From positions 1 to 64,000 of IMG/VR virus record IMGVR_UViG_3300032268_000293: 64,000 nucleotides of DNA; one strand, written 5' to 3'. This DNA is from a virus. Both the position numbers and the translations under genes were made by a program. The notes under the pieces were generated by a model that was given only the letters and a program-made list of their open reading frames with translations, was not told the DNA's origin and searched no databases. Each line of letters starts with the position of its first letter. Position 1 is the stretch's first letter. Shown piece by piece: positions 1-64,000 of the stretch.

Positions 1-1626
1 AGTCCTAATTTATTAACTGGAATGACTGGAACACAAGCGTATGCTATCAACCAAGCATTAGCAAATGTAGGTGCTGGTGCGATGATACATGGATTTAATT
101 ATGGATATGACTACAGCGTAGCTGGAAGACAATGTGCTATATGGGATCTATTTGGTTTTTGCTTGTCGGGATGGAACTATTCAGACGCAGGAGTTGCCAC
201 TGTTATCACAGATAGTAATAATGCTACTATCTACAGTTCATCTAATACGCACAATGGTGGTAATAATGGAACTTTTGGAACATACAGTAAACAATTTAGA
301 TTTGGAACTTCCAGACAAATAACTACACTTGGTGGCTTTGCTATGGCACCATGGACTAGTGGGAATGCCAGCATAACAAATATGTATAGCAATGCGGTAT
401 ATACAGCAGATCCTTGTTTAGATCCTCTATCTTCACCATCATGTCCAGGTTATACTGCAGCATATTTTACTCAACAGTGTACTGCTAATCCTCTGTATAA
501 TTCTACATGTCCTGGATACGCACAAGCATATTTTACTCAACAATGTACTGTTAATGCAATGTTTGATCCTGCATGTCCTGGATACGCATCAGCATATCTA
601 ACATATCAATGTTCAATCAATCCACTGTTTAGTACTACTTGTGCTGGATACGCACAAGCATATCATGATCAACAGTGTTCTATAAATCCTTTACATGCCA
701 CTACTTGCACTGGATATGCTTCAGCCTATCATAATCAACAGTGTACTGCTAATCCTCTTTACTCTACAACTTGTTCTGGTTATGCTGAAGCATATAAAGC
801 ACAACAATGTTCATTAGATGGATTATACGACAGAACATGCCCAAACTATTCAACTGCTTATGCAACTAAAATGTTACTTGAACAACAAGGCACAGCAGGA
901 ACAGTAGCAACTGCAGGTACAGTGGCACGAAACGATCCTGCCAATCAACCTGTTTCTACAACAACTGCTTCAGCTACAGTTGGTTCAGATGGTGCAGTTT
1001 CTGTTGGGGTTTCTAAAACAGGTGATTCTAATGTGGACAAAGCAATTGCTTCTCCATCACCAACTACAAATTCTTCTGCAGCACCAACTGCTCCAGTTCA
1101 GTTAGCACCACCTCCACCTGCTCCACAACAACAAATGGCTCAGAATGAACCAAAGGGTGGTGGCGATAAACCTGAACCAAGAGGTGGAAATAAACAAGAG
1201 GATAAAAAAGATGATGCTCCGAAAGGCACTGGAGGCAGTTCTCCGTCACAAAATACTAATACTGCTCAAGCGTCATCTGATAAACCAGCAGCACCAACTG
1301 TCCGTCAAGCACTCCAAGAACGAAGAGAAGCTGCAGCAAGAGCAGAAGCAGTAGAAAAAGGTAAAAACCTTGCAAATGAAATGGGTAAAGTTGCTGACAT
1401 GGAATCACAGAAACAAGTTCAAAATGTTGTGATTCAAGCAATGGGATTTACACCTGGTTTTGATTCATATGGTAAGACAATGTTACCAGATGTTGCTGGG
1501 TATAAACCATTCACAGTTTATAACAATCAAAGAAATATTGATAATCGTGCCAACCTAAGAATGTTTGGTGGTACTGATAGATTGCATAATGAAATGGTAG
1601 ATTCTCAATACAACAAAGGAAAGTAA
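1..1626 (+). CDS. Cys-repeat virion/tail-associated protein, 5' truncated
   Basis: The frame is open to the left edge, so the true start lies outside the window; the first internal ATG is at 22. The N-terminal ~125 residues are Gly/Asn/Ser/Tyr-rich and fibre-like. They are followed by seven 22-residue repeats with two cysteines each, then a long Pro/Ala/Thr/Lys-rich low-complexity linker (about residues 290-430), a charged Ala/Glu helix (about 430-470) and a conserved-looking tail ending near MVDSQYNKGK. The composition suggests an extended surface or tail protein stabilised by disulfides. It stands first in a + strand run that ends in lysis genes. I cannot name the family; the virion role is inferred. 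Confidence 0.75.
   Translation, partial: SPNLLTGMTGTQAYAINQALANVGAGAMIHGFNYGYDYSVAGRQCAIWDLFGFCLSGWNYSDAGVATVITDSNNATIYSSSNTHNGGNNGTFGTYSKQFRFGTSRQITTLGGFAMAPWTSGNASITNMYSNAVYTADPCLDPLSSPSCPGYTAAYFTQQCTANPLYNSTCPGYAQAYFTQQCTVNAMFDPACPGYASAYLTYQCSINPLFSTTCAGYAQAYHDQQCSINPLHATTCTGYASAYHNQQCTANPLYSTTCSGYAEAYKAQQCSLDGLYDRTCPNYSTAYATKMLLEQQGTAGTVATAGTVARNDPANQPVSTTTASATVGSDGAVSVGVSKTGDSNVDKAIASPSPTTNSSAAPTAPVQLAPPPPAPQQQMAQNEPKGGGDKPEPRGGNKQEDKKDDAPKGTGGSSPSQNTNTAQASSDKPAAPTVRQALQERREAAARAEAVEKGKNLANEMGKVADMESQKQVQNVVIQAMGFTPGFDSYGKTMLPDVAGYKPFTVYNNQRNIDNRANLRMFGGTDRLHNEMVDSQYNKGK
409..870 (+). repeat. Seven tandem 66-bp coding repeats (22 aa, CxxNPLxxxTC type)
   Basis: Each unit reads approximately QCxxNPLxxxTC followed by xGYAxAYxxQ. 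Units begin at codon spacing 22 with no indels. The first (DPCLDPL) and last (QCSLDGL) are the most diverged, and the central ones share NPL, TTC and GYA almost exactly. Two Cys per unit, nine residues apart, suggest a ladder of disulfide-closed loops. DNA identity between units is moderate, so the repeat is kept by protein selection rather than being a recent duplication. Confidence 0.85.
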
Positions 1627-1627
1627 A

Positions 1628-2137
1628 ATGACAGAAGAAATCAAAGATGTCAATAAAAAAATAGATGAAGCGGAAGCAGCAGTAAAAAAGTATGCCAGTA
1701 AAGATACTGTTATCAGTATCGGTGGTTATGAATTTACACCAGCAAAATTAATGGTCGCATTCACAATTGTATCTTCAGTTCTTGGTGGTCTATATGGGAC
1801 ATTCGAAGTTTATAAAGACTATCAGGGTATGAAGAAAAAGATTGCAGAATATGTGTCACCAGATCTAACTGAAATTTACAAGAAGTTAGAGTTGGTTCAG
1901 CAAAGTTCAGAAAAGTCTGTTCAGTATACTCAAGATATCAAGAATGATCTTAAAGCAGACATCCGTCGTCTAGAAGGTGTTGTTGATTCTGTTGAAAGAA
2001 CAGCCAAGCAATCGCAACGTGAGACTGAAGTAGATCTTCGCAACATGAAGAAAGAAAACGAACAATCTCTGAAGCAGCTAAATAAGGACGTAGATGTTCG
2101 TATTCAGCGAGCATTGGATAACCCTTTAGCAAAATAA
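1628..2137 (+). CDS. Membrane-anchored coiled-coil protein
   Basis: 169 residues. It starts one base after the TAA of the preceding gene, which implies translational coupling. It has a Lys/Glu-rich N-terminus, one hydrophobic segment at about residues 37-60 (KLMVAFTIVSSVLGGLYGTF), then a long heptad-like charged helix to the C-terminus. No catalytic motif is visible. A single-span membrane protein with a coiled coil next to lysis genes could be an accessory lysis or virion protein. The function is unknown. Confidence 0.7.
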   Translation: MTEEIKDVNKKIDEAEAAVKKYASKDTVISIGGYEFTPAKLMVAFTIVSSVLGGLYGTFEVYKDYQGMKKKIAEYVSPDLTEIYKKLELVQQSSEKSVQYTQDIKNDLKADIRRLEGVVDSVERTAKQSQRETEVDLRNMKKENEQSLKQLNKDVDVRIQRALDNPLAK

Positions 2138-2156
2138 TTATTAGAAAGCTGAGGTA

Positions 2157-2435
2157 ATGTTGAACGATAAAAAATTATTTAAATGGCTCGGTATATTAAT
2201 TCTGTTACCATTAGCATTAGCGTATTTTGGTGGTGACAGATTCCGCTATCCGTGCCAAGATCCCAAGAACTGGGATAAAGAGTTTTGTCAAAAACCATTA
2301 TGTGATGTGACTAGAACATGTCCAGAGCATATTTTTAAGGGACAACGAGATCCCAGATTAGGACCACCTGATGAAAAAGCTGCTGCTGCGCCTCAAAAAC
2401 CTGTTACACAAGGAGCAACAAACTGTGGAAAATAA
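2157..2435 (+). CDS. Small Cys-rich protein with N-terminal membrane segment
   Basis: 92 residues. One N-terminal hydrophobic segment (residues ~8-22, WLGILILLPLALAYFG) is followed by a short Cys-rich part with four cysteines in RYPCQDPKNWDKEFC and KPLCDVTRTC, then a Pro/Ala-rich tail. The cysteines would sit in the periplasm if the segment acts as signal anchor. GAGG lies only 2 nt from the ATG, so the TTG one codon later is an alternative start. I do not recognise a functional family. Confidence 0.65.
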   Translation: MLNDKKLFKWLGILILLPLALAYFGGDRFRYPCQDPKNWDKEFCQKPLCDVTRTCPEHIFKGQRDPRLGPPDEKAAAAPQKPVTQGATNCGK

Positions 2436-2910
2436 CCAAGAATTTATGTATACAGAAGAGCAGTTAATGGCTCGTTTAAGATTCTTTATTGGAATCTGTT
2501 TAGCATTAACATTAACAGGAATTGTTTTCGTTGTTCTTTACTCAATTATTTTTGTAACACAACCACTTAACGCAATTTCTCCAATCGATCAGAAATTTTT
2601 TGAGTTGATCATTCCTATCGCAACATTCCTAACAGGCACGTTGTCTGGTATTATGTTAGCTGGTAATGACAAAGACGCAAAGATGAAAGCATTAGACATG
2701 GCTTCTGGTGTTAACAAACCAACACCATTATCGCCAACACCTAGTCCGATGATGACTAGACCAGCAATGCCACCATCACCAATGCCAATGACAATGAACC
2801 CAACGCCAATGGCATACCCAGATCCAATCGAGCCAGTAATGGTTCCTCCAAGTGTCGCAGTTCCACCAAGAGTTGCAGTTCCACCAATTATTAAAAAACC
2901 AGGAGAATAA
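2425..2910 (+). CDS. Two-TM membrane protein, holin candidate
   Basis: I choose the GTG at 2425, because AAGGAG at 2410-2415 lies nine bases upstream; an ATG at 2446 is the alternative. It overlaps the preceding gene by 11 bp. Two strong membrane segments (about residues 16-42 and 56-79) are followed by a Met/Pro-rich tail (PSPMMTRPAMPPSP and repeats). Its position directly before the GH19 endolysin and its two-TM topology fit a holin, but no family signature is seen, so the role is inferred from context. Confidence 0.6.
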   Translation: MENNQEFMYTEEQLMARLRFFIGICLALTLTGIVFVVLYSIIFVTQPLNAISPIDQKFFELIIPIATFLTGTLSGIMLAGNDKDAKMKALDMASGVNKPTPLSPTPSPMMTRPAMPPSPMPMTMNPTPMAYPDPIEPVMVPPSVAVPPRVAVPPIIKKPGE

Positions 2911-2912
2911 CA

Positions 2913-3542
2913 ATGTCCTTTGAATTTGAATTTACATCTCAGAAATTGTCACATATCATTCCAAATGCAGCATATGGTGTTGATGTTTGGTTTAACGAAT
3001 TAAGCGAATTACTTCCAGTATTCGAAATAACAACAGTCGGTAGAGTCGCAGCATTCATTGCTCAAACTGCGCATGAGTCTGGTGGTTATCGTGTTCTGAA
3101 AGAGAATCTAAACTACTCAGCTGATGGTTTGAATAAGATTTTCCCAAAATACTTTGGAGCAAATCGCGACGCTAATCAATATGCTCGTCAACCAGAAAAA
3201 ATTGCCAACGTAGTTTATGGTGGTCGTATGGGTAATGGTGATGAAGCATCTGGCGATGGCTTCCGTTACTGTGGTCGTGGTTTGATTCAGTTAACTGGTA
3301 AAAACAATTATGTTAATTTCGCAAACTACGCTGGTATTTCTCCAGAAGACGCAGCTGAATATTTAGAAACACCACGTGGCGCAGTTCATTCTGGATGCTG
3401 GTTCTGGTATGCAAATGATCTAAACACATTTGCTGACGCAGGCGATTTTGTTGGAATGACTAAGAGAATTAATGGTGGTACGATTGGTCTTGATGATCGT
3501 ATCAAGCACTATAACGAAGCAGTTCACATTTTTGGAGCATAA
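2913..3542 (+). CDS. GH19 chitinase-type endolysin
   Basis: 209 residues, the full length of a single GH19 (lysozyme-like) catalytic domain. The first catalytic Glu is E55 in QTAHESGGY, and E64 in LKEN is a candidate for the second. The family signature CGRGLIQLTGKNNY (from C120) is present. GH19 phage enzymes cut the peptidoglycan glycan backbone. No signal peptide or membrane anchor is visible, so it needs a holin, for which the preceding two-TM protein is the candidate. The start follows AGGAG at a normal distance. Confidence 0.92.
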   Translation: MSFEFEFTSQKLSHIIPNAAYGVDVWFNELSELLPVFEITTVGRVAAFIAQTAHESGGYRVLKENLNYSADGLNKIFPKYFGANRDANQYARQPEKIANVVYGGRMGNGDEASGDGFRYCGRGLIQLTGKNNYVNFANYAGISPEDAAEYLETPRGAVHSGCWFWYANDLNTFADAGDFVGMTKRINGGTIGLDDRIKHYNEAVHIFGA

Positions 3543-3543
3543 G

Positions 3544-3777
3544 ATGAAATACTTACTAAGTTTTTTTGTTGCATTTTCATTCGTTCTTCCAGCATATTCT
3601 GCAGACAAACCTGCCCCAAAGATTGATTGCTCTCAGAAAAAGAATGCTAGTAAAATTGAATGTAAAGAACCACCAAAATCTGATGTAAAACCACAGATTA
3701 AGAAACCAGAAAAAGTAGATCGTAAAGCTCCAGCTGCTACACAGAAAAAAGCAGCTGAAGAAAACGCTAAGAAATGA
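3544..3777 (+). CDS. Small secreted Lys/Pro-rich protein
   Basis: 77 residues. The start is ATG at 3544, right after the endolysin stop; upstream in-frame codons would lie inside the endolysin gene. It has a clear signal peptide (MKYLLSFFVAFSFVLPAYSA, cleavage after AYSA) followed by a hydrophilic mature part with two Cys (DCSQKKN, IECKEP) and many Lys, Pro and Ala. It is last in the + strand run and faces a convergent - strand gene. It is probably exported to the periplasm; function unknown. Confidence 0.7.
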   Translation: MKYLLSFFVAFSFVLPAYSADKPAPKIDCSQKKNASKIECKEPPKSDVKPQIKKPEKVDRKAPAATQKKAAEENAKK

Positions 3778-3846
3778 TTTTCGATTTCTACGTTATGTTA
3801 TTTCTTGAATTATACTTTTTACCGTATAGAATTATGGGCAGTATGC

Positions 3847-4020
3847 CTACCATGAACCATCATCAATAACTAAGTGAAGACCGAAAAACAAAAGATTTAT
3901 TTTTAAAGTCCAAGTTTTCGGTCCACTTATTTCATCTTTACCATACTCTAATCCCAATCTCCAATGAAAGGGATTTGCAGTAATAGTGATAAACAATCCA
4001 GAATATTTTAACCAATTCAT
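3847..4020 (-). CDS. Small conserved-looking phage protein (57 aa)
   Basis: 57 codons from ATG at 4020 to TAG at 3847. AGGAG sits ideally upstream, and the gene lies 2 bp beyond the end of the next - strand gene, as expected for the last cistron of this operon. The protein is mixed hydrophobic/polar (NPFHWRLGLEYGKDE, then LFFGLHLVIDD) with no TM helix of full length. It holds most of the otherwise empty interval between the convergent gene sets (3778-4022). Function unknown. Confidence 0.6.
   Translation of the reverse strand: MNWLKYSGLFITITANPFHWRLGLEYGKDEISGPKTWTLKINLLFFGLHLVIDDGSW
3872..3928. terminator. Long inverted repeat at the convergence of + and - operons
   Basis: AAGTG then GACCGAAAA (3872-3887, two unpaired A between) pairs with TTTTCGGTC then CACTT (3915-3928), giving a 14-bp stem with a ~27-nt loop. 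It lies within the 57-aa gene just beyond the end of the + strand operon. The A/T flanks of the inner arms make it a possible bidirectional terminator. The loop is large, so the terminator reading is uncertain. Confidence 0.35.
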
Positions 4021-4022
4021 AA

Positions 4023-4268
4023 TTACTCCTCTAATGGAACTTCATCAAACTTTTTTTCCTGAATAGTTTTTTCTTTCCAAATCTTTCTAGGATTACCGCA
4101 CATTATACAGTGTGGCTGACCACAATCCATTGCGTGATGCTTAGCATATTTGTGTGGTTCTTTTACTTCGACACCATGCGCCTTCGCAATTTTAACTTGC
4201 CTTTTAACAGCAGTTTTTTTGCTATGAATACGCTTAGAATGTTGTTCTTTAGTTTGGGTATCACTCAT
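4023..4268 (-). CDS. Small basic Zn-knuckle protein
   Basis: 81 residues, strongly basic in the first half (HSKRIHSKKTAVKRQVKIAK). A putative zinc site lies in the centre, DCGQPHCIMCGNPRK, with three Cys and one or two His. Similar short proteins with CGxxxCxxCxNPRK occur in other aquatic T4-like phages as I recall, without known function. The ATG overlaps the stop of clpP, so the two are translationally coupled. Nucleic-acid binding is plausible but not shown. Confidence 0.7.
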   Translation of the reverse strand: MSDTQTKEQHSKRIHSKKTAVKRQVKIAKAHGVEVKEPHKYAKHHAMDCGQPHCIMCGNPRKIWKEKTIQEKKFDEVPLEE

Positions 4269-4825
4269 TAGTATAGATCCTTTACAATATCACAGAGTCC
4301 GAGTTTTTTTGCTTCTGCTGCAGCAAGCCAGACATCTTGTGGTGGTAGAAGTTTGTCTCTAATTGTTTCTTCGTCTAATCCTGTGCACTTCTTATAATGC
4401 GATATTAACCTTTTGGTCACTAAATCAAATTCTTTAACTTGCGCAAAGAGTTCATGTTCTTTACCAAAAGAACCCCATGAGTATTGATGCGAAAGGATAG
4501 AAGTGTTTGGCGTAAGAACACGTTGTCCTTTCTCTCCTGCAATGAACATGAGCAGACCAGCCGAAGCGATCTGCCCAAGTCCGATAGTTCTAACAGGAAT
4601 ATGGCTACCTTTAATTGTATCAATAACAGCAAACGCTGCATTTAAATCACCACCTGGAGAACAGATGATTAGATTTAAAACATCAAAATTTTCTTCAGAA
4701 AAATTACAATGAAATATCCACTCAACAACATTTTTACAAGAGGAAGTGGATACCTCATCCATAAACAAAAGGAAGTTTTGATTTGAATCACTAGAATCTA
4801 GTTTGATATTTAGTTTGTCTAGCAT
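4268..4825 (-). CDS. clpP: ClpP-family serine protease
   Basis: 185 residues from ATG at 4825, chosen because AGAGGA lies upstream; an upstream in-frame start at 4867 would lie deep in the SleB gene. The catalytic triad is visible: Ser88 in GQIASAG, His113 in LSHQYS, Asp164 in PPQDVW. The family glycine-rich strand CSPGGD is at 55-60. Length is that of a ClpP monomer, normally a 14-mer peptidase fed by ClpX/ClpA; no ATPase partner is seen in the window, so host ClpX would be needed. It starts 35 bp inside the hydrolase gene. A tmRNA gene lies about 0.9 kb upstream, and tagged proteins are classical ClpXP substrates. A head-maturation protease role is less likely because capsid genes are absent here. 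Confidence 0.88.
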   Translation of the reverse strand: MLDKLNIKLDSSDSNQNFLLFMDEVSTSSCKNVVEWIFHCNFSEENFDVLNLIICSPGGDLNAAFAVIDTIKGSHIPVRTIGLGQIASAGLLMFIAGEKGQRVLTPNTSILSHQYSWGSFGKEHELFAQVKEFDLVTKRLISHYKKCTGLDEETIRDKLLPPQDVWLAAAEAKKLGLCDIVKDLY

Positions 4826-5348
4826 AGGTATATTCCTCTTTTGGTTTATAAAATATATGACGACCAATTGTTGTGGTCTTGTCGAGTTTCCAACGAGGGT
4901 TTACATAATCTGCGTGATAATATAAAGCACCTTTAGATGGATCCTCAATCACTCCATGGTTAAAATAAACATAGAGTGCTAATTCTCTCGCCTCATTGTA
5001 TATAGCAGGGTTTGGTTTTCTCTGCACAGATCCATCACATAACCATGTAAATTGACATACACCTTGTGTCTTTTGAGTCACAACACCACAGATTGAGGAA
5101 TCAAACTTCTGTGATTTGACACGATTAATTGTAACAGCAGCAACTGCTATTCTTCCTTCTTTTGGTTCATATCCTGCTTCGTAATATATGTTATCAGCAA
5201 GACAATCAACTTCTTTTTTTTCTTTTGTGTTTAAAAACTCGTAAGGAACATTAACAATACTTGACGCTAACATTTTCCCATGAGCAGTAGTAAACAAGTA
5301 AGCAAAAATAACAACGATAATTAACAGAACAGTTGTTATAAACTTCAT
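4791..5348 (-). CDS. SleB-type cell wall hydrolase
   Basis: 185 residues. An N-terminal membrane/signal segment (about 4-20) is followed by a Hydrolase_2 (SleB/CwlJ) domain: NIYYEAGYEPKEG with the catalytic Glu57, VAAVTINRV, GVCQFTW, and near the end YHADYVNPRW. These enzymes cleave peptidoglycan as lytic transglycosylases or amidases. The signal or anchor implies export to the periplasm independent of a holin. Its 3' end overlaps the clpP start. With the GH19 enzyme and the spanins it gives this phage several envelope-attacking proteins. Confidence 0.85.
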   Translation of the reverse strand: MKFITTVLLIIVVIFAYLFTTAHGKMLASSIVNVPYEFLNTKEKKEVDCLADNIYYEAGYEPKEGRIAVAAVTINRVKSQKFDSSICGVVTQKTQGVCQFTWLCDGSVQRKPNPAIYNEARELALYVYFNHGVIEDPSKGALYYHADYVNPRWKLDKTTTIGRHIFYKPKEEYTYARQTKYQTRF

Positions 5349-5411
5349 TCTATCTCCTTAATTAGTTAAAGAAGGCACAAACAACTTGTGCGTGCGCCTT
5401 CCAATCCCATA

Positions 5412-5693
5412 TCAGGTGGACTTCTTGATAGTAGTCTTTTCTTGTGTAGTTTGGGGGATTTGACTTACGAATCCGTTTAATGCATTTGCTTTCGCAATGA
5501 TTTCAGATTCGTTTGGATATGACGGGAATCCTGGATGTTCAGGAATCATGCCACCATTGAGTTTAGCAACCTCGACTTTAGTTGACCAATCGTTGCTAAC
5601 CACTTCACGCTTACCATAATACTCTTCAGTAAGCATATCTTTCGCCATTTTTAAAAGTTCGAGGCGAATCTCGAACGGAGTCATATTTGACAT
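5412..5693 (-). CDS. Conserved T4-like phage protein of unknown function
   Basis: 93 residues, beginning MSNMTPFEIRLELLKMAKDML, a pattern I recall from hypothetical proteins of T4-like cyanophages (MTPFEIRL...). An amphipathic N-terminal helix is followed by a Pro/Asn-rich middle (GGMIPEHPGFPSYPNESEI) and a polar tail. A T4-late-type octamer stands 64 bp upstream, so late expression is likely. The 5349-5411 gap downstream holds a GC-rich inverted repeat (GCACAA/TTGTGC) that might be a weak terminator. Confidence 0.65.
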   Translation of the reverse strand: MSNMTPFEIRLELLKMAKDMLTEEYYGKREVVSNDWSTKVEVAKLNGGMIPEHPGFPSYPNESEIIAKANALNGFVSQIPQTTQEKTTIKKST

Positions 5694-5756
5694 AGTAATT
5701 ACCTTTCTGTGTTGTGTGTGAAAAATTCAAATTTGTGTGTTCATAATATATACACT

Positions 5757-5764
5757 TATTTATA
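5757..5764 (-). promoter_or_regulatory. T4-type late promoter octamer TATAAATA
   Basis: Exact match on the - strand to the T4 late consensus TATAAATA, placed so that transcription would start about 55 nt before the 5412-5693 gene. No -35 is needed when the phage-encoded late sigma factor and clamp (gp55/gp33/gp45) are used. It coincides with the 3' end of the tmRNA coding piece. Confidence 0.5.
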
Positions 5765-6047
5765 ATGGTTGGTTATTCTGTTACGAGGAAACCAACCGAA
5801 ACCCTAGTCAGCTATTAAGCTGCCAATGCGTAACTTTCGTCATTTGCATTTACTTTATTTGCTTGATTTACGGTCATCGCCTACCGTGTTGCCGTCTCTA
5901 CTATCTAGCCCTGTCGAAACCAATGCATCCCCATCAAAAACGCACTACAAGGTTGCCCATTATTAAGAGGGGTGTAGTGCCCTTTTGGTGGAGATGGGGA
6001 GAGTCGAACTCCCGTCCAGAACTCCTTCGCTTTGAAGGGATTACAAC
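5757..6047 (-). ncRNA. ssrA: Circularly permuted two-piece tmRNA
   Basis: In transcript order, the acceptor piece runs from about 6047 to the encoded CCA at 5988-5986. It carries a T arm (GGGAG, loop TTCGACT, CTCCC) and the acceptor strand CATCTCC (5996-5990). A 53-nt intervening segment is closed by a perfect 8-bp repeat (GCACTACA 5980-5973 with TGTAGTGC 5949-5942). The coding piece then starts with GGGGATG (5932-5926), which pairs with CATCTCC in all seven positions and includes the G3-U70 alanine signature. The conserved TTTCGAC follows. CAGGGCT (5913-5907) pairs with AGTTCTG (6023-6017) as helix P2. The tag reading frame at 5847-5815 encodes ANDESYALAA and is followed by TAA TAG. A GGTTGGTT/AACCAACC hairpin (5797-5767) ends the coding piece. 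The exact ends of both pieces are estimates. Confidence 0.92.
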
Positions 6048-6051
6048 AATT

Positions 6052-6168
6052 CTAAAAATCTGAATTCTTTTTATCTTCTTCGAAATTACTCCAGTCGTAT
6101 GTTACCAGCTTATACACCCAGTAAACATGTAGAACAATAATCAGCAGAAAAAGAATTAGATTAGACAT
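6052..6168 (-). CDS. 38-aa single-TM microprotein between ahpD and tmRNA
   Basis: ATG at 6168 follows directly on the TAA of ahpD (TAAATG) and the frame ends TAG at 6052. The sequence starts MSNLILFLLIIVLHVYWVY, a convincing membrane helix, followed by a short acidic/basic tail (NFEEDKKNSDF). No good ribosome site is visible, so coupling to ahpD is required. Its end lies just before the acceptor piece of the tmRNA. Function unknown; it could be a membrane micropeptide. Confidence 0.5.
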   Translation of the reverse strand: MSNLILFLLIIVLHVYWVYKLVTYDWSNFEEDKKNSDF

Positions 6169-6672
6169 TTAACTATTTAGCACTTTGGCGACGCTGTTCA
6201 TTACCGAAGCAATGCGTCCAATGTCACGAAGTTGTTCAACAGTATAACCTTCTTTCTTCAATGTTTCGTAGTGCGCTTTTACGCAAAAGTGACACTTGCC
6301 AACAATAGAAGCAGCAAGAGAATACGATTCGAATCTTGCTTTAGTTGTACCACCATGTGTAGTAATAGCATTCATACGAAGTTGAGCAGGCAATCCTTTT
6401 AGATTTGGATCATCAGCCATTTCAACATATGGATACCAAACATTATTTTGTGCCATAATACTCGCAGCACACATAGCAGCATTCGCTTCAGCTGGCGCAT
6501 CTGCCAGCAAAACAGAAAGAACTTTACCATTGCCAGTTGCCGCAAGAGCAGCAACTGCGCAACCATATGCCTCATCTGTTGGTAATGTGCTACGATTAAG
6601 GACTGCGTCAAGGTTTAGTTTCGTATCTTTCGCATACTCGGGAAGAGCTTCTTTAATCGCATCAATAAACAT
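6169..6672 (-). CDS. ahpD: AhpD-type alkylhydroperoxidase
   Basis: 167 residues, the usual AhpD length. The redox centre CHFC (C127, C130) and the proton-relay residues E115 and H134 match the E-x(11)-CxxC-xxx-H arrangement of mycobacterial AhpD, giving thiol-dependent peroxidase activity and serving as electron donor to AhpC. In bacteria it is itself reduced through lipoamide/lipoyl dehydrogenase, here presumably supplied by the host. Its ATG overlaps the ahpC stop, so the pair is an operon. Both genes look intact. Confidence 0.92.
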   Translation of the reverse strand: MFIDAIKEALPEYAKDTKLNLDAVLNRSTLPTDEAYGCAVAALAATGNGKVLSVLLADAPAEANAAMCAASIMAQNNVWYPYVEMADDPNLKGLPAQLRMNAITTHGGTTKARFESYSLAASIVGKCHFCVKAHYETLKKEGYTVEQLRDIGRIASVMNSVAKVLNS

Positions 6673-7217
6673 TATAGAGTCTCTCCACCAACTTGACGAT
6701 TACATGCGCACTTCTCACCAGTTTGAAGAGCATCAAGGATACGTAAAGTTTCCTCAGGTGAACGACCTACGTTTAGATTATTTACTGTGACATGCTGAAT
6801 CACATTATCTGGATCAACAATAAATGTAGCACGAAGTGCTGCACCTGCAGGTGCATAGAATACACCCAGTTGATCGATCAAAGAAACGTCATAATCGCGA
6901 GAAGTATCAGCAAACTGAATGTGCTTCAAATTTTTTAAATCATCATGAGAAGTTTGCCATGCTACTTTACAGAACTCGTTATCTGTAGAACCAGTCAAAA
7001 GAACTGCGTCACGATCTGCGAAATCTTGGAACAACTTATCATAAGCCACAATCTCAGTAGGACACACAAATGTAAAGTCCTTTGGATAATATACGATTAC
7101 TTTCCACTTTCCTGGAAACGATTCTTCCGTAATTGTAAAAAATTGTTCACCTTTACTGCTAATAGGATTGACACCTGTAATAGCAAATCCTTCTAATTTA
7201 TCGCCAACTGTTCTCAT
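6672..7217 (-). CDS. ahpC: AhpC peroxiredoxin
   Basis: 181 residues. The peroxidatic Cys52 is in the typical-2-Cys motif DFTFVCPTE, and C-terminal cysteines C170 and C172 lie in EKCACNRQVGGETL. This tail is typical of the AhpC group that works with AhpD rather than AhpF. It reduces hydrogen peroxide, organic peroxides and peroxynitrite. AGGAG lies well placed before the ATG. Expression should come from the sigma70-like promoter at 7271-7299 through a leader with a strong hairpin. A bacterial origin and capture as an auxiliary metabolic gene is inferred. Confidence 0.94.
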   Translation of the reverse strand: MRTVGDKLEGFAITGVNPISSKGEQFFTITEESFPGKWKVIVYYPKDFTFVCPTEIVAYDKLFQDFADRDAVLLTGSTDNEFCKVAWQTSHDDLKNLKHIQFADTSRDYDVSLIDQLGVFYAPAGAALRATFIVDPDNVIQHVTVNNLNVGRSPEETLRILDALQTGEKCACNRQVGGETL

Positions 7218-7235
7218 TTAAATCTCCTGTGTTTC

Positions 7236-7262
7236 AAAAAAATAAAGAGGTTTTTCAACCCC
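7236..7262 (-). terminator. Hairpin plus U-run in the ahpC leader (attenuator-like)
   Basis: On the - strand GGGGTT, a GAAA tetraloop and AACCTC form a 6-bp stem (7262-7247) followed by TTTATTTTTTT (7246-7236). It lies between the ahpC promoter and the ahpC ribosome site, beginning within a few bases of the predicted transcript start. It could attenuate ahpCD transcription, stabilise the 5' end, or end upstream transcripts. Confidence 0.55.
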
Positions 7263-7270
7263 ATGTATAT

Positions 7271-7299
7271 ATTTTATAATAGTTTTTATTAAATGTCAA
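7271..7299 (-). promoter_or_regulatory. Sigma70-like promoter of ahpCD
   Basis: TTGACA (7299-7294) is followed after exactly 17 bp by TAAAAT (7276-7271). The rest of the 7218-7328 gap is very AT-rich. The -10 differs from the TATAAT of the other early promoters of this window. Confidence 0.6.
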
Positions 7300-7328
7300 C
7301 CATTTTTTCATTGTATTTTTTTATGGTG

Positions 7329-7979
7329 TCAATAACCTCTTTCAATAAAGAATTGATTACGTAGGTCAATAAAACTGTTGATCCATTGATTTCGTTTCTC
7401 GTGAAATATCAATGGTGGTTCGTTATCAACAGACATTAGAATAACAATATTCGGAATAGAAATACCTGTTCGTTCTTCGAATGCTACTGCATAAGCAGAG
7501 CATTGCATAAAATAGTTATGAATGTCATCGCGACGCTTAACTCTACTTGATGTTTTAAAATCTATGACAGCAAGTTTACCTTCGTACTCTGCGATGCAGT
7601 CAACTGTTCCTGCGACTTGTAGGTGGTCAGAATAGAGTGGAGTTTCAAGGCAGTGTATGTTGTTGACTTTTGTGAGGACTGGTTTGAATGAAGACCAAGT
7701 CTCTGCATCAAATATATCTGGCTCAACATGCTCATTATTAAGATAGGATTCGCAGAGTGAGTGGATTCTTGTTCCACGATTTGCTGCTCTGGTTGATATG
7801 CGGTTGGCTTCTGCTTCTCCGACTCGTTTTCTCCAAGCGATGATTGCTTCTTTGCCAAGCAATCCTGTGACGCTTGTAACGGAGGGATAGCGTTTACCCG
7901 AAGGTGTCTCGTAGAGTCTACCTTCGGGAGTCTCAACACGTTGTATTCGCTGTATATCATGATGTATATGTGTAAACAT
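7329..7979 (-). CDS. PD-(D/E)XK exonuclease (MGME1/RecB-like)
   Basis: 216 residues. The nuclease core reads AGTVDCIAEYEGKLAVIDFKTS with D127, D140 and K142 as metal-binding and catalytic residues; an upstream RGTRIHSLCE motif (about 69-77) is typical of Cas4/MGME1-like exonucleases. Such genes are common in aquatic T4-like phages and are thought to act in host DNA breakdown or recombination. It overlaps the glycosyltransferase stop (TAATG). Confidence 0.85.
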   Translation of the reverse strand: MFTHIHHDIQRIQRVETPEGRLYETPSGKRYPSVTSVTGLLGKEAIIAWRKRVGEAEANRISTRAANRGTRIHSLCESYLNNEHVEPDIFDAETWSSFKPVLTKVNNIHCLETPLYSDHLQVAGTVDCIAEYEGKLAVIDFKTSSRVKRRDDIHNYFMQCSAYAVAFEERTGISIPNIVILMSVDNEPPLIFHEKRNQWINSFIDLRNQFFIERGY

Positions 7980-8692
7980 TATTTCCAGTATTTAGAATAA
8001 TCTAATTTGTTCCAATATTCAGTATTGTTTCTGTTCAAAAAATTTTTAATAAGATACCAAGCCATTCCCGTATATCCCATCTTTTGAAATCTTCTACTAT
8101 CTTGCCCAAAATAATGATTCACTAATTTGAATTTCTTAACATCATATTTTTTTGATAAAAAGAAATCCTCACTAGTTCCATATTTTGCAGGGAATCCACC
8201 ATACTCCTCAAATTTATCTCTTCGTGTGAGCATGTATGCGCCAACAGCAAAAGGAACCCAGTATCCCATTATTCTGTTAATTCCATTAAAAATCATAAAT
8301 CCAATTTGTGCTCTAATATCACCATCATAACATTTGGCGTACAATCCAACCAAATCAAGATCATTATACTCCAACTCTCTAATAGTGTCAATTATAACTG
8401 TGTCTTTAAAAAATCTTACATCACTATCAATGAACAGAATATATGGTGTAGTTACAATTTTCGCACCATTATTTTTTGCGATAGAAACTGGTCCACCCCC
8501 AATAACTTCAACATTCAAATCACCTTTGCTCTCTTCAATAACATGTTTTGTGTTATCCGTAGAGGCATCTGCAATAATAATGCGAGTGTTACCAATATTC
8601 TGTTTCTTTAGGTGTTCGAGTAAATGAGAGATATAATTCTCTTCATTCTTACATGGAACAACTATTGTTATTTTATCCCTCAACAACATCAT
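7979..8692 (-). CDS. Family 2 glycosyltransferase
   Basis: 237 residues with a GT-A fold signature: ITIVVPCKNEENYI at the N-terminus, IIIADASTDNT, and the metal-binding DSD in ILFIDSDVRF. It begins with AAGGAAAAAG upstream of ATG ATG and overlaps the phosphoesterase gene by 20 bp. It transfers a sugar from a nucleotide sugar; the acceptor (DNA base, LPS or virion protein) cannot be told. Pairing with an LpxH-like phosphoesterase hints at envelope glycolipid changes, by context only. Confidence 0.87.
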   Translation of the reverse strand: MMLLRDKITIVVPCKNEENYISHLLEHLKKQNIGNTRIIIADASTDNTKHVIEESKGDLNVEVIGGGPVSIAKNNGAKIVTTPYILFIDSDVRFFKDTVIIDTIRELEYNDLDLVGLYAKCYDGDIRAQIGFMIFNGINRIMGYWVPFAVGAYMLTRRDKFEEYGGFPAKYGTSEDFFLSKKYDVKKFKLVNHYFGQDSRRFQKMGYTGMAWYLIKNFLNRNNTEYWNKLDYSKYWK

Positions 8693-9440
8693 CTTTTTCC
8701 TTCGTCCAGGTAACTATTTCCCAACGACCATCGTAATGTTCAACAAGAGCAGTACAAGACTCAACCCAATCACCATCATTCATATAAATGATGCCATCTA
8801 TTTCTTTAATCTCTGCGTGGTGGATGTGCCCACAAACAACACCATCATATCCTCGTTTCTTGCAATACGCTGCAAGATTTTTCTCAAACTGAAACATAAA
8901 GTCAGACGCTTTCTTAACTCTATGTTTTAAATACTTAGATAATGACCAATAACCAAATCCTAGTTTACGACGAACCCAATTGAAGCGAGAGTTCCAATCA
9001 AGAACTAGGTCGTATAGTTTGTCGCCAAGAAACGCAAGCCATGGCGCAAGACGAGTAATCCCATCAAACAAATCACCATGTGTTACAAGATATCGTTTAC
9101 CATTAACACCCAAATGTTCTGTTTGATTTCGTATTTCAACTAAACCAAACGAAAACCCATAGGGAATCATGGGTCTTAGAAACTCGTCATGGTTTCCTGC
9201 TACGTAAATAACTTTGGTTCCTCTTTTTGCATGTCCAAGTATTCTACGAACAACATTAGTATGACTCTGTTTCCATCGCCATTTATTTTGCTGGATTTTC
9301 CAAGCATCAATTATGTCACCAATAAGATAGAGAGTTTCGCAAGTATTATGTTTTAGAAAATTATTAAGTTTATTTGCTTGACAATCACGAGTACCCAAAT
9401 GAACATCACTTATGAATATCGTTTTGTATGTTTTTTGCAT
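8673..9440 (-). CDS. LpxH-like metallophosphoesterase
   Basis: 255 residues with the complete calcineurin-like metal-site set: FISDVHLGTRD, GDIIDAW, GNHDEF, THGDLFD and GHIHHAE. The overall pattern resembles UDP-2,3-diacylglucosamine diphosphatase (LpxH) relatives of bacteria, which act on lipid A precursors. Substrate assignment is tentative. It is downstream of phoH with abutting ends and overlaps a glycosyltransferase at its 3' end. Confidence 0.85.
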   Translation of the reverse strand: MQKTYKTIFISDVHLGTRDCQANKLNNFLKHNTCETLYLIGDIIDAWKIQQNKWRWKQSHTNVVRRILGHAKRGTKVIYVAGNHDEFLRPMIPYGFSFGLVEIRNQTEHLGVNGKRYLVTHGDLFDGITRLAPWLAFLGDKLYDLVLDWNSRFNWVRRKLGFGYWSLSKYLKHRVKKASDFMFQFEKNLAAYCKKRGYDGVVCGHIHHAEIKEIDGIIYMNDGDWVESCTALVEHYDGRWEIVTWTKEKDDVVEG

Positions 9441-10208
9441 TTATTTGTTTTCTACATAATCTTCAAACTTTAATTTGGCCAAGATATAATCTTTGACTAG
9501 AGATGAACGAACGATATCATCTACTGTAAATTCGATTCGAGTAAATGCCTTCATGTGTTGGGCAATATCGAAGAATTTAAGAATACCACTGACATCGGTC
9601 TTTCTTTTATTTAGATCCGTTTGGCGGTAGTCACCACACCAGATAATTTTAGACATATGACCAACACGAGTCATAACTGTATCAATCTCATCATAGTTTA
9701 AGTTTTGCATCTCGTCAACGATGATGATTGCGTTATCAAACGACATACCACGAATGAATGATGTAGAGATAAACTGAATATGACCTTGTTCTTCTAGACG
9801 ATCCCATGCGTCTTTGCGATCAAATAACTGATGGCAAATTTGACGATATGGTTGTTCATAGATTTCCATTTTCTCACCAACATCTCCTGGAAGATGACCC
9901 ATCTCACGAGATTGAACTGCTGAACGAACAACAATAATCTTATTGAAAGGATTTGATTTATCTAACACTTCTTCAATTGCTTTATATAGAGCAATAAAAG
10001 TTTTACCTGTTCCAGCTACACCATGTAGTGCTACAAAGTAGTCACCACGTTTATATGCATCATAAAATAACTTTTGATTTTCAGTTAATGGCTGGAATGT
10101 TTTTAAATTATCTAATCTGAGTTTTAATTGATTAGAAGCAACTGGTTTTGTTTCGCGCTCGTCATGATGAATTTCTAATATTTTCTTTGCTGCTGAGGTA
10201 CGAGCCAT
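9441..10208 (-). CDS. phoH: PhoH-like P-loop ATPase
   Basis: 255 residues. Walker A is GVAGTGKT (63-70), Walker B AIIIVDEMQNL. This is the single-domain PhoH type abundant in marine and freshwater phages. Bacterial PhoH belongs to the phosphate-starvation regulon; in phages the biochemical role is unsettled, with RNA-related ATPase/helicase activity suggested for the family. It abuts the phosphoesterase by one base. Confidence 0.92.
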   Translation of the reverse strand: MARTSAAKKILEIHHDERETKPVASNQLKLRLDNLKTFQPLTENQKLFYDAYKRGDYFVALHGVAGTGKTFIALYKAIEEVLDKSNPFNKIIVVRSAVQSREMGHLPGDVGEKMEIYEQPYRQICHQLFDRKDAWDRLEEQGHIQFISTSFIRGMSFDNAIIIVDEMQNLNYDEIDTVMTRVGHMSKIIWCGDYRQTDLNKRKTDVSGILKFFDIAQHMKAFTRIEFTVDDIVRSSLVKDYILAKLKFEDYVENK

Positions 10209-10217
10209 TAGAATTCC

Positions 10218-10463
10218 TTATAGTTGTGAAGACGTTTTATTTAATTTGCTACCTGGAGATCTCTCATGTACTTTTTGTAATACCTCCTTAAATCCTGTAT
10301 CCATTTTGCGTACACCAACTCTTACTGGATCACAAATCATTGGCGATTGAATAACAGTTTCTAATTGAGGATTCTGTTCCCTAAACGAGTCTAGTTCAGA
10401 GATTTTCATCATCTTCTCAATTTGTTCACCTGTTTCTTTATTTCTAAAAATGTATGTAGGCAT
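10218..10463 (-). CDS. Small T4-like phage protein, FmdB-like N-terminus
   Basis: 81 residues starting MPTYIFRNKETGEQIEKMM, the start shared by FmdB-type small proteins and by a family of T4-like phage proteins, but without the zinc-binding cysteine pairs (a single Cys in MICDPVRV). The rest is polar with a basic C-terminus. Function unknown. It is placed between phoH and the cupin gene. Confidence 0.7.
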   Translation of the reverse strand: MPTYIFRNKETGEQIEKMMKISELDSFREQNPQLETVIQSPMICDPVRVGVRKMDTGFKEVLQKVHERSPGSKLNKTSSQL

Positions 10464-10468
10464 ATTTT

Positions 10469-11161
10469 TTATTTAGTGATATAAGTTCGGTTTAGCATTG
10501 TATGGTTGTGATCAGTTGGACCCCAATCTCCATCTGGATGAAAAGCCACAACAACCATACTTTCATTATCTGTTCTAAAACGATGCAACTCTCTTTCCTC
10601 GATACAGAACAATGTTCCTGGTGTCAAAAGAATTTCTTTTTCGTTGATCTTATCTTCTTTTAGACAAGCATATCCTTTACCAGAAATAACCATACCCAAA
10701 CGGACACTTGGATGGATGTGATATGATTGATTTACCTGCGGAGGAAAAAACAATGCATTTAAAGATGGATCACCTTGTCTCGGTGGATAAACAAGAAGAC
10801 TATCGCTACAACCATCAATGTAAACAAGACGACCAGAGTCCTCAAGTGGACCACCAACCATGTCCTGTCCCTTAAAACCAATTCTAGTAATGATTGCTAC
10901 TTTACCACTATATCTAATTTCTCGACATCCCAACGACCAGCAAGAAAAATACTGACCAGCAGTTGCGTTCATTCCATTGGGAAGTAAAACATCACCAGAG
11001 AACACATAACCATAGATGTTTGAATACTCATTTGTATAAGTAAATCCTTGATCATAATTCCCACTTATACACTCAGATGCGTCATACATCGCTGCTGTAG
11101 ATGGGTACATCGTATTAGTATAATCAAGCCAAACTTCATCTTGTTTAGAATAAATTTTCAT
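10469..11161 (-). CDS. Cupin-domain protein
   Basis: 230 residues. The second half shows a cupin fold: YHIHPSVRLG (His pair), GMVISGKGYACL, LLTPGTLFCIEERELHRF (Glu/His ligands). The first half (SGDVLLPNGMNATAGQYFS) looks like a second, degenerate cupin. Such proteins bind a metal and act as dioxygenases, isomerases or sugar/small-molecule sensors; no specific substrate can be read. Its ATG overlaps the end of the PP-loop gene, so it belongs to a three-gene set with the next two entries. Confidence 0.7.
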   Translation of the reverse strand: MKIYSKQDEVWLDYTNTMYPSTAAMYDASECISGNYDQGFTYTNEYSNIYGYVFSGDVLLPNGMNATAGQYFSCWSLGCREIRYSGKVAIITRIGFKGQDMVGGPLEDSGRLVYIDGCSDSLLVYPPRQGDPSLNALFFPPQVNQSYHIHPSVRLGMVISGKGYACLKEDKINEKEILLTPGTLFCIEERELHRFRTDNESMVVVAFHPDGDWGPTDHNHTMLNRTYITK

Positions 11162-12342
11162 TTTTTTGCATACTCCGCAAAGGTATTGTTATTTGTAAAG
11201 AATTCATATCCAGGAAATGTTTCGTGGAACTGCATATTTGTGTCAATCGCATAAACTGATTTTTTTTGTATAACGATTTTCGCTAACGAACCCATCTTGA
11301 CTTTTTCTCTGTAGTATTCAGAGTCTTTGTTAAAGTTGTAGATGATTTCTTTGCATGGTTGTTTATAGGTGTTCCATGTGTTACCAATAAGTTTATCCGT
11401 GTTGTTCATTGCCCACAACTGAAAATCTGGTGAAGAGAAAAACATAAAGAAGTTATCTTCTAATCGTATTGTGTTTCTTCTAATACCCTCAACGAATGAT
11501 AGAATCCTTACGTAGACAGATTGCCATTTGAGTGTGAAATTTATCCACCAAAAGTATTGGTAAGGTGTTGTAATAGGAACAGGGGATTTATCAATAACTT
11601 CCTGTAGAATTCTAAAGATTCTATCGCCATCTCTTTCGAATCTACTCAGTTCAGTTTGTTTCGACTTTTCTAAATTAGAATACATCTTTCTTGTAATAAA
11701 GTCTCTAACAATATCATTATTGATTTCAGAAAACAGTTCTTCACTTCCTCGATCGACCATATAAATTCTAGAAACAGCAGAACCAAACAATTGATCATTA
11801 CCCTCTCCAGTTACAACAATGTAATTAGGATGACCAACATAAAATGGAAACTTGTAGCTTACATCAACATGCATGTATTTCTTGATGTAATTATTATAGA
11901 AATTTCTGTTTTCGCAAACACTTCCATCATTCATCAAGACAACGAAATTCTGTTTAAGTTCTCTTTGAGTGCATATCTTCATAAACGCTACAACAATCAG
12001 TGTGCTATCAATACCACCAGAATACATAATAACAATTTTTCTGTTAGATTTAATAGAGAGTTGTAGTAGTTCTTTTGCTCTTTCCTCGCAAATCTGCTCG
12101 AAAGATTTATCTATCTTGTTAAATTCTGGCATAGCAAGAAACGGCAACAGGTGCGTTCTTACAGGTGTTGTGATAATACCAGTTCTATCATGGAGTGTCA
12201 TATTTGCAGCAAAGACATTAAACATGTTAGAGAACAGTTTAATGCCATCAACCTTTTCTTCTAAGTCCCGAAGAACTGTAGAAGCTGATCTGTCGAATAG
12301 GTCTATGCTGTTGTAGAAAACGAGCTCATTAGATTTTTCCAT
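11158..12342 (-). CDS. Asparagine-synthetase-like PP-loop amidotransferase domain protein
   Basis: 394 residues from ATG at 12342; an in-frame TTG at 12363 is an alternative start. The PP-loop IVIMYSGGIDSTLIVV (about residue 108) binds ATP, and VVTGEGNDQLFGSA matches the GEGxDELFGG motif of asparagine synthetase C-terminal domains. The N-terminal glutaminase domain is missing, so ammonia or another nucleophile must come from elsewhere. Related standalone domains make amides, lactams or modified bases. It overlaps both neighbours, which implies joint function with the cupin protein. Product unknown. Confidence 0.75.
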   Translation of the reverse strand: MEKSNELVFYNSIDLFDRSASTVLRDLEEKVDGIKLFSNMFNVFAANMTLHDRTGIITTPVRTHLLPFLAMPEFNKIDKSFEQICEERAKELLQLSIKSNRKIVIMYSGGIDSTLIVVAFMKICTQRELKQNFVVLMNDGSVCENRNFYNNYIKKYMHVDVSYKFPFYVGHPNYIVVTGEGNDQLFGSAVSRIYMVDRGSEELFSEINNDIVRDFITRKMYSNLEKSKQTELSRFERDGDRIFRILQEVIDKSPVPITTPYQYFWWINFTLKWQSVYVRILSFVEGIRRNTIRLEDNFFMFFSSPDFQLWAMNNTDKLIGNTWNTYKQPCKEIIYNFNKDSEYYREKVKMGSLAKIVIQKKSVYAIDTNMQFHETFPGYEFFTNNNTFAEYAKK

Positions 12343-13141
12343 ACAGTCTGCACTCTTTATCAAAATCTTTCATGATAGAAGATATCTTTCTAATATCATA
12401 CTCGTCTTTAATCATTGTTGTGTATTTAATTCTGATATTCTCAGTGTCAGAAAGTTTATGGACATAAGATTTAAACTTGAAAAATATCTCTTGTGCTGCA
12501 TCTGCCAAACTTATGTTTTTAATCAGAGCATAGTCAGTTACAAAAGGATAGATGTGCCTGTTATCTTCAGTAAGTTTTTTCTTGTAAATTTCTTTCGCTT
12601 GTCTGAATTTCTCAAGATAGATCTCAGCTTGAAGTGGAAGGTCTTTATGATGGGGAAGTCTATACGTTGAGATAAACGCATGAATAGTATCAAGAGCAGC
12701 AGATTTTTCCTGCAGTAATTTGAAACGATAAATTCTGGAGATCGAAAGTTCTTCGAAAGTTTTGGCTACTTTATTATCAATTGTGTTGTATTGATACATC
12801 CAACTTTCGGATGTTAAAAACATTCGAGGAAACTGCGTCGCATGAGAAAGATTAAACCATGGTGTGGTGTTTAACATTTCTGTTAAAGCAATAATTGTTG
12901 ATGACCATGTTGACATGCATATAATTCTGCTTGTCTCTGCGTCCATCAAACCATGTAGATTATTCTTAGGATGATAATTGATTGCTAGGGAATGTGGGGT
13001 CAATGATTTATGCACAAGGAAAACTGAGAGTTCATCAATATTCTCATCATAATCGCTTGTTATTTTATCAAAGTTTAATTCTGACAAAACACCAATCATT
13101 TGTTCTCTTGGGTCTACATGATTTACGTCATCAAATTCCAT
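12329..13141 (-). CDS. Unknown protein of the cupin/PP-loop trio
   Basis: 270 residues from ATG at 13141, chosen for AGGAG six bases upstream; an in-frame start nine codons earlier would run into the next gene. No motif is recognised. It is soluble, with an N-terminal mixed alpha/beta part and a helical C-terminal half rich in Lys/Ile. The 14-bp overlap with the PP-loop gene suggests joint translation. It could be the substrate-specific partner of the putative amide-forming enzyme, by context only. Confidence 0.6.
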   Translation of the reverse strand: MEFDDVNHVDPREQMIGVLSELNFDKITSDYDENIDELSVFLVHKSLTPHSLAINYHPKNNLHGLMDAETSRIICMSTWSSTIIALTEMLNTTPWFNLSHATQFPRMFLTSESWMYQYNTIDNKVAKTFEELSISRIYRFKLLQEKSAALDTIHAFISTYRLPHHKDLPLQAEIYLEKFRQAKEIYKKKLTEDNRHIYPFVTDYALIKNISLADAAQEIFFKFKSYVHKLSDTENIRIKYTTMIKDEYDIRKISSIMKDFDKECRLYGKI

Positions 13142-13149
13142 TTTTTCTC

Positions 13150-13701
13150 CTATGCTGAAACGAACCACTCAGGGATATTTCGCTTTGTCCATTTTGCAAA
13201 ATGCTTCTTCTTTTCTATATAGTATTTTTTATACGATGCGATTGAATCTCCTGGAATTTTACAGTCGTCAGGCATCGCAGGTGTTGGTTCAGTAAAAGAA
13301 CCACTTGAAATATTCTTGGGGAAATTATTCTTGAGTATCTGCATAAGACCACTCCTCTCAACACTATGAATCTTACCATAGCGATGTGTGTATTCTACGC
13401 AGGTACATTCTAGAAGTTCTGCGAGCCACATATAGTTTTGCGTATTCGCTCGGCACCAAATTGCAGATGGGTGATTGATGTGAGATGCTTTAAACAAAAT
13501 ATTCTCAAGTTCAAAATCATCAAGTTTCCATCGCTTGATATTTCTTCCGCTCTCTGTTTTACCAAGATACTCTTTTCCATCAAGAATACGGTGAGCAGTA
13601 GAAAGAAGTTGAGCATACTCAAGAATCATCTTAACGACATGTTTGTCAAGATGCATCTCAGAACAAATGCTTGGGGTTTTGTCAAGATAGAATATATTCA
13701 T
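13150..13701 (-). CDS. Conserved phage protein (DKHVVKMILE family)
   Basis: 183 residues. The N-terminal motif CSEMHLDKHVVKMILEYAQLLSTAHR and the C-terminal SYKKYYIEKKKHFAKW...IPEWF pattern belong to a family widespread in tailed phages of several types; I recall it only as hypothetical. The conserved HxxKHxxKM motif with His, Asp and Lys could be a metal or nucleotide site. Start overlaps the HAD gene stop. Function not known. Confidence 0.7.
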   Translation of the reverse strand: MNIFYLDKTPSICSEMHLDKHVVKMILEYAQLLSTAHRILDGKEYLGKTESGRNIKRWKLDDFELENILFKASHINHPSAIWCRANTQNYMWLAELLECTCVEYTHRYGKIHSVERSGLMQILKNNFPKNISSGSFTEPTPAMPDDCKIPGDSIASYKKYYIEKKKHFAKWTKRNIPEWFVSA

Positions 13702-14198
13702 CGTAATGCGTTAACAGCACGTAGTTGTAAAATGATATTGTCGAGTTTCATTAGTGTTTGACGGATAACTGCATCATTGTGTAAAATACCATGCCCACCA
13801 GCAAGAACAAACGGATCAATACAACCAACTGAATCATCAATTAAAATTGATTCTGGTGCTGCATAATTGGCTTTCTCTTGTTTGCTTCTTACAAAATTTG
13901 CTTTGTATGTGATATTATGTTTACGTAACCAAACAAGTTTTTGACGTTTCGCTTCTGCTCCCTGCGCAGGATCAAATGTTCCCATTGATGTAAGCATCTC
14001 AATTTTAATGCCTCTAAGATTCATCACATGAGATAACAGAATATTTGCATTTGGCATTGGATCTAGTTCCTCAAAGATCTTACCGTCCATAACAGCCGAG
14101 CGAAACTTTTTTCGATCCTCTTTGTTAGGATCATATTCTCTGTATGCTTTGTCAAAGTTGGCAACAACACCATCCATGTCAAGGTATAAGGTAATCAT
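13698..14198 (-). CDS. HAD-superfamily 5'(3')-deoxyribonucleotidase
   Basis: 166 residues. HAD motif I LDMDGVVANFD gives the nucleophile and acid/base Asp; MLTSMGT is motif II; the late SILIDDSVGCID supplies the metal-binding Asp pair. The length and motif I match the NT5C-like nucleotidases that dephosphorylate deoxynucleoside monophosphates. It overlaps the MazG-like gene by ATGA, consistent with a nucleotide-metabolism block. Confidence 0.82.
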   Translation of the reverse strand: MITLYLDMDGVVANFDKAYREYDPNKEDRKKFRSAVMDGKIFEELDPMPNANILLSHVMNLRGIKIEMLTSMGTFDPAQGAEAKRQKLVWLRKHNITYKANFVRSKQEKANYAAPESILIDDSVGCIDPFVLAGGHGILHNDAVIRQTLMKLDNIILQLRAVNALR

Positions 14199-14572
14199 TT
14201 TACAAATTTCTCAAAATTAGGTGGCTCCCATCCATCAGGTTTTAGAATTTTCCCATCTTCCCGACGTCTTACTGCTCCAGTTACTAAATCAATCTTTGAA
14301 AGATTTGACTTAGCACCTTCGTCCCATGCTGCCTCGCAGTTCCAACCACGTGCATGCATGTAACCAACGATAACCCAAATCATATCAAAACATGCATCAA
14401 GTTCTTCGGCATCATCAGAAACTGCTTCTGCTTCCCAGAACTCCTCAAACTCTTCACGAATCAAACCTTTATAGAGCTGAGCAAGTTCGGATACTTCAGG
14501 ATCTGGTGTTCTTGGGTATTTCTGCCCACATGCATTCATAAAAACACCAACATCTGTAAATACTTTACTCAT
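14195..14572 (-). CDS. MazG-like nucleotide pyrophosphohydrolase
   Basis: 125 residues, all-alpha NTP-PPase type. Metal-binding helices read EEFEEFWEAE and then ELDACFDMIWVIVGYMHARG with the typical EExxE and ExxD arrangement. The first part PDPEVSELAQLYKGLIREE matches the phosphoribosyl-ATP pyrophosphohydrolase-like phage group. It probably hydrolyses nucleoside triphosphates to monophosphates, either for recycling or to affect host alarmone signals, as argued for phage MazG. Confidence 0.82.
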   Translation of the reverse strand: MSKVFTDVGVFMNACGQKYPRTPDPEVSELAQLYKGLIREEFEEFWEAEAVSDDAEELDACFDMIWVIVGYMHARGWNCEAAWDEGAKSNLSKIDLVTGAVRRREDGKILKPDGWEPPNFEKFVK

Positions 14573-15078
14573 GATTTCATCCCACAGTTTTTGTCATAAC
14601 AAGTATAATTCTGCATTGTTTTTGTGTCAAGTTTACAAACTGGACAAATCGTTTTAGCCAAAGAAGTTACTTCTTCATTTATTGTAAGATTAATATGTTT
14701 GCCTTGTCCTGTCACACTATAATCAACTTTAGATTCAGAAGGATTGACGACAAATTTCTCAGGCATTTTTGTCAATTGGTCTGCTGTCCAGCTGAATGTC
14801 ATTGGTGAAGTAACATCAGGGTTAATCTGATAGTCAGAAATGTCAACGTTGACTGTATCTAGATTAATATGTGAAAAATCAATTTCTTGATCATCTTCAT
14901 ATGTCGTCTCATTATCATTATCATACACAAAATCAAGTTTACCATCGAAGCGATAACCACAACCACGAAGAAAATCTTCAAAGTAGTATACAACATCTTC
15001 TAATTGATCGACTTCAAATTCTACAGTAGTTTCTGGACTACCAAACCCATGTTGTTTTGATTTAAATGTGAATTTCAT
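14569..15078 (-). CDS. Protein with C-terminal zinc ribbon
   Basis: 169 residues. The first 130 are acidic beta-rich sequence without known motif; the end has CPVCKLDTKTMQNYTCYDKNCG, a four-Cys zinc ribbon like those found in many small T4-like phage proteins. Overlap by ATGA with both neighbours. Probably nucleic-acid or protein binding; unknown. Confidence 0.65.
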   Translation of the reverse strand: MKFTFKSKQHGFGSPETTVEFEVDQLEDVVYYFEDFLRGCGYRFDGKLDFVYDNDNETTYEDDQEIDFSHINLDTVNVDISDYQINPDVTSPMTFSWTADQLTKMPEKFVVNPSESKVDYSVTGQGKHINLTINEEVTSLAKTICPVCKLDTKTMQNYTCYDKNCGMKS

Positions 15079-15515
15079 AGTTCTGCTTTCTCACCTTCTT
15101 TTGTAAAAAATACATCAATTTTTTTCTCATCAGACCATGTTTTGCAGTAGTCGTTATCTTCATCGCAAATTTGAATCGCTTCTTCTTCAGTAACTACTCG
15201 ATGAGAAACAATAGTCTCACCAATATGTTCTTGAGAAAATTCTTTCGCTTCATTCATAGTCACAGTATCAAGAGCCCACTCTTTTTTACCAACAGGTACC
15301 TGAACCATGTAACGCATACGAAACTGCGAAACTGTGTCAACAAGAACCCATTCCATATCTTCCTTTAATTTCATAGTCCAGCTTCCATCTTTATTATCTA
15401 ACCACTCAATTATATCTCCTTCTTTCCATTTTGTCAAGTCAAGAATGTCTTGATTTAATGGAAGATAGAGTTCTCCATTTTCATCTTCTTCGATGTTTAT
15501 AATCCAAGATTTCAT
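15075..15515 (-). CDS. AbrB-like small protein
   Basis: 146 residues from ATG at 15515 (ATGA overlap with the upstream stop); an earlier in-frame start would extend into that gene. The N-terminal part ENGELYLPLNQDILDLTKW then KEGDIIEWLDNKDGSW resembles the swapped-hairpin AbrB/SpoVT fold, known from DNA-binding transition regulators and from phage proteins. The C-terminal 80 residues are unassigned. A regulatory role is a guess. Confidence 0.6.
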   Translation of the reverse strand: MKSWIINIEEDENGELYLPLNQDILDLTKWKEGDIIEWLDNKDGSWTMKLKEDMEWVLVDTVSQFRMRYMVQVPVGKKEWALDTVTMNEAKEFSQEHIGETIVSHRVVTEEEAIQICDEDNDYCKTWSDEKKIDVFFTKEGEKAEL

Positions 15516-15724
15516 TGCATCGTTTCTTCTGGCCAAGGGTGATCACGCATCACTTCAAGGAACTCTTGGAATTTTTCTTGTGTTGAGTTTGTTCTAAACT
15601 CTTGGGCAATTACACCAAGAAATACACCAAAGACTTCCATCGGTGTAACATCACCCTCAGAAATAACCTCATCATATAAGGAACGAACCCTTTGGTAAAT
15701 TACTTCGAAATTTTTATCCATCAA
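15512..15724 (-). CDS. Small acidic helical protein
   Basis: 70 residues, predicted largely helical (EVIYQRVRSLYDEVISEGD, EKFQEFLEVMRDHPW). No motif recognised. It overlaps the dCMP deaminase stop by 11 bp and the following gene by ATGA, so it is embedded in the operon and very likely translated. Confidence 0.6.
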   Translation of the reverse strand: MMDKNFEVIYQRVRSLYDEVISEGDVTPMEVFGVFLGVIAQEFRTNSTQEKFQEFLEVMRDHPWPEETMQ

Positions 15725-16151
15725 TTTTCTCCACAGTTACATTACATTTTTTAAGAAATTCTATGCCTATTTCATCACGATAACTATTTCTATAATAAAC
15801 ATTTTTGATACCTGCGCCATATACTAATTTGGCACAGTGAATGCAGGGAGCATGAGTTAGGAACATAGTTGCGTCATTACCAGATTCGCCATCTCTAGCG
15901 AGTTTACTTATCGCATTGGCTTCTGCGTGAATAACTTCGTCTTTAGTTTTTGTAACAACCCCACCATCTTCGTGAACTTCGATAACTTCTTCGCAGGAAT
16001 TATCCCAACCTTCTGGCGTTCCGTTGTACCCGATAGAGATAACTCTATGGTTTTTGACCACGATTGCTCCAACTTGGAGACGCTTTGCGTGGCTGAGTTC
16101 GGCGAACCTCTCAGCCATGTCCAAATACGCATCAACCCACTTTCTCTGCAC
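15714..16151 (-). CDS. dCMP deaminase
   Basis: 145 residues. The zinc site is complete: HAEANA with His ligand and catalytic Glu, and APCIHCAKLVY with two Cys ligands. It converts dCMP to dUMP, feeding thymidylate synthesis by ThyX (30730-31461). The C-terminal YRNSYRDEIGIEFL matches the T4 Cd family. It starts 20 bp inside the preceding gene. Confidence 0.92.
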   Translation of the reverse strand: MQRKWVDAYLDMAERFAELSHAKRLQVGAIVVKNHRVISIGYNGTPEGWDNSCEEVIEVHEDGGVVTKTKDEVIHAEANAISKLARDGESGNDATMFLTHAPCIHCAKLVYGAGIKNVYYRNSYRDEIGIEFLKKCNVTVEKIDG

Positions 16152-16602
16152 TTTTCACCTTCGATTTTTTTGATGGTTCTGCTACCACCACACCCTCTGG
16201 CAAAACATCAGGAAAGTTTTTCTTGACAAACTCTGCCGTAATTTTTGGATAGAGAGCATCTAGTTTCTGATCTTTTATCGCATTAATGATTTTAACTTCT
16301 GATGCATGTAAAGACTCAAGCAATTGAACATATAACTGTTCACGACGCAGACGTTTAACATCACTGAATTTTGTGAAAATGTAAAACTTCTTAGTCTCCA
16401 TTCGAAGATTCGCTGCAGTCATTCCTATTGGTTGGGGCGCAGGTTTAAATGGCGGTGATCCTTCGGGAAGAACGAATTTATACTCTGTGTCAAAAGCGCA
16501 TTTCAACACAGTCTTAAATGCGAAATCGTCTTTATAATTTGCTACTTTAGATGGATCTTTAACAATCTCATCAAAGACTTCGGTAATGTATTTTGTTGCC
16601 AT
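16132..16602 (-). CDS. Conserved T4-like phage protein (DUF6433-like)
   Basis: 156 residues, mostly helical, basic C-terminus (PSKKSKVKSAEKVG). The pattern FDEIVKDPSKVANYKDDFAFKTVLK near the N-terminus resembles a family of uncharacterised proteins in T4-like cyanophages that I recall as DUF6433; this attribution is from memory. It is sandwiched between RNase H and dCMP deaminase with overlaps on both sides. Confidence 0.65.
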   Translation of the reverse strand: MATKYITEVFDEIVKDPSKVANYKDDFAFKTVLKCAFDTEYKFVLPEGSPPFKPAPQPIGMTAANLRMETKKFYIFTKFSDVKRLRREQLYVQLLESLHASEVKIINAIKDQKLDALYPKITAEFVKKNFPDVLPEGVVVAEPSKKSKVKSAEKVG

Positions 16603-17474
16603 TAGAACTCCTCCACTTCGTCTAGTAATAGTTTACAGCGATGTTCAGTCAGATATTTAAAAACTGACATTTTATCGCCCTTTGGTTTAGTATTTAGAAA
16701 CACTTGGTGTACCTCTTTCTGAATCTCTTCAGGAATATGTTTGAAATCTACAAGAAGAGTATTTCGTCCCCAGTTACGACGCTCTTCATCAGTCTTACAC
16801 GCAATAAAACCATTGTCGAAAAATTCTTGTAGACGTTTTGCTGTAACAGACTTTTGTTTCGTTCCAGTTATAAATGTATCATCAGGAGAAAATATATTGG
16901 GAATACCATCACCTGAATCACCACGAACAACGTGTTCAATAATCTGACGAGTAATTTCAGAATGCTTGCTAGTTACTGCTTTCTTCTGAATCGGCGACCA
17001 TTGTTTCACGTTATCGAACACATGAAGTTGTTTGAAGTCTTTATCGCTGGAGATAATCATAACTTTATCGTTGTGACCAAACTCTTGTGTAAGAAATGTC
17101 AATGATGCGATAATGTCATCTGCCTCAGCACGATCCATGTGAATAACTTTCCAAGGAAAGTGTTCTTGAATCTCAAGACGAATATCGTTTAGAGTATCAA
17201 AGATTAAATTCCAATCAAGATCTGAGTTCTCTCTATGTTTTTTACGCCCAGCTTTGTAGTTTGGGAACACATCGCGACGCCAGTAACGACGACCATCACA
17301 ACAAATAACAACCTCACCATATTCTTTTCCGTATTTCTTTTTGTAGTACTTGATCGTTGATAGAGTTGAGTGGCGAATCAGATTCTTAATATCTGCTGGC
17401 GAACCCTTCTTCAGATCGCTTTGAAACGCAAGGATGTTACTCAATGCAACTTGACTATAATCTATTAGAATCAT
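16602..17474 (-). CDS. rnh: RNase H / 5'-3' flap exonuclease (T4 Rnh type)
   Basis: 290 residues, close to the ~305 of T4 Rnh. FEN1-family acidic clusters are in order: MILIDYSQ at the start, CCDGRRYWRRDVFPNYKAGR (about 57-76), DRAEADDIIASLT, IISSDKDFKQLH and RGDSGDGIPNI. It removes RNA primers from lagging-strand fragments together with gp43 and ligase. Start overlaps the gene upstream by ATGA. Confidence 0.92.
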   Translation of the reverse strand: MILIDYSQVALSNILAFQSDLKKGSPADIKNLIRHSTLSTIKYYKKKYGKEYGEVVICCDGRRYWRRDVFPNYKAGRKKHRENSDLDWNLIFDTLNDIRLEIQEHFPWKVIHMDRAEADDIIASLTFLTQEFGHNDKVMIISSDKDFKQLHVFDNVKQWSPIQKKAVTSKHSEITRQIIEHVVRGDSGDGIPNIFSPDDTFITGTKQKSVTAKRLQEFFDNGFIACKTDEERRNWGRNTLLVDFKHIPEEIQKEVHQVFLNTKPKGDKMSVFKYLTEHRCKLLLDEVEEF

Positions 17475-18568
17475 TTAAATGCTCTCACTAAAATTGTTTC
17501 TTCGTTGATACGACCATTTGGTTGGGCTTCTTTCGTTTTGATATTACGAAACTCTGGAGTGAGACTGCGCTTCGGAGTTGACAACACTTTTGGTAGGAAC
17601 TCTTCAGGTTTTCTGAGAGTCTTCATACTAGAACCTTTAACAGTGTAGTTGATAATGGTTGTACCTTTAACACCAAGTCCATTACTATCAGCAGAACGAT
17701 AAACTGCTAGACGACGATACTTCGTGCTATAAACCCACAACTCATCAGCACCAATAATGTCGGCAGGATTAATACTCTTAAGTTTTAACTCTGCGAACTC
17801 TTTTAGGTATTTCATCTTAGCAACCTGAACTGAAGCAGGTTTTGCTTTACGAGCACGTGGTTTACGAATTGCTTTAGCAGCAACTTTCTGCTCTTCGCAT
17901 TGTTCAACTAATGACTCGAGAAGAGTAATAAAACGCTTGAGTTCTATTTTCTTAAAATTACTGTATCCCTCAACAAGTTGTTCATCTGTACCTTCGTACG
18001 CTTCTTGCATTTCAGCGATACGTGGTTTGATAAATGAAGCAATGTGTTTTACAATCTGTGCATTGTAGGATTTGATTGGTGTTTTAAATTTGAAATCTTT
18101 CGGGCAACCAGAAAGAACAAACTCATCAATCTCACCTTCAATCTCACCACCAACCTCACGTGCTTTCTCAAGAATACGATCTTGAATATTGACAACAACA
18201 GTTGGTGCTGCTACCTTTGCTTTTGGTTTATTGATTTTTTTTGTGGTGAGTTCTTTGATTTTGTTGTTTAGAAACAACTGTTCAGATTCTTGGAGTTTGC
18301 CACCAAGGTCAACTGAACGAATAAGAACACCGATAGTGTGAAAGTCAAAATCAGGCAACGAGTCAAGATGCTCTGCTAGTTGCGCATGCTTTTGCTTTTT
18401 GTAATGTTTGACGACCCATGATTTACGAGATTTCGAATCTGTGTTTTTGGCATGCCAATTCAACACAGCATTCAAATCGTAATCATCATCAGACAAGAAT
18501 GGTTCGTCGCTTTTGCCAGAAACTCGATCAATGAGTTTCTGACGCTTTTCTGCTTTATCACTAGACAT
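17471..18568 (-). CDS. Large lysine-rich protein of unknown function
   Basis: 365 residues, highly charged. The N-terminal section (SFLSDDDYD-like acidic stretch, then NWHAKNTDSKSRKSWVVKHY) precedes an Ala/Lys-rich linker (KAIRKPRARKAKPASVQ, about 230) and a C-terminal beta-rich domain (ADELWVYSTKYRRLAVYRS). Similar proteins stand next to replication genes in other T4-like phages as I recall. It is the first gene after the early promoter at 18591-18619, with AAGGAG before the ATG. A nucleic-acid-binding role is possible. Confidence 0.7.
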   Translation of the reverse strand: MSSDKAEKRQKLIDRVSGKSDEPFLSDDDYDLNAVLNWHAKNTDSKSRKSWVVKHYKKQKHAQLAEHLDSLPDFDFHTIGVLIRSVDLGGKLQESEQLFLNNKIKELTTKKINKPKAKVAAPTVVVNIQDRILEKAREVGGEIEGEIDEFVLSGCPKDFKFKTPIKSYNAQIVKHIASFIKPRIAEMQEAYEGTDEQLVEGYSNFKKIELKRFITLLESLVEQCEEQKVAAKAIRKPRARKAKPASVQVAKMKYLKEFAELKLKSINPADIIGADELWVYSTKYRRLAVYRSADSNGLGVKGTTIINYTVKGSSMKTLRKPEEFLPKVLSTPKRSLTPEFRNIKTKEAQPNGRINEETILVRAFK

Positions 18569-18590
18569 AGAAGTCTCCTTTCAAGTATAT

Positions 18591-18619
18591 ATTATACCTG
18601 AAAACATAATAATTGTCAA
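18591..18619 (-). promoter_or_regulatory. Early sigma70-type promoter
   Basis: TTGACA (18619-18614), 17 bp, TATAAT (18596-18591) preceded by GG; the sequence upstream of the -35 is TAATGC, as in three related promoters. It drives the 17471-18568 gene and the nucleotide/RNase H operon behind it. Confidence 0.88.
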
Positions 18620-18622
18620 GCA

Positions 18623-18814
18623 TTATTTACTGCCAGAAATCCTCAGTCCAGAGACTCCTGCAAAGAGAATTGCTGCTGCAGCCCAAGTCTCAATTGTGTA
18701 TTGGATTGCCAATACTGGGAACAGAGTATTAAGAGACCAGATTGTAAGAATCGGTCCAATAACAACAAGAAAGATAATAAACGCAATTAGAAACAACACT
18801 TTAGTCATAATCAC
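18623..18814 (-). CDS. Small two-TM membrane protein
   Basis: 63 residues, hydrophobic throughout: LFLIAFIIFLVVIGPILTIW and TWAAAAILFAGVSGL form two helices. ATGA overlap with the upstream gene. Such small hydrophobic proteins are common in this phage group; no function can be given. Confidence 0.65.
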   Translation of the reverse strand: MIMTKVLFLIAFIIFLVVIGPILTIWSLNTLFPVLAIQYTIETWAAAAILFAGVSGLRISGSK

Positions 18815-19041
18815 TTCCCTTTAATAATTGCCATTTTCTCACAAGTAGAACGAACATCTTTATTACCAGTAGATAATTGAGATGCACATGCTGCGACAGT
18901 TGGATCAATACCACGTGCAATCGCAGCATTAACAATCTCTTTAGAATTATTACTCTCAATCACATTGTAGTATGTCACACAACCAATCAAAGTTGTAGCG
19001 ATAATACCCAACACACTAATAAACATATTACCTTCATTCAT
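18811..19041 (-). CDS. Small protein with N-terminal membrane helix
   Basis: 76 residues from ATG at 19041; GAGG lies upstream, and a much longer in-frame start would lie inside the next gene. The hydrophobic segment MFISVLGIIATTLIGCVTYY is followed by a short soluble domain with Cys and Lys (RGIDPTVAACASQLS, RSTCEKM). It could be a lipoprotein-like or periplasmic anchor protein. Unknown. Confidence 0.6.
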   Translation of the reverse strand: MNEGNMFISVLGIIATTLIGCVTYYNVIESNNSKEIVNAAIARGIDPTVAACASQLSTGNKDVRSTCEKMAIIKGK

Positions 19042-19423
19042 TTTCTTTTTCCTCTTCAAGAACAACTGGGTCTGGATGTGGTGGATAATCTTCTGTAAGT
19101 TCTCCACTGAATTCAATAATCGATTCGTAACGGAAAGATCTCCAATCTTGTTTATCAAGATCAAAAACTGCGATTGAATCTTCAGGAGATTTTCTTTTAC
19201 CGTTTCCAGTAGACTTCTTATCTTCTGGGATAAGTTCTTCATTTAACGTACACCTCATCTTTCTAATTTCACCATTCACTTTCTTGAATGTGAGATTAAC
19301 CTCAATCTCTTTCAACAATCCAGCGAACCATTTTTTAAAGTTGGGATGATTAAGTTCTTCTTTGCGTCTCTTCTCTTCCTCAACATCTATAACGTCTATA
19401 ACATCAATAATATCATTTGTCAT
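19034..19423 (-). CDS. Phage protein with SH3-like DUF2693-type domain
   Basis: 129 residues. The segment EVNLTFKKVNGEIRKMRCTL, then IAVFDLDKQDWRSFRYESI, matches the pattern of a small beta-barrel domain seen in many T4-like phages (DUF2693 as I recall), in which a target lysine/arginine-rich strand and WRSFR are constant. It starts with an odd DVIDVIDV repeat. Function unknown. Confidence 0.65.
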   Translation of the reverse strand: MTNDIIDVIDVIDVEEEKRRKEELNHPNFKKWFAGLLKEIEVNLTFKKVNGEIRKMRCTLNEELIPEDKKSTGNGKRKSPEDSIAVFDLDKQDWRSFRYESIIEFSGELTEDYPPHPDPVVLEEEKENE

Positions 19424-19751
19424 TTACTTCTCTCCATAAATCAGTACCCTCAAGAATAACACCCTTCTTTTGCGGATATGCTACACTAAATCTTTCACTC
19501 AATTCGTCTTTTGTCCCACCTTGGCAAATGAATGCTTGGTTAGTTGTGTTGTATAAGAAATATTCGCTGTTGTGTTTCTCAACACGCATAGGAACAACGT
19601 TCTCTTTAAACTGTTCTTGTATTTCAGCAAGATCGTTCGATAATTCATTATGTAATTGTTTTACAAGATATTTCGCATAAAGTTCTCTAAGAACCCAACC
19701 AGTATGAACTGCACCAATAATGATGGCAACTAAAAATAACAGATCAATCAT
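19413..19751 (-). CDS. Single-TM protein of unknown function
   Basis: 112 residues. The N-terminal helix LLFLVAIIIGAVHTGWVL precedes a soluble part with coiled-coil character (KYLVKQLHNELSNDLAEIQEQ) and a small globular end (EYFLYNTTNQAFICQG). Overlaps of 11 and 4 bp link it to its neighbours. It recalls T4-like proteins near genes for small membrane proteins; unassigned. Confidence 0.6.
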   Translation of the reverse strand: MIDLLFLVAIIIGAVHTGWVLRELYAKYLVKQLHNELSNDLAEIQEQFKENVVPMRVEKHNSEYFLYNTTNQAFICQGGTKDELSERFSVAYPQKKGVILEGTDLWREVNDK

Positions 19752-20416
19752 AACAACTTATCTTGTTTGTACTCAGACAGGTCAACTTCCATAGGAACAA
19801 CCTTCCAACCAATTGCGTTCAAGTCGTTCTGAACTTCATCATCAATATTACCTTCACCACCAGAGCAGTACCAATTCAAGTAGTCGCCTTCGCCGAGGAT
19901 ATCAGCAATCAAACCACCAGTAGCACGCCAGCTGTAACCTGTAGTGTAGTCGCCGTATACTAAGTCGTTATTACACAAAGTTGCGTAGAAACGGACACAG
20001 TAGTTTCTACTATTACGCATCTTAGTTTTGATGGTATCGGAGTCTTGAATATTGCGTATAAGATTTGGTTGTTGAAGATCGATATGATCTTTGTCATCAG
20101 TAATGAAGTCTGTTTGCTTTTCAAAATCAGCCATCCACTCTTGACGTAGTTTCTCAAGAGTACCTGCTCGATCGCGTAGATAAACCTTGCTATGAACAGT
20201 AGAGAAAAAACTACTGAATGTGTTAAATTGTTCTTCAGTTAAAAACATCTCAAGTTTGTTAAAATCCAACTTACCAGAGTTGTCAGTCTTACCAATCATC
20301 ACATGAATGTAATCAGGATGAGCATCGAACACATTAATATATGTGGTTACGTCGCCATGGTCGATCTCCAAGTGTTCATGAATTTCAGTCTCAAGTTTAT
20401 CAATTTGACTGTCCAC
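19748..20416 (-). CDS. Unknown 222-aa protein
   Basis: Soluble protein. An acidic N-terminal half (THTDNSGKLDFN-like) is followed by a C-terminal section with conserved-looking aromatic motifs (NYCVRFYATLCNNDLVYGDY, WYCSGGEG). No recognised family. AAGGAG precedes the ATG. It stands in the run of small early genes between 18623 and 22476. Confidence 0.55.
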   Translation of the reverse strand: MDSQIDKLETEIHEHLEIDHGDVTTYINVFDAHPDYIHVMIGKTDNSGKLDFNKLEMFLTEEQFNTFSSFFSTVHSKVYLRDRAGTLEKLRQEWMADFEKQTDFITDDKDHIDLQQPNLIRNIQDSDTIKTKMRNSRNYCVRFYATLCNNDLVYGDYTTGYSWRATGGLIADILGEGDYLNWYCSGGEGNIDDEVQNDLNAIGWKVVPMEVDLSEYKQDKLL

Positions 20417-20555
20417 GATGCTTCTCCTTGCGTGTGTATTTCTTTTTGTTTAACTCAACTCGACAACGATATTTTGGTGTGCGCAAATCCTTAGCAATCC
20501 AATTTCTTGGTTTACTTACGGGAATAACCAGCGCACATCGAGTATCCATCATCAT
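20400..20555 (-). CDS. Small basic protein (51 aa) hidden in a gap
   Basis: 51 codons from the first of three ATG at 20555 to TGA at 20400, with AAGG upstream. The sequence is strongly basic: RNWIAKDLRTPKYR, then CRVELNKKKYTRKEKH. The RNxxAKxLRTPKYR then KKxYxRKxK pattern recalls short basic proteins of many tailed phages. It overlaps both neighbours and accounts for the 20417-20511 interval. Nucleic-acid binding is likely from charge alone. Confidence 0.6.
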   Translation of the reverse strand: MMMDTRCALVIPVSKPRNWIAKDLRTPKYRCRVELNKKKYTRKEKHRGQSN

Positions 20556-20697
20556 GTCCTTGTGTATATTGTTGCATACCTAGAGTATTTAAATAACTCT
20601 CCAACTCTTTATATTTTACCTCGGAAATATCATTAATGTCAACCCCCAAGATTTGCAGGACTCGAACAGTGGCAAAATCAAGTTCGCTCTGATACAT
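20512..20697 (-). CDS. Small unknown protein (61 aa)
   Basis: 61 residues, acidic and helical (YQSELDFATVRVLQILGVD, EVKYKELESYLNTLGM). Overlaps the gene upstream by 20 bp and the basic 51-aa frame downstream by 44 bp. The C-terminus DDGYSMCAGYSRK has Gly/Tyr character. No function can be assigned. Confidence 0.5.
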   Translation of the reverse strand: MYQSELDFATVRVLQILGVDINDISEVKYKELESYLNTLGMQQYTQGHDDGYSMCAGYSRK

Positions 20698-20926
20698 CTT
20701 CGCGATCTTTCTTATTCATTGACCATGGTTTATTTTTTGCGTCACGTTCTGCAAGTTCTGCTTGAATCATCTGTCGTTTAAATGTATTTCTTTCATCTTG
20801 AGATTTGAAAGGCATTAAAGCCAACAGTCTCTTTACTGTTTTCGACATAACATATGTTGATGTTGGTTTCTGTGTCCAAGAAATAAATTCAACATGCTCT
20901 GTTTTTCTAACTTTCTTTTTAGCCAT
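20678..20926 (-). CDS. Small basic protein (82 aa)
   Basis: 82 residues, basic (MAKKKVRKTEHVEF, then KTVKRLLALMPFKSQDERN and a Lys/Asp/Arg tail). GAGGAG-like ribosome site before the ATG. It could bind nucleic acid. No family recognised. Confidence 0.55.
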   Translation of the reverse strand: MAKKKVRKTEHVEFISWTQKPTSTYVMSKTVKRLLALMPFKSQDERNTFKRQMIQAELAERDAKNKPWSMNKKDREDVSERT

Positions 20927-20935
20927 AATTTCTCC

Positions 20936-21220
20936 TCATAGCATTCTTATTAAACCAATAGTATCAATTGTTGTTAGCAGGATGTAGTTAGCCAACATGC
21001 CAAATGATTTCCGAGTATAACTAGCCCAAGCATACATAGCACAACCAAAGATCCAGATAGGATATAAAACAAGTAAGGGAGGATTAGGGACTGTGAGTGC
21101 CATAGTGATCGAACACCCGATAGAGATCGCCCAAGCCAAAACCTCAACAACGAAACGTAATTTGTTACTTTTCCAATCATCTTTTATCCATGCAAATGTA
21201 TTTATCAAAAATCCTAACAT
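20936..21220 (-). CDS. Small polytopic membrane protein
   Basis: 94 residues with three hydrophobic stretches: VVEVLAWAISIGCSITMAL, LLVLYPIWIFGCAMYAWA and MLANYILLTTIDTIGLI. The N-terminus is MLGFLINTFAWIKDDWKSN. Proteins of this size and pattern occur in T4-like cyanophages as hypotheticals. Overlaps the phosphoesterase gene by 7 bp. Role unknown. Confidence 0.65.
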   Translation of the reverse strand: MLGFLINTFAWIKDDWKSNKLRFVVEVLAWAISIGCSITMALTVPNPPLLVLYPIWIFGCAMYAWASYTRKSFGMLANYILLTTIDTIGLIRML

Positions 21221-22095
21221 ACTTCCACCACTTTTAGTTCAAAGGTATTAGAGATACCTTCGTAACCGAGATATCCACGAGGATTACACACAACACGTGT
21301 GTTCCCGATCATATAATCATATCGCTCATGCGTATGACCATGTGTCCACAATTTAATTTGGGGGTGATCTAAAATATATTCTACATAGTCGTTGTGATAA
21401 CCACCATTCATGTACTCATCGTCAGAGTAACGAGGATGCATAGATTGCCTTGATGGGGTGTGATGTCCAACAACAACTACTTTATCGTTTTCAGAAACAA
21501 TGTGTTTGATGTAATCAAAACATTTTTTGTTTTCTTCAACAGCATCTTCAGGACAAAACGTCGCGACACGTGTTTTGAATGATGGGATTTGACGCCCATC
21601 TTCCGTAACCTCAAATGTTTTGTAACTTACCTCACGATTGCTGTTTTTTACACAGTTAAAATCGTTCATCATACTTTTGATGTGATACATTGTCATTGGA
21701 TCTTCATTGTTCATGTTAGTCCACAATGTACCACCAACAAATGTAATGTCATCAATCTTCAAAAGTTCTTTATCAAGAACATGAACATTCGTCAAGTATT
21801 TGAATTTGTGCTTCAACGAAGACAACGTATATCTGAAGTCGCCATGGTAATGTTCATGATTACCAGCTACATAGATAACATGTGGAAACTCAGAAGCGCA
21901 ATCCTGAAAGAATCTATGATACATGTTCGATTTGTTTCTTGCGAAACCAGTCTCGACTTGTTGTTCGTTCCATTCATCAAGATCGTTCTCAACTAGAATG
22001 TCACCAGAGAGGATGAGTACATCAACATCTCCAGGATTCTTTAGGATAAGTGGTCCGAACTCTAAATGAACATCGGAACATACTGCAATTTTCAT
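21214..22095 (-). CDS. Calcineurin-like metallophosphoesterase
   Basis: 293 residues with all metal-binding motifs: AVCSDVHLEFG, ILSGDIL, GNHEHYHGD, VVVGHHTPS and THGHTHERYD, ending VVCNPRGYLGYE. Differs from the LpxH-like enzyme at 8673-9440 in length and motif spacing. Substrate unknown; relatives include 2',3'-cyclic phosphodiesterases and nucleotide phosphatases. It lies behind the early promoter at 22497-22525. Confidence 0.85.
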   Translation of the reverse strand: MKIAVCSDVHLEFGPLILKNPGDVDVLILSGDILVENDLDEWNEQQVETGFARNKSNMYHRFFQDCASEFPHVIYVAGNHEHYHGDFRYTLSSLKHKFKYLTNVHVLDKELLKIDDITFVGGTLWTNMNNEDPMTMYHIKSMMNDFNCVKNSNREVSYKTFEVTEDGRQIPSFKTRVATFCPEDAVEENKKCFDYIKHIVSENDKVVVVGHHTPSRQSMHPRYSDDEYMNGGYHNDYVEYILDHPQIKLWTHGHTHERYDYMIGNTRVVCNPRGYLGYEGISNTFELKVVEVC

Positions 22096-22098
22096 AAA

Positions 22099-22476
22099 TT
22101 AACCTCTACGCATTCTTGAAATATCTTTCGCTTCCTCTTCGCTAAAAACAGGAACAGCGTTAGACTTATGTAAAGTGCCGATACCAATAATTTTGGTACC
22201 AGTGTAAACTGGATTTGGTTTTAAAGTGCCACCATGAGAATTACCAGTGCTGACGCTAGGATAGTGGACAGATTCTCCCCGAGGTGGAGTACTACGATTT
22301 GACTTGTAAGTGTCACTGACTGATACAGTTGTTTTAGGTTTGACATCGTATTTCCTTTTCAAAATTTCCCATGATTCTTGTTGAGCAAAAAATCTGCGTT
22401 TTTCCTCAGCAGATTTAAATTTCTGCTTACGTTTCTTGGTAGAAGTGGTGGTAAAAAAAGCAGGCATCATACCCAT
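22099..22476 (-). CDS. Basic unknown protein, first gene after an early promoter
   Basis: 125 residues. The N-terminal helix is Lys/Arg-rich (STKKRKQKFKSAEEKRRFF) and the C-terminal half is Ser/Thr/Pro-rich and likely unstructured, with a short ending SEEEAKDISRMRRG. AAGGAG precedes the ATG. Being first behind a consensus promoter suggests early synthesis. Unknown function. Confidence 0.6.
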   Translation of the reverse strand: MGMMPAFFTTTSTKKRKQKFKSAEEKRRFFAQQESWEILKRKYDVKPKTTVSVSDTYKSNRSTPPRGESVHYPSVSTGNSHGGTLKPNPVYTGTKIIGIGTLHKSNAVPVFSEEEAKDISRMRRG

Positions 22477-22496
22477 AAGTTTCTCCTTGTAAGGAT

Positions 22497-22551
22497 ATTA
22501 TACTTTAGATTCGTATTATTGTCAAGCATTAACCCTACTGTAAGTAAGGTT
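22497..22551 (-). promoter_or_regulatory. Early promoter with upstream hairpin
   Basis: TTGACA (22525-22520), 17 bp, TATAAT (22502-22497) preceded by AG. Immediately upstream, between the stop of the previous gene and the -35, AACCTTAC and GTAGGGTT (22551-22531) form an 8-bp stem with a 5-nt loop. The block GTAGGGTTAATGCTTGACA recurs with one change at 59181-59199. Confidence 0.88.
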
Positions 22552-23575
22552 ATTTTACCTCAATACTGTAAGACGCTACACGAGTAGCAAGAGAATTGTC
22601 CAGCAGAAATTCTATATTAGCTGGAGTTTTTTTGTTTGTTTGTATTACAACTGTATCTGTTTCAAAATAATTGTTCGTATTGAAAAATACGTAGTTGTTT
22701 TTTCTAGATGAACCAGCAGGATAAAACTCAATCATCTTAAGATCGTGTGACGTATGTTTCATTTGTTTCAAAACAGAACCATTGGAATCTTTCAATGTTA
22801 TAATAAAATAATTTACGTTATACTTAGAAATATTCTCTAAGTCAAACCCAACATCATGGCAATCTTTTGAGTCGACTTGTTTACTTTCAGTAAAACAGTA
22901 TGTATTTCCATTTCTTGTTTTTGTTTTTGCAGGATTCATGAATATCGATCCAGCAATTAGAACAGGATGATAAAACGAACTTCCATAATAAACATTACTT
23001 TGAAAATCTCTGTCTACTGATTCTTTACCAGCGTATTTTGCGAAATTCTGAAAATCATTTACCCACTTATGTTGCCATGAAACAAAACCATTAATCGAAA
23101 CTCTAGTGCTAATGTCGTGAGGATAAACGTCAATCTTGTTTGTTGAGAAATGATAAGCAGATGTTTGAGAGATTTTTTCAATCATAGTTCTACGATTGTT
23201 CATCTCATCAATCTTAGATTTAATTCTGTCATCAAATAATGGTTTATCACGTTCGATTTGAAATACACTCGGTTTCGTTTCATCAACAACAGCACGAATA
23301 GTTACTATCCAATGCTGGTGAGTTCTTTGAGAACGCAAAACTTCTGACTCGAGTATAATTCCTGAAACATAATCATCTATTTCTTCGGAATACTGTTTAC
23401 CATCAGTTTTTCTATGACCAAGATTAAAAGAACCTGTCACTTTCTCAACTGCTTCAATTTTTGCTCTGCGTATTGCTTCTTCTTGGGTATCGCCTTTACC
23501 TGTTGTCTCAACAGTCACGGCAGCAAATGTTACATTAGTAAAAAATAAACAAGCAATCAAGAAATGTGGTTTCAT
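22550..23575 (-). CDS. Exported protein with LPP20/FlgT-like N-terminus
   Basis: 341 residues. Signal peptide MKPHFLIACLFFTNVTFA is followed by VETTGKGDTQEEAIRRAKIEAVEKVTG, the GxGxTxxEAxxxA pattern found in FlgT N-terminal and LPP20-like periplasmic domains. The remainder is beta-rich without known motif. It is co-transcribed with the lipoprotein genes 23572-24362 (ATGA overlap). The set is periplasmic/outer-membrane directed; superinfection or envelope control is a possible role, not shown. Confidence 0.65.
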   Translation of the reverse strand: MKPHFLIACLFFTNVTFAAVTVETTGKGDTQEEAIRRAKIEAVEKVTGSFNLGHRKTDGKQYSEEIDDYVSGIILESEVLRSQRTHQHWIVTIRAVVDETKPSVFQIERDKPLFDDRIKSKIDEMNNRRTMIEKISQTSAYHFSTNKIDVYPHDISTRVSINGFVSWQHKWVNDFQNFAKYAGKESVDRDFQSNVYYGSSFYHPVLIAGSIFMNPAKTKTRNGNTYCFTESKQVDSKDCHDVGFDLENISKYNVNYFIITLKDSNGSVLKQMKHTSHDLKMIEFYPAGSSRKNNYVFFNTNNYFETDTVVIQTNKKTPANIEFLLDNSLATRVASYSIEVK

Positions 23576-23694
23576 TTGGATTTAACCCAGTCTCCGACTT
23601 TCTTAAGATCTTCGCCAGCACCCGAAAGGGTGCCACCTACTGTTCCGCACCCAATCAATGCAGTAGTCAAAACAAGCATAACAAGTTTTTTCAT
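23572..23694 (-). CDS. Entericidin-like small lipoprotein (40 aa)
   Basis: 40 codons, start ATG at 23694 overlapping the upstream TAA (TAATG), stop TGA overlapping the next ATG. It has a lipoprotein signal, KKLVMLVLTTALIGC, with lipobox LIGC, followed by GTVGGTLSGAGEDLKKVG and a Lys-rich end. This matches the Entericidin (EcnA/EcnB) family pattern, C-N/G-T-x-x-G-x-G-x-D-x-x-x-x-G. Bacterial entericidin B is a small bacteriolytic lipoprotein and EcnA its antidote. It fills the gap between the two larger exported proteins. Confidence 0.72.
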   Translation of the reverse strand: MKKLVMLVLTTALIGCGTVGGTLSGAGEDLKKVGDWVKSK

Positions 23695-24362
23695 TATCGT
23701 AATCCCTCAATCATTGCTTTTAGTTGATGCGAAGCAGCAATAGAATGTTTAGAAACACGAACTTCCACTGATACTAGGTTGCTATCTTTCTCAATGTTTC
23801 GATTTGTAATGACAAGACCACGCAAAAGAGCAGCAGAATTGTCTGTCATTTGTTCTTTAACATAAGTAGCAACACGCTGACCACGATTACGTTCTTCAGC
23901 TGTCATAGTTTCTGAATTGCCACCACCATCTTCAAGATCATCAAGATTTGATGCTTTATCATTTCCCTCAGTCTTATTGGATTTTAAAGATTCATTTGCG
24001 TCAGTTTTGAGCAAAGTCTTTGTGATTGTTTTTGAGAATTTATTTGAACTTACATCGTTTGATAAAAACTCAGCAACATTTCGTTTAGCACGCATCAATG
24101 CAATATTATATGCGTCTTCACGTGAAGATGTGTGATTTGTTTGGATGTAAGCAGTGCCTGTAGAAACAAGACCAAAGAAATTCCCCTGTTCGTCAAACTC
24201 AACTTTAATGAGTCCGTTCGATTTTAAGAATTGGGCTTCTTTCTTTTCCAGTTTAGCAACTGGAGCAGGTGCTTCGGGTGGGAGTTGTGTGACAGTTTTG
24301 GTTGACGAACAACCAGCAACGAACAGCGCACAAACTGACATAACAATAACACTTCGTTTCAT
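23694..24362 (-). CDS. Lipoprotein of the envelope cassette
   Basis: 222 residues. Signal MKRSVIVMSVCALFVAGC with lipobox VAGC. The mature part has LIKVEFDEQGNFFGLVSTGTA, then SREDAYNIALMRAKRNVAEFL, which is the LPP20-like arrangement also seen in the 22550-23575 protein, an acidic linker (NLDDLEDGGGNSE), and a beta end. First gene behind the early promoter 24395-24423. Likely anchored in the outer membrane. Function unknown. Confidence 0.7.
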   Translation of the reverse strand: MKRSVIVMSVCALFVAGCSSTKTVTQLPPEAPAPVAKLEKKEAQFLKSNGLIKVEFDEQGNFFGLVSTGTAYIQTNHTSSREDAYNIALMRAKRNVAEFLSNDVSSNKFSKTITKTLLKTDANESLKSNKTEGNDKASNLDDLEDGGGNSETMTAEERNRGQRVATYVKEQMTDNSAALLRGLVITNRNIEKDSNLVSVEVRVSKHSIAASHQLKAMIEGLR

Positions 24363-24394
24363 AATTTAGATCCTTTTCAAGTTAAGGTAGAATA

Positions 24395-24423
24395 ATTATA
24401 CCTTACATACTATTTTTTGTCAA
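24395..24423 (-). promoter_or_regulatory. Early sigma70-type promoter of the envelope cassette
   Basis: TTGACA (24423-24418), 17 bp, TATAAT (24400-24395) preceded by GG. TAATGC stands directly before TTGACA, as in the 18591 and 22497 promoters. The 24363-24419 gap contains nothing else. The -35 overlaps the end of the 24420-25589 gene. Confidence 0.9.
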
Positions 24424-25589
24424 GCATTATCTTGTGATCTTCTTGAGTTTGGGCGAACAGGAACAGGTTGCTTTACAGTTTCTTCAGTTTTTTGTTCGTT
24501 TTCGTTCCAAGGATTTTTCGGATCAAAGTCTTCTTCCTTCTTTTTAAAGAAATCTTTGACTACTTTGAAAAATTCTTTTGGTGGTTCTTCGGCTGGTGGT
24601 CCCTGTAAAATTGAGGGATCCCATTCTTGCGTTTTTGGTTCTGTTGGTTGATAGACTGCAGTAATTCCAGTGTATGGATCGTAATTCAAATCTCCTGGTT
24701 TCATCTCAGAACCTTGGATCGAAGAAACAATTTTATTCCATCTGTTCTCAGATTTTTGTTCATCAACTTCTTCGTCTAGCAAACGAGCACGTTCTTTACC
24801 CTTCTTAAACCAATTGGTAATTTCTTCGTCTTCAGATTTCGTTTTATTTAATAAAGATTCCCTATTCGCTGCAATTAATAATAAAACGGCAAGTGGATCA
24901 AACACGAAAACAATCATGAGGATGACGATACGCACAGCAGACTCAAGTAAAGAGTCGTCCATCGTATCGCCATACATCAATGCTGCGATGTATTTTATTG
25001 GTCCGACTTCGGCTTCGACTTTACGGACTTCGCTGGCGATTGGCGCACGCTCTTGGTTGAGACTTGCGATTTCGGTTTGGGACCTCTGGATTTCGTTGAT
25101 GAGGTTGGTTCGCTCTTTGGCTTGTCGCTGTCTGATGGAGACTGCGTTTGCGGCTCCTCGTTCGTCGCTACTTCTTGCGAGGGTTTGGTCGACTTGCGCA
25201 TCCAGTTGAGTAATTGCTTTACGAGCTGCATCTATATTCTCCTTTTGTGTTTTTATTTTCTCATCGATGAGGGATAATTTAGATACAATATCACCTGTTG
25301 GCACTGCTTGGTCTAAATGTGCTTTTGACAAATAACCAAAGATACCCATTGATGTGAGTATCATTAACACAACAACAGCAGTTGTGAAATATGTTTTAAG
25401 TAGTGTTGGGATTGTTGACCAGCTTCTATACAGCCATGATGCTGCAACAAGTTTGCTTACTTCAAGAGCAGTTCCCATTATTGCGATGGGCACAACAGCA
25501 GTTGAGAAAATAGCAATAAGACCCATCACAGAATAATACGCTGCTATTGCAGACAATAATAGTCCGCAACCAAATAGTAGGTATATCAT
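24420..25589 (-). CDS. Polytopic membrane protein with central coiled coil
   Basis: 389 residues. Three N-terminal membrane segments (about 2-22, 28-50, 66-88) precede a long coiled coil (about 100-195) and another TM segment (RIVILMIVFVFDPLAVLLLIAA, two pieces around 218-240), then a charged C-terminal tail. The TM/coiled-coil/TM plan resembles DUF4407-type proteins and hypothetical membrane proteins of pelagic T4-like phages. It may span the inner membrane with the coil in the periplasm. Function unknown. Confidence 0.7.
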   Translation of the reverse strand: MIYLLFGCGLLLSAIAAYYSVMGLIAIFSTAVVPIAIMGTALEVSKLVAASWLYRSWSTIPTLLKTYFTTAVVVLMILTSMGIFGYLSKAHLDQAVPTGDIVSKLSLIDEKIKTQKENIDAARKAITQLDAQVDQTLARSSDERGAANAVSIRQRQAKERTNLINEIQRSQTEIASLNQERAPIASEVRKVEAEVGPIKYIAALMYGDTMDDSLLESAVRIVILMIVFVFDPLAVLLLIAANRESLLNKTKSEDEEITNWFKKGKERARLLDEEVDEQKSENRWNKIVSSIQGSEMKPGDLNYDPYTGITAVYQPTEPKTQEWDPSILQGPPAEEPPKEFFKVVKDFFKKKEEDFDPKNPWNENEQKTEETVKQPVPVRPNSRRSQDNA

Positions 25590-25975
25590 TTCTTTATATG
25601 TTTCCTGTGAGTTTTAATCATAATCCATTCATTATAATAATTGTCTTCTAAAAGTACATTATTGTCAAATTGGAATTTCGCTTCCCAATAATTAGTGTTA
25701 CCTCTAGTCGGACACAACATCAAAATTTTGCGTGTGAAACTTTCCTTACCATATTTATCAATATCTGCAAGTAGTTCTTTGTTCGAACCCCAGTAGTCAC
25801 GCCAATCACTCTCAACTCTTGTTCGTTTTTTCTTACCTTTTACTTGCCTAGTTTTTGCTTGGCTAAAGTATTTACGACCAATGTATTTTTTTCCTGTTGT
25901 ATTGTTTGTAATTTCGTATATGAACCCATACCAATCTTCAGGGTCATTCAGGGGTTGGTTGTTGTATATCCACAT
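25586..25975 (-). CDS. GIY-YIG endonuclease (Seg-like)
   Basis: 129 residues. The GIY-YIG core is YGFIYEITNNTTGKKYIGRKY, with a later DWRDYWGSNKELL segment typical of T4 Seg-type proteins, and EAKFQFDNNVL carrying the catalytic Glu. It is short, a single nuclease domain without a clear DNA-binding tail, as in many aquatic phages. It may be a free-standing homing nuclease or a host-DNA degrading enzyme. Overlaps both neighbours. Confidence 0.8.
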   Translation of the reverse strand: MWIYNNQPLNDPEDWYGFIYEITNNTTGKKYIGRKYFSQAKTRQVKGKKKRTRVESDWRDYWGSNKELLADIDKYGKESFTRKILMLCPTRGNTNYWEAKFQFDNNVLLEDNYYNEWIMIKTHRKHIKK

Positions 25976-26093
25976 TTTCTGGTTTCTTGTCAGTCAATCC
26001 TTCTACTTGAGAAGTGTCTAATGATTGACCTTGTGGATTTTTAAGTTTACTGAACCAGTCGTCGCCTTGTAGTTCTGATGTGTTTTCAGGCAT
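25944..26093 (-). CDS. Small hydrophilic protein (49 aa)
   Basis: 49 residues from ATG at 26093 (GAGGAAGAAG upstream), MPENTSELQGDDWFSKLK and a polar Gln/Pro-rich end. It overlaps the zinc-ribbon gene by 8 bp and the GIY-YIG gene by 32 bp. An extended frame to 26159 has no ribosome site and would overlap the ribbon gene. Unknown. Confidence 0.5.
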   Translation of the reverse strand: MPENTSELQGDDWFSKLKNPQGQSLDTSQVEGLTDKKPENVDIQQPTPE

Positions 26094-26241
26094 CTTCTTC
26101 CTCCTCAAAGTCTTCCTCTTCATATATATCACCACCACAGAATGGGCAATATACAACATCGGTTGACTGAAGATCGTCTACCTTAAATGAGATTTTTCCA
26201 TGCGATCCGCATGATTCACAATCAAAATATTTAACTGCCAT
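26086..26241 (-). CDS. Zinc-ribbon protein (51 aa)
   Basis: 51 codons from ATG at 26241 to TGA at 26086. Two Cys pairs, CESC (8-11) and CPFC (32-35), separated by a beta hairpin-like part, then an extremely acidic tail (DIYEEEDFEEEEDA). The pattern FDCxSCGSHGKI then VYCPxCG is common in small T4-like phage proteins. It overlaps the desaturase stop by 11 bp. Probably a protein- or nucleic-acid-interaction module. Confidence 0.72.
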   Translation of the reverse strand: MAVKYFDCESCGSHGKISFKVDDLQSTDVVYCPFCGGDIYEEEDFEEEEDA

Positions 26242-26941
26242 CTCTTACCTTCGTTAATCCGAGTTTATTAAAAACCTTAAACCACATCCAACCAATATCA
26301 AACTCTACTGGTTTTCTACTTAATTTTGGGTTTGCTGGATCACCATGATGGTTATTGTGTAATTCTTCACCACCTATGATAATTCCCCACGGAATTATGT
26401 TAGTCGATTTTTCTTTGGTGTCATAATTTCTATAACCATAATAATGTCCCATACCATTTATAACACCTGCTGCCCAGAATGGAATCCATACCATTTGAAC
26501 TGCCCAGAACCAAATTCCCCACCAACCGAACAGAATTAAACTAATTACCAACATTAAAACAATTCCAGCATATGGAAATTTTGAATAAACATTTCTTTCC
26601 ATCCAGTCATCTGGAGTTCCAACACCATACTTCTGAATCATTTCTTTATCTCTTGCGGATTGAACATAGCAAGAAACCCCAGCGAATAAAACAAACCAGA
26701 TACCCTCATTGTGAGGACTATGAGGATCGCCCTCTTTGTCCGAGTTCTGATGATGTTTACGATGTATCGCAACCCATTCTTTTGTTACCATGCCAGTTGT
26801 TAACCACAACCAAAAGCGCATGAAATGGGATAGAACTGGATCAAACTCTATACCTCTATGTGTTTGTCCTCTGTGTAAATACAGTGTAACACAAACAATG
26901 GTAATGTGTGTCATTACCAACAGATAAATTATTTCAATCAT
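26231..26941 (-). CDS. Fatty acid desaturase
   Basis: 236 residues. The three His boxes of membrane di-iron desaturases are present: HRGQTH, HRKHHQ and HNNHHGDP, between hydrophobic segments (LLVMTHITIVCVTLYL, IVLMLVISLILFGWWGIWFW). It resembles the delta-9 acyl desaturases reported in T4-like cyanophages. The product would introduce a double bond in membrane fatty acids, changing fluidity during infection. It overlaps the upstream gene by 8 bp. Confidence 0.92.
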   Translation of the reverse strand: MIEIIYLLVMTHITIVCVTLYLHRGQTHRGIEFDPVLSHFMRFWLWLTTGMVTKEWVAIHRKHHQNSDKEGDPHSPHNEGIWFVLFAGVSCYVQSARDKEMIQKYGVGTPDDWMERNVYSKFPYAGIVLMLVISLILFGWWGIWFWAVQMVWIPFWAAGVINGMGHYYGYRNYDTKEKSTNIIPWGIIIGGEELHNNHHGDPANPKLSRKPVEFDIGWMWFKVFNKLGLTKVRDGS

Positions 26942-27572
26942 CTTGCCTTTCGTACATTACGGTATTGGTATCTCCCAATGACCATTTTGCATTTGTTTCG
27001 ACAGACCAGCGTTTAGTAGCCACTCTAAAATCTGGCGTCTTAAGTTCTTTAGGATTACTGCTTGGCTCTAATATAATTAAACGATTATTAGGCTGAGCAG
27101 CAAACTGCCCATTATCACACTGAATGAAATTATAAGACTTGTGATCTTCGGGGTCTTCAGAAAACCCTGTATCAAGTATGTTAAAATCAGGATGAGCACT
27201 ATCAACTGTAAAAAGATAAACACCATGCTGCCAATCTCCATTCTTTAATTTAAACTTACAACGCATTGATTGTAGTTGTGCTTTCTTTATGACAGTTATA
27301 TCGTAAGAAAGGCAATCCCACAACTGTAGATAATCTAGTGGTAATGGCTCACCCTCAATAGGTTTCCAGCAGTAAGCATGTAGTGGTAGCTTATCGTATA
27401 ATGCACCATAATTATTCAAGTAAGATTCAATACGAAATGCTTGCCCTCTTAGCGACTTAATACTTACCCACCAACATGGTTCAAGTTCTCCGTGACCCTT
27501 TTCAAAGTCATAGAGAAACTCTCTACGAACAAAACATTTTACTGGTGGTAAGTTGGCTAGAATATGTGACAT
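26934..27572 (-). CDS. Conserved unknown protein between desaturase and Fe-S carrier
   Basis: 212 residues from ATG at 27572 (TTTTAATG, overlapping the stop of the iscA-like gene); an earlier in-frame start would lie inside that gene. Rich in Trp/Tyr/Phe, with ELEPCWWVSIKSLRGQA and YLFTVDSAHPDFNILDTG segments. I recall similar hypotheticals in T4-like cyanophages next to desaturase/nrd genes. No membrane segment, no catalytic motif seen. Confidence 0.65.
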   Translation of the reverse strand: MSHILANLPPVKCFVRREFLYDFEKGHGELEPCWWVSIKSLRGQAFRIESYLNNYGALYDKLPLHAYCWKPIEGEPLPLDYLQLWDCLSYDITVIKKAQLQSMRCKFKLKNGDWQHGVYLFTVDSAHPDFNILDTGFSEDPEDHKSYNFIQCDNGQFAAQPNNRLIILEPSSNPKELKTPDFRVATKRWSVETNAKWSLGDTNTVMYERQDD

Positions 27573-27895
27573 TAAAACCCCACCGATGAACCACAACCAC
27601 AAGAAGTTTTTGTTTTAGGATTAGTAATTACAAATCGAGACTCAAAGGGTTGCTCTTTATAATCAAGTGTTGCTTCGTTCAAATATTCCATTGACATGTA
27701 ATCTACAATCAATTTAACATCCGATGCTTCAAAAACAAAATCACCATCATCTATTGTGTTTTCAAAAGTAAACACATACTCGAAACCATTACAACCACCA
27801 CCACGAACAGCAACCCTAAGACCTTTAAGTGATGAGTCATTTTCTTCAATAATTAAATCGCGGATTCGTTCAGAGGCATTAGATGTCAATTGCAT
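27572..27895 (-). CDS. A-type iron-sulfur carrier (IscA/ErpA family)
   Basis: 107 residues, typical length. The three conserved cysteines are in RGGGCNGFEYVF and TSCGCGSSVGF. It would carry or insert Fe-S clusters or iron. It lies directly downstream of nrdB with a 1-bp overlap. In this place iron supply for the NrdB di-iron centre or for the desaturase is a reasonable, unproven link. Common in T4-like aquatic phages. Confidence 0.9.
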   Translation of the reverse strand: MQLTSNASERIRDLIIEENDSSLKGLRVAVRGGGCNGFEYVFTFENTIDDGDFVFEASDVKLIVDYMSMEYLNEATLDYKEQPFESRFVITNPKTKTSCGCGSSVGF

Positions 27896-28890
27896 TAAGC
27901 AGCCTTACCCCATACGTCGCCCCAGTCACCAGACAACGCACCCTTGGCATAATCAGTAGCACGATTTTCGAAGAAGTTGGTATGGGTTGGGGCATTAATC
28001 ATTTCCTCTACCCATGGTAGAGGATTCTTTTTAACTTTGAAGATTCCCTTCAAGCCAAGAGAGATAAGACGACGATCTGCGATGTAACGAATATACTTCT
28101 TGACTTCTTCAGCCGACAGGTCTCTCATGTCACCCATACTGAATGCGAGATCAATAAACTTATCTTCAAGTTCAACCATCTTTTCAGCAATAGCATAAAT
28201 CTTGCTCTTCAAATCATCATTCCACAATTCTCTGTTTTCTTCTACATATGTTCTGAACAATTTAATCATTGACTCTGCGTGCATTGTTTCATCAACAATA
28301 GACCATGTAACGATTTGTCCCATACCCTTCATCATACCATGACGTGGGAAGTTCAACAACATAATGAAAGAACTAAACAACTGCATACCTTCAGTGAATG
28401 CTGAGAATGCTGCGATGTTTGTTGCTACTGATTCTGCTGTTCCATTTGCTTTAGACAAAGCCATAAAGTAATCATGCTTGTCTCTCATTTGCGCATATTC
28501 TAGAAACTCGTTATAGGTTGCTTCTGGCATACCAACTGTTTCAATCAGATGAGAATACGCAGCAACGTGCAATGCTTCTCTAGCAGAGAAACCAAGCAAC
28601 ATCATACGCACTTCTGGTTGCTTAAAATATGGTAAGTAATTATTTACGTAACCACCAGCAACATCAACGTCACCTTGAACAAAGAATCTGAAAATGTTTG
28701 TCAGGAAATGTTTTTCATGTTCTGTCAGTTTTTTCTTCCAGTCCTTCACATCTTCCATCATCGGCACTTCTGTATGAAGCCAGTGCGCTTGCTCATGTTT
28801 TAACCAAGCATCATATGCCCATGGATAATTAAATGGTTTAAACGAATTTCTATCGTCTGTTAATTTTAGTTTTTCTTTCTTCGACACCAT
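27895..28890 (-). CDS. nrdB: Class I ribonucleotide reductase small subunit NrdB
   Basis: 331 residues. Ferritin-like helices contain the metal ligands (EALHVAAYSHLIE, DETMHAESMIKLF) and the family pattern LTEHEKHFLTNIFRFF. It makes the radical needed by NrdA to reduce ribonucleotides. AAGGAAA precedes the ATG. A single transcript with nrdA upstream is likely; the intergenic stretch is 24 bp. Confidence 0.94.
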   Translation of the reverse strand: MVSKKEKLKLTDDRNSFKPFNYPWAYDAWLKHEQAHWLHTEVPMMEDVKDWKKKLTEHEKHFLTNIFRFFVQGDVDVAGGYVNNYLPYFKQPEVRMMLLGFSAREALHVAAYSHLIETVGMPEATYNEFLEYAQMRDKHDYFMALSKANGTAESVATNIAAFSAFTEGMQLFSSFIMLLNFPRHGMMKGMGQIVTWSIVDETMHAESMIKLFRTYVEENRELWNDDLKSKIYAIAEKMVELEDKFIDLAFSMGDMRDLSAEEVKKYIRYIADRRLISLGLKGIFKVKKNPLPWVEEMINAPTHTNFFENRATDYAKGALSGDWGDVWGKAA

Positions 28891-28914
28891 CTGTGTTTCC
28901 TTTAGTTTCTAGTA

Positions 28915-30711
28915 TTATCCCTCGCAAGCAAGGCACTCATTTCCTTCAGCAAGAGATTTTAAATCGATCTCCTGTATTACTTCTCGTTCTATCTTCTTAG
29001 ATACTTTATCTGCCTTGCCAATCTTTTCGGATCTGCAGTAGTAAAGTGTTTTTAATCCTTGTTTCCATGCTTGGAAGTGCACTGCGTGAACATATTTAAT
29101 GTTTGAGTCAGGTCTGAAGAATAAGTTAAGCGACTGGGCTTGATCAATATATTCTTGTCTGTCTGCTGCATGCTGTACAAGCCATCGTTGGTCGAGTTCC
29201 ATTGAAGTTTTGAAAACATCTTTTGTCCATTCATCAAGGAACTCGAGATGTTGAACACTTCCATCGTTGGCGATAATACTTGACCAGATTTCGTTATAAT
29301 CCAACTTACTTTCTGCATCACACTTCTCCTTAATAATTTTATCAAGCCACTTGTTTTTATTCAGCGAAGAACCCGAAAGAGTATCCTGCCTATAAGCATT
29401 GGCACGATAAGGTTCAATACTAGGACTAGTGTTGCCCATAAGAATGGAAGAAGAAGCATTGGGAGCAATAGCCATGAGATGACTAAAACGATTCCCAGTG
29501 CCCACTGCATCAGGTGCTTCACCACGCTCCAATCCGAGTTCTTTATTTGCACGATCTAACCCTTCTCTAATGTGTTTAAAGATTTGTCTGTTTCTTCCGA
29601 CGGAGAGTGCTGATTCCCACGGCATGTTATTTCGTTGTAGATAAGCATGCCAACCCAAAGCACCGACACCAATGCTGCGCTCACGTATGGCACTATACCT
29701 TGCACGCTCAATGGAGGTAGGAGCATTAAGAATGAAATACTCCAAAACATTGTCAAGCATTTCAGCAACATCACGAAGAAAGTTAGGATCTGTTCTCCAT
29801 TCATCATAGTACTCCAAATTTAAAGAAGATAAGCAACACACTGCAGTGCGTTCTTCGTTGGTTGGTAAAATAATTTCAGAACACAAGTTTGACTGGTGAA
29901 CTTTAAGACCTTTGTCTTTTAACCACTGTGGTAAATGGCGATTTGATGTATCAACGAAGTGAAGATATGGCTCACCTGTCATCATACGCAACTCTAAAAT
30001 TTGTTGCCATAATGCACGAGCAGAAACCACTTCTCTTATGTCACCACTGTGTGGATCTTTCAATTCCCATGAATCATCTGCTTCTGGGTCTAACATACAC
30101 TTTTCAATAATCTGCATAAATGCGTCAGGAATATTGATTGCGTGATGTAGATTTAAACAACGGAGATTCTGATCTCCTGTTGGTTTGCGCATTTCTAGGA
30201 AAGGAATAATATCTGGATGGCTAATGTCGAGATAAGCAGCATAACTGCCACGACGAGTGCGTCCCTGACGGTAAGCCAAAGAACTCGCATCGTAAATCTT
30301 GAGGTGTGGCATAACACCAGTCGATTTATCATCTGCCGAACGAATGCCAAAACCAATACCGACACCGCCACCGAGCATACTAAGCCAATTAGTTTCACTA
30401 AGATTATCAACTAAACCCTCCGCTGTGTCTTCAATATAATTTAAAAAACAAGAGATAGGCATACCCCTCTTGCTTCTCCCAAAGGATAGAATTGGTGTTG
30501 AATATGACAACCAATGCTTGGATGAATAGTCGTACAACCTTTGAGCATGAGCAGGATTACTGCCAAATGCATTCGATACATACGCAAATCTTTCTTGTGG
30601 GGATTGTTCTTCTTCTTTCATGTAAGATTCACGTAGACGTTTAACACCTAATGAATCAAATAAACTGTCTCTACTATAATCTACTACCAGACCATTAATG
30701 GTATCTTGCAT
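28915..30711 (-). CDS. nrdA: Ribonucleotide reductase large subunit NrdA, short form
   Basis: 598 residues versus about 750 in T4 and E. coli. The active-site elements are kept: GMPISCFLNYIED, NLCSEIILP, AVCCLSSLNLEYY, PNASSSILMGNTSPSIEP, and the C-terminal redox pair ECLACEG. The N-terminal ATP-cone that senses the ATP/dATP ratio is absent, so the enzyme should not be shut off by dATP. GGAG precedes the ATG. It forms the nucleotide block with nrdB, thyX and dCMP deaminase. Confidence 0.93.
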   Translation of the reverse strand: MQDTINGLVVDYSRDSLFDSLGVKRLRESYMKEEEQSPQERFAYVSNAFGSNPAHAQRLYDYSSKHWLSYSTPILSFGRSKRGMPISCFLNYIEDTAEGLVDNLSETNWLSMLGGGVGIGFGIRSADDKSTGVMPHLKIYDASSLAYRQGRTRRGSYAAYLDISHPDIIPFLEMRKPTGDQNLRCLNLHHAINIPDAFMQIIEKCMLDPEADDSWELKDPHSGDIREVVSARALWQQILELRMMTGEPYLHFVDTSNRHLPQWLKDKGLKVHQSNLCSEIILPTNEERTAVCCLSSLNLEYYDEWRTDPNFLRDVAEMLDNVLEYFILNAPTSIERARYSAIRERSIGVGALGWHAYLQRNNMPWESALSVGRNRQIFKHIREGLDRANKELGLERGEAPDAVGTGNRFSHLMAIAPNASSSILMGNTSPSIEPYRANAYRQDTLSGSSLNKNKWLDKIIKEKCDAESKLDYNEIWSSIIANDGSVQHLEFLDEWTKDVFKTSMELDQRWLVQHAADRQEYIDQAQSLNLFFRPDSNIKYVHAVHFQAWKQGLKTLYYCRSEKIGKADKVSKKIEREVIQEIDLKSLAEGNECLACEG

Positions 30712-30729
30712 TTAACACTCCAATTATTA

Positions 30730-31461
30730 TTATTGTACAAATTCCTTAGACAAAGGAAATATCTTTGCGATGACCTCGGCACATGCTTTGGCGATGAGTG
30801 TGTGTTCTTTTTGTGTTCCGTTTGCTGAGCGTAACTGTATATAGTGTATCCAAGATCTCAGTGTTCCATTCATGTAAAGTTTAGACTCAATAAGACCTTC
30901 TGGCAAAACAGCACGAGCCTGTTCTTTAGCAATACCATTTGCGATCGCCCACTCATATTCCCTCTTTGCTGCATAAATCACTCTTTGTTGAGCACGTTCC
31001 CACTCAATTTGAATCATTTTATCCTCAGTTTCCACACTATTTTGTCTATTTTTTTCATCTTGAAGACGTGCCTCACGAATGACAAAATTAAGATCTTTTG
31101 TAGGATCAGCATAGCGTTGAGAGAATTCTTGGAAAGAGAAACTACGGTGGCGTAACATTTGTCTAGCAATATCACGTGTTGTAGTAATTTCCAAACATAC
31201 GTTCACCATCTCAAGTGGTGACCAATGTTGATTTTTAATTAGATACTTAATTAGTTTTTCACTTGTATCTTTGTTACTTTGATTGCTTGGATTACTAACA
31301 CGTGCGCAGAATGCCACAAGATCCGTCATGTTTTCAGCAAAGTATTCGGCAGGTTGCGAATATGAGATTAATTCTACTTTCATTTTGTTTCCTTCATCAA
31401 TAACTCTTTGAGCCCACATTTCCTCATTCTCAAGAATAGGAATATTCAAATTTTCTTCCAT
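30730..31461 (-). CDS. thyX: Flavin-dependent thymidylate synthase ThyX
   Basis: 243 residues if started at 31461, where the frame overlaps primase by 16 bp. A start at the ATG at 31383 (MKVELISYSQ, AAGGAA upstream) gives 217 residues and matches the usual ThyX N-terminus better. The ThyX signature is RHRSFSFQEFSQRYAD, plus ARAVLPEGL and NGTLRSWIHYIQLR. It makes dTMP from dUMP using FAD and methylene-tetrahydrofolate. Confidence 0.92.
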   Translation of the reverse strand: MEENLNIPILENEEMWAQRVIDEGNKMKVELISYSQPAEYFAENMTDLVAFCARVSNPSNQSNKDTSEKLIKYLIKNQHWSPLEMVNVCLEITTTRDIARQMLRHRSFSFQEFSQRYADPTKDLNFVIREARLQDEKNRQNSVETEDKMIQIEWERAQQRVIYAAKREYEWAIANGIAKEQARAVLPEGLIESKLYMNGTLRSWIHYIQLRSANGTQKEHTLIAKACAEVIAKIFPLSKEFVQ

Positions 31462-32459
31462 ACAGTATATCTCGCTTTCGCTTCTAAACCACTAACAGTG
31501 TATTCATCGATAAGTTTCAAAACCTTTTCTTGCGTGTAACCAGCAAGAATTAATTCATTTATATCTTTATATCCTGTCTCTGGCATTAAGGAAACAGTGT
31601 AACCAAGATCAATACACTTCTCAATTTGCTTACACAGTTCTTTATTTCTTGGTTCGTTATCAAAAACTACAACGAGATTAGTAGAAAGACCGCGAAGATA
31701 GAGACTATCAAAACTTGCTCCTGCAACAGCAATGGTGTTTGATAGAAAAAGAGAGTCAATCGGTCCTTCAACCGCATAAACTTTTTCAGCAAAATTGACA
31801 CGTTCAAGTCCATAAATTCTCTCCATATCATCATCAAGTTTGATTGTCATATATCTCGGTTGTTCATCGCCGAAAGCTCTACCCTGAAAAGCAAAAACTT
31901 TTCCGTGTTCATTAAAGAAGGGGATTACTAATCGAGGATGATCATTATCTTCTGAGGTGTATGTATATTTAACTCTGTTAACATACTTCTTCCACTTTGG
32001 CGCATAAAAAAGATTTTCATAATGTGTGCGTGGAATTTTACGTTTCTCAACATATAACACAGCAGGATGATCTGCTGGCATTGTATCAATCCGTCTAAGA
32101 CCACTAAGAGTATCATCTTGTAACTCGACAAAAACTGGCTTTGTGTCAGCAATTTCTATCGTTTTATGCGCATTATATCTCTTTGGACCCGACTTATAAC
32201 GCTCCATTACATACTGCTCATAAAGGTATGGGTCAACGTGTTTAATCAGATTGCCTGCGTTTGTTGACACTCCACAATTATGACACTTGTAAAACAAGTC
32301 ATTTTTTGAGGGATATGCGTATCCTCTTGCCTTCAGTTTGTTCTTGGTGCTATCGCCACAGAAGGGACAGGAGAAATTGAAGGTGTTGTCTTTCTTCTCC
32401 TTGAAATTTCGAAGGCGAGAAGAAAGTTGGGTGATGTATTTTAGATCAATGTATAGCAT
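31446..32459 (-). CDS. 61: DNA primase (T4 gp61 type)
   Basis: 337 residues from ATG at 32459. The N-terminal zinc finger CPFC / CHNC, then a TOPRIM domain (VYAVEGPIDSLFL, LVVVFDNEPRNKE). It makes RNA primers with helicase gp41. No Shine-Dalgarno precedes the ATG, and the -10 at 32467-32472 leaves only seven bases, so the transcript is likely leaderless. An in-frame TTG at 32495 would use the promoter itself as coding sequence and is less likely. Confidence 0.9.
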   Translation of the reverse strand: MLYIDLKYITQLSSRLRNFKEKKDNTFNFSCPFCGDSTKNKLKARGYAYPSKNDLFYKCHNCGVSTNAGNLIKHVDPYLYEQYVMERYKSGPKRYNAHKTIEIADTKPVFVELQDDTLSGLRRIDTMPADHPAVLYVEKRKIPRTHYENLFYAPKWKKYVNRVKYTYTSEDNDHPRLVIPFFNEHGKVFAFQGRAFGDEQPRYMTIKLDDDMERIYGLERVNFAEKVYAVEGPIDSLFLSNTIAVAGASFDSLYLRGLSTNLVVVFDNEPRNKELCKQIEKCIDLGYTVSLMPETGYKDINELILAGYTQEKVLKLIDEYTVSGLEAKARYTVWKKI

Positions 32460-32466
32460 ATTGTAT

Positions 32467-32495
32467 ATTATACCCCGAATGGGGTTAAAGAGCAA
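32467..32495 (-). promoter_or_regulatory. Promoter for a nearly leaderless primase transcript
   Basis: TATAAT (32472-32467, preceded by GG) with a poor -35 TTGCTC (32495-32490) at 17 bp. The spacer holds the palindrome CCCCATTCGGGG (32484-32473), which may be an operator or a hairpin ending transcripts from the structural region. The rest of the 32460-32531 gap shows nothing further. Confidence 0.6.
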
Positions 32496-32531
32496 ATTTT
32501 ATTTTAGAATTTTATACTGCTGTAAACGATG

Positions 32532-33785
32532 TTACCAAGTACCAGCACTATACGCTGTACGTTTCCATATATCAGTTGAATTATTTACATAATTCGCTAC
32601 GCAATAGTATATGTAAGAAGTATCAAAGGCTATCATACCTGTTTTATCACCAGCTGCGCCATAACTATGAGTAGGAGGATTAGTTGATAAAATTAATCTA
32701 TCAGCATTGATATACTGACTGTATGAAATAGCTGCCAGTGAAATGCCACCAAATGTAGAGTTTGCTTTATCATAAACAGAGTGTAGGATAGAATAATATC
32801 CACCGAAACTGTTTCTTGACACATCTGTTAAAGTAGGTATCAATGTCTGACTATTGTTTACTGTTATTATTGAACCAGCACTTTGTGTTATGGCATTAGA
32901 AGTATTAGTAGCAGAATACACAAGTGTATCAGAAAGTTGTAGTGTTCCCGCTGTTAAAACTACTGGTCCCATTGTAATAACACCTTTAACTAAAACTCCA
33001 GCAGAAGCATTATTTACAGTCACAGTACCATAATTACCACCAACCATAATAGTTGTACCACTACCAGTAATGCTTAATGTAGATGAAGATAAATCGCATC
33101 CTCTAAATACTGTGTATGCAGATGATGTTTTTGTAGCTGCTGTTGTTACTGTACAACCAATAAGATCAACTGTTCCTGTTGTATTATCTGCTGAGATAAC
33201 AAGATTTGTCATCTTTAGACCATCAATGGTACAACCTTTTGTAATGGTCAAAGTACCAGACAGTGTAGTATTTTTACCCACCAATTCATGTGTGGTTAAA
33301 ACAGTAAACTGAGTATTAATTGTTACATTTTCTGTATAGTCGCCTGGATGTAAAATAATTGTTTTTCTTTGTCCGACACCAGTTGTTTCAAATGCCAAGG
33401 CTGCTAATACTTGTGCTTGAGCAATAGTCTTAACTGGATCACCAATAGTTCCATTACCACTATTATCAAAAGCAACAGGGCTAACATGGATTTCTGGACC
33501 ATATCCTGTAATGTATGGACTTACAGCATCTAATTTATTGCTATATGTAATCGCACCAGTTGATTCGTTATATTGTAAAACTCGTTTAGTTGCATATGCG
33601 CTCGTACCACCACTTTGAGTAATAGCTCCAGTTGTGATTGCTATACCACCTGGTGTTACACCGTCGGATATTTTTAATGCACCAATTTCTGGATCATAGA
33701 ACAATTCACCAGTTACACCAATATGAGAGGCAGCAGGATTGCCACCCATTTTATCGGCGAATAGTTTATATGTTTTATTTGACAT
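32532..33785 (-). CDS. Tail-fibre-like structural protein
   Basis: 417 residues. The N-terminal GELFYDPEIGALKISDGVTPGG is the short repeat used by many phage fibre/baseplate-attached proteins. Next comes a Thr/Ser/Val-rich beta-helix-like region (about 130-330), and a C-terminal TGMIAFDTSYIYYCVANY, then STDIWKRTA, the ending common among fibres of T4-like aquatic phages. Probably a short fibre or adsorption protein. The ribosome site lies in a hairpin (33789-33829). Confidence 0.78.
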   Translation of the reverse strand: MSNKTYKLFADKMGGNPAASHIGVTGELFYDPEIGALKISDGVTPGGIAITTGAITQSGGTSAYATKRVLQYNESTGAITYSNKLDAVSPYITGYGPEIHVSPVAFDNSGNGTIGDPVKTIAQAQVLAALAFETTGVGQRKTIILHPGDYTENVTINTQFTVLTTHELVGKNTTLSGTLTITKGCTIDGLKMTNLVISADNTTGTVDLIGCTVTTAATKTSSAYTVFRGCDLSSSTLSITGSGTTIMVGGNYGTVTVNNASAGVLVKGVITMGPVVLTAGTLQLSDTLVYSATNTSNAITQSAGSIITVNNSQTLIPTLTDVSRNSFGGYYSILHSVYDKANSTFGGISLAAISYSQYINADRLILSTNPPTHSYGAAGDKTGMIAFDTSYIYYCVANYVNNSTDIWKRTAYSAGTW

Positions 33786-33788
33786 TTT

Positions 33789-33829
33789 ATTTCCCTTGTT
33801 ATAAGATAATGTCCTTTTTCAAGGGAAAT
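33789..33829 (-). promoter_or_regulatory. Hairpin covering the ribosome site of the fibre gene
   Basis: ATTTCCCTTG (33829-33820) and CAAGGGAAAT (33798-33789) are perfect complements with a 21-nt loop. The second arm contains the AAGGGA Shine-Dalgarno, 3 bp before ATG at 33785. The structure would block ribosome binding until opened, or form a terminator-like stem without U run. The gap 33786-33842 holds nothing else. Confidence 0.6.
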
Positions 33830-33842
33830 TAAATTGTTAGTT

Positions 33843-34169
33843 TTAGTTTATGAACTTTGCAAAGAAATCTGAATGGCCAATAACATATCCAAGAACTACT
33901 GCACCGCCAATGAGCATCCATCGCCACTTCTCAAGAACATCAACACGATTGTCAATCTTATGCATCTGATCTGACAGAGATTGATGTTGAGTAGTAGCGT
34001 CATGTTTAATTGATGCTGTCGAAGCATCAATTTTGTCAACGATTTCTCTTGTGGTAGTTGTAATTCTAGAATGCACTTCTTTTACATCGGAACGAATTTC
34101 GGAAATATCCTCTTTTAGATTTTCGACATTCGTCTCAAGAGAAGCGACTCTCTCTTCTACTGGACTCAT
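33843..34169 (-). CDS. Coiled-coil protein with C-terminal TM (XhlA-like)
   Basis: 108 residues from ATG at 34169 (GAGGAAG upstream, ATGA overlap with the spanin gene). A long heptad helix (VEERVASLETNVENLKEDIS and on) and one C-terminal membrane segment (MLIGGAVVLGYVIGH). The layout is that of the XhlA/hemolysin holin-associated proteins. It sits with the spanin pair, so it probably takes part in lysis. Confidence 0.65.
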   Translation of the reverse strand: MSPVEERVASLETNVENLKEDISEIRSDVKEVHSRITTTTREIVDKIDASTASIKHDATTQHQSLSDQMHKIDNRVDVLEKWRWMLIGGAVVLGYVIGHSDFFAKFIN

Positions 34170-34780
34170 TTTACTTCCTCGTATATTTGCTTTTGAGTTC
34201 GATACCATTCTTGCCATCCCTTCAACTTGCTTCTTACTTCGTAGCAGGTTGCGTAGTTGTCGACGACGACTTCAAGGACTTGACTGGCTTTAACATCGGA
34301 GGTTCCTCCATCAGTTCCTTGGGTGCTTCTGGAAACTTGATTTTGACTGGCACTGTCGTGGAGCACGACTGCAGAGTTAGGCAAGCTGCACTGATTATCG
34401 AGATCTTTAGCAACGACATCTTTAATGATTTGTTTGTTTTCATTAGCAGTTTCCCTTACTATTTCTATTTGTTTTACAACCTTTTCAACAATCTTTACAT
34501 TCTGTTGCTTTGACTTTTCTTCAGCAACTTGAACTTTTCTCTCAAACTCTTTCGTTGCTTCTATCCAAGTTTTAGAAGCATAGTGATAGCCTTCTAAGAA
34601 TAAACCAGCAACTAAAAATATTCCAGCAATTGCCTTAACAATATTTCCATATAATGATATGAATGGAAGTTTGGAACCAACTGTTCCAATTATAATACCG
34701 ATAATACCAATACTAAAAATAGCATGAATTGCATAGGCAATCCACTCGGCAGGAATAAACGATAACATCCAAATACTCAT
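34166..34780 (-). CDS. Inner-membrane spanin (Rz-like)
   Basis: 204 residues. Hydrophobic N-terminal part with up to three segments (about 8-34, 46-64), then a periplasmic coiled coil (WIEATKEFERKVQVAEEKSK and on) and a C-terminal domain with two Cys (NQCSLPNSAVVL, ATCYEV). The VV/Rz-like pattern CxLPNSAVxLHD is typical of Rz ends. An o-spanin reading frame is nested inside it, the classical Rz/Rz1 arrangement. Spanins fuse inner and outer membranes in the last step of lysis. Confidence 0.78.
   Translation of the reverse strand: MSIWMLSFIPAEWIAYAIHAIFSIGIIGIIIGTVGSKLPFISLYGNIVKAIAGIFLVAGLFLEGYHYASKTWIEATKEFERKVQVAEEKSKQQNVKIVEKVVKQIEIVRETANENKQIIKDVVAKDLDNQCSLPNSAVVLHDSASQNQVSRSTQGTDGGTSDVKASQVLEVVVDNYATCYEVRSKLKGWQEWYRTQKQIYEEVK
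34234..34443 (-). CDS. Nested outer-membrane spanin lipoprotein (Rz1-like)
   Basis: 69 codons in another frame wholly within the i-spanin gene, ATG at 34443 (ATG at 34419 also possible). Lipoprotein signal SLLKISIISAACLTLQSC with lipobox LQSC, then a short Pro-rich mature protein (IKFPEAPKELMEEPPMLK). This combination of nested position, lipobox and Pro-rich tail is diagnostic for Rz1-type o-spanins. Confidence 0.78.
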   Translation of the reverse strand: MKTNKSLKMSLLKISIISAACLTLQSCSTTVPVKIKFPEAPKELMEEPPMLKPVKSLKSSSTTTQPATK

Positions 34781-34781
34781 G

Positions 34782-35279
34782 TTATACTTTCTTTATTCTC
34801 TTTAACATTCTTATCTGCTTCACTTTCTTTCTTACGATAGGTTCGTCAGTGGAAACGGCAGAACCAGTGGCATTTGTTGGCACTTCTTCTGATAAGAACT
34901 TCTCTACTAGTAGAAACTCTTCACAGAGAATTATATCTTCTCTTCTAATTTTTGTCAAAAGATTATCGTAATCTTCTTCCAAATTTACCATTGATCTTTT
35001 ATTCTCAACACATTCTCTCACAAGAAAATATGCAGTGGCTAATGTCCCAAGTTTTGATCCAAGACCTGGAACTTTTTCCATAATTCGTTTAATTCTAAAG
35101 ACCATTCTATGTAACATAGAATACTGATCTTTCTCAGTCCATGTCATATCTTTCAGTTTCTTTAAAGGATTTCCCTTTTGATCGATGATGCCGAGTTGAT
35201 ATGCTTTTGTCTCTTCGAATGGAGTAACAAGCATACTTAGAATTCTAAACGCAATTAAATTATCAACTAACTGTGACAT
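34782..35279 (-). CDS. Conserved T4-like phage protein (165 aa)
   Basis: Starts MSQLVDNLIAFRILSMLVTPFEETKAYQLGIID, a pattern I recall from hypotheticals of many T4-like phages placed beside the 35279-35650 type gene. Mostly helical, basic C-terminus (RKKVKQIRMLKRIKKV). It may be a structural assembly factor since it is in a late gene block. Function unknown. Confidence 0.7.
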   Translation of the reverse strand: MSQLVDNLIAFRILSMLVTPFEETKAYQLGIIDQKGNPLKKLKDMTWTEKDQYSMLHRMVFRIKRIMEKVPGLGSKLGTLATAYFLVRECVENKRSMVNLEEDYDNLLTKIRREDIILCEEFLLVEKFLSEEVPTNATGSAVSTDEPIVRKKVKQIRMLKRIKKV

Positions 35280-35650
35280 TAAATTTTCCTTAACTCTGAA
35301 ATGATATTTTCATCAAGTTTTATATCAGAGGAAATGATGTTTGTTCCTGGTATAACTTCTGGCATTTTATTTAAAAAAACTAAAAATGTTACTAGTAAAT
35401 TCCAATCGTTTTTCTCTATTTTATAGAACAGCATTTTTATTGCTGATTCTCCAAATATGTTAAAAAGAACGATAAGGTGATTAAGAATTAATCTTTCTTT
35501 TAACTCATCGTTCTTTTTATATCGTGTAAATAATTTTTTAATGTATAGAAATTTCTTCAGATCTTCCTCAAACTCTGTAACAGTAGAGCATTGAGGATTA
35601 TCGTAATTATGCATTGCATATTGAAGAAATTCAGCATCACTTTTAAACAT
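35279..35650 (-). CDS. Conserved T4-like phage protein (123 aa)
   Basis: Starts with a DAEFLQYAMHNYDNPQCSTV motif that recurs in T4-like aquatic phages (xFxxYAMxNYDNPQC). Helical, with ILNHLIVLFNIFGESAIKML. Probably the partner of the preceding protein in order of translation (1-bp overlap). Unknown function. Confidence 0.7.
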   Translation of the reverse strand: MFKSDAEFLQYAMHNYDNPQCSTVTEFEEDLKKFLYIKKLFTRYKKNDELKERLILNHLIVLFNIFGESAIKMLFYKIEKNDWNLLVTFLVFLNKMPEVIPGTNIISSDIKLDENIISELRKI

Positions 35651-35669
35651 AATGTATTAAAAAAATCAA

Positions 35670-36608
35670 TTACGCATTTGTAAATGTAATACCTTGAGTT
35701 GGTGCTGATGTAGAACCAGAGGAACTTGTCGCTGCTCCAGCAGAAGCAACAGGAATCCACTTACCGTTACCGTCAGCATATGCCCAAGCCCACTGAGTCA
35801 TATACAATCCAGCTACTGCAGCTGTTCTTGCTTTATAGTATAATGATCCTCTTTCGCCTGAGTTAGCTGGCTCAATTGACATTGTGTTAGCTGAAGTTAC
35901 GTTCATAATAAACGTAAATACTTTACCAGAATCACCTGCTGTCATTGATGGAAGTGTTACGTTCCATGCGCCACCAGACATGTTAAGTTGGATAAGAGAG
36001 TTAACAGCCAACTGAGATGTGTTCAATGAAGTGTTAGCAGAAATAGTAATAATTTGTGTATTATTTGTAATACCACCTGTTGTTCCTACGAATCCTAGAG
36101 AAACAAACTTAGGATAGTGGAAATTGTGGAATACGTTACCAGAAACGTCAACAGAAGCTACTGGAGTGCCACCAACACGTAGACTTAATAATCTACTTGA
36201 TGCATTCGACAATGTATTTGTAATATTTAAATCGAGTGCTGTGTGAATAACAGAAGAACTGTTCCATGTCTCAACCAACGCTAGTGATGTTCCACCAACT
36301 GTTGCTAAATCACCAATCTGGAATGTAAACTTAGTTGCGCCAACATTACTTAATGTTAATGATGGTAAGTTAGATCCACTTCCAGATATACGGAAAGCTC
36401 CATTAGTAGCATTACCACCAGACGCTTTAACAATAAAAGAGTTTGTTGTTAAAGTGAGAGTTGGGTTTACAGAATTACTGCATGTTAAACCACCAAGCAG
36501 AGAATCTAATGTGAGTTTTCTATTGTCACCAGATTGGACAATTAAAAACAACTCTGCGCCAGTCAAAGCTGACGCTGAGTTTAATTCAGATATCTTTTTA
36601 GATGCCAT
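35670..36608 (-). CDS. Fibre- or surface-like structural protein
   Basis: 312 residues rich in Ser/Thr/Asn/Gly. N-terminal KISELNSASALTGAELFLIVQSGDN is the start motif of many phage tail-fibre proteins. The beta-rich body follows, and the end (YMTQWAWAYADGNGKWIPVAS) has exposed aromatic residues. A late-type AATAAATA lies on the - strand around 36635-36642, and the palindrome CCTTATAAGG around the ribosome site precedes the ATG. Confidence 0.75.
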   Translation of the reverse strand: MASKKISELNSASALTGAELFLIVQSGDNRKLTLDSLLGGLTCSNSVNPTLTLTTNSFIVKASGGNATNGAFRISGSGSNLPSLTLSNVGATKFTFQIGDLATVGGTSLALVETWNSSSVIHTALDLNITNTLSNASSRLLSLRVGGTPVASVDVSGNVFHNFHYPKFVSLGFVGTTGGITNNTQIITISANTSLNTSQLAVNSLIQLNMSGGAWNVTLPSMTAGDSGKVFTFIMNVTSANTMSIEPANSGERGSLYYKARTAAVAGLYMTQWAWAYADGNGKWIPVASAGAATSSSGSTSAPTQGITFTNA

Positions 36609-36643
36609 TTTTTATTCCTTATAAGGTTATCTCAATGTATTTA

Positions 36644-37894
36644 TTAACTATCTGGGAACTCGATATCATCAGCAGCATCGCCAGTGATTAGAGAACGACC
36701 AGCAACTAATGTTTCATACTGAACACGACCAGCACGACCACCAGTTCCCTCAGTTCTTAGTACCCATCCTGGAGACATAACTGCTGCTGGCTCACCAGAA
36801 CCAAGATCAGCAACGGCAGTAGCTTGATCAGCTGCAGCTTGGATTTCAAAGTACTGAGCATTGTTACCAGTACCAGAAATGTCAATAATAGTTTCTGTTG
36901 TATATGTAAGACCAGTCAATGTACCAGCAGTTGTAACAATCGCAGAACCAGCGTTAGTTTGTAAAGTAAAACCAGTTACGTTTGGTGATGTGCCAGTTAC
37001 TGCAGATACTTTATATGTTGTTCCACTTGTATATCCAGTAATAGTTCCTGTTCCACCTAATGTCCCAGTAATAGTAACACGATCGCCAGCAGCTAATGAA
37101 GAATTACCGCAAGTAAATTGACCACCAGTTCCTGAAGTAGCAACAGTTGCTGCAATAGTACCAGTTGTATTTGCAGCTTTTACGCTAAACACACCAGTTG
37201 CGAAATTAGCAGTAGCAACATAATATGATGTATTGTTTGTTAGTCCAGTTGCGGCAGTACCACCACCATGGAAATATTTAACTTCTTCTCCAGCAACTAA
37301 ACCATGAGTTGCATATGTAACAGTATCAGCAGCAGTTGTTATTCCAGATGTTGGAATGATGCGAGCAGGTTTAGCGATAGCAACTGTTGGCACTGATGTG
37401 TAAGAAGAACCTACGTTTGTCACAGCGATTGCTGTTACTGCGCCACCAGAAATAGTTGCTGTTGCTGCAGCTGATGAACCACCACCACCAGAGAATGTTA
37501 CTGCTGGTGCAGTTCCGAGATATCTTGTACCAGCAAAAGAAATGTTAACATCAACAACATTGTCGCCACCAGCTTGCGCTTCTGTAGCATCAACACCGTA
37601 TGTATTTCTCTTGTCTGCCAGAGACAAATTCTTAGGTGATTGCTGAACACGAACTGGCTCGGAAGCGATCGTTAGCGTTGCATTCGATCCTTCAAAATTA
37701 CTTGTTAGTGTTAGAGCAGTATTGCTTGTGATAGATAATACTTTATATTTTACTGTTCCGATAATTAATGTATCGCCAGCGTCGATGTCGGTAAGGAACG
37801 TTGTTCCTGAACCTGTTACTGCTGCTGATCCGTTGGTTACATCAATCGATGTTCCTGTTGGCGTCGCAGCGTCTTGTTTTCCCCAAAGTGCCAT
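36644..37894 (-). CDS. Virion structural protein, Gly/Thr-rich
   Basis: 416 residues. N-terminal MALWGKQDAATPTGTSIDVT then GTTFLTDIDAGDTLIIG is the pattern of a structural protein found in many T4-like cyanophage virions. Repeated segments follow: VTFSGGGGSSAAATATISGG, and GVFSVKAANTTGT with Ig/carbohydrate-binding-like beta modules. The end SPGWVLRTEGTGGRAGRVQYETLV also fits. Probably a tail or capsid decoration protein. Confidence 0.8.
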   Translation of the reverse strand: MALWGKQDAATPTGTSIDVTNGSAAVTGSGTTFLTDIDAGDTLIIGTVKYKVLSITSNTALTLTSNFEGSNATLTIASEPVRVQQSPKNLSLADKRNTYGVDATEAQAGGDNVVDVNISFAGTRYLGTAPAVTFSGGGGSSAAATATISGGAVTAIAVTNVGSSYTSVPTVAIAKPARIIPTSGITTAADTVTYATHGLVAGEEVKYFHGGGTAATGLTNNTSYYVATANFATGVFSVKAANTTGTIAATVATSGTGGQFTCGNSSLAAGDRVTITGTLGGTGTITGYTSGTTYKVSAVTGTSPNVTGFTLQTNAGSAIVTTAGTLTGLTYTTETIIDISGTGNNAQYFEIQAAADQATAVADLGSGEPAAVMSPGWVLRTEGTGGRAGRVQYETLVAGRSLITGDAADDIEFPDS

Positions 37895-37911
37895 TTTAGT
37901 TTTCTCCTTGT

Positions 37912-39996
37912 TTATCTAGAATTAGGAAGATGTAATGGATAACCTGTCATCTCTACACCACTTCCTTTTTTCTTTGGTGTTGACCCCTTTTGTCTTGCGC
38001 CAGATGCAGAACCTTTCGGTCTACCACGCCCACGTTTTTCTGTTGATGATTCTTTTTCATCATCAGCATCATATCCCTTTTCATCCTTATCCTTTTCACC
38101 CTTATAGTATTCTGTACCATATTTACCAGTTACTTTACGAGAAGGAAGATCTGACATTTTAATTTCATCAAGATTAAATCCTTTAAATGAAACCAACTCT
38201 ACTTCTTCTTTCTTGGTTCCAAGATCTGCTGATAATTTTGCAGCGATTGCCATCTGGCGACGCTTTTCCATAGATTTGCCAGCAAATTGTGGAGCATCTG
38301 ATTTCTTAAAGTCTTTAATAACATCGCCCATAGATGCTTTTGTCATATTCATTTTTTCGGCGATCTCGATGAACTGCTCGATTAACGCCAATTCTTCTTG
38401 GGTAAATTCCATCTCTATTTCCTCGTTAGTAGGTTTTGGTAAGTGTGGGGTTACTTTGAACTTATGTAGTTTACCATCACCCAACTCTTTATGAGCCTGG
38501 ATATGTACATTCTTACCATCGTTCTTAGTTACTTTTCCTTGCATCTTGTCACCAGTCTTACTGGCGTAGAAGTCGACATGCTGATCAGATACTTTATGAA
38601 TATCCATCTTAGCGTGGTCAGGATGCATAACACCTTGTGATGCGTATTCGCGACCATTAATACGAGCTTCTTCTATCTGAACTTCTTCAGACCACTCTCT
38701 GCGTTTTCTCATAAACTCAGAACGACCTCTTCCAACAGTACCACCGATTCTATCTGTTTTCTTTGCTGCAGTTTGAGCATTGTTGAAATGGCGGTCTTCT
38801 CCATCCATGTCGCCTTTAGCATTTGCTTTTGCTGCTTTTTTCATGTGACCCATAACTACATCACCATGAACTTTTCTGACTACCTTTTCAGTTGACTTAG
38901 TGTCATTACCATTGACATGTGCATTTGCAAATTTGTTGTAGAGAGTTCGAACTGTTAAATCGCCTTCTTCTAGTTCAACTTCTTCTTTCATTTTCTTTTT
39001 CGCTAATGCCTGTTTAGCAAGTTCACGTGCACGGCTCATTGGCGATTGCGTTGTTCCATCTGAATTTTTAACAGGTTTAGATTTTGTATATGGACCATCA
39101 AATGGTACATTATCTTTACGACTTAATGTTGCTCGTGAATTTGGTGAGAAGTTTGTTGAAGAACCGCCACCGATTTCATCACCTTTACGACGATAAGCAG
39201 ATGCTGGCTTTTCGTAGTATCCTTCTTCTACTTGTTCAGCTTCTTCTTTTTTCATTAGACCCTTAACAGCACCCTTTACCATGTTGATCTGCTTTTGACC
39301 AACTTTATGGAAGAAACCTTTTTTACTGTCTTCTTTGTCTGACTTCAATTTTGCAATTCTGTCATCAGATTGTTTATCGATAGATTTCTTTGCATGATCT
39401 GCAGCATCAGAACGCAATTTCTTAATCTGATCGTCTGTTAATTCATTAATCTCTTCTTCTTTTACTGGAACGCAGTTAGGAACTTTCTTTCCGTTCTTCA
39501 TTTTCATACCAACTGCAGTGTAACCTTTCCAGCAAGCATCCTTTAAATCTCCAGTTGCTTTTTCAACTTCATCGATTTGCTCAACTTCTTCTTTATACGC
39601 TAGTTTCGATGCTGCCTTCAAAACACCACTAAGACGCTTTGCTGACTTCTTAGATGCATCAGCAGACTTACCCATCTCGTGTTTTTGAACAGCTTGATTT
39701 GCTGACTTAGCAAACGCCAACTTAGGATCTTTAGCACGTTTCTCTGCATCTTTTGCTGAAGAAGCACGTCTCTCTGACTCACGTGCTTTATCTGTAGCAT
39801 CGCCAGCAGCTTTATAAGCATAAGAAGCAAGAGTCTTTTTATCTAACTCATCTAATTCTTCAACTTCTTCTTTCATTTTCTTCGCACGCAGCTTGGCCAG
39901 ATCTTCACCTTCGATCTTTCCGTCTTTATCTACATCGATTTTTTGCTGTCCGCCTTTTAACGCTTCCAGGTATACTTGTCTAAATGGGTTGCTCAT
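37912..39996 (-). CDS. Modular structural/internal protein with KEEVE linkers
   Basis: 694 residues made of small unlike modules joined by acidic linkers such as KKMKEEVEELDEL, YKEEVEQIDEV, PVKEEEINEL, MKKEEAEQVEE, WSEEVQIEEA and KKEEVELV. Modules include an Ala/Lys helical one (about 45-130), DACWKGYTAVGMKMKNGKK (about 155-175, also common in cyanophages), a His/Lys helical one, a beta one (INGREYASQGVMHPDHAK) and a basic GRGRPKGSASG end near the C-terminus. Position among head/tail genes suggests an internal virion protein. The linkers could be protease or scaffolding sites; not proven. Confidence 0.65.
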   Translation of the reverse strand: MSNPFRQVYLEALKGGQQKIDVDKDGKIEGEDLAKLRAKKMKEEVEELDELDKKTLASYAYKAAGDATDKARESERRASSAKDAEKRAKDPKLAFAKSANQAVQKHEMGKSADASKKSAKRLSGVLKAASKLAYKEEVEQIDEVEKATGDLKDACWKGYTAVGMKMKNGKKVPNCVPVKEEEINELTDDQIKKLRSDAADHAKKSIDKQSDDRIAKLKSDKEDSKKGFFHKVGQKQINMVKGAVKGLMKKEEAEQVEEGYYEKPASAYRRKGDEIGGGSSTNFSPNSRATLSRKDNVPFDGPYTKSKPVKNSDGTTQSPMSRARELAKQALAKKKMKEEVELEEGDLTVRTLYNKFANAHVNGNDTKSTEKVVRKVHGDVVMGHMKKAAKANAKGDMDGEDRHFNNAQTAAKKTDRIGGTVGRGRSEFMRKRREWSEEVQIEEARINGREYASQGVMHPDHAKMDIHKVSDQHVDFYASKTGDKMQGKVTKNDGKNVHIQAHKELGDGKLHKFKVTPHLPKPTNEEIEMEFTQEELALIEQFIEIAEKMNMTKASMGDVIKDFKKSDAPQFAGKSMEKRRQMAIAAKLSADLGTKKEEVELVSFKGFNLDEIKMSDLPSRKVTGKYGTEYYKGEKDKDEKGYDADDEKESSTEKRGRGRPKGSASGARQKGSTPKKKGSGVEMTGYPLHLPNSR

Positions 39997-40427
39997 TTAA
40001 GGTGACTCCTTATCATCCATCCGTGTTTTTCGTGAGTATCTATTCTGCCAGCGAGAAAATCAGCCAAACCTTGCTTGTTTTCTCTCGTAGCGATCTCCAT
40101 TGATTTATTTAGGGATTCTAAAACTCCATCATTCGCATTTTGAAGATCTTGGAGCATTTGTTCAACTGTAACCGACACATTTCCCTCATTTAATGTCTTA
40201 TATTCGTATATTTCGGAAATAGTCCTTGGAGCATATTCCCTCATAGCACGAATTTCTTCTGCGATATGGTCAATAGAACCATAAACATCTTCATACAACT
40301 TACCAAAGAAATCGTGAAACTGGGAAAAGTTTATTCCTTCTACATTCCAATGGTGTGATTGCGCTTTAAAATACATAACAAATGTATTTCCAAGTAAAAC
40401 TCTAAGCGACATTACTAATTCATTCAT
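39993..40427 (-). CDS. Dps/ferritin-like DNA protection protein
   Basis: 144 residues. The Dps ferroxidase pattern is complete: SHHWNVEGINFSQFHDFFG gives H25/H26 and H38, SIDHIAEEI gives D53 and E57. Four-helix bundle length. Dps proteins form 12-mers that oxidise and store iron and shield DNA from hydroxyl radicals. It sits between two large modular virion-type proteins with ATGA-like overlap, so it may be made late and could be packaged. Whether it binds DNA is not visible (no long basic tail). Confidence 0.85.
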   Translation of the reverse strand: MNELVMSLRVLLGNTFVMYFKAQSHHWNVEGINFSQFHDFFGKLYEDVYGSIDHIAEEIRAMREYAPRTISEIYEYKTLNEGNVSVTVEQMLQDLQNANDGVLESLNKSMEIATRENKQGLADFLAGRIDTHEKHGWMIRSHLK

Positions 40428-40709
40428 TTAACAATCCCATGCTTTTCTAGACCAATAATTTGCGCTAGTCTTATCATTAGTATTTCCCTGTCCAGCTGAT
40501 CTTGCGCAGTAAGATTTTTTGCGAGCAGGAATATGTTTTTTAATGGAAAGGTTTTTATCCCCAAAATTTACCTTTTGTGCTTTACCATCTCCGTCTGGGT
40601 CAACGTAAACCTTTGACTTTTTTACATCACCAGACATAGGTTTATTAAGTGTAACGTTCTTTCCCTGATATGTAGCTTCGTTTAACAAGTATTCTTTGAA
40701 GGGAATCAT
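40428..40709 (-). CDS. Conserved small protein with ARSAGQGN/SANYWSRKxWDC motif
   Basis: 93 residues, N-terminal KEYLLNEATYQGKNV, then DPDGDGKAQKVNFGDKNL and a C-terminal ARKKSYCARSAGQGN, then TSANYWSRKAWDC. The C-terminal motif recurs in T4-like cyanophage proteins, including as modules of larger internal proteins. Two Cys could pair. The EF-hand-like DPDGDG is worth noting. Function unknown, probably virion-linked. Confidence 0.7.
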   Translation of the reverse strand: MIPFKEYLLNEATYQGKNVTLNKPMSGDVKKSKVYVDPDGDGKAQKVNFGDKNLSIKKHIPARKKSYCARSAGQGNTNDKTSANYWSRKAWDC

Positions 40710-43700
40710 TTCGTGAACCTCTTGTGTTGTAATCTTGATTTTTCGATTTGACGAATTCTCGGAGCAACTCTACGTGCTAGTCTATCAACCAACGCTTTTC
40801 TAGTTTGCAAGAATCTCTCAACTCTTTCTTTTTCTGGTAATGTTGCTTTGTTTGGATCTTTACGGAGCATTCTGCGCTTGATCATTGATGTAGCCAAACG
40901 ACGAGCACGCTTGTTTATTGTAGATTGATTTGATGTTTTTCTCAATGCGATTTGCGCACGAACCTCACGTTTTGATTTGGTTCTAGCAAAACGCTGTTTA
41001 CGACGGATGCGTTCCATACGAGAGATCTCGAGAATGACAATCTTATCTTCTTTGAGTTTTGCTTCTTCTTCATCATCTTCGTAACCATCAGTATCTAATT
41101 CTTCACCAGTCTCGTCATCAACGATTGCTATCTCATCGTCTTCATATGCGTCAATGATATGCTCTGGTTCTGACATTCCAGTAATTTCGTCTTCAAAATC
41201 ATCGTCCTCGAAATCTTCTTCTTCACTTTCTTTCTCTTCTTCTTCAGTCATATGTCTTTTTTGCATTGCAGTAAAAGAAGACTTTTTATTAAGATCATCT
41301 AATTGAGAAATATTTTGAATACCAAGGAATCTCTTTATACTTTCGTAGGACATTTTTCCTGTGTCGCCTACCTTAAATTTATCATCCTCTTCGCAGCCAC
41401 AATCTTCATCTAATTGAGATTCTTCTTTAACTTGTTTCTTTTGCTCTGCTTCTTTTTTCTCACGTGCTTGACGTTCTTGTTTAGCAAGACGTGACATCTT
41501 CTTTAGGAAAGATGGTTTGTTGTAGTATGCAGTAGCCTCGCCAAGTTCTTCTCTTGACTGCAAATAATCTCTAACAGTAGTGATGTAATCTTGCGCTAGT
41601 GTAATTTTAGATTGAACCCACTCTGGCATATTCTCATCATCTTCGATCATGTCGATCAAATCTTCGCAATTACGTAGAGTAGTTTGTAGTTGCGTGCGAG
41701 CCATTTGACCTTCATAGTCATACTCGCCTTTGTCGATTGTTTTTGCTGCTTCTTCTAGAATATCAAAGTCTTCTTTTAAACCAAACGCTGCGGCAACTTT
41801 CTTGTCGCCATGCTTAGTGCGCAGATAGTGAGAGATAGCGTGGTCTTTAGTTTTGAATTCAGAAGTATCTATAATCTTATGTTGAGTCTTGATTAATCCA
41901 CGTAGAGACTTAATATCATGATTCTTCTTAAGAGAGTCGTACTCTGCCTTAATATCTTCATCGATCTCTTCAGCTTCTTCTTTAATGTTTGTTGGCTTGT
42001 CTTTATATACTGTACCAAGATGCTTTGCGCCAGACTTATGTAACGAATTACGTCCATTGGCATTCATGGTGTGGTTGACATCATAACCACCAGATTTATG
42101 CTTATACACTTCAATACCATCTAAGTTATCGCGATGTGTTTTAACTTTGTCAGTAGCATAAGAAACTGCTTGATCTAGTTTTTTGAATGGAGCATTTTCG
42201 CTTAGTTCAGTTTCTTCTCGCATCTGCTTGTATTTATCGAGGAGATCTTTGTTCTTAGCATAATCTTTTGTTGGCATAGCATAACGAGCAGTCTTAGCAT
42301 TATCTAAATGATACAGTGATTTTTTTGAGTCACCTTTCATATGCGCAGCAACTGCCTTATCCATATGGTACTTAAAAGTGCCTTCTTCTAAGTCATCTTC
42401 TTTTGAAGCATTCTTAAAACGCAATTTATGTGCACGAATCTTTCTACCATGTTTGTCTAACTTAGTGTCAGAAGTCGAAACCTCATCATATCCCTCAGTT
42501 ACTTTTTGTGGTAGTAATTTCTCGTCGTAGTTAATACCAGCTTCTCTTGCTGTTTGAAGCATGTTTTTTACAACTGAAAGATATTCAGCACGCATTGGTT
42601 TGTTTCTAATTTTTCTTAATGCATTATTAACAAGCTGGTCAGCAGAAGAAGACTTCTCGACATCTGTAACACCAAGAGCATCAGCAATAATTCTTGCCAC
42701 TTTTATTTTATCTGATGAACTAAACTTCATCTCTATTAGTTCTTTAAAAGTTTTCATAGATTCTTCCATGCCCTCTTCTTTTTCCATGTGATATTGTGCT
42801 CGAACTTGGTCAATATCGTGTATTGCGTGATTGATATAATCTGCGTGGTGATGTAGAACACCGAGTTTAGCAAGATATTCTTGTGCTTTCTGAGCAGAAA
42901 TGTTAAATTGCTCAAATTCTTCGTCTGTCATCTCATCATTGCCAACTGCTTTATTTAAAATACCGTAATAATCATCAGTTGCTTTCAATGCATTTAAAAT
43001 AGCAACTGGGTCTAAATCTTCTTGTTTAGTTAAATGATGAAAAGCATCCAACACTTGTGGATGCTGTAAATTTTTTGGTGTGTAGTTTTTATAAGAGAAC
43101 TTTGTTGGCTCATCTGCTACTGTGTAATCCTCAACCAACGTCACATCGTGCAACCACTTACGATGTGTATTACCATCAGAATCAACGACAGTAAGATAAT
43201 TACTACCTCTATTAAGTATTTCATATTTGTGATCATTAGACTCAACGATCTGACCAACTTTAAACACTTCACCTCTATAATAGGACTCTCTCAACCAATC
43301 TGTTACTGTAACTTGTTCTTTTACTGCGTCAAGACCCATTGCTTGTCTCAACTCATTCATCAGTCTGCGACCATCAGCTGTGGTCAATGTGGTTGGAAGA
43401 CCTTTCTTAAATGTATCAAAATCGCCTTTTTTAGCAGCATCACGCATTTTGGTACCAGACATTCCAGATGCGTCATCGCTATCTGGATCACGCTCTCCAG
43501 CCGAAACTACTTGTATGGTGTTGAAATTGAACTCTTTACCGTTGTACTGATTCAACAGTTTTGTATATTCCATAACACGATCGCTTCCTGCGACCATGAT
43601 AATGTCTTTGTATTTTTTGTTGAGTTCTTTGGCGACTTCGATAAATGTTCTTGTGGTTGGACCAGCAGCCATAAAATTGGCTGTTGGGAACATTCTTTTT

Positions 43701-43915
43701 AGGAAATAGACTTTGCGGTCTACTGGGAGAGGGTTTTTGGTTTTGTCCTGAGTTCTGGACGCATAGATTACATGAGAAGCATTATGTGTAGATGCAAGAC
43801 GCTCTACAGCACGAACCAACAGTTCGTGACCTGTCGTTGGTGGCTGGAAGCGACCAAACGCAAAAACTACTTTTTTGGAAGGGAGTTCCTTCAGAAATTG
43901 GGTATATGCTTTCAT
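40706..43915 (-). CDS. Giant modular protein: nucleotidyltransferase head plus virion-type modules
   Basis: 1069 residues. Residues ~15-195 form an NMNAT-like nucleotidyltransferase: AFGRFQPPTTGHELL (HxGH-type variant TTGH), VAGSDRVMEY, SGTKMRDAAKKGD. After this come a series of modules separated by acidic linkers (KEEAEEIDE, MREETELSE, VKEESQLDED), among them a helical DYEGQMARTQLQTTLRN module (about 735) and a long Glu/Asp-rich stretch (about 880-960), then a very basic end (RRIRRKQRFARTK, RLARRVAPRIRQIEK). Likely a structural or packaged protein. A CTAAATAA late-type octamer lies upstream at about 43945. Confidence 0.72.
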   Translation of the reverse strand: MKAYTQFLKELPSKKVVFAFGRFQPPTTGHELLVRAVERLASTHNASHVIYASRTQDKTKNPLPVDRKVYFLKRMFPTANFMAAGPTTRTFIEVAKELNKKYKDIIMVAGSDRVMEYTKLLNQYNGKEFNFNTIQVVSAGERDPDSDDASGMSGTKMRDAAKKGDFDTFKKGLPTTLTTADGRRLMNELRQAMGLDAVKEQVTVTDWLRESYYRGEVFKVGQIVESNDHKYEILNRGSNYLTVVDSDGNTHRKWLHDVTLVEDYTVADEPTKFSYKNYTPKNLQHPQVLDAFHHLTKQEDLDPVAILNALKATDDYYGILNKAVGNDEMTDEEFEQFNISAQKAQEYLAKLGVLHHHADYINHAIHDIDQVRAQYHMEKEEGMEESMKTFKELIEMKFSSSDKIKVARIIADALGVTDVEKSSSADQLVNNALRKIRNKPMRAEYLSVVKNMLQTAREAGINYDEKLLPQKVTEGYDEVSTSDTKLDKHGRKIRAHKLRFKNASKEDDLEEGTFKYHMDKAVAAHMKGDSKKSLYHLDNAKTARYAMPTKDYAKNKDLLDKYKQMREETELSENAPFKKLDQAVSYATDKVKTHRDNLDGIEVYKHKSGGYDVNHTMNANGRNSLHKSGAKHLGTVYKDKPTNIKEEAEEIDEDIKAEYDSLKKNHDIKSLRGLIKTQHKIIDTSEFKTKDHAISHYLRTKHGDKKVAAAFGLKEDFDILEEAAKTIDKGEYDYEGQMARTQLQTTLRNCEDLIDMIEDDENMPEWVQSKITLAQDYITTVRDYLQSREELGEATAYYNKPSFLKKMSRLAKQERQAREKKEAEQKKQVKEESQLDEDCGCEEDDKFKVGDTGKMSYESIKRFLGIQNISQLDDLNKKSSFTAMQKRHMTEEEEKESEEEDFEDDDFEDEITGMSEPEHIIDAYEDDEIAIVDDETGEELDTDGYEDDEEEAKLKEDKIVILEISRMERIRRKQRFARTKSKREVRAQIALRKTSNQSTINKRARRLATSMIKRRMLRKDPNKATLPEKERVERFLQTRKALVDRLARRVAPRIRQIEKSRLQHKRFTK

Positions 43916-43964
43916 TTAATCCATCTATATGAGTAATAATCAATTATTTAGTCATCTTTTATTC

Positions 43965-44027
43965 TCATAGTACCTTTACAGGCGATACCGTTAATACTAC
44001 AGATGCTGTACCTTTTAAATCGCTCAT
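43965..44027 (-). CDS. 20-aa microORF coupled to the gene before
   Basis: ATG at 44027 overlaps the TGA of the preceding gene (ATGA) and runs 20 codons, MSDLKGTASVVLTVSPVKVL. Its TGA overlaps another ATG (MRIKDD) in the -1 frame. A -1 shift at GTAAAG would join the two. Apart from these the 43916-44023 gap holds only a late-type octamer (CTAAATAA, about 43945). Low confidence. Confidence 0.35.
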   Translation of the reverse strand: MSDLKGTASVVLTVSPVKVL

Positions 44028-44260
44028 ACTATTGCTAGCAATCCTTGTGCTGCTGCTACAATCCAACGGCAAGCAACTTCGTCGTTAGCCAATTCTTGTT
44101 GCGCTCTGATCTCGGCGACTTCTTTAACAAGAAAATCATATTCTTCTTTAGTTAATTGACCACTTGTATATTGCTCGTAAAATGAGATCAAATCATTAGC
44201 AAGAACTCCTGCTGCTCCACCCATTCCTGCTTGTTGCTGTAGTTGTTCTAATAGATTCAT
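44024..44260 (-). CDS. Small helical protein (78 aa)
   Basis: From ATG at 44260 (GGAGAGG upstream; ATG at 44272 alternative). MNLLEQLQQQAGMGGAAGVL then a helix ISFYEQYTSGQLTKEEYDFL and a hydrophobic end. I recall similar starts in T4-like cyanophage hypotheticals near structural genes. Unknown function, possibly virion-related. Confidence 0.6.
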   Translation of the reverse strand: MNLLEQLQQQAGMGGAAGVLANDLISFYEQYTSGQLTKEEYDFLVKEVAEIRAQQELANDEVACRWIVAAAQGLLAIV

Positions 44261-44601
44261 CTTCCTCTCCATACATTAGTAATTATTTCTACTCTTGTTT
44301 TCTGTAGTTTTAATACACCTTCGCAGAATTTTTCATTGCTAGATGCTTGGGCTTTTTTCAACGCTTCTTCTAAATCACCCAACGCTTGTGCTTGCGGGTC
44401 TTTTCTTAAAGTAGCATAGGTTTTTAATTGCTCAACTTTCGAAAATGTTGTTTTCCAATCTCTATCAACGCAATTTAGTTTATCGACTGACAATTTTACT
44501 TCAACTAATCTATCGAACATAACTGGATCGTGTGGTTTTGGCATTATGAAAGAGCAACCTGTTAGCACAACTAATGCTATACCTGCTATTAGTTTCTTCA
44601 T
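44257..44601 (-). CDS. Small lipoprotein
   Basis: 114 residues with signal MKKLIAGIALVVLTGC and lipobox LTGC. The mature part is helical with Cys in KLNCVDRDW and EKFCEGVL. It could be periplasmic or outer-membrane-anchored, made late. Not related in sequence to the entericidin-like lipoprotein. Unknown function. Confidence 0.7.
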   Translation of the reverse strand: MKKLIAGIALVVLTGCSFIMPKPHDPVMFDRLVEVKLSVDKLNCVDRDWKTTFSKVEQLKTYATLRKDPQAQALGDLEEALKKAQASSNEKFCEGVLKLQKTRVEIITNVWRGR

Positions 44602-44603
44602 GT

Positions 44604-45815
44604 TTACCTCGGTCTATTTAAAAAGTTATTTCTAGAAAATTCAAGACGATCAACCAATTTAACAACACGATCTCCCTGAACAGCTACGAATCCTTCTGGT
44701 GTTGTAGGAACAAGAGAATTACCTCGCTCAACAAAACCAGAAACCCCTGTCTCTAATTTATTTAATTTGTTTACAATTATCATTTTACATGTAACAATCA
44801 AAGAAAACGCTTCATACGCTTTCTCAAGAACAACTCTGTTCTTATCGAGAAAGTCAATTATCTGCTGTCTCTCATCATTCTTCTTTTGTTTGGTGGCAGC
44901 TGTTTTAACTTTATCAATATCTTTTTGCAGTTCATCATGAACATACTGAGCAAACCCATGCGCCTGAGAGACACCAACGTAACTACCAGCACGAACATTA
45001 GCATTATTGTATTTTGCCATCAATGGATACAGCTGCTTATGTGTTGAGAGATAAGATAAGAATGATGTTGGTATTGCTACTTTAAGTTTCTCTAACTGAG
45101 CATGTGCTTTTAGAATAGTGGCTTGCTCTGATGCAGAGAGCGATAGATCCTTTGTTTTGTCTTTAAGGATAGCGTCATCAACAAACACATTCTTTGATTT
45201 CTTTAATCCAGCAATAGAATAACCGAAATTGGCTTTCATTGTAGCAGGATCAGAGCCAGTGTAGTAAGTATGAAAAATAATACCCATTTTACTTGCGATG
45301 ATTCTTCTACCAAGATCACTATCAGCAACGACAGCATATACAATAGTATTGGGTTTGAAAGTAACATGTTTTACTCCATCAATTGTTTGTGGCTTTAGAT
45401 CGCCTTCAGTATAAAGAAAATCGCCCTGAACAGTTCCATTAATACCAAGATCTCTGCAGTATTTTAAAGCATACTTCATTTTCTCAACAAGACCTGGAGA
45501 ATGTCCATGGTTTGCGATAATATCTGCTTCTGTTCTGTTAAGTTTCGGATTCGCATTGAATGCTGACTTTGAAGCGACCCAATAATCTGTTCCTGAATCG
45601 TGAACAATAATTGAAGGAGAACCATCCCACTTCGTAGTAATTAATGTTCCTGATGGTTTATTATACAAAGCATTGACATAAATCTGAATACTCTCTATGG
45701 CAAAATCTAAACCTGCCTTACCTTCCTCGAACATCAAATCTTCTAGATGCGAGAGATGTTTTAAACGAGTAGTATCGTTTACTGCTTCTGCTATGTAACC
45801 TTTTAAATTATACAT
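44604..45815 (-). CDS. Conserved T4-like protein with KxDG ligase-like motif
   Basis: 403 residues. TTKWDGSPSIIVHD near residue 63 contains KxDG, the nucleotidyl-lysine motif of ATP-dependent ligases and capping enzymes. Further downstream, FLYTEGDLK and VVADSDLGR lie in plausible motif positions. This family (DUF6267 as I recall) is present in most T4-like cyanophages near structural genes. Ligase activity is inferred only. Function unknown. Confidence 0.6.
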   Translation of the reverse strand: MYNLKGYIAEAVNDTTRLKHLSHLEDLMFEEGKAGLDFAIESIQIYVNALYNKPSGTLITTKWDGSPSIIVHDSGTDYWVASKSAFNANPKLNRTEADIIANHGHSPGLVEKMKYALKYCRDLGINGTVQGDFLYTEGDLKPQTIDGVKHVTFKPNTIVYAVVADSDLGRRIIASKMGIIFHTYYTGSDPATMKANFGYSIAGLKKSKNVFVDDAILKDKTKDLSLSASEQATILKAHAQLEKLKVAIPTSFLSYLSTHKQLYPLMAKYNNANVRAGSYVGVSQAHGFAQYVHDELQKDIDKVKTAATKQKKNDERQQIIDFLDKNRVVLEKAYEAFSLIVTCKMIIVNKLNKLETGVSGFVERGNSLVPTTPEGFVAVQGDRVVKLVDRLEFSRNNFLNRPR

Positions 45816-45823
45816 TTCTTGCC

Positions 45824-47125
45824 TTATTTGATTACGATGTATAGAGAACTATCAGTGCTCAACTTCTTAGAACTAAAATAACAGAATGTCATATTCTCCT
45901 GAAATTTGGTTTTCGGTGAAATCATGAAACTATAAAGATATGAGATCAAGTTCGCGAATCTATCTTTAGTTAATTTATCTGCCTTACTGAACAATGCTTC
46001 TGCTTGCTTGTAGTCTTTAATCGTATTTGATAAACGTGGGAATTTGGTAAACATCTCTTTTAATTCTGTTTTGGCTTTGGTATAATCGCTTGCTGATACA
46101 CCAACACCACTACGAACAGTATAACCATACTTCTGCTTTTGATGTGGTCCATACTGTTTAGCATCAACAGCACCAAGTTGATAACCTGCACCAATAAATC
46201 TACCTTCTAGAGATACATTTAATGTTGTGGCAGATGCTTTAAAACCACAACGAACAGCAAAACCAGATTTCGTTTGGACAATAAAATTAGCAAAAGTATC
46301 TGACAAATCTACTTTAGAAAATGTCATGTCATAATCTAATTTCTGATTCATTTGAGATGCTGGGTCAGTTATCTCGAGAACAGCTTTATCTTCAGTAACT
46401 TGCTTTAAAGAAATAGGAATAAGATCTTTCTTCTTGAATGCTGCAGCAATACCATTATTCAGTTCTTCAATAGAAGTTGCATTTACAAGTTTCTTAATGT
46501 CGTATGTTTTCTTAATCATCCAAACGTCAGCTGGATTCCAGTTGTCATTTGCTTTACCAGATAATTTTCTGCCAGTCTTATACAAGTTATCAGTTAGATT
46601 TGACGCTTGTCTTTCATAATGATACCCTTTGTTACTGCCCATAAACTTCTTTATAACAACTGTTTGTTTTGCAGCGGATTCATAATAAATTGATTGGTAT
46701 AAGTTTTTCTTGCTACCAATTTTCTGCATAATCTGTTCTTCAGTTAAGGTTTTGTTCGATTCAATTGCTGCCTCAAACATATACATGCTAATCAATTCTT
46801 TTAACTCAGTAAGAGCACCTGTGTTGCTCTTGGAATTTTCGCTGAAATGATTAAAACAATTATTGATTGAACTTTCAGAACCTTTTATAAGAACAACTTT
46901 TTTATTGGCATCAATTAGAGTTATAGTATCTTTACCAGATGCTAATTCAATTACAAGACTTATGTCTTTTGTCTTTGCTGTTTTTGTGATGGTGAACACC
47001 GATTCACCAAGTTTATACTTGTTATCAGTAAACTTCTTTCCTGTTGATGGTGGAATCTTATCTGATTCCTTTAGAACTATTTTATGTCCCTCACCATACT
47101 TTGAACTACCAACAATTGATGCCAT
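45824..47125 (-). CDS. Conserved T4-like protein of the late region
   Basis: 433 residues, basic and soluble, no membrane segment or known motif. It has a repeated beta-type N-terminal part (KLGESVFTITKTAKTKDISL) and a Lys-rich C-terminal section (QKQKYGYTVRSGVGVSASDY). It stays next to the KxDG protein as in other T4-like aquatic phages as I recall, which hints at a shared function. Confidence 0.6.
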   Translation of the reverse strand: MASIVGSSKYGEGHKIVLKESDKIPPSTGKKFTDNKYKLGESVFTITKTAKTKDISLVIELASGKDTITLIDANKKVVLIKGSESSINNCFNHFSENSKSNTGALTELKELISMYMFEAAIESNKTLTEEQIMQKIGSKKNLYQSIYYESAAKQTVVIKKFMGSNKGYHYERQASNLTDNLYKTGRKLSGKANDNWNPADVWMIKKTYDIKKLVNATSIEELNNGIAAAFKKKDLIPISLKQVTEDKAVLEITDPASQMNQKLDYDMTFSKVDLSDTFANFIVQTKSGFAVRCGFKASATTLNVSLEGRFIGAGYQLGAVDAKQYGPHQKQKYGYTVRSGVGVSASDYTKAKTELKEMFTKFPRLSNTIKDYKQAEALFSKADKLTKDRFANLISYLYSFMISPKTKFQENMTFCYFSSKKLSTDSSLYIVIK

Positions 47126-47137
47126 ATTTTTCCAAAA

Positions 47138-47857
47138 TTAACTCTGTTTTTTTCTTTGCTTACAAAGAACTCTCTCATATTTATTGTTCCATTTAATGAC
47201 TTGTTTAAACAACTTGGGTATTGCTTGGTTGTTGTGAGCATCGTAATTAAATGTTCTGAGATAGTATCGTAGAGTTTTTGAATCTCGACTTTTTCTGGCT
47301 CTAGAAAGTAATTGAGTTATTGGAACATTTGGTCGATTTCTTTTAAAGTCCAAGTATATACAATGGGCATATGCTTGTATTTCATCAAACTCCGAAAGAT
47401 ATTTTCTTTCTTCGTTCTTTTTAAGCTGTTTTACTTTTTTGTAGGGAAGAACATAATTTGACCACTCATCACATCTTCTATCAAACTGCATAAAATGCAC
47501 AAGTTCATGCATAGCAATTTGAATGAGTCTGAATTTAAATTTATTCCACGTTGTTTCTGTAAACGGGAATTTGTCAAAGTAATCTGTATAAATGTGTATA
47601 GCACACTGTCGTTCTTGTGGGTCATATTCACCACCCATTGCGACGTTTGTTAAATAGAATTTCGACTTCAGTTTCTCTGGGCGATACTCAACTTTAGTGC
47701 GCCATTTTTTGAAGTAGTTTGATAGACCCTTAGAATCGTTGCGATACAGGTCTAAATCGTTCCAAATTTTTGATGGAATGAATTTTGCTCTGAACGGACG
47801 TTCAGAGAAAGGTAGAAAATCTATGAAATCGATATTTACTTGTTTGAGATGTTCCAT
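47138..47857 (-). CDS. Zinc metallopeptidase (HExxH)
   Basis: 239 residues. MHELVHFMQFD gives a zincin motif at 117-121 with the downstream acidic ligand probably in SEFDEIQAYAH. It is short and of no named family; similar HExxH proteins appear in phage structural clusters. It may process virion or host proteins. Two promoters (sigma70-like and late-type) precede it within 65 bp. Confidence 0.7.
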   Translation of the reverse strand: MEHLKQVNIDFIDFLPFSERPFRAKFIPSKIWNDLDLYRNDSKGLSNYFKKWRTKVEYRPEKLKSKFYLTNVAMGGEYDPQERQCAIHIYTDYFDKFPFTETTWNKFKFRLIQIAMHELVHFMQFDRRCDEWSNYVLPYKKVKQLKKNEERKYLSEFDEIQAYAHCIYLDFKRNRPNVPITQLLSRARKSRDSKTLRYYLRTFNYDAHNNQAIPKLFKQVIKWNNKYERVLCKQRKKQS

Positions 47858-47863
47858 AGCAAC

Positions 47864-47920
47864 CCCATAAGGTCAGGAATATTTATCCTTTATTATACCT
47901 TATGGGTTGTTCGGTGTCAA
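47864..47920 (-). promoter_or_regulatory. Overlapping sigma70 and late-type promoters inside an inverted repeat
   Basis: TTGACA (47920-47915), 17 bp, TATAAT (47897-47892) preceded by GG. Just downstream is GATAAATA (47887-47880), a near match to the T4 late octamer. A perfect 10-bp repeat CCCATAAGGT / ACCTTATGGG (47906-47897 and 47873-47864) flanks the -10 and the start point, as an operator or stem would. The zincin gene follows. Confidence 0.75.
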
Positions 47921-47925
47921 ACAGT

Positions 47926-49275
47926 TTATCCGAAAAATTCGTCTAAACTCTGGGTTTCTTGCGTTTCGAAGTGTTCATCGAACATATTTCGCGAATTTTT
48001 AGCCAAGTTTGGATCGAAATTCGTTTTTGTAAGAAGTTCGTTTAGATACCCAGTTGGCTTTTGTTCAGCCAAATCAACATAATGCTGGGCAATACGCTTA
48101 CGATCAAACTGCTGGATTAACTCATAGTTGTTGTTGACGATACGCATATACTCAGTCTCTGGCATATCGCAGTACTCAGCGATCTTTTCGCCATATTCTT
48201 TTGGTGTATAGGACTTCTTAAGCATACAGTAGTTGACCCCTGCTTTCAGAAGAACACCATTACCTTCTTCGTTGTTGGAAACGCCATAGTTCACAGCGAT
48301 GGGCACAGTCCCGATACGCATAGCATCCACGACAACCCGATTGAAATGCTCACCAAAAGTGTTAGACCAACTAGAATCAATAAGAAATCTAGAAGTTGAT
48401 AAAATCTCGTCACGTTTTCCTCCAGAAATAAAACCAAGATACTCGAAGTTGCCTGAGTTTTCGGCATTTTCCCAAATACGTTTACCTTCCCTATCAGGTG
48501 TTACGTCTGGGTCATATTGCCTAGTAGCAAAATAATCTTCTTTACATTTTTCCTTCGACATCATGTATGCTGCTTCAATACCATAACCACCAACAAGGGT
48601 TTTGACATTTTTCATGTAAGGTACTGCACGAATAAGGTCGTCCACACGCTTCCAGCGTTTAAATGTCTGTATTGACAGGATTTTGTTCTCGCGACCAGCA
48701 AACTGCGGAGTAGGTGGTACGCCAGCGATATCCTGAGGGTTTAAAATTAACGCTCGAGGTGTGGACATAAAATCAGCTGAGTCATACGCAGCAGGGTGTA
48801 CGCATGCGAGACCAGCAAAATGTTTTTCAAATATACTAATCCAAGGATAGAGTTTCTTTAGATTTGCGTCATGAATAATTACAATTTGTTTTGCTTTGAC
48901 ATTCTCAATCATTGGCAACCAATCTTTATATTTCTCGGTGTCCTTGTTTTTAAAACCGAAAATAGATTGCCAAATAATAATATCGTGTTTGTTTGCGTCT
49001 TCAACAAATTTGTCGATGGACTCTTTTACTTTATAAGAATAATATGGTGCCATCCAACCATCACCTTGATGAACAGGATAACCAGAACCAATACCAATCT
49101 CCCATCCTTCCTTCAATTCAGAAGGAATCTCAACAGGACGAACTGTCTTTGTGCCTTTAAGGTAGGCAAAATTTACTTCATGACCAAGTTCTTTTAATCC
49201 TGCCATTAGATGTTCGCAGTGATTAATGATTCCACCAAAGTTGTTGAAGGTGTGCATTACCATTAAAATTCTCAT
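47926..49275 (-). CDS. GT4-like glycosyltransferase
   Basis: 449 residues from ATG at 49275 (ATGA overlap with the gene upstream). The N-terminal MRILMVMHTFNNFGGIINHCEHL is typical of GT-B retaining transferases. KILSIQTFKRWKRVDDLI and the EX7E-like region SRFLIDSSWSNTFGEHFNRVV follow. A nucleotide sugar donor is implied. Acceptor may be DNA, virion or LPS; location beside a JBP/TET-like oxygenase makes hydroxymethylcytosine-type DNA an option. Confidence 0.83.
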   Translation of the reverse strand: MRILMVMHTFNNFGGIINHCEHLMAGLKELGHEVNFAYLKGTKTVRPVEIPSELKEGWEIGIGSGYPVHQGDGWMAPYYSYKVKESIDKFVEDANKHDIIIWQSIFGFKNKDTEKYKDWLPMIENVKAKQIVIIHDANLKKLYPWISIFEKHFAGLACVHPAAYDSADFMSTPRALILNPQDIAGVPPTPQFAGRENKILSIQTFKRWKRVDDLIRAVPYMKNVKTLVGGYGIEAAYMMSKEKCKEDYFATRQYDPDVTPDREGKRIWENAENSGNFEYLGFISGGKRDEILSTSRFLIDSSWSNTFGEHFNRVVVDAMRIGTVPIAVNYGVSNNEEGNGVLLKAGVNYCMLKKSYTPKEYGEKIAEYCDMPETEYMRIVNNNYELIQQFDRKRIAQHYVDLAEQKPTGYLNELLTKTNFDPNLAKNSRNMFDEHFETQETQSLDEFFG

Positions 49276-50102
49276 GTCCAAAGTCCTTGTCTAATTTTAA
49301 TCAAACGAATCATCATGTCTTCGTCTTCTTGTTCATAGCGTTGCTCAATTTCAGTGCACAAGTCAAGTGCTTTTTTAGTTTCTTCTTTTTCTTCTTCGGT
49401 ACGATCCTCAAAGTCAAGGAATCCTTTATCAGCCTCGCGACGTTTATCGCAAATAGCAGACCAACCAGATGCTTCGTGGGCATCAACACGTTTTGGTCGC
49501 TCAACTGTCCACCAAGTATATAGATCTAGAATTTCTTGCGCTTTAATTGCTTGGTGAGTTAATTTACCAAAACCCTCATCATCGGGTTTGAGACCCCAAT
49601 CTTCACCAGCTGTCAATTTACGTTGCCATTCTAGATTAGCAAGTCCGCACTCTGGATTGCGCCAAGTGCGCCAACGGAACCATCCTGTGGCATACCAAGG
49701 TGATTTAAACTTCTTGCGTGACTCTTCATCCCAAACAACATGCCACCACGCAAGTTCTACTTCCACAAAATCGACAAGTTCATTGAAGAGGCATGGTAGG
49801 AAGCGATTTCCGACATCACACCAGTTTCCTGGCTTAATGTCACGAGGGTGGGCAGTAAGAGAATGAGTGCGAGTAACCCAGCGATTATTGATGTAGTATT
49901 TAACAGAGTAAATCGCATCAGGAATGTATAGAATTGCTCCCTGAATCGCATCAAGACCTTCTTCGGCAAGCCAGTATCGAAATTTGTGTGCTTCTTTTGC
50001 AGCTGCATTCCAGTTTCTCCATCCCTTTGATGTTTCTGCGTGTGGCTTTGGTGTCCCACGAAGCCAGTCGGCGAATTTAGTGCATGACCAATAGTTGCGC
50101 AT
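49272..50102 (-). CDS. Conserved phage protein rich in Trp/Arg (276 aa)
   Basis: The start RNYWSCTKFADWLRGTPKP and the ensuing GWRNWNAAAKEAHKFRYWL, then ILYIPDAIYSVKYYINNRW, belong to a family ubiquitous in T4-like cyano- and pelagic phages, of unknown function. Contains a Trp-rich core (TGWFRWRTWRNPECGLANL) and an acidic/basic helical tail. Position between glycosyltransferase and oxygenase suggests participation in nucleic-acid or surface modification but is not proof. Confidence 0.72.
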   Translation of the reverse strand: MRNYWSCTKFADWLRGTPKPHAETSKGWRNWNAAAKEAHKFRYWLAEEGLDAIQGAILYIPDAIYSVKYYINNRWVTRTHSLTAHPRDIKPGNWCDVGNRFLPCLFNELVDFVEVELAWWHVVWDEESRKKFKSPWYATGWFRWRTWRNPECGLANLEWQRKLTAGEDWGLKPDDEGFGKLTHQAIKAQEILDLYTWWTVERPKRVDAHEASGWSAICDKRREADKGFLDFEDRTEEEKEETKKALDLCTEIEQRYEQEDEDMMIRLIKIRQGLWT

Positions 50103-50105
50103 GTT

Positions 50106-50321
50106 TTACCTCTTTAAATTTATGTATTCTTTAAAATAATTATCAAATTTGTTAATTAAGCTCTCAATGTCACTGCTGTTTGTAAGATCCTCAACTATGC
50201 GCTTCTCATCCATATTAAACTGTTTCGCATATCTTCTTGCGATACTTAGAAGAGTCGCAACTCTCATGTTAGGACTCTTCAAATTTAATGAAAGTTTTTG
50301 TCTTTCTTCACGAAAACTCAT
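50106..50321 (-). CDS. Small basic helical protein
   Basis: 71 residues, basic: MSFREERQKLSLNLKS, then VATLLSIARRYAKQFNMD and a helical end. ATGA overlap with the oxygenase gene upstream. It could be a DNA-binding or assembly factor. Unknown. Confidence 0.5.
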   Translation of the reverse strand: MSFREERQKLSLNLKSPNMRVATLLSIARRYAKQFNMDEKRIVEDLTNSSDIESLINKFDNYFKEYINLKR

Positions 50322-51631
50322 ACAAAGAATTCATCAATATCAGCCTTTACCGCATTGGGATGATACTTCGCCAAATCTTCTTCACCAAGTTTGTTGCGAA
50401 GGTAATCATACCACTCTTGTTCTTCCCACATTCCTGGGGAAACACCATTCCATAGTTTTTTCCATAGAGGGTGTTCTTTGTTCAATCTACGAGACTCAAC
50501 ATATTCATATCTAGTATTTTCGTATTCGTACGATCCAAGTTCTAACATGTTTTCACGCAAATAAACAACAAGCGAAACACGCTCAGAACCTTCTTCGCAT
50601 ACGATTGGTGTGTTACCATGAATAACCTCATGATTGTTTACCAACAACAAATCTCCTGGACGAACATTTACGGCAATACGAATTTCAGGGAAAATCAAAT
50701 AACCACCTGTGTATCTACCATCATTAGAAAGTGTCAACAGATTTGAAAGACCATCAGAAAAGTCGCCAGCATCACGATGAGCAGCAGTTCTAAATGTTTT
50801 ATTTACTGTTACTGTAGTAAAAGGTGTCTCAGGAATAACAAATCTTGGATCAATTTTATCTGTTGCTACTTTCTGAGCGGAATATCTTGTTGGTAATAGT
50901 GTCTCAAAACCTCTAGCCAAATGCTGAAGGAAGGGATACGCCATCTTAAACTTCTCAAAATTATCACGAGTATATGTAGTCGCACGACCAAACGGAATAC
51001 GAGGATAACGATCGAACCAACCTGCGATACCAGAATCAACTGGATTACCATAGGATGTTTCACTAACCATCTTCATAGTTTCTTGTGTTGATTCTGCTCT
51101 CTGCGCAGGTGTCAACGGAATAATACTGTCAACCCACTCATCAAAATTAAATTTGTTGCGGAAACGTGAGATAACCCAAACATTATTCTTACCCGAACCC
51201 AATGCTTTCAAACGTGACTCTGGTGTTGGATAACGTGAACGAATTTCTTCAATAACATCCTCATCTCCGAGTTTGGCTTTTTCTGCGTTGAGTAAAGCAA
51301 GCATTAGTTCTTCCTGATAATTTGTTACCCACTCACGACCTTCGCCTGTTACCGATGTCCCTTCTTTGATACCAGAAGCAAGTCCACGATTTTCAGTACG
51401 AACAGCAGCCTCACGCAATCCAGCATATGCTGCGTCTTGTTCTTCCTTTGAGAAAAAGTTTTTTCTAAACTTAAAGGCAATATGCCTTTCGTCTGGATCA
51501 ACTCCATAACCAGATGGAAGATAACAATCCGTATCCTCTTCAATCAAAATATCATAATTGGACTCATCAACAAACATACCAAGTAAATGTTCGCAGTCAT
51601 GTTTTTGTTCTAGTTTAATTACACGTGTCAT
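50318..51631 (-). CDS. 2OG-Fe(II) oxygenase, JBP/TET-like
   Basis: 437 residues. The C-terminal catalytic domain has the iron ligands H285-x-D287 (AAHRDAGDF), H338 (HEVIHGNTPI) and the 2-oxoglutarate Arg R351 (ERVSLVVYLRE), with the intervening GGYLIFPEIRIAVNVRPGD, the sequence spacing seen in TET/JBP-type nucleic-acid oxygenases. Residues 1-220 form an extra domain (GVDPDERHIAFKFRKNFF). Oxidation of a methylated base (5mC or T) is the possible substrate use; other hydroxylase roles remain open. Confidence 0.8.
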   Translation of the reverse strand: MTRVIKLEQKHDCEHLLGMFVDESNYDILIEEDTDCYLPSGYGVDPDERHIAFKFRKNFFSKEEQDAAYAGLREAAVRTENRGLASGIKEGTSVTGEGREWVTNYQEELMLALLNAEKAKLGDEDVIEEIRSRYPTPESRLKALGSGKNNVWVISRFRNKFNFDEWVDSIIPLTPAQRAESTQETMKMVSETSYGNPVDSGIAGWFDRYPRIPFGRATTYTRDNFEKFKMAYPFLQHLARGFETLLPTRYSAQKVATDKIDPRFVIPETPFTTVTVNKTFRTAAHRDAGDFSDGLSNLLTLSNDGRYTGGYLIFPEIRIAVNVRPGDLLLVNNHEVIHGNTPIVCEEGSERVSLVVYLRENMLELGSYEYENTRYEYVESRRLNKEHPLWKKLWNGVSPGMWEEQEWYDYLRNKLGEEDLAKYHPNAVKADIDEFFV

Positions 51632-53022
51632 ACTTTAAACCCTTCGAAATTGTTTTCTTCTATTCTTTTACCAAAAGAACTTTGATCAAATAGAGGAACA
51701 TCATTATCAACTTTACCCATACCACCCAAATTACTTTGAGCACTCATCTCAACATCATATAGACGCATATGTTTACGATCAACTCCAACAATAAATCTCT
51801 TATAGAAATTTGGATCAGAATAACGATTCTTCAACTGTTTCACCATAATCTGATTCAACTCCGCAAGTTCCTCTGTACTAATTAGAGCAATCATTAAGTC
51901 TGCTGTTGCTGGCAAACCGAAAGATTCAGAAGTATCTTCAAGACCAACATCAGTGTTACTATAACCAGAACGTGTAGTTTGTGTAGCAGAAACAATTGGC
52001 ACTTTATACTCAACAGCCAAACCACGAAGTTCTTCTGCGATTGCTTTAATATATGTATAAGAGTTTACATTTCCACTCAGTTTCAAACGCTGACTTGCAC
52101 AAATATTAATATAATCGATAAAGATAATGTCTGGCGTAAAGTCTTTCTTCAATCTCAACTCTTCAAGCAAAGCACGGAAATGACCAGCATGAGCAGAAGT
52201 GGTAGGATATTCTTTTACGACCAATTTACCATTCGTCTTTTCTTTCAACTTCTCAACACGAGAATCAAAGACCCTACGCTCAACCATCTTCAATCCTTCC
52301 ATAGAAAGATCAAGTAGGTTTGCGTCAATACGTTCTGCAATCTTTTCCTCAGCCATCTCCATGGTTATGTATAAAACATTAACACCCTTCATCAACATAG
52401 ACGAAGCAAAATGACACATTGCCAAAGATTTACCAACACCAGTACCAGCAAGAATAATGTTCAGCGTTTTCTTACTGACTCCTCCGTTCGTGATTTTATT
52501 GAGAAGTTCAATGTCGAAAGGAATCTTCTCTTCAACCCTGTGATAAAAATCATAACGATCAGCAGCATTTTCAAGATAGTCATGACCAACATGATTATCA
52601 AATGAAACGGCAAGAGCATCGCTAAGAATAGAAACAATCGCATCTTGGTTACGGTTTTTATCTTTTCCATCAATTATTTTGATTGAACTGAGAATAGCAT
52701 TATAAACTGCTTTATCTTTACAGAATTTTTCTGTTGATTCAACCAACCACTCCTCATTAGAATGTTCATCCGCAAAATCTTCAACAAGTTCGTTAATGTT
52801 TTTTACTTGTTCGTCAGTAACATCAGTTCTATTACTTACTTCAATTTTAACAATATCTTTACTTGGAACCTTACCATACTTGTTAAAGAATTTATCAATT
52901 TCCTCAAAAACAATACGATCTGTTCTCTCAGTAAAATACTCAGGAACCAGAAAGGGCATAACCTTTCTGGAATATTCCTCATTAGAAATTAGATTTGAAA
53001 AAATCTGATTTTCAATTCTCAT
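51628..53022 (-). CDS. 41: Replicative DNA helicase (DnaB-like, T4 gp41)
   Basis: 464 residues, as in T4. Walker A is GTGVGKS (193-199), Walker [15 protein letters not shown], followed by [10 protein letters not shown] motif. The N-terminal helical part up to ~150 binds primase gp61. It unwinds the fork 5'-3' on the lagging strand. ATGA overlap with the oxygenase gene downstream and 11 bp overlap with uvsX upstream form one operon. Confidence 0.94.
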
Positions 53023-54070
53023 TCAATTCTTCCTCTAGTTCTTCAATTTCTTGCTCAACGTCACTACCATAATTATACTTTGATTTACAATATTTGTCAA
53101 GTTGAGTTAAGATATCCTCAGTGAAGAAATTAGAGGGATTGCTTGCAATGTTTTTACCGAATACTTTTCTACCATCATGAACCTCGATACGACCACCCTG
53201 CGCTTTCCAGATTCCTGCTTCAACAGCAAGATCGGTTAGACCATGATGACGATCTAGACCTTTAGTGAAAGACAATTTTGTTTCAACCATAGATTTCTCT
53301 CTTGTGAAACGAGACTTCTCAAGTTTACACTTGATAATATTACCAACAACTTCAGTTCCGTCTTTATCTTGCGACTTAGAAAGGAACACGATTGTTGATG
53401 CTGCATATTTCAAGCCATCGCCACCACCCATAACTTTAGTTGGAATGTAAGCACCAACTGCTGCGTAAGTATGATTAGTCACAACCATAGCAATATCGAG
53501 TTTAGCCAACTTCAAAGATAGCACCCTGAAAGCACCTCGAATCAACTGCGCACGAGTCATATCTCGTGTATCTTTCCCCTCAAGCGTATCTTCCATTTCT
53601 TTAGCAGTTGAAAGCATACCCAATGAATCAAGGAACAACATCAAAGGTGGGCGATCTTTCTTTGGTGTCTTTTCATAAGCATCTAGAATCTTAGATGCTT
53701 GAGTGCGGAATTCTTGAATCGTAGAAACAGGAACAATAACAAAACGCTTGGTGTCAATACCACGTTCCTGAAGCATGTCCTTCGTCAACGCACCTTCTGT
53801 TTCAAAGTAAACGACTCCAGCTTGTTCATTAGTTCGAAGAAAATTTCCCGCAATGCCAAGAGCATAAAAGGTTTTTCCTGTGGAAGACTCACCAGCCAAA
53901 GCTGTAACTTTGTTGCTAGGTAAACCACCATAGATGCTACCACTGATAAGAGCATTAAAGGCATAAGAACCAGTATCGATAAAACTGCCAGTATCACCAA
54001 CCACACCATCATCAGCCAATCCCGCATATTCATTATCAAGTTCCTTTACAATATTTTTTAAAAAACTCAT
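53012..54070 (-). CDS. uvsX: UvsX RecA-like recombinase
   Basis: 352 residues. Walker [10 protein letters not shown] (59-67), Walker [11 protein letters not shown], and RecA-core [11 protein letters not shown] are all visible. The acidic C-terminal tail ([14 protein letters not shown]) matches T4 UvsX. It does strand exchange in recombination-dependent replication and repair. Its start overlaps the small Cys protein by 4 bp. Confidence 0.94.
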
Positions 54071-54279
54071 TCTTTTGTCTCCTCTTCATCTTGTTTCACA
54101 TACTGAATCTCCTGCGCAATCATTGCCAAATATTCGACAGCGCAAACTAAACAATATGATAATTTTTCGTAACCAAATTCGGGCATGTTTACACGAAACA
54201 CGTAGTCATCTCTAACTTCACCATGTTTCGGACATACACACTTTGGTGGTTTTTCTAGTTGTATATTTTCAGTTTCCAT
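54067..54279 (-). CDS. Small zinc-binding protein ahead of uvsX
   Basis: 70 residues, N-terminal [20 protein letters not shown] then [10 protein letters not shown] gives four Cys plus His for one zinc. Acidic tail. First gene after the promoter 54286-54314, and overlapping uvsX. It may assist recombination as a small accessory factor; no evidence in the sequence beyond position. Confidence 0.65.
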
Positions 54280-54285
54280 AATAAG

Positions 54286-54314
54286 ATTATACCTCTTTTC
54301 TGTTTAAATGTAAA
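54286..54314 (-). promoter_or_regulatory. Early promoter of the uvsX-gp41 operon
   Basis: TTTACA (54314-54309), 17 bp, TATAAT (54291-54286) preceded by GG. The predicted start is only 2-3 nt from the ATG at 54279, which leaves almost no leader. Confidence 0.85.
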
Positions 54315-54318
54315 GTAA

Positions 54319-56799
54319 TCATGCGAAGAATTCATCTAGATCGTTTTTCTCAACAATACTCCAGTCAATTGCCTCAAGAATTATTGAAAGTGGATCAAGA
54401 AACACCTTCTCAAACTGTTTATCATAATCTATGTATTTATGTAGATTCAGCTCATTTGGTAAAGTACCAACAAACGAAATAATGTTTTCGTGTATTGTGT
54501 TTGGTTCACGCAAGTAAACGAATTTAATTTTATCACCATTCTTAATCAATTGATATTTGTTTAAGAGATTCATTTCTTTCATGTAGTGATTATATAACAA
54601 AGCACCACGGACATGAATTGGCGTAGCCTTTTTATAGATTGTTGATGAAGATTTATAATCATTCAAGTCATTTACGCCACGTGGGAAAGCAATCTCTTCC
54701 ACACTCATCGTATTAAATTTCTTTTGAAAGTCAAGAACGAACTTCCTTAGTTCTTTCTCATCACCACCCATAATCACTTTAATGGCATCTTTTAAAGTCT
54801 CACGAATAGTAGCAGGTGTTGACGACTTAACCACCTCAAGACCCATAATCTTCATCTTGGGTTGCGCATACTGAACACCCTCAGAGTTATGGACATTGAG
54901 AACGTAGCGTTTCTTAGCAGTCCATATACCTTTGTCGGCGATAGACTCACGCTTCATAATCATTTTTTGATCATAAGCATTCTGTCTTCGAGCAAGTTCT
55001 TGATAACATTTATCGATGAATGGTTGAACCTTGTCTTCGCATATCTTGTCGATTGTAACTATTACTTTTTGGGTGTCTTTTTGTTGTTCTTCTGTGAAGA
55101 TAGAATCAACAAGCGGAGCCATATTAATATACACAGAGTCAGTATCAACAGCAATAACATAGTCTGCTCCTTCAGTCTTTAACAATTTGTTGAAATATTC
55201 ATTGAGTCTATCGTGGATCCAACGAATAGAAAGTTGACCAGAAAGTGTAATACCTTCTGATAATCGTTTATCGTAGTATCGGAAATATTGATTAGCCAAA
55301 GCACCATAAGCAGAGTTAAGAGCAATCTTTAATGCCATCTGTAGGTTGTTGAGTCTAGATATCTCATTAGTCAATGCATGATTCTTTGTGTTCTCATATT
55401 CCTGCTGCACTTTCAGCATCTGCTTCTTTGACTTGCTTCGATCAGTATACATTTTCTCCATCAACTCAGGGAGGAAACCACGTACGTCTTTACGATAACA
55501 CCATCCATTCGCAGAAACAGCAAGTCCATTATTATCTGGCTCTTCTTTCAGAAACAAATCTACTCCACCAGAAACGCTTTTAACAATAGTCTCGGGAGAC
55601 ATATTATACTGCATAATCAAATGCGGATACAGACTATTCAAGTCAAACGAAACTACCCACTTATGAAATCCAATCAGAGGATCTTTAACATACGCACCTT
55701 CAATTGCTGTGTCTTTAGAGTTACCAGTCTTTGGTGGTATAACAATCTTTTTTGCACGCAAATGATTGTAGATTATAGTATCCCACATGCGAACCTGCGA
55801 AAACACATCTTCGTAGTTCACCTTTGCGTTATAAGCCATAACAATCGCCAACTCGACAAGTTTCATCTTGTCTTCAAGCATGTCAACAAGAGAGGTGTCA
55901 TGAATATTATAGTCAACGAAATCACGCCAGTGGTTTGTATAGAAATCTTTGAAAGAATCTCCTGGGTTTTCTTTCTTACGCTCACCAAGTTCCACAAAAG
56001 CAATATGGTCAAGACGATACGATTCCTGCATCGTATAAGTAAACTTCTTATAGAGATCGATGTAGTCAAGAACACTTACGCCAATAATATCATACGCAAT
56101 TTCTTTATTGCCTTTGATGTAGATTTCTCTGCGTGTGATCATATTCCAAGGCGACATCTTCTTAGAGTCATCTTCGCCGAGAACGTTGTGAATACGTTGA
56201 ATCAGATATGGGATATCGAACAGATTGATGTTCCAACCTGTAACAATATCTGGTGTGTTCTTACGCCAAAATGTTAAGAACTCGCGAAGCAGTTTTGCTT
56301 CCGAGTCACAGTGAATGTAGAAAGGACATTGACCATCGTAAGGTTTGCGACCAAACACAGTTAGACGTTTGGTCTTGTTGTCCATCAACGAGATTAGAAG
56401 TATTTCCTCATTCGCCGTTTCGATGTTAGGAAAACCATCCTCAGTCTCAGTTTCAATATCAATAGAGAAACACCTAATCTTGTCCTTGTCGTAAACAATT
56501 TCTGACGGATAATTATCCGAGATGTATTGGTAAGCATAATTTAAATTTCCATAAATTTTAAAACCCTCAACACCCTCGTACTTCTCGATAAAGTCTCGTG
56601 TGTCTTTAATATTACCTGGAGAGAATGAATACACAACTTCGCCATCAAGTGTGCGCATCATCTCTTTTGAATTTTTATGTTTTGATGTTACGTAGAGAGT
56701 TGGGTGGAAATCTATCTTCTCTTTAAATGTCTCACCATTCTCATAACCTCGAACGAGAATTTTATTCCCGATAGAACAAATGTTCGTATAAAACTGCAT
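54319..56799 (-). CDS. 43: Family B DNA polymerase (T4 gp43)
   Basis: 826 residues, slightly shorter than T4 (898). Exonuclease motif FSIDIETET (D114, E116), GWNINLFDIPYL, and polymerase motifs SLYPHLIMQYN, KIALNSAYGALANQ and VDTDSVYIN. The C-terminus ends DLDEFFA, the clamp-binding type tail seen in T4-like polymerases. Contains both 3'-5' proofreading and polymerase domains without intron or inteins. AAGGAG precedes the ATG. Confidence 0.96.
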   Translation of the reverse strand: MQFYTNICSIGNKILVRGYENGETFKEKIDFHPTLYVTSKHKNSKEMMRTLDGEVVYSFSPGNIKDTRDFIEKYEGVEGFKIYGNLNYAYQYISDNYPSEIVYDKDKIRCFSIDIETETEDGFPNIETANEEILLISLMDNKTKRLTVFGRKPYDGQCPFYIHCDSEAKLLREFLTFWRKNTPDIVTGWNINLFDIPYLIQRIHNVLGEDDSKKMSPWNMITRREIYIKGNKEIAYDIIGVSVLDYIDLYKKFTYTMQESYRLDHIAFVELGERKKENPGDSFKDFYTNHWRDFVDYNIHDTSLVDMLEDKMKLVELAIVMAYNAKVNYEDVFSQVRMWDTIIYNHLRAKKIVIPPKTGNSKDTAIEGAYVKDPLIGFHKWVVSFDLNSLYPHLIMQYNMSPETIVKSVSGGVDLFLKEEPDNNGLAVSANGWCYRKDVRGFLPELMEKMYTDRSKSKKQMLKVQQEYENTKNHALTNEISRLNNLQMALKIALNSAYGALANQYFRYYDKRLSEGITLSGQLSIRWIHDRLNEYFNKLLKTEGADYVIAVDTDSVYINMAPLVDSIFTEEQQKDTQKVIVTIDKICEDKVQPFIDKCYQELARRQNAYDQKMIMKRESIADKGIWTAKKRYVLNVHNSEGVQYAQPKMKIMGLEVVKSSTPATIRETLKDAIKVIMGGDEKELRKFVLDFQKKFNTMSVEEIAFPRGVNDLNDYKSSSTIYKKATPIHVRGALLYNHYMKEMNLLNKYQLIKNGDKIKFVYLREPNTIHENIISFVGTLPNELNLHKYIDYDKQFEKVFLDPLSIILEAIDWSIVEKNDLDEFFA

Positions 56800-56824
56800 G
56801 ACACTCCTTCATGTTTATCTTACT

Positions 56825-56853
56825 ATTATACTTAGAGCGGAGTTTTTTGTAAA
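56825..56853 (-). promoter_or_regulatory. Early promoter of the DNA polymerase gene
   Basis: TTTACA (56853-56848), 17 bp, TATAAT (56830-56825) preceded by AG. It lies between the stop of the exonuclease gene and the polymerase ATG, giving a leader of about 20 nt. Confidence 0.87.
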
Positions 56854-56854
56854 A

Positions 56855-57421
56855 TTATTTTCCATGCACCAACTGCATAATATCATATGCGCAGTCGTGA
56901 ACAGGATGGTGCTTAATTACATTGGCACCTTTATCGAATGGAATCTTAAGATCGCAATATCCATTCTTCGTTGTTTCGCAAAGACAATCTAGAGCAGTTC
57001 GAACATCACGCCAACAGTTATATGGCGCAAGCAAATCAACATCTACTGCTTTACATAAACTATCAATTACCATCTGATCAAGAGAACCACGTGACCAGAA
57101 TGTTGGGTTACTTGGTTTACCAATGTAGTCACGCAACTTCTCAATCCCATCAAGAACAGAAATATCATTCTTTGACGGAACAAAACTCACTTCTCTAATC
57201 GAAGGATGAATTTTACTCCACCATTCAATAGTAGATTTGTCAATCGTGCGATTATAATTTTTTACTTGTTCCTCAACATTCAATTTAACGAACAACGCAT
57301 CTTGTAGATAGTCGTCGTAAGTTTTTTCTGTATTTGTTGGGTCAAATCTAATAATCGCAGCAGACAAAATAACACTGGTGGATTCTACACCAATAGTCTC
57401 TACGTCAAACATATACATCAT
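56855..57421 (-). CDS. DexA-like 3'-5' exonuclease
   Basis: 188 residues. DEDD-type motifs: MFDVETIG (D6, E8), the tract TFWSRGSLDQMV with an Asp (motif II), and the final HHPVHDCAYD (H and D of motif III). Shorter than T4 DexA (227), similar to the Rv2179c-like group. Degrades single-stranded DNA, possibly of the host. Stop of the upstream gene overlaps the start (ATGATG). Confidence 0.82.
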   Translation of the reverse strand: MMYMFDVETIGVESTSVILSAAIIRFDPTNTEKTYDDYLQDALFVKLNVEEQVKNYNRTIDKSTIEWWSKIHPSIREVSFVPSKNDISVLDGIEKLRDYIGKPSNPTFWSRGSLDQMVIDSLCKAVDVDLLAPYNCWRDVRTALDCLCETTKNGYCDLKIPFDKGANVIKHHPVHDCAYDIMQLVHGK

Positions 57422-58131
57422 TCGATTTGTTCCTTCACTAATGTATCAAGTTCTTCTTCAGTAAGTTCTTGCATCAAACCGCACCACTGAGTAGGTTTAA
57501 TTTTCTTACCATCCCAATACTCACCCCATGATTTACCATCCCATGTGGCAAATTGATCATAGTCACGATCTTTAGTTTTAATGATATAGCGACCAATCTT
57601 TTCTGGTTTAATTTTACCATCAATCATTTCTGTTCTAGGTAATCCCCACAAAACATCAGTAGTAATATTATCTATGTAGTCTTCATGCGCATTCTCTAAA
57701 CCTGCGAAATCTATTACATCACTAGGCAGCGAATCAATAGAATCTTTATCAGAAAGACTGTATTCATAACAATCGTCATGTCCCTCAATAAACTGCCCAG
57801 CATATCCCATTCCTGGCTCGTGGTAATATGCTTCCACATCCCACCCCTGCCCATCAAGATATTCATAAAGAGATGTTGGTGGGGACCATGCTGATTCGAA
57901 AGCAATCCAAATACAATTATCTTCCTGTCGTTCCCAGTCTATAATACCCATCTCCCATTTTGTTCCCCAATTATTGACTGACCAATCATACTCCCACTCA
58001 CCAGAAGGATTTGGGCGCAAGTGCTGGAATACTTGTTGATTTTCTTTATCTTCTAAAACCTTTTGTAAGGTATCAATTTTAGTTACATCATCATTGCGAA
58101 AATATGCGCTGTTATCACACCAATTAGGCAT
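57418..58131 (-). CDS. Api92-like protein (MPNWCxN family)
   Basis: 237 residues from ATG at 58131 (AGGAG before it). The start MPNWCDNSAYF and the W-rich motif FESAWSPPTSLYEYL define the Api92/DUF1281-like ferredoxin-fold family found in phages and integrative elements. Function unknown. Overlaps the small gene upstream by 8 bp. Confidence 0.75.
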   Translation of the reverse strand: MPNWCDNSAYFRNDDVTKIDTLQKVLEDKENQQVFQHLRPNPSGEWEYDWSVNNWGTKWEMGIIDWERQEDNCIWIAFESAWSPPTSLYEYLDGQGWDVEAYYHEPGMGYAGQFIEGHDDCYEYSLSDKDSIDSLPSDVIDFAGLENAHEDYIDNITTDVLWGLPRTEMIDGKIKPEKIGRYIIKTKDRDYDQFATWDGKSWGEYWDGKKIKPTQWCGLMQELTEEELDTLVKEQIE

Positions 58132-58279
58132 CTTGATTCTCCTGTTCAATAATCTTTACTTCATCATAAAATTCTAATTCGATTAATTCTGTAGCTTTTA
58201 TTTCGGCTTCCATTATGTCCATACATGTCTCTGATCGGACAACTTTACTATTATTATAACATTTAACAAAAAAGATCAT
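58124..58279 (-). CDS. Small acidic protein (51 aa) in a gap
   Basis: 51 codons, ATG at 58279 (overlapping the TGA of the TM gene before it), stop TAA at 58124. MIFFVKCYNNSKVVRSETC then a Glu-rich helix (MEAEIKATELIELEFYDEV). AAGGAG upstream. Its end overlaps the start of the Api92-like gene, the typical operon pattern. Unknown. Confidence 0.6.
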   Translation of the reverse strand: MIFFVKCYNNSKVVRSETCMDIMEAEIKATELIELEFYDEVKIIEQENQDA

Positions 58280-58404
58280 TTAACATTCTCCTTGATAACT
58301 ATTTGTGTTTGGTTAACAAATCCATCAAGGTATCTAGCAATTCCAGTAAACCCCACAGTAGCAACAGCAATGCCAAGAAAAAATCCCACAATCAAATTAA
58401 TCAT
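58276..58404 (-). CDS. Single-TM microprotein (42 aa)
   Basis: 42 codons from ATG at 58404 (ATGA overlap with the gene upstream) to TGA at 58276. MINLIVGFFLGIAVATVGFTG is one membrane helix with GxxxG-like small residues, followed by a short polar end. Fits the gap between 58280 and 58400. Function unknown. Confidence 0.6.
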   Translation of the reverse strand: MINLIVGFFLGIAVATVGFTGIARYLDGFVNQTQIVIKENVK

Positions 58405-58946
58405 GAGGAAAGTTCCTTTATTGTTTTTACTTCAAACTCTCCCCATCGTTTCTCAGCAGAGTTTGTCAATGAACCATCTTTACTCGAAAAAGAAAACGAA
58501 ATACCTGTTTTGGTCATACGGTTTTTCCAGATCGGAAATGGTAATACAAACATACGATAACCGATCTTATTAATATTCTCATCCATATATGTTATAAAAA
58601 TACGCAACGCACCTTTCTTATTTCTAACAGATGCTGGCGACAAACAGCACCATGTGCGTTGAACATCCTTACCTTTGTATTTACTGTGATTCAATGAACG
58701 AGCACGCATATACTTTGCGTCAGAATGATCATTAAAATCTTCACCATCTTCATTACTACGTTTGAGTTGTTTGTTGTTGTCAGCAATAACCTGCTCAAGC
58801 AAATTAGAAACTGACAACAAACCTGTTTTGGTCAACTCAATGGCTTGCTGTTTTGTTACACCACCATTTTTCTTAAGATGTTCCCAAAGATATTCAACTG
58901 CGAGACCATCTGTTATTGCAGAATATTCGGTGTGATTCGCAGCCAT
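58401..58946 (-). CDS. Unknown protein with helical N-terminus (181 aa)
   Basis: Start ATG at 58946 (GGAG upstream; an in-frame TTG four codons earlier is less likely). The N-terminal ~65 residues (TDGLAVEYLWEHLKKNGG, then QQAIELTKTGLLSVSNLL) look like a winged-helix or helical module; then SDAKYMRARSLNHSKYKG and an internal CC (RTWCCLSPASV). The last part has aromatic/basic residues (FPIWKNRMTKTGISF). No known family. Confidence 0.55.
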   Translation of the reverse strand: MAANHTEYSAITDGLAVEYLWEHLKKNGGVTKQQAIELTKTGLLSVSNLLEQVIADNNKQLKRSNEDGEDFNDHSDAKYMRARSLNHSKYKGKDVQRTWCCLSPASVRNKKGALRIFITYMDENINKIGYRMFVLPFPIWKNRMTKTGISFSFSSKDGSLTNSAEKRWGEFEVKTIKELSS

Positions 58947-59128
58947 TATTTGCTCCAAGCAGTTTTACGTGGGAATGAGGATGCGAAACCAGAAGTGCCA
59001 AGATTAAACCCACGGGAATTTTTTCCAGTCATTTTAGACTTTGGGTTTTTGGTAGATTTATAGACAGTGACAGTGCAATTGAGCACAGGGTCAACATAAG
59101 TGGTCAGAACATTACGAGGTTTTTTCAT
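58946..59128 (-). CDS. Small basic protein, first after an early promoter
   Basis: 60 residues from ATG at 59128 (GGAG 7 nt upstream). MKKPRNVLTTYVDPVLNCTV then a Ser/Lys/Gly-rich basic tail (STKNPKSKMTGKNSRGF) and an ending with Trp. Its TAA overlaps the next ATG (TAATG). Immediate-early position. Unknown. Confidence 0.6.
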   Translation of the reverse strand: MKKPRNVLTTYVDPVLNCTVTVYKSTKNPKSKMTGKNSRGFNLGTSGFASSFPRKTAWSK

Positions 59129-59157
59129 CACGATCTCCATATCAAGTTTATAGAATA

Positions 59158-59204
59158 ATTATACTATAAACCCGAATATTTGTCAAGTATTAACCCTACA
59201 TTGC
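59158..59204 (-). promoter_or_regulatory. Early promoter with upstream hairpin
   Basis: TTGACA (59186-59181), 17 bp, TATAAT (59163-59158) preceded by AG. Upstream of it CCCTA and TAGGG with a 7-nt loop form a small stem next to the stop codon of the preceding gene. The block upstream of the -35 is nearly identical to that at 22520-22538. Confidence 0.88.
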
Positions 59205-59215
59205 ATAGGGGTATT

Positions 59216-59446
59216 TTATTCGCCTGGAGGTGAGTGCAGACGGGACTCTTTTTCAACAAGCATCTCCAACCAATTAACAGCTTCGTTCTGATTCTTGAAA
59301 TGTCTTGTGTGAAACTCGCAAGTTGCTGGATTGATAGCAACGATCATAACATATTTGTCTCGATATACAGATGCTTTGAATACCCAGTCCCCTCTTCGGA
59401 CTGGTATAAATGAAACAAGTTTACCGTATATTTTTGATTTCTGCAT
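59216..59446 (-). CDS. Small unknown protein (76 aa)
   Basis: 76 residues: MQKSKIYGKLVSFIPVRRGD then beta-like VFKASVYRDKYVMIVAINP, TCEFHTRHF and a helical NWLEMLVEKE end. No ribosome site precedes the ATG at 59446, which starts seven bases after a strong hairpin; the late-type CTAAATA at 59458-59452 overlaps the hairpin arm, so the transcript may be leaderless if started there. A TTG at 59449 is an alternative start. Confidence 0.55.
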   Translation of the reverse strand: MQKSKIYGKLVSFIPVRRGDWVFKASVYRDKYVMIVAINPATCEFHTRHFKNQNEAVNWLEMLVEKESRLHSPPGE

Positions 59447-59453
59447 CAAAATA

Positions 59454-59479
59454 TTTAGGGGAACCGAAGTCCCCCTAAA
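59454..59479 (-). terminator. Hairpin terminator with UUCG loop
   Basis: TTTAGGGGGAC (59479-59469), loop TTCG, GTTCCCCTAAA (59464-59454): 11-bp stem with one G-U pair. It is followed by TATTTTG, a weak U tract. It lies after the 24-codon frame and just before the 59216-59446 gene. Confidence 0.65.
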
Positions 59480-59489
59480 CAGTTTTATT

Positions 59490-59564
59490 TCACTTTACTG
59501 GCGTTGGTGTTTTACCATTCACCCAATCCCAATCATCATCTGTCATTGGGATCCAGTTTGTCAT
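59490..59564 (-). CDS. 24-aa microprotein
   Basis: Begins ATG at 59564 (ATGA overlap with the preceding frame, GGAG 7 nt upstream) and ends TGA at 59490. MTNWIPMTDDDWDWVNGKTP is Trp/Asp-rich. Good ribosome site and strict coupling support translation. Unknown. Confidence 0.45.
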   Translation of the reverse strand: MTNWIPMTDDDWDWVNGKTPTPVK

Positions 59565-59695
59565 TTGCATTCTCCGTATTGTCGCATTAAGTCTTGCGCT
59601 TCTTTATACTTTCCATTTCTAGAAAGTTCAGCAGCAGCACGAGCATAGCCAATACCTTTCAACATGACATAAAATTTGCGGAAAAATGTTTTCAT
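59561..59695 (-). CDS. 44-aa helical protein
   Basis: From ATG at 59695 (a second ATG three bases upstream at 59698 overlaps the hsp20 stop), GAGGGG upstream, to TGA at 59561. MKTFFRKFYVMLKGIGYARA then RAAAELSRNGKYKEAQDLM. Basic, helical, Ala-rich. It stands in an operon behind Hsp20. Unknown. Confidence 0.55.
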   Translation of the reverse strand: MKTFFRKFYVMLKGIGYARAAAELSRNGKYKEAQDLMRQYGECK

Positions 59696-60171
59696 CATTT
59701 CCCCTCAGTCAATAACTGTTTCTCAGCTTTTGACTTAACTGCGATTTTCTTTGGTTGCTTTGCTTCTGGAACCAAACGCTCCAAAGCAATTTTAAGCATA
59801 CCATTAAAAATCTCGGCATCTTTAACTTCTACTTCATCATTCAATACGAATGAACGAGTGAAGGCACGATTGGCGATACCTTTGAACAAGAAACCATCTT
59901 CTTGGTCTTCAGCTTTAATATTACCACGAACAACCAATTTACCACCATCAATTTCAATATCAATGTCTTGCTGAGCAAAACCTGCGACAGCAATCTCGAT
60001 CGTGTAATGATTCTCACCATTCTTGCGAATGTTATATGGTGGATAATTAGGAATGTTTTTGGCTACATCATCATGTAGTTTTTGTAAACGATGCCAATGT
60101 TCATCGAAACCTACAAAAAATTTGTCAATGTCTTTAGTGCCCCAGAAAGTGGGGATAAAATCGTGTCCCAT
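59695..60171 (-). CDS. Hsp20 small heat shock protein
   Basis: 158 residues from ATG at 60171 (AAGGAG upstream); an earlier in-frame start lacks a ribosome site. The alpha-crystallin domain includes YTIEIAVAGFAQQDIDIEI, LVVRGNIKAEDQEDGFLFKG and NGMLKIALERLVPEAKQP with the GxLxxxL motif. The family is frequent in aquatic T4-like phages and is thought to assist folding or virion assembly. Its neighbour is a phasin-like protein. Confidence 0.9.
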   Translation of the reverse strand: MGHDFIPTFWGTKDIDKFFVGFDEHWHRLQKLHDDVAKNIPNYPPYNIRKNGENHYTIEIAVAGFAQQDIDIEIDGGKLVVRGNIKAEDQEDGFLFKGIANRAFTRSFVLNDEVEVKDAEIFNGMLKIALERLVPEAKQPKKIAVKSKAEKQLLTEGK

Positions 60172-60181
60172 AATTTTCTCC

Positions 60182-60406
60182 TTACTTAGTTGCGAATGCT
60201 TTTTTGGCATCAAAAGAAGTTGCAGCTGAACCCACTGTAGTGAAAAAATCTACAGAAGATTTGGCGACATTCTTAGCAAATGATTGCTGAGCATCGATAT
60301 AAGTTTGGAGTTGTTTTGCGACTGCCTCGTTTTGAACGAATGTCTTAACGAATTGAGTCTTTGCACCAGAAATGGTGTCGATAGTTGTGTTGATTGCTTG
60401 TAACAT
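60182..60406 (-). CDS. Phasin-like amphipathic helical protein
   Basis: 74 residues, almost all helix, moderately basic: NTTIDTISGAKTQFVKTF, then NEAVAKQLQTYIDAQQSFAKN and FFTTVGSAATSFDAKK. The Phe/Ala spaced amphipathic pattern and the KTFVQxExxAxxLxxYxDAQxxFxK run resemble the phasin family of polyhydroxybutyrate-granule proteins. AGGAG precedes the ATG. Similarity is by eye and not certain. Confidence 0.5.
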   Translation of the reverse strand: MLQAINTTIDTISGAKTQFVKTFVQNEAVAKQLQTYIDAQQSFAKNVAKSSVDFFTTVGSAATSFDAKKAFATK

Positions 60407-60433
60407 ATTTTCTCCTATTAAGCGAGTTAAATT

Positions 60434-60459
60434 AAAAAATGCTACCCCGAAGGCATAGC
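60434..60459 (-). terminator. Rho-independent terminator, UUCG loop
   Basis: GCTATGCC, tetraloop TTCG and GGGTAGC (60459-60441; one bulged base), then TTTTTT. It is a clear intrinsic terminator on the - strand and ends the structured RNA. Confidence 0.8.
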
Positions 60460-60556
60460 GATCCTGCTTACTGTTTACAGGGACACCTTATCGTAGTGTC
60501 AGCCTTAAGACGCTCCTAAGGTAGTAGAGTCTTTACGTTCCCATCCCGATTGGGAC
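60434..60556 (-). ncRNA. Structured non-coding RNA with terminator
   Basis: About 120 nt with consecutive stems: GTCCCA/TGGGAAC near 60556-60537 (one bulge), CCTTA/TAAGG at 60521-60503, GACAC/GTGTC at 60500-60482, CCTG/CAGG after that, and the terminator GCTATGCC-TTCG-GGGTAGC (60459-60441) with ATTTTTTAATTT behind. No reading frame of useful size lies in the interval. It is followed by the phasin-like gene. It may be a separate sRNA or a leader/attenuator of that gene. Confidence 0.65.
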
Positions 60557-60561
60557 AAAAA

Positions 60562-60569
60562 TATTTATA
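60562..60569 (-). promoter_or_regulatory. T4-type late promoter octamer TATAAATA
   Basis: Exact TATAAATA (60569-60562, - strand) 6-7 nt before the first stem of the structured RNA, so the RNA would start near G60556. No sigma70 -35 is present. Confidence 0.65.
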
Positions 60570-60574
60570 ACAGG

Positions 60575-60757
60575 TTACTTCTTTTCTGCAGGTTTTTTAT
60601 CATCTTTTTTCGCAGGTGCTGGCGCAGATGCTGCTGGCTTTGCGTCCTTAGCGACTGCTGCTGGCTTCGCTTCTTCTTTCTTAGCTGGTGCTGCTGCTTG
60701 AGCAAAAACGGATGTTGAGAAAACTGCTGCTGTAAACAATGTTGCGATTGATTTCAT
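60575..60757 (-). CDS. Small secreted Ala/Lys/Pro-rich protein
   Basis: 60 residues. Signal peptide MKSIATLFTAAVFSTSVFAQ (cleavage after VFA), then a repetitive mature part of AKP/APAKK units. Small proteins of this exact style (Q-A-A-A-P-A-K-K start) are common in Burkholderiales, which supports a betaproteobacterial host. Function unknown, likely periplasmic. Confidence 0.7.
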   Translation of the reverse strand: MKSIATLFTAAVFSTSVFAQAAAPAKKEEAKPAAVAKDAKPAASAPAPAKKDDKKPAEKK

Positions 60758-60781
60758 AAGATATCTCCTATCATGTTAAAA

Positions 60782-60949
60782 TTACTCAGCTTTTGGAACC
60801 TCGGAATCTTTTTGAAGTTTCTCAAACTGAGGTACTGCTTGCGTCCTAATTTTATTAATTAGTTCTGCAACTTTGATGAAGGGTTGGTCACCCAATGCGC
60901 CAAGAATAACATCAATTTCTTCTGGCTTAAATTTCAATTCAATATTCAT
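60782..60949 (-). CDS. Small unknown protein (55 aa)
   Basis: From ATG at 60949 (GGAGAG upstream; an earlier in-frame start at 60976 overlaps the ribosome site). MNIELKFKPEEIDVILGALG, then FIKVAELINKIRTQAVPQ: an N-terminal beta/helix and a helix with Ile/Leu. The pattern FxPxEIDVILxALxxxPFxxVxxLI is common to small phage proteins. Unknown. Confidence 0.6.
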   Translation of the reverse strand: MNIELKFKPEEIDVILGALGDQPFIKVAELINKIRTQAVPQFEKLQKDSEVPKAE

Positions 60950-60989
60950 ATACTCTCCAATAATATAACGCTCCAAGTATTAATTTGGT

Positions 60990-61415
60990 TTACTTGTTTA
61001 CGTTTTTTTTCCCAATATTATATTTTGGTACTAGTTCCCATTCATCTTTCTCTTTAAAAGAAAGAACCTTTATTTGCGAAAGTGATGCTTCTGGTCTCGA
61101 TTCTTTCGATTTTGTTACAGAAAGCAAACCCCAATCTTGCAGTAATACTGCAACTGTGTTTCTTCGCTCAATATCGCTGCTAGTTAGATTAGACTCTTTT
61201 CCGTCTAAAGCAAATAACTCTTTGAAATGCACAATATAGTATCTACCTTGTTTGTGCAAAATATGACAGGATTGGTAAAGTTTCTTTTCTTTTCTTGACG
61301 CAATACCAATACGTGTCAATGTCTCCTTAATTTTAAGGAAGTTATCTGGTTCGGGTAATGTCACCTCGAGCATGCTGTCTGGAGTCCAGTCATAGTAAAC
61401 AGTCTCAACAGTCAT
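60990..61415 (-). CDS. regA: RegA translational repressor
   Basis: 141 residues. From MLEVTLPEPDNFLKIKETL, through LTRIGIASRKEKKLYQSCHI and HKQGRYYIVHFKELF, to EWELVPKYNIG it is collinear with T4 RegA, which binds early-gene mRNA ribosome sites. The 14 added N-terminal residues (MTVETVYYDWTPDS) are unlike T4; a start at the later Met is possible. ATGA overlap with gp62. Confidence 0.92.
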   Translation of the reverse strand: MTVETVYYDWTPDSMLEVTLPEPDNFLKIKETLTRIGIASRKEKKLYQSCHILHKQGRYYIVHFKELFALDGKESNLTSSDIERRNTVAVLLQDWGLLSVTKSKESRPEASLSQIKVLSFKEKDEWELVPKYNIGKKNVNK

Positions 61416-61789
61416 AATTTTCCACCTTTTTCGAATTTTTGTTTTATCATATTAAGTTGTTCTTCGGATAATATGGAAAGAGCAACTTTTGCCTTTTCTC
61501 TACTATAATTATAGTAGTTCATTACCATAGTCAAATCGTCTCCAGTTTCCAGCTTGTGCCATTTAGAGAATCGCTTTTTCTTGGTAATACTATTTAGCAA
61601 ATAACGAAATTGCCACTTTTTTGGTATATAGTGGCGAACATTCATCTCATTTGCTTGTAGGCATGAGTCAACAAAAAATGAAAGACCTTTATTTACGATG
61701 TATGGATCGTAAAATTTTTGAAAAGATGGATCGTCCGATAAATCGTCCTTTGTAATATTAATACAATTTAGATAGTCAAATGGCGACAT
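61412..61789 (-). CDS. 62: Clamp loader small subunit (T4 gp62)
   Basis: 125 residues, shorter than T4 gp62 (187). Assigned by position between gp44 and RegA and by FDYLNCINITKDDL start and HYIPKKWQFRYLLNSI. Together with gp44 it loads the clamp gp45. 7-nt gap to gp44. Confidence 0.85.
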   Translation of the reverse strand: MSPFDYLNCINITKDDLSDDPSFQKFYDPYIVNKGLSFFVDSCLQANEMNVRHYIPKKWQFRYLLNSITKKKRFSKWHKLETGDDLTMVMNYYNYSREKAKVALSILSEEQLNMIKQKFEKGGKL

Positions 61790-61796
61790 CGCACCC

Positions 61797-62735
61797 TCAC
61801 TTAAACTTACAGCCGACCATAATTTCAGTCATTGCTGCGATATTATTAAGTTCTGGGTTTGCGACAAATGCTGCTTTGTATTGATAATCTGCTAAAATCA
61901 AAATAAGTTTTGGTACTGAACTTGCGTCCATAAAATCAACTGCATTGTCGTAAAGAGTCTTAAACAACTGAGAGGTGTCAATATCAGAATTTTTAGCAAT
62001 CCATTTGCGTGTGTTTGCGAAATCCTTATCTTTTAGATAACCAATGAGTTCTTTAAAAGAGTCATCAGAAAGATTGATAAGAATACCAGTGTCGATTCGA
62101 CCATTCACCGAATAACGCTGAAGTTCGTTCAGAACTCTACGGAAATCGGGGAAATATGTCTCAACAAGTTTCGCGACTGCTTTACTATCTACATCAGCAA
62201 CACCCTCTTGTGAGAGGATATCCATTACTCTGCGATAAAACGCAGCAGCAACTTTTGGTTTTTCTGCTGAGGGGATTTTAAATTCAATTACTGAACATCT
62301 TGACCAGAGTGGTTCGATGATTTTGTGCTTGAAGTTGCAGGTGAAGATAAATCGACAATTGTTGGAAAATTCTTCGATAAAAGAGCGCAGGGCTGCTTGG
62401 TTTGCTGTTGTGAGATTGTCTGCTTCGTCAAGGATGACAACTTTCGTTGATGATTCGAGACTAACAGACGAGGCAAAGCTCTTGATTTTTGTACGTAGGA
62501 TGTCAATTCCGTTCTCCTCAGATCCATTAATAAACATATATTCAGCACCGACTTCTCGGCACAATGCTTTTGCTATGGTAGTTTTACCTACACCTGCTCC
62601 ACCTGAAAATAGGAACATAGGTAATTCACCACCAGCAACAAAATTCTTAAATGTTTCTTTTAGTGATTCTGGAAGAATACACTCATCAATCGTTTGTGGG
62701 CGATACTTCTCTACCCAAAGAAAATGGTCTTTCAT
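61797..62735 (-). CDS. 44: Clamp loader large subunit (T4 gp44)
   Basis: 312 residues (T4: 319). AAA+ ATPase with Walker A GGAGVGKT (45-52), Walker B VVILDEADNLT, and the SRC motif (LWSRCSVIEF). N-terminal WVEKYRPQTIDECILPE is characteristic. Hydrolyses ATP to place gp45 on DNA. Confidence 0.95.
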   Translation of the reverse strand: MKDHFLWVEKYRPQTIDECILPESLKETFKNFVAGGELPMFLFSGGAGVGKTTIAKALCREVGAEYMFINGSEENGIDILRTKIKSFASSVSLESSTKVVILDEADNLTTANQAALRSFIEEFSNNCRFIFTCNFKHKIIEPLWSRCSVIEFKIPSAEKPKVAAAFYRRVMDILSQEGVADVDSKAVAKLVETYFPDFRRVLNELQRYSVNGRIDTGILINLSDDSFKELIGYLKDKDFANTRKWIAKNSDIDTSQLFKTLYDNAVDFMDASSVPKLILILADYQYKAAFVANPELNNIAAMTEIMVGCKFK

Positions 62736-62755
62736 AATATAGTCCTGAAGTAAAA

Positions 62756-63421
62756 TTATTCAGCAGTTGAGCCAGTCTCAACAGCAACGTAATATGCTAG
62801 TTCTGCGCTTGTGTTCTTAAAACGACAAATCTTCATTTTAGCAATAGTAACGTCATATGCTCCAGGAAGCATCTTAAGGTTTTCAACTTTCAGATATGCT
62901 GTAAAATTTCTATCAGTTGTACCAAGATCAATTTCGAATTTATTACTTAGCGGATTCTTGTTGTCGAATACACGTGCAGTAACATTAGCACCATCACCAG
63001 AAATAGAAACATCGTTTACTTTCAAAATACCAGCAGAACGGATGACATGGTCTAGATCGCCTGATGTAAGTTTAAAAGAAATGTTTGTGTCATCCTCTGG
63101 GAATGCGATAGATTTGGTAGGTGCTTTCAATGTATTAGTGTCTGCTGCTTTGTACTTGATAACATTCTTACCTTGTTTAACTTCGACGATGTCGTTATTA
63201 AATGTAAACTCTGGGTCTTCGAAGAGTGAAACAACACCGAGGAATTCGTTTACATCATAGATACCAAAATCTTGTGGAAAAGATTCCTTTACAGTTGCTT
63301 CAGCAAAAACATTATTACCTTCGTTCTTTGTCGAAAGTTTATTACCCTGCTTAATTAGCAGATTCATGTTGATGGAGGCGAAGTTCTTCACGAGAGTTTG
63401 TGTTTCTTTAGTCAGTTTCAT
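62756..63421 (-). CDS. 45: Sliding clamp (T4 gp45)
   Basis: 221 residues (T4: 228). Start MKLTKETQTLVKNFASINMN and the acidic middle FPEDDTNISFKL match T4-like clamps. It forms a trimeric ring for the polymerase and, in T4, also stimulates late transcription. Promoter at 63451-63479, leader about 24 nt with AAGGAG. Confidence 0.94.
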   Translation of the reverse strand: MKLTKETQTLVKNFASINMNLLIKQGNKLSTKNEGNNVFAEATVKESFPQDFGIYDVNEFLGVVSLFEDPEFTFNNDIVEVKQGKNVIKYKAADTNTLKAPTKSIAFPEDDTNISFKLTSGDLDHVIRSAGILKVNDVSISGDGANVTARVFDNKNPLSNKFEIDLGTTDRNFTAYLKVENLKMLPGAYDVTIAKMKICRFKNTSAELAYYVAVETGSTAE

Positions 63422-63450
63422 ATTTTCTCCTTGTCATAATATGTATAAAG

Positions 63451-63479
63451 ATTATACCGCAATTGTGTGTTTGTGTCAA
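63451..63479 (-). promoter_or_regulatory. Early promoter of the clamp-loader operon
   Basis: TTGACA (63479-63474), 17 bp, TATAAT (63456-63451) preceded by GG. The -35 overlaps the stop codon of the adjacent oxygenase-like gene. It drives gp45, gp44, gp62 and regA. Confidence 0.9.
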
Positions 63480-64000
63480 ATAAAATTTCTACTGTTCGCG
63501 GAATGCTTTACACTCCAAGGAACATCGAAAACGAAAGTGACTCTGTCAACAGAATCAATGTTTAATGCTGAATGTTGTTTCTTGTTATCAAACCAAAAGA
63601 ACGTTCCTGGTTCAATTATATGAACTTCGCCATCAACTTCATAACGATATCTTCCCTGAAGAGAAAGATGAAATCTATCTTTGTTGAGATAGTATGTTCC
63701 ATCGTCTATGTGTTGACCAACACCATCTCCTGGTTTTAATCTGAAGAATGCTGCTCTAGCAGTTTGAGAAATACCCTGATCCCTCAACCAAAGTCGTATT
63801 TCTCTATACTTCTTGTAGAGTGGTGTCTTGTATAAACCCTCCACATTTTTTGGATTCTGTCCTTCTGGAACAACAGCCATAACCAGAGGTAAGAACCCAT
63901 ATGGATTTTTATCACCACCAATATTTTTATACGTGCTGACTGCTTGCCAATCTTGTTCATTAGCAAGAACCTTGTCTCGAATTTTACTTATGTCGAGATT
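63476..64000 (-). CDS. Asp/Asn hydroxylase-like 2OG oxygenase, 5' truncated
   Basis: The frame is open to the right edge, so the gene starts outside; an internal Met lies at 63880. GQHIDDGTYYLNKDRFHLSLQG provides His/Asp ligands and the domain continues with GEVHIIEPGTFFWFDNKKQHSALN (second His), VDRVTFVFDV (Arg for 2-oxoglutarate). This is the aspartyl/asparaginyl beta-hydroxylase pattern, widespread in aquatic phages. Substrate unknown. Confidence 0.8.
   Translation of the reverse strand, partial: NLDISKIRDKVLANEQDWQAVSTYKNIGGDKNPYGFLPLVMAVVPEGQNPKNVEGLYKTPLYKKYREIRLWLRDQGISQTARAAFFRLKPGDGVGQHIDDGTYYLNKDRFHLSLQGRYRYEVDGEVHIIEPGTFFWFDNKKQHSALNIDSVDRVTFVFDVPWSVKHSANSRNFI

Follow-up and report, generated by a model that had tools for sequence, protein, structure and literature searches.

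A phage tmRNA gene and its neighbourhood

The window analysed here is a stretch of 64,000 nucleotides from a 79,831-base (79.8-kb) IMG/VR virus record, a contig that represents a fragment. The record belongs to a T4-like virus of bacteria and encodes a T4-type DNA polymerase, a UvsX-like recombinase, a DnaB-like helicase, ribonucleotide reductase, PhoH, and endolysins; the closest cultured homologues of the polymerase, at 57% identity, are found in cyanophages. A TET/JBP oxygenase domain protein (50318-51631, minus strand; PF12851, E 1.3e-22) is also encoded, which suggests modified bases in the phage DNA. The minus strand encodes, at approximately 6048-5767, a tmRNA of betaproteobacterial type in circularly permuted, two-piece form; tmRNA releases stuck ribosomes and labels incomplete proteins for breakdown. 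The gene is borne by the phage: phage genes flank it on both sides, and the same gene block occurs in many viral contigs.

The genes around the tmRNA are read in the same direction as the RNA. Upstream are an exonuclease (7329..7979; phrog_298), which in relatives is usually close upstream of the tmRNA, an AhpC-like peroxiredoxin (6672..7217; PF00578), which heads a probable co-transcript, an AhpD-like protein of the carboxymuconolactone decarboxylase family (6169..6672; PF02627), and a 38-aa open reading frame with a hydrophobic stretch (6052..6168; sub-threshold match to PF19868) that ends just before the tmRNA. The AhpC-like and AhpD-like genes form a peroxide-defence pair (6169-7217) adjoining the tmRNA. 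Co-transcription of the tmRNA with this pair is likely because the RNA begins a few nucleotides after the 38-aa frame and no standout promoter lies between them. A promoter-like site near the AhpC gene (7299-7271) matches at 11 of 12 positions, the number of such sites being not above chance. Downstream are a conserved 93-aa protein with no assigned function (5412..5693), a cell wall hydrolase (4791..5348; PF07486), and a ClpP-family serine protease (4268..4867; PF00574, E 3.7e-29; likely start at ATG 4825). A candidate T4-type late promoter, TATAAATA, directly 3' of the RNA (5764-5757) was rejected, since the window has two such sites where chance predicts 4.6. The window contains no riboswitch match in Rfam, and no tRNA gene was found in the record, including the remaining 16 kb beyond the window.

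The RNA consists of an acceptor piece, a linker, and a coding piece, in that order on the minus strand. The acceptor piece (piece 1, 5986..6048), delimited by sequence, ARAGORN, and Rfam, contains the 5' strand of P2 (AGTTCTG, 6017..6023), a T arm (5997..6013; stem GGGAG/CTCCC, loop TTCGACT), and the 3' strand of the acceptor stem (CATCTCC, 5990..5996), and it ends with an encoded CCA (5988-5986). The linker (5933..5985) carries an 8-bp inverted repeat (GCACTACA/TGTAGTGC) and, according to the folding prediction, forms a hairpin that stacks on the acceptor stem; it would be cut out of the mature RNA. The coding piece (piece 2, 5767..5932, the 3' end being approximate) begins with GGGG at 5932 and includes the acceptor 5' strand (GGGGATG, 5932-5926), which pairs with CATCTCC at seven of seven positions with a G3-U70 pair, and the P2 3' strand (CAGGGCT, 5907..5913), which pairs with AGTTCTG at seven of seven positions, two of them G-U. 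The tag frame (5815..5847) starts at the resume codon GCA (5847), reads ANDESYALAA through the codons GCA AAT GAC GAA AGT TAC GCA TTG GCA GCT (5847-5818), and closes with the stop codon TAA (5817-5815) followed by TAG. A 3' hairpin, GGTTGGT...ACCAACC (5767..5797), was recognized by Rfam and by folding, and its stem is kept with altered letters in relatives; a strong terminator hairpin, in contrast to beta_tmRNA (RF01850), is absent 3' of the coding piece.

Model searches agree with this layout. ARAGORN calls a permuted tmRNA at c(5724-6078) with the tag ANDESYALAA. The beta_tmRNA model RF01850 matches over its full length (model 1-331) with 175.3 bits (GA 84, E 1.3e-54), far ahead of the alpha, cyanobacterial, and one-piece models: the next best clade model is the alpha model RF01849 (62.5 bits, GA 50), while the cyanobacterial RF01851 (48.3 bits, GA 70) and the one-piece RF00023 (33.8 bits, GA 47) do not reach their cut-offs. 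The tmRNA_permuted model RF04321 is matched whole, from 6048, with 153.8 bits (GA 47), although as a general model for all permuted tmRNAs it is silent on viral origin. A preliminary description, made from the sequence, had reported all diagnostic parts of a tmRNA in permuted order on the minus strand, a 53-nt linker closed by an 8-bp repeat, 7-bp acceptor (with G3-U70) and P2 helices between the pieces, and the tag ANDESYALAA; each element was confirmed at its position, the linker is exactly 53 nt, and the covariance-model search that the description had proposed as a check gave scores above the cut-off for both the beta and the permuted model.

The window RNA shares with beta_tmRNA RF01850, seen here in Alcaligenaceae, the gene order, the tRNA-like domain, a P2 helix between the pieces, the 3' hairpin, and TAAATGC at the start of the tag frame; it differs in being located in a phage and in having A-U as acceptor pair 5-68 (GGGGATG/CATCTCC). 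Compared with the tmRNA of Advenella (L138), the tag is identical and the tag codons are nearly so.

Pairing between the two pieces

Unconstrained co-folding of the two pieces yields both the acceptor helix and the 7-bp P2 helix between them. Co-folding energy was discarded as a test of this pairing: the gain of -13.6 kcal/mol is matched by 54 of 300 shuffles, and because it does not go beyond shuffled sequences, the proof of pairing lies in the covariance-model score and in covariation.

Covariation was followed in 135 viral loci and in 100 unique viral sequences; the sequences are related to each other, so that the counts are not independent. In the search patterns for these loci, either side of acceptor pair 5-68 could vary and the other six acceptor pairs were fixed; all seven pairs are kept in 100 of 100 unique sequences, and only pair 5-68 is informative because the six constant pairs are set by the pattern. 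At this pair, A-U occurs 74 times, G-C 35, C-G 20, and G-U 6, with no mismatch in the 135 loci. P2 is paired in 92-100% of the unique sequences at each position, and six of its seven positions show several pair types; the five pairs of the T stem are intact in all 100, three of the five varying through paired changes, and a stem of the coding piece covaries as well. Several of the outer P2 pairs (GUUGU/GCAAC) are not retained in roughly half of the relatives.

The window itself contains a compensatory change. Its P2 helix reads AGTTCTG/CAGGGCT against ACTTCTG/CAGGGGT in 12 of 15 listed relatives, the other three having further matched variants; the second P2 pair has thus gone from C-G to G-C through matching changes in the two pieces, across the permutation point. 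This swap is missing in the window's 90% identical relative. The preliminary description had argued that helices able to form only between the pieces point to a working two-piece RNA, and the covariation across the pieces supports this reading. Selection clearly maintains this tmRNA.

Relatives, host, and origin

The preliminary description regarded a phage copy as unusual, a view that does not stand: a phage two-piece tmRNA was published in 2022 for the OM43 phage Melnitz (Buchholz et al., 2022; PMC9004378), the narrow patterns used here find a permuted tmRNA in 135 viral contigs, and many more occur at the same gene position. In this phage group a two-piece tmRNA is common. The 2022 survey counted 402 tmRNA-bearing phage genomes with 133 unique tmRNAs, of which 53 are two-piece and 50 of these aquatic (PMC9004378), and a tmRNA database holds 79 bacteriophage sequences (PMC11915505). 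The window copy is phage-borne and permuted like those of Melnitz and the other two-piece set, which are mostly from marine and other aquatic phages (PMC9004378); the Melnitz RNA clusters with those of alphaproteobacteria and SAR11 phages and is associated with a glutamine riboswitch, whereas the window copy is of the beta type. The window tmRNA therefore adds a beta-type case to the phage two-piece tmRNAs already known. Mycobacteriophages, among them Bxz1 and Wildcat, and Bacillus phage G have tmRNAs that are not known to be permuted. These one-piece RNAs (PMC4131195) are likewise phage-encoded but belong to phages with other hosts.

The nearest relatives of the window RNA are viral. An identical copy is present in a second contig (L002), and a 146.6-kb contig (L055) has a copy that is 81% identical, with the same tag and the AhpC-like and AhpD-like genes upstream at 92% identity. 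A 146.6-kb relative with the same tag (L258, 14323-15917) also encodes 11 tRNAs on the downstream side of the tmRNA block, where the window record has none, and another relative (L114) has an array of 21 tRNAs. A further copy (L112) is 90% identical and has the tag ANDSVYALAA. Its linker is the same as the 53-nt linker of the window despite the different coding pieces and tags, while the linkers of other relatives are unrelated, which suggests that recombination may have taken place inside the tmRNA gene. Closely related phage tmRNAs carry the tags ANDSVYALAA, ANDNVFALAA, and ANESSFLMAA; tags thus change within the phage lineage. Among 213 viral tags that start with AN, 187 end in LAA, so that the ClpX-type end is kept, and the middle varies widely. 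The viral tags (L002-L136 and L258-L415) include forms of 13-14 aa, such as ANDAFYGEDRLAA, and nearly always end in L, I, M, or V followed by AA.

Permuted tmRNA also occurs in a cultured phage. Pseudomonas phage SM1 (KU245542.1; L229:3007-3306), which infects P. aeruginosa, has an unannotated permuted tmRNA beside a tRNA-Arg gene, with the tag ANDTSFDVRLAA and scores of 118.6 bits for RF04321 and 111.2 bits for RF01850. The phages PaMx31, FBPa45, PA_L9, and UF_RH6 match at the stretch of the SM1 tmRNA. The host of SM1 is known to use a one-piece tmRNA; SM1, with its permuted tmRNA, offers a laboratory system.

Cellular genomes bear on the host. The tag ANDESYALAA, or a variant at its fifth residue, follows TAAATGC in 42 cellular genomes, all of them Burkholderiales or labelled as betaproteobacteria or Proteobacteria; its carriers have one-piece tmRNA in Oxalobacteraceae (e.g., Herbaspirillum) and permuted tmRNA in Alcaligenaceae (e.g., Advenella, Oligella, and Pelistega). 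The permuted cut-off was passed by 17 of 300 sampled Burkholderiales, 14 of them strongly. The earlier proposal that the tag reveals the host group therefore holds in so far as cellular genomes with this tag are Burkholderiales, but phage relatives carry other tags, which makes the tag a weak pointer. Assignment of the host from the closest cellular tmRNA was abandoned: among 399 sampled Burkholderiales the best match to the window RNA reaches 73-83% over part of the RNA, below the phage relatives at 80-90%. A pattern scan of the cellular genome collection, with a linker of 26-56 and CAGGG, gave no case of the acceptor helix GGGGATG/CATCTCC. Taken from these sequence comparisons, the host is plausibly a betaproteobacterium.

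A tree of both pieces, built with the linker removed, places the window in a clade of 32 rows made up of viruses only (SH-aLRT 98 in the second run). Neither the grouping of all viruses as one clade (p-AU 0.38) nor that of all cells as one clade (p-AU 0.54) was rejected, and rooting with a one-piece tmRNA outgroup, tried as a guide to the direction of transfer, produced long branches and no rejection either way.

Proposed function in infected cells

The probability that the locus encodes a complete two-piece tmRNA, a long-standing gene in a group of T4-like phages, is put at roughly 0.9; its function is what we infer. The biochemical steps of processing, charging, tagging, and ribosome rescue considered here are drawn from established tmRNA biology. 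The RNA would be transcribed as one precursor, probably together with the upstream AhpC/AhpD genes; host RNase P would cut at 5932 and 3' processing enzymes at the CCA, excising the 53-nt linker, and the acceptor and P2 helices would hold the two pieces together. Host alanyl-tRNA synthetase would charge the RNA by way of G3-U70, and during infection host SmpB and EF-Tu would deliver it to ribosomes stuck on broken mRNA. On these, translation would move to the tag frame and end there, freeing the ribosome, and the product tagged with ANDESYALAA would be degraded by host ClpXP or ClpAP. SmpB (PF01668) was not found in the 79.8-kb record, so the tmRNA must use host SmpB; it is likewise absent from 26 of 26 related records, and all of these records may be incomplete. 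The activity of the tmRNA depends on host SmpB fitting the phage RNA.

The less expected part of the locus is the presence, next to a phage tmRNA, of a gene for a protease of the kind that degrades tagged proteins. The ClpP gene lies about 0.9 kb downstream of the tmRNA in the same direction; its protein matches solved ClpP chains in the PDB (best E about 1e-16), and its triad of S102, H127, and D178 (numbered in the listed frame, by alignment) is intact and is invariant in seven phage homologues. No literature link between a phage tmRNA and a phage ClpP was found in the library searched. One extension of the rescue model, rather than its opposite, would have the phage tmRNA tag truncated or host proteins and the phage ClpP, with host ClpX or ClpA, degrade them, for the recycling of amino acids or the removal of host proteins. 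The arrangement of the two genes and the intact triad argue for such a unit, as do the LAA ends kept in the tags, the presence of a Clp-family protease in 15 of 26 related records, and the position of a permuted tmRNA 1.05-3.95 kb upstream of ClpP in 30 of 33 viral loci found with ClpP as bait (counting loci that extend 4.5 kb or more upstream). With the exonuclease as bait, however, a permuted tmRNA is present in 29 of the 46 loci that extend 4.5 kb or more downstream, and ClpP is missing nearby in 20 of these 29; the cultured phage BUCT-ZZ01 has a related ClpP and no tmRNA near that gene, ClpP-like proteins also act as phage prohead proteases, and the neighbourhood may merely reflect shared descent of the gene block. 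A statistical link between the two genes in the exonuclease loci was set aside, as the tmRNA is present in 9 of 11 loci with ClpP and 20 of 35 without it, a difference that is not convincing and that shared descent would explain. Joint tagging and degradation by the phage is accordingly an attractive but tentative reading.

Other purposes of the phage copy have to be set beside this one. Infection may leave the host tmRNA cut or inhibited, tmRNA-cutting toxins being one conceivable cause, and the phage RNA may take its place in the way that phage tRNAs replace cut ones; the covarying helices, altered letters, and varying tags would preserve function yet change the sites of attack, and the tRNA arrays of relatives such as L114 and L258 fit this idea, but the window record is without any tRNA gene, and replacement is possible though doubtful. 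It is highly improbable that the RNA is a decoy that shuts down trans-translation in the host by sequestering its SmpB or its ribosomes, a model put forward for the tmRNA-like RNA of mycobacteriophage DS6A, which has no tag: an RNA with only the tRNA-like domain can inhibit tmRNA (PMC4131195; PMC11915505), but the 213 viral tags keep a resume codon, a tag reading frame, and an LAA end, none of which a decoy would need. Since ssrA genes are common integration sites of islands and prophages (PMC9004378), imprecise prophage excision could in principle leave a functionless copy or fragment of the host gene in a phage; the gene is complete, however, and carries compensatory changes, many T4-like viral contigs keep it at a single place in their gene order, and the closest sequences are other phages rather than cells, so that there is hardly any chance that the window copy is such a passenger. 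A complete phage tmRNA that acts in ribosome rescue is the reading retained here.

A wider proposal is that widespread T4-like environmental phages possess a two-piece tmRNA and ClpP as a tag-and-degrade unit working with host SmpB and a host Clp unfoldase, and that the phage pool is possibly older and more diverse than the cellular tmRNAs of betaproteobacteria, with cells possibly the recipients. We consider this proposal, taken as a whole, rather unlikely; if it is true, cells could owe the two-piece form of tmRNA to phages. The phage tmRNA offers a clear test of whether phages control protein turnover and the fate of stalled ribosomes in the cells they infect, and the ClpP gene beside it suggests that the two steps, tagging and degradation, may be dealt with jointly.
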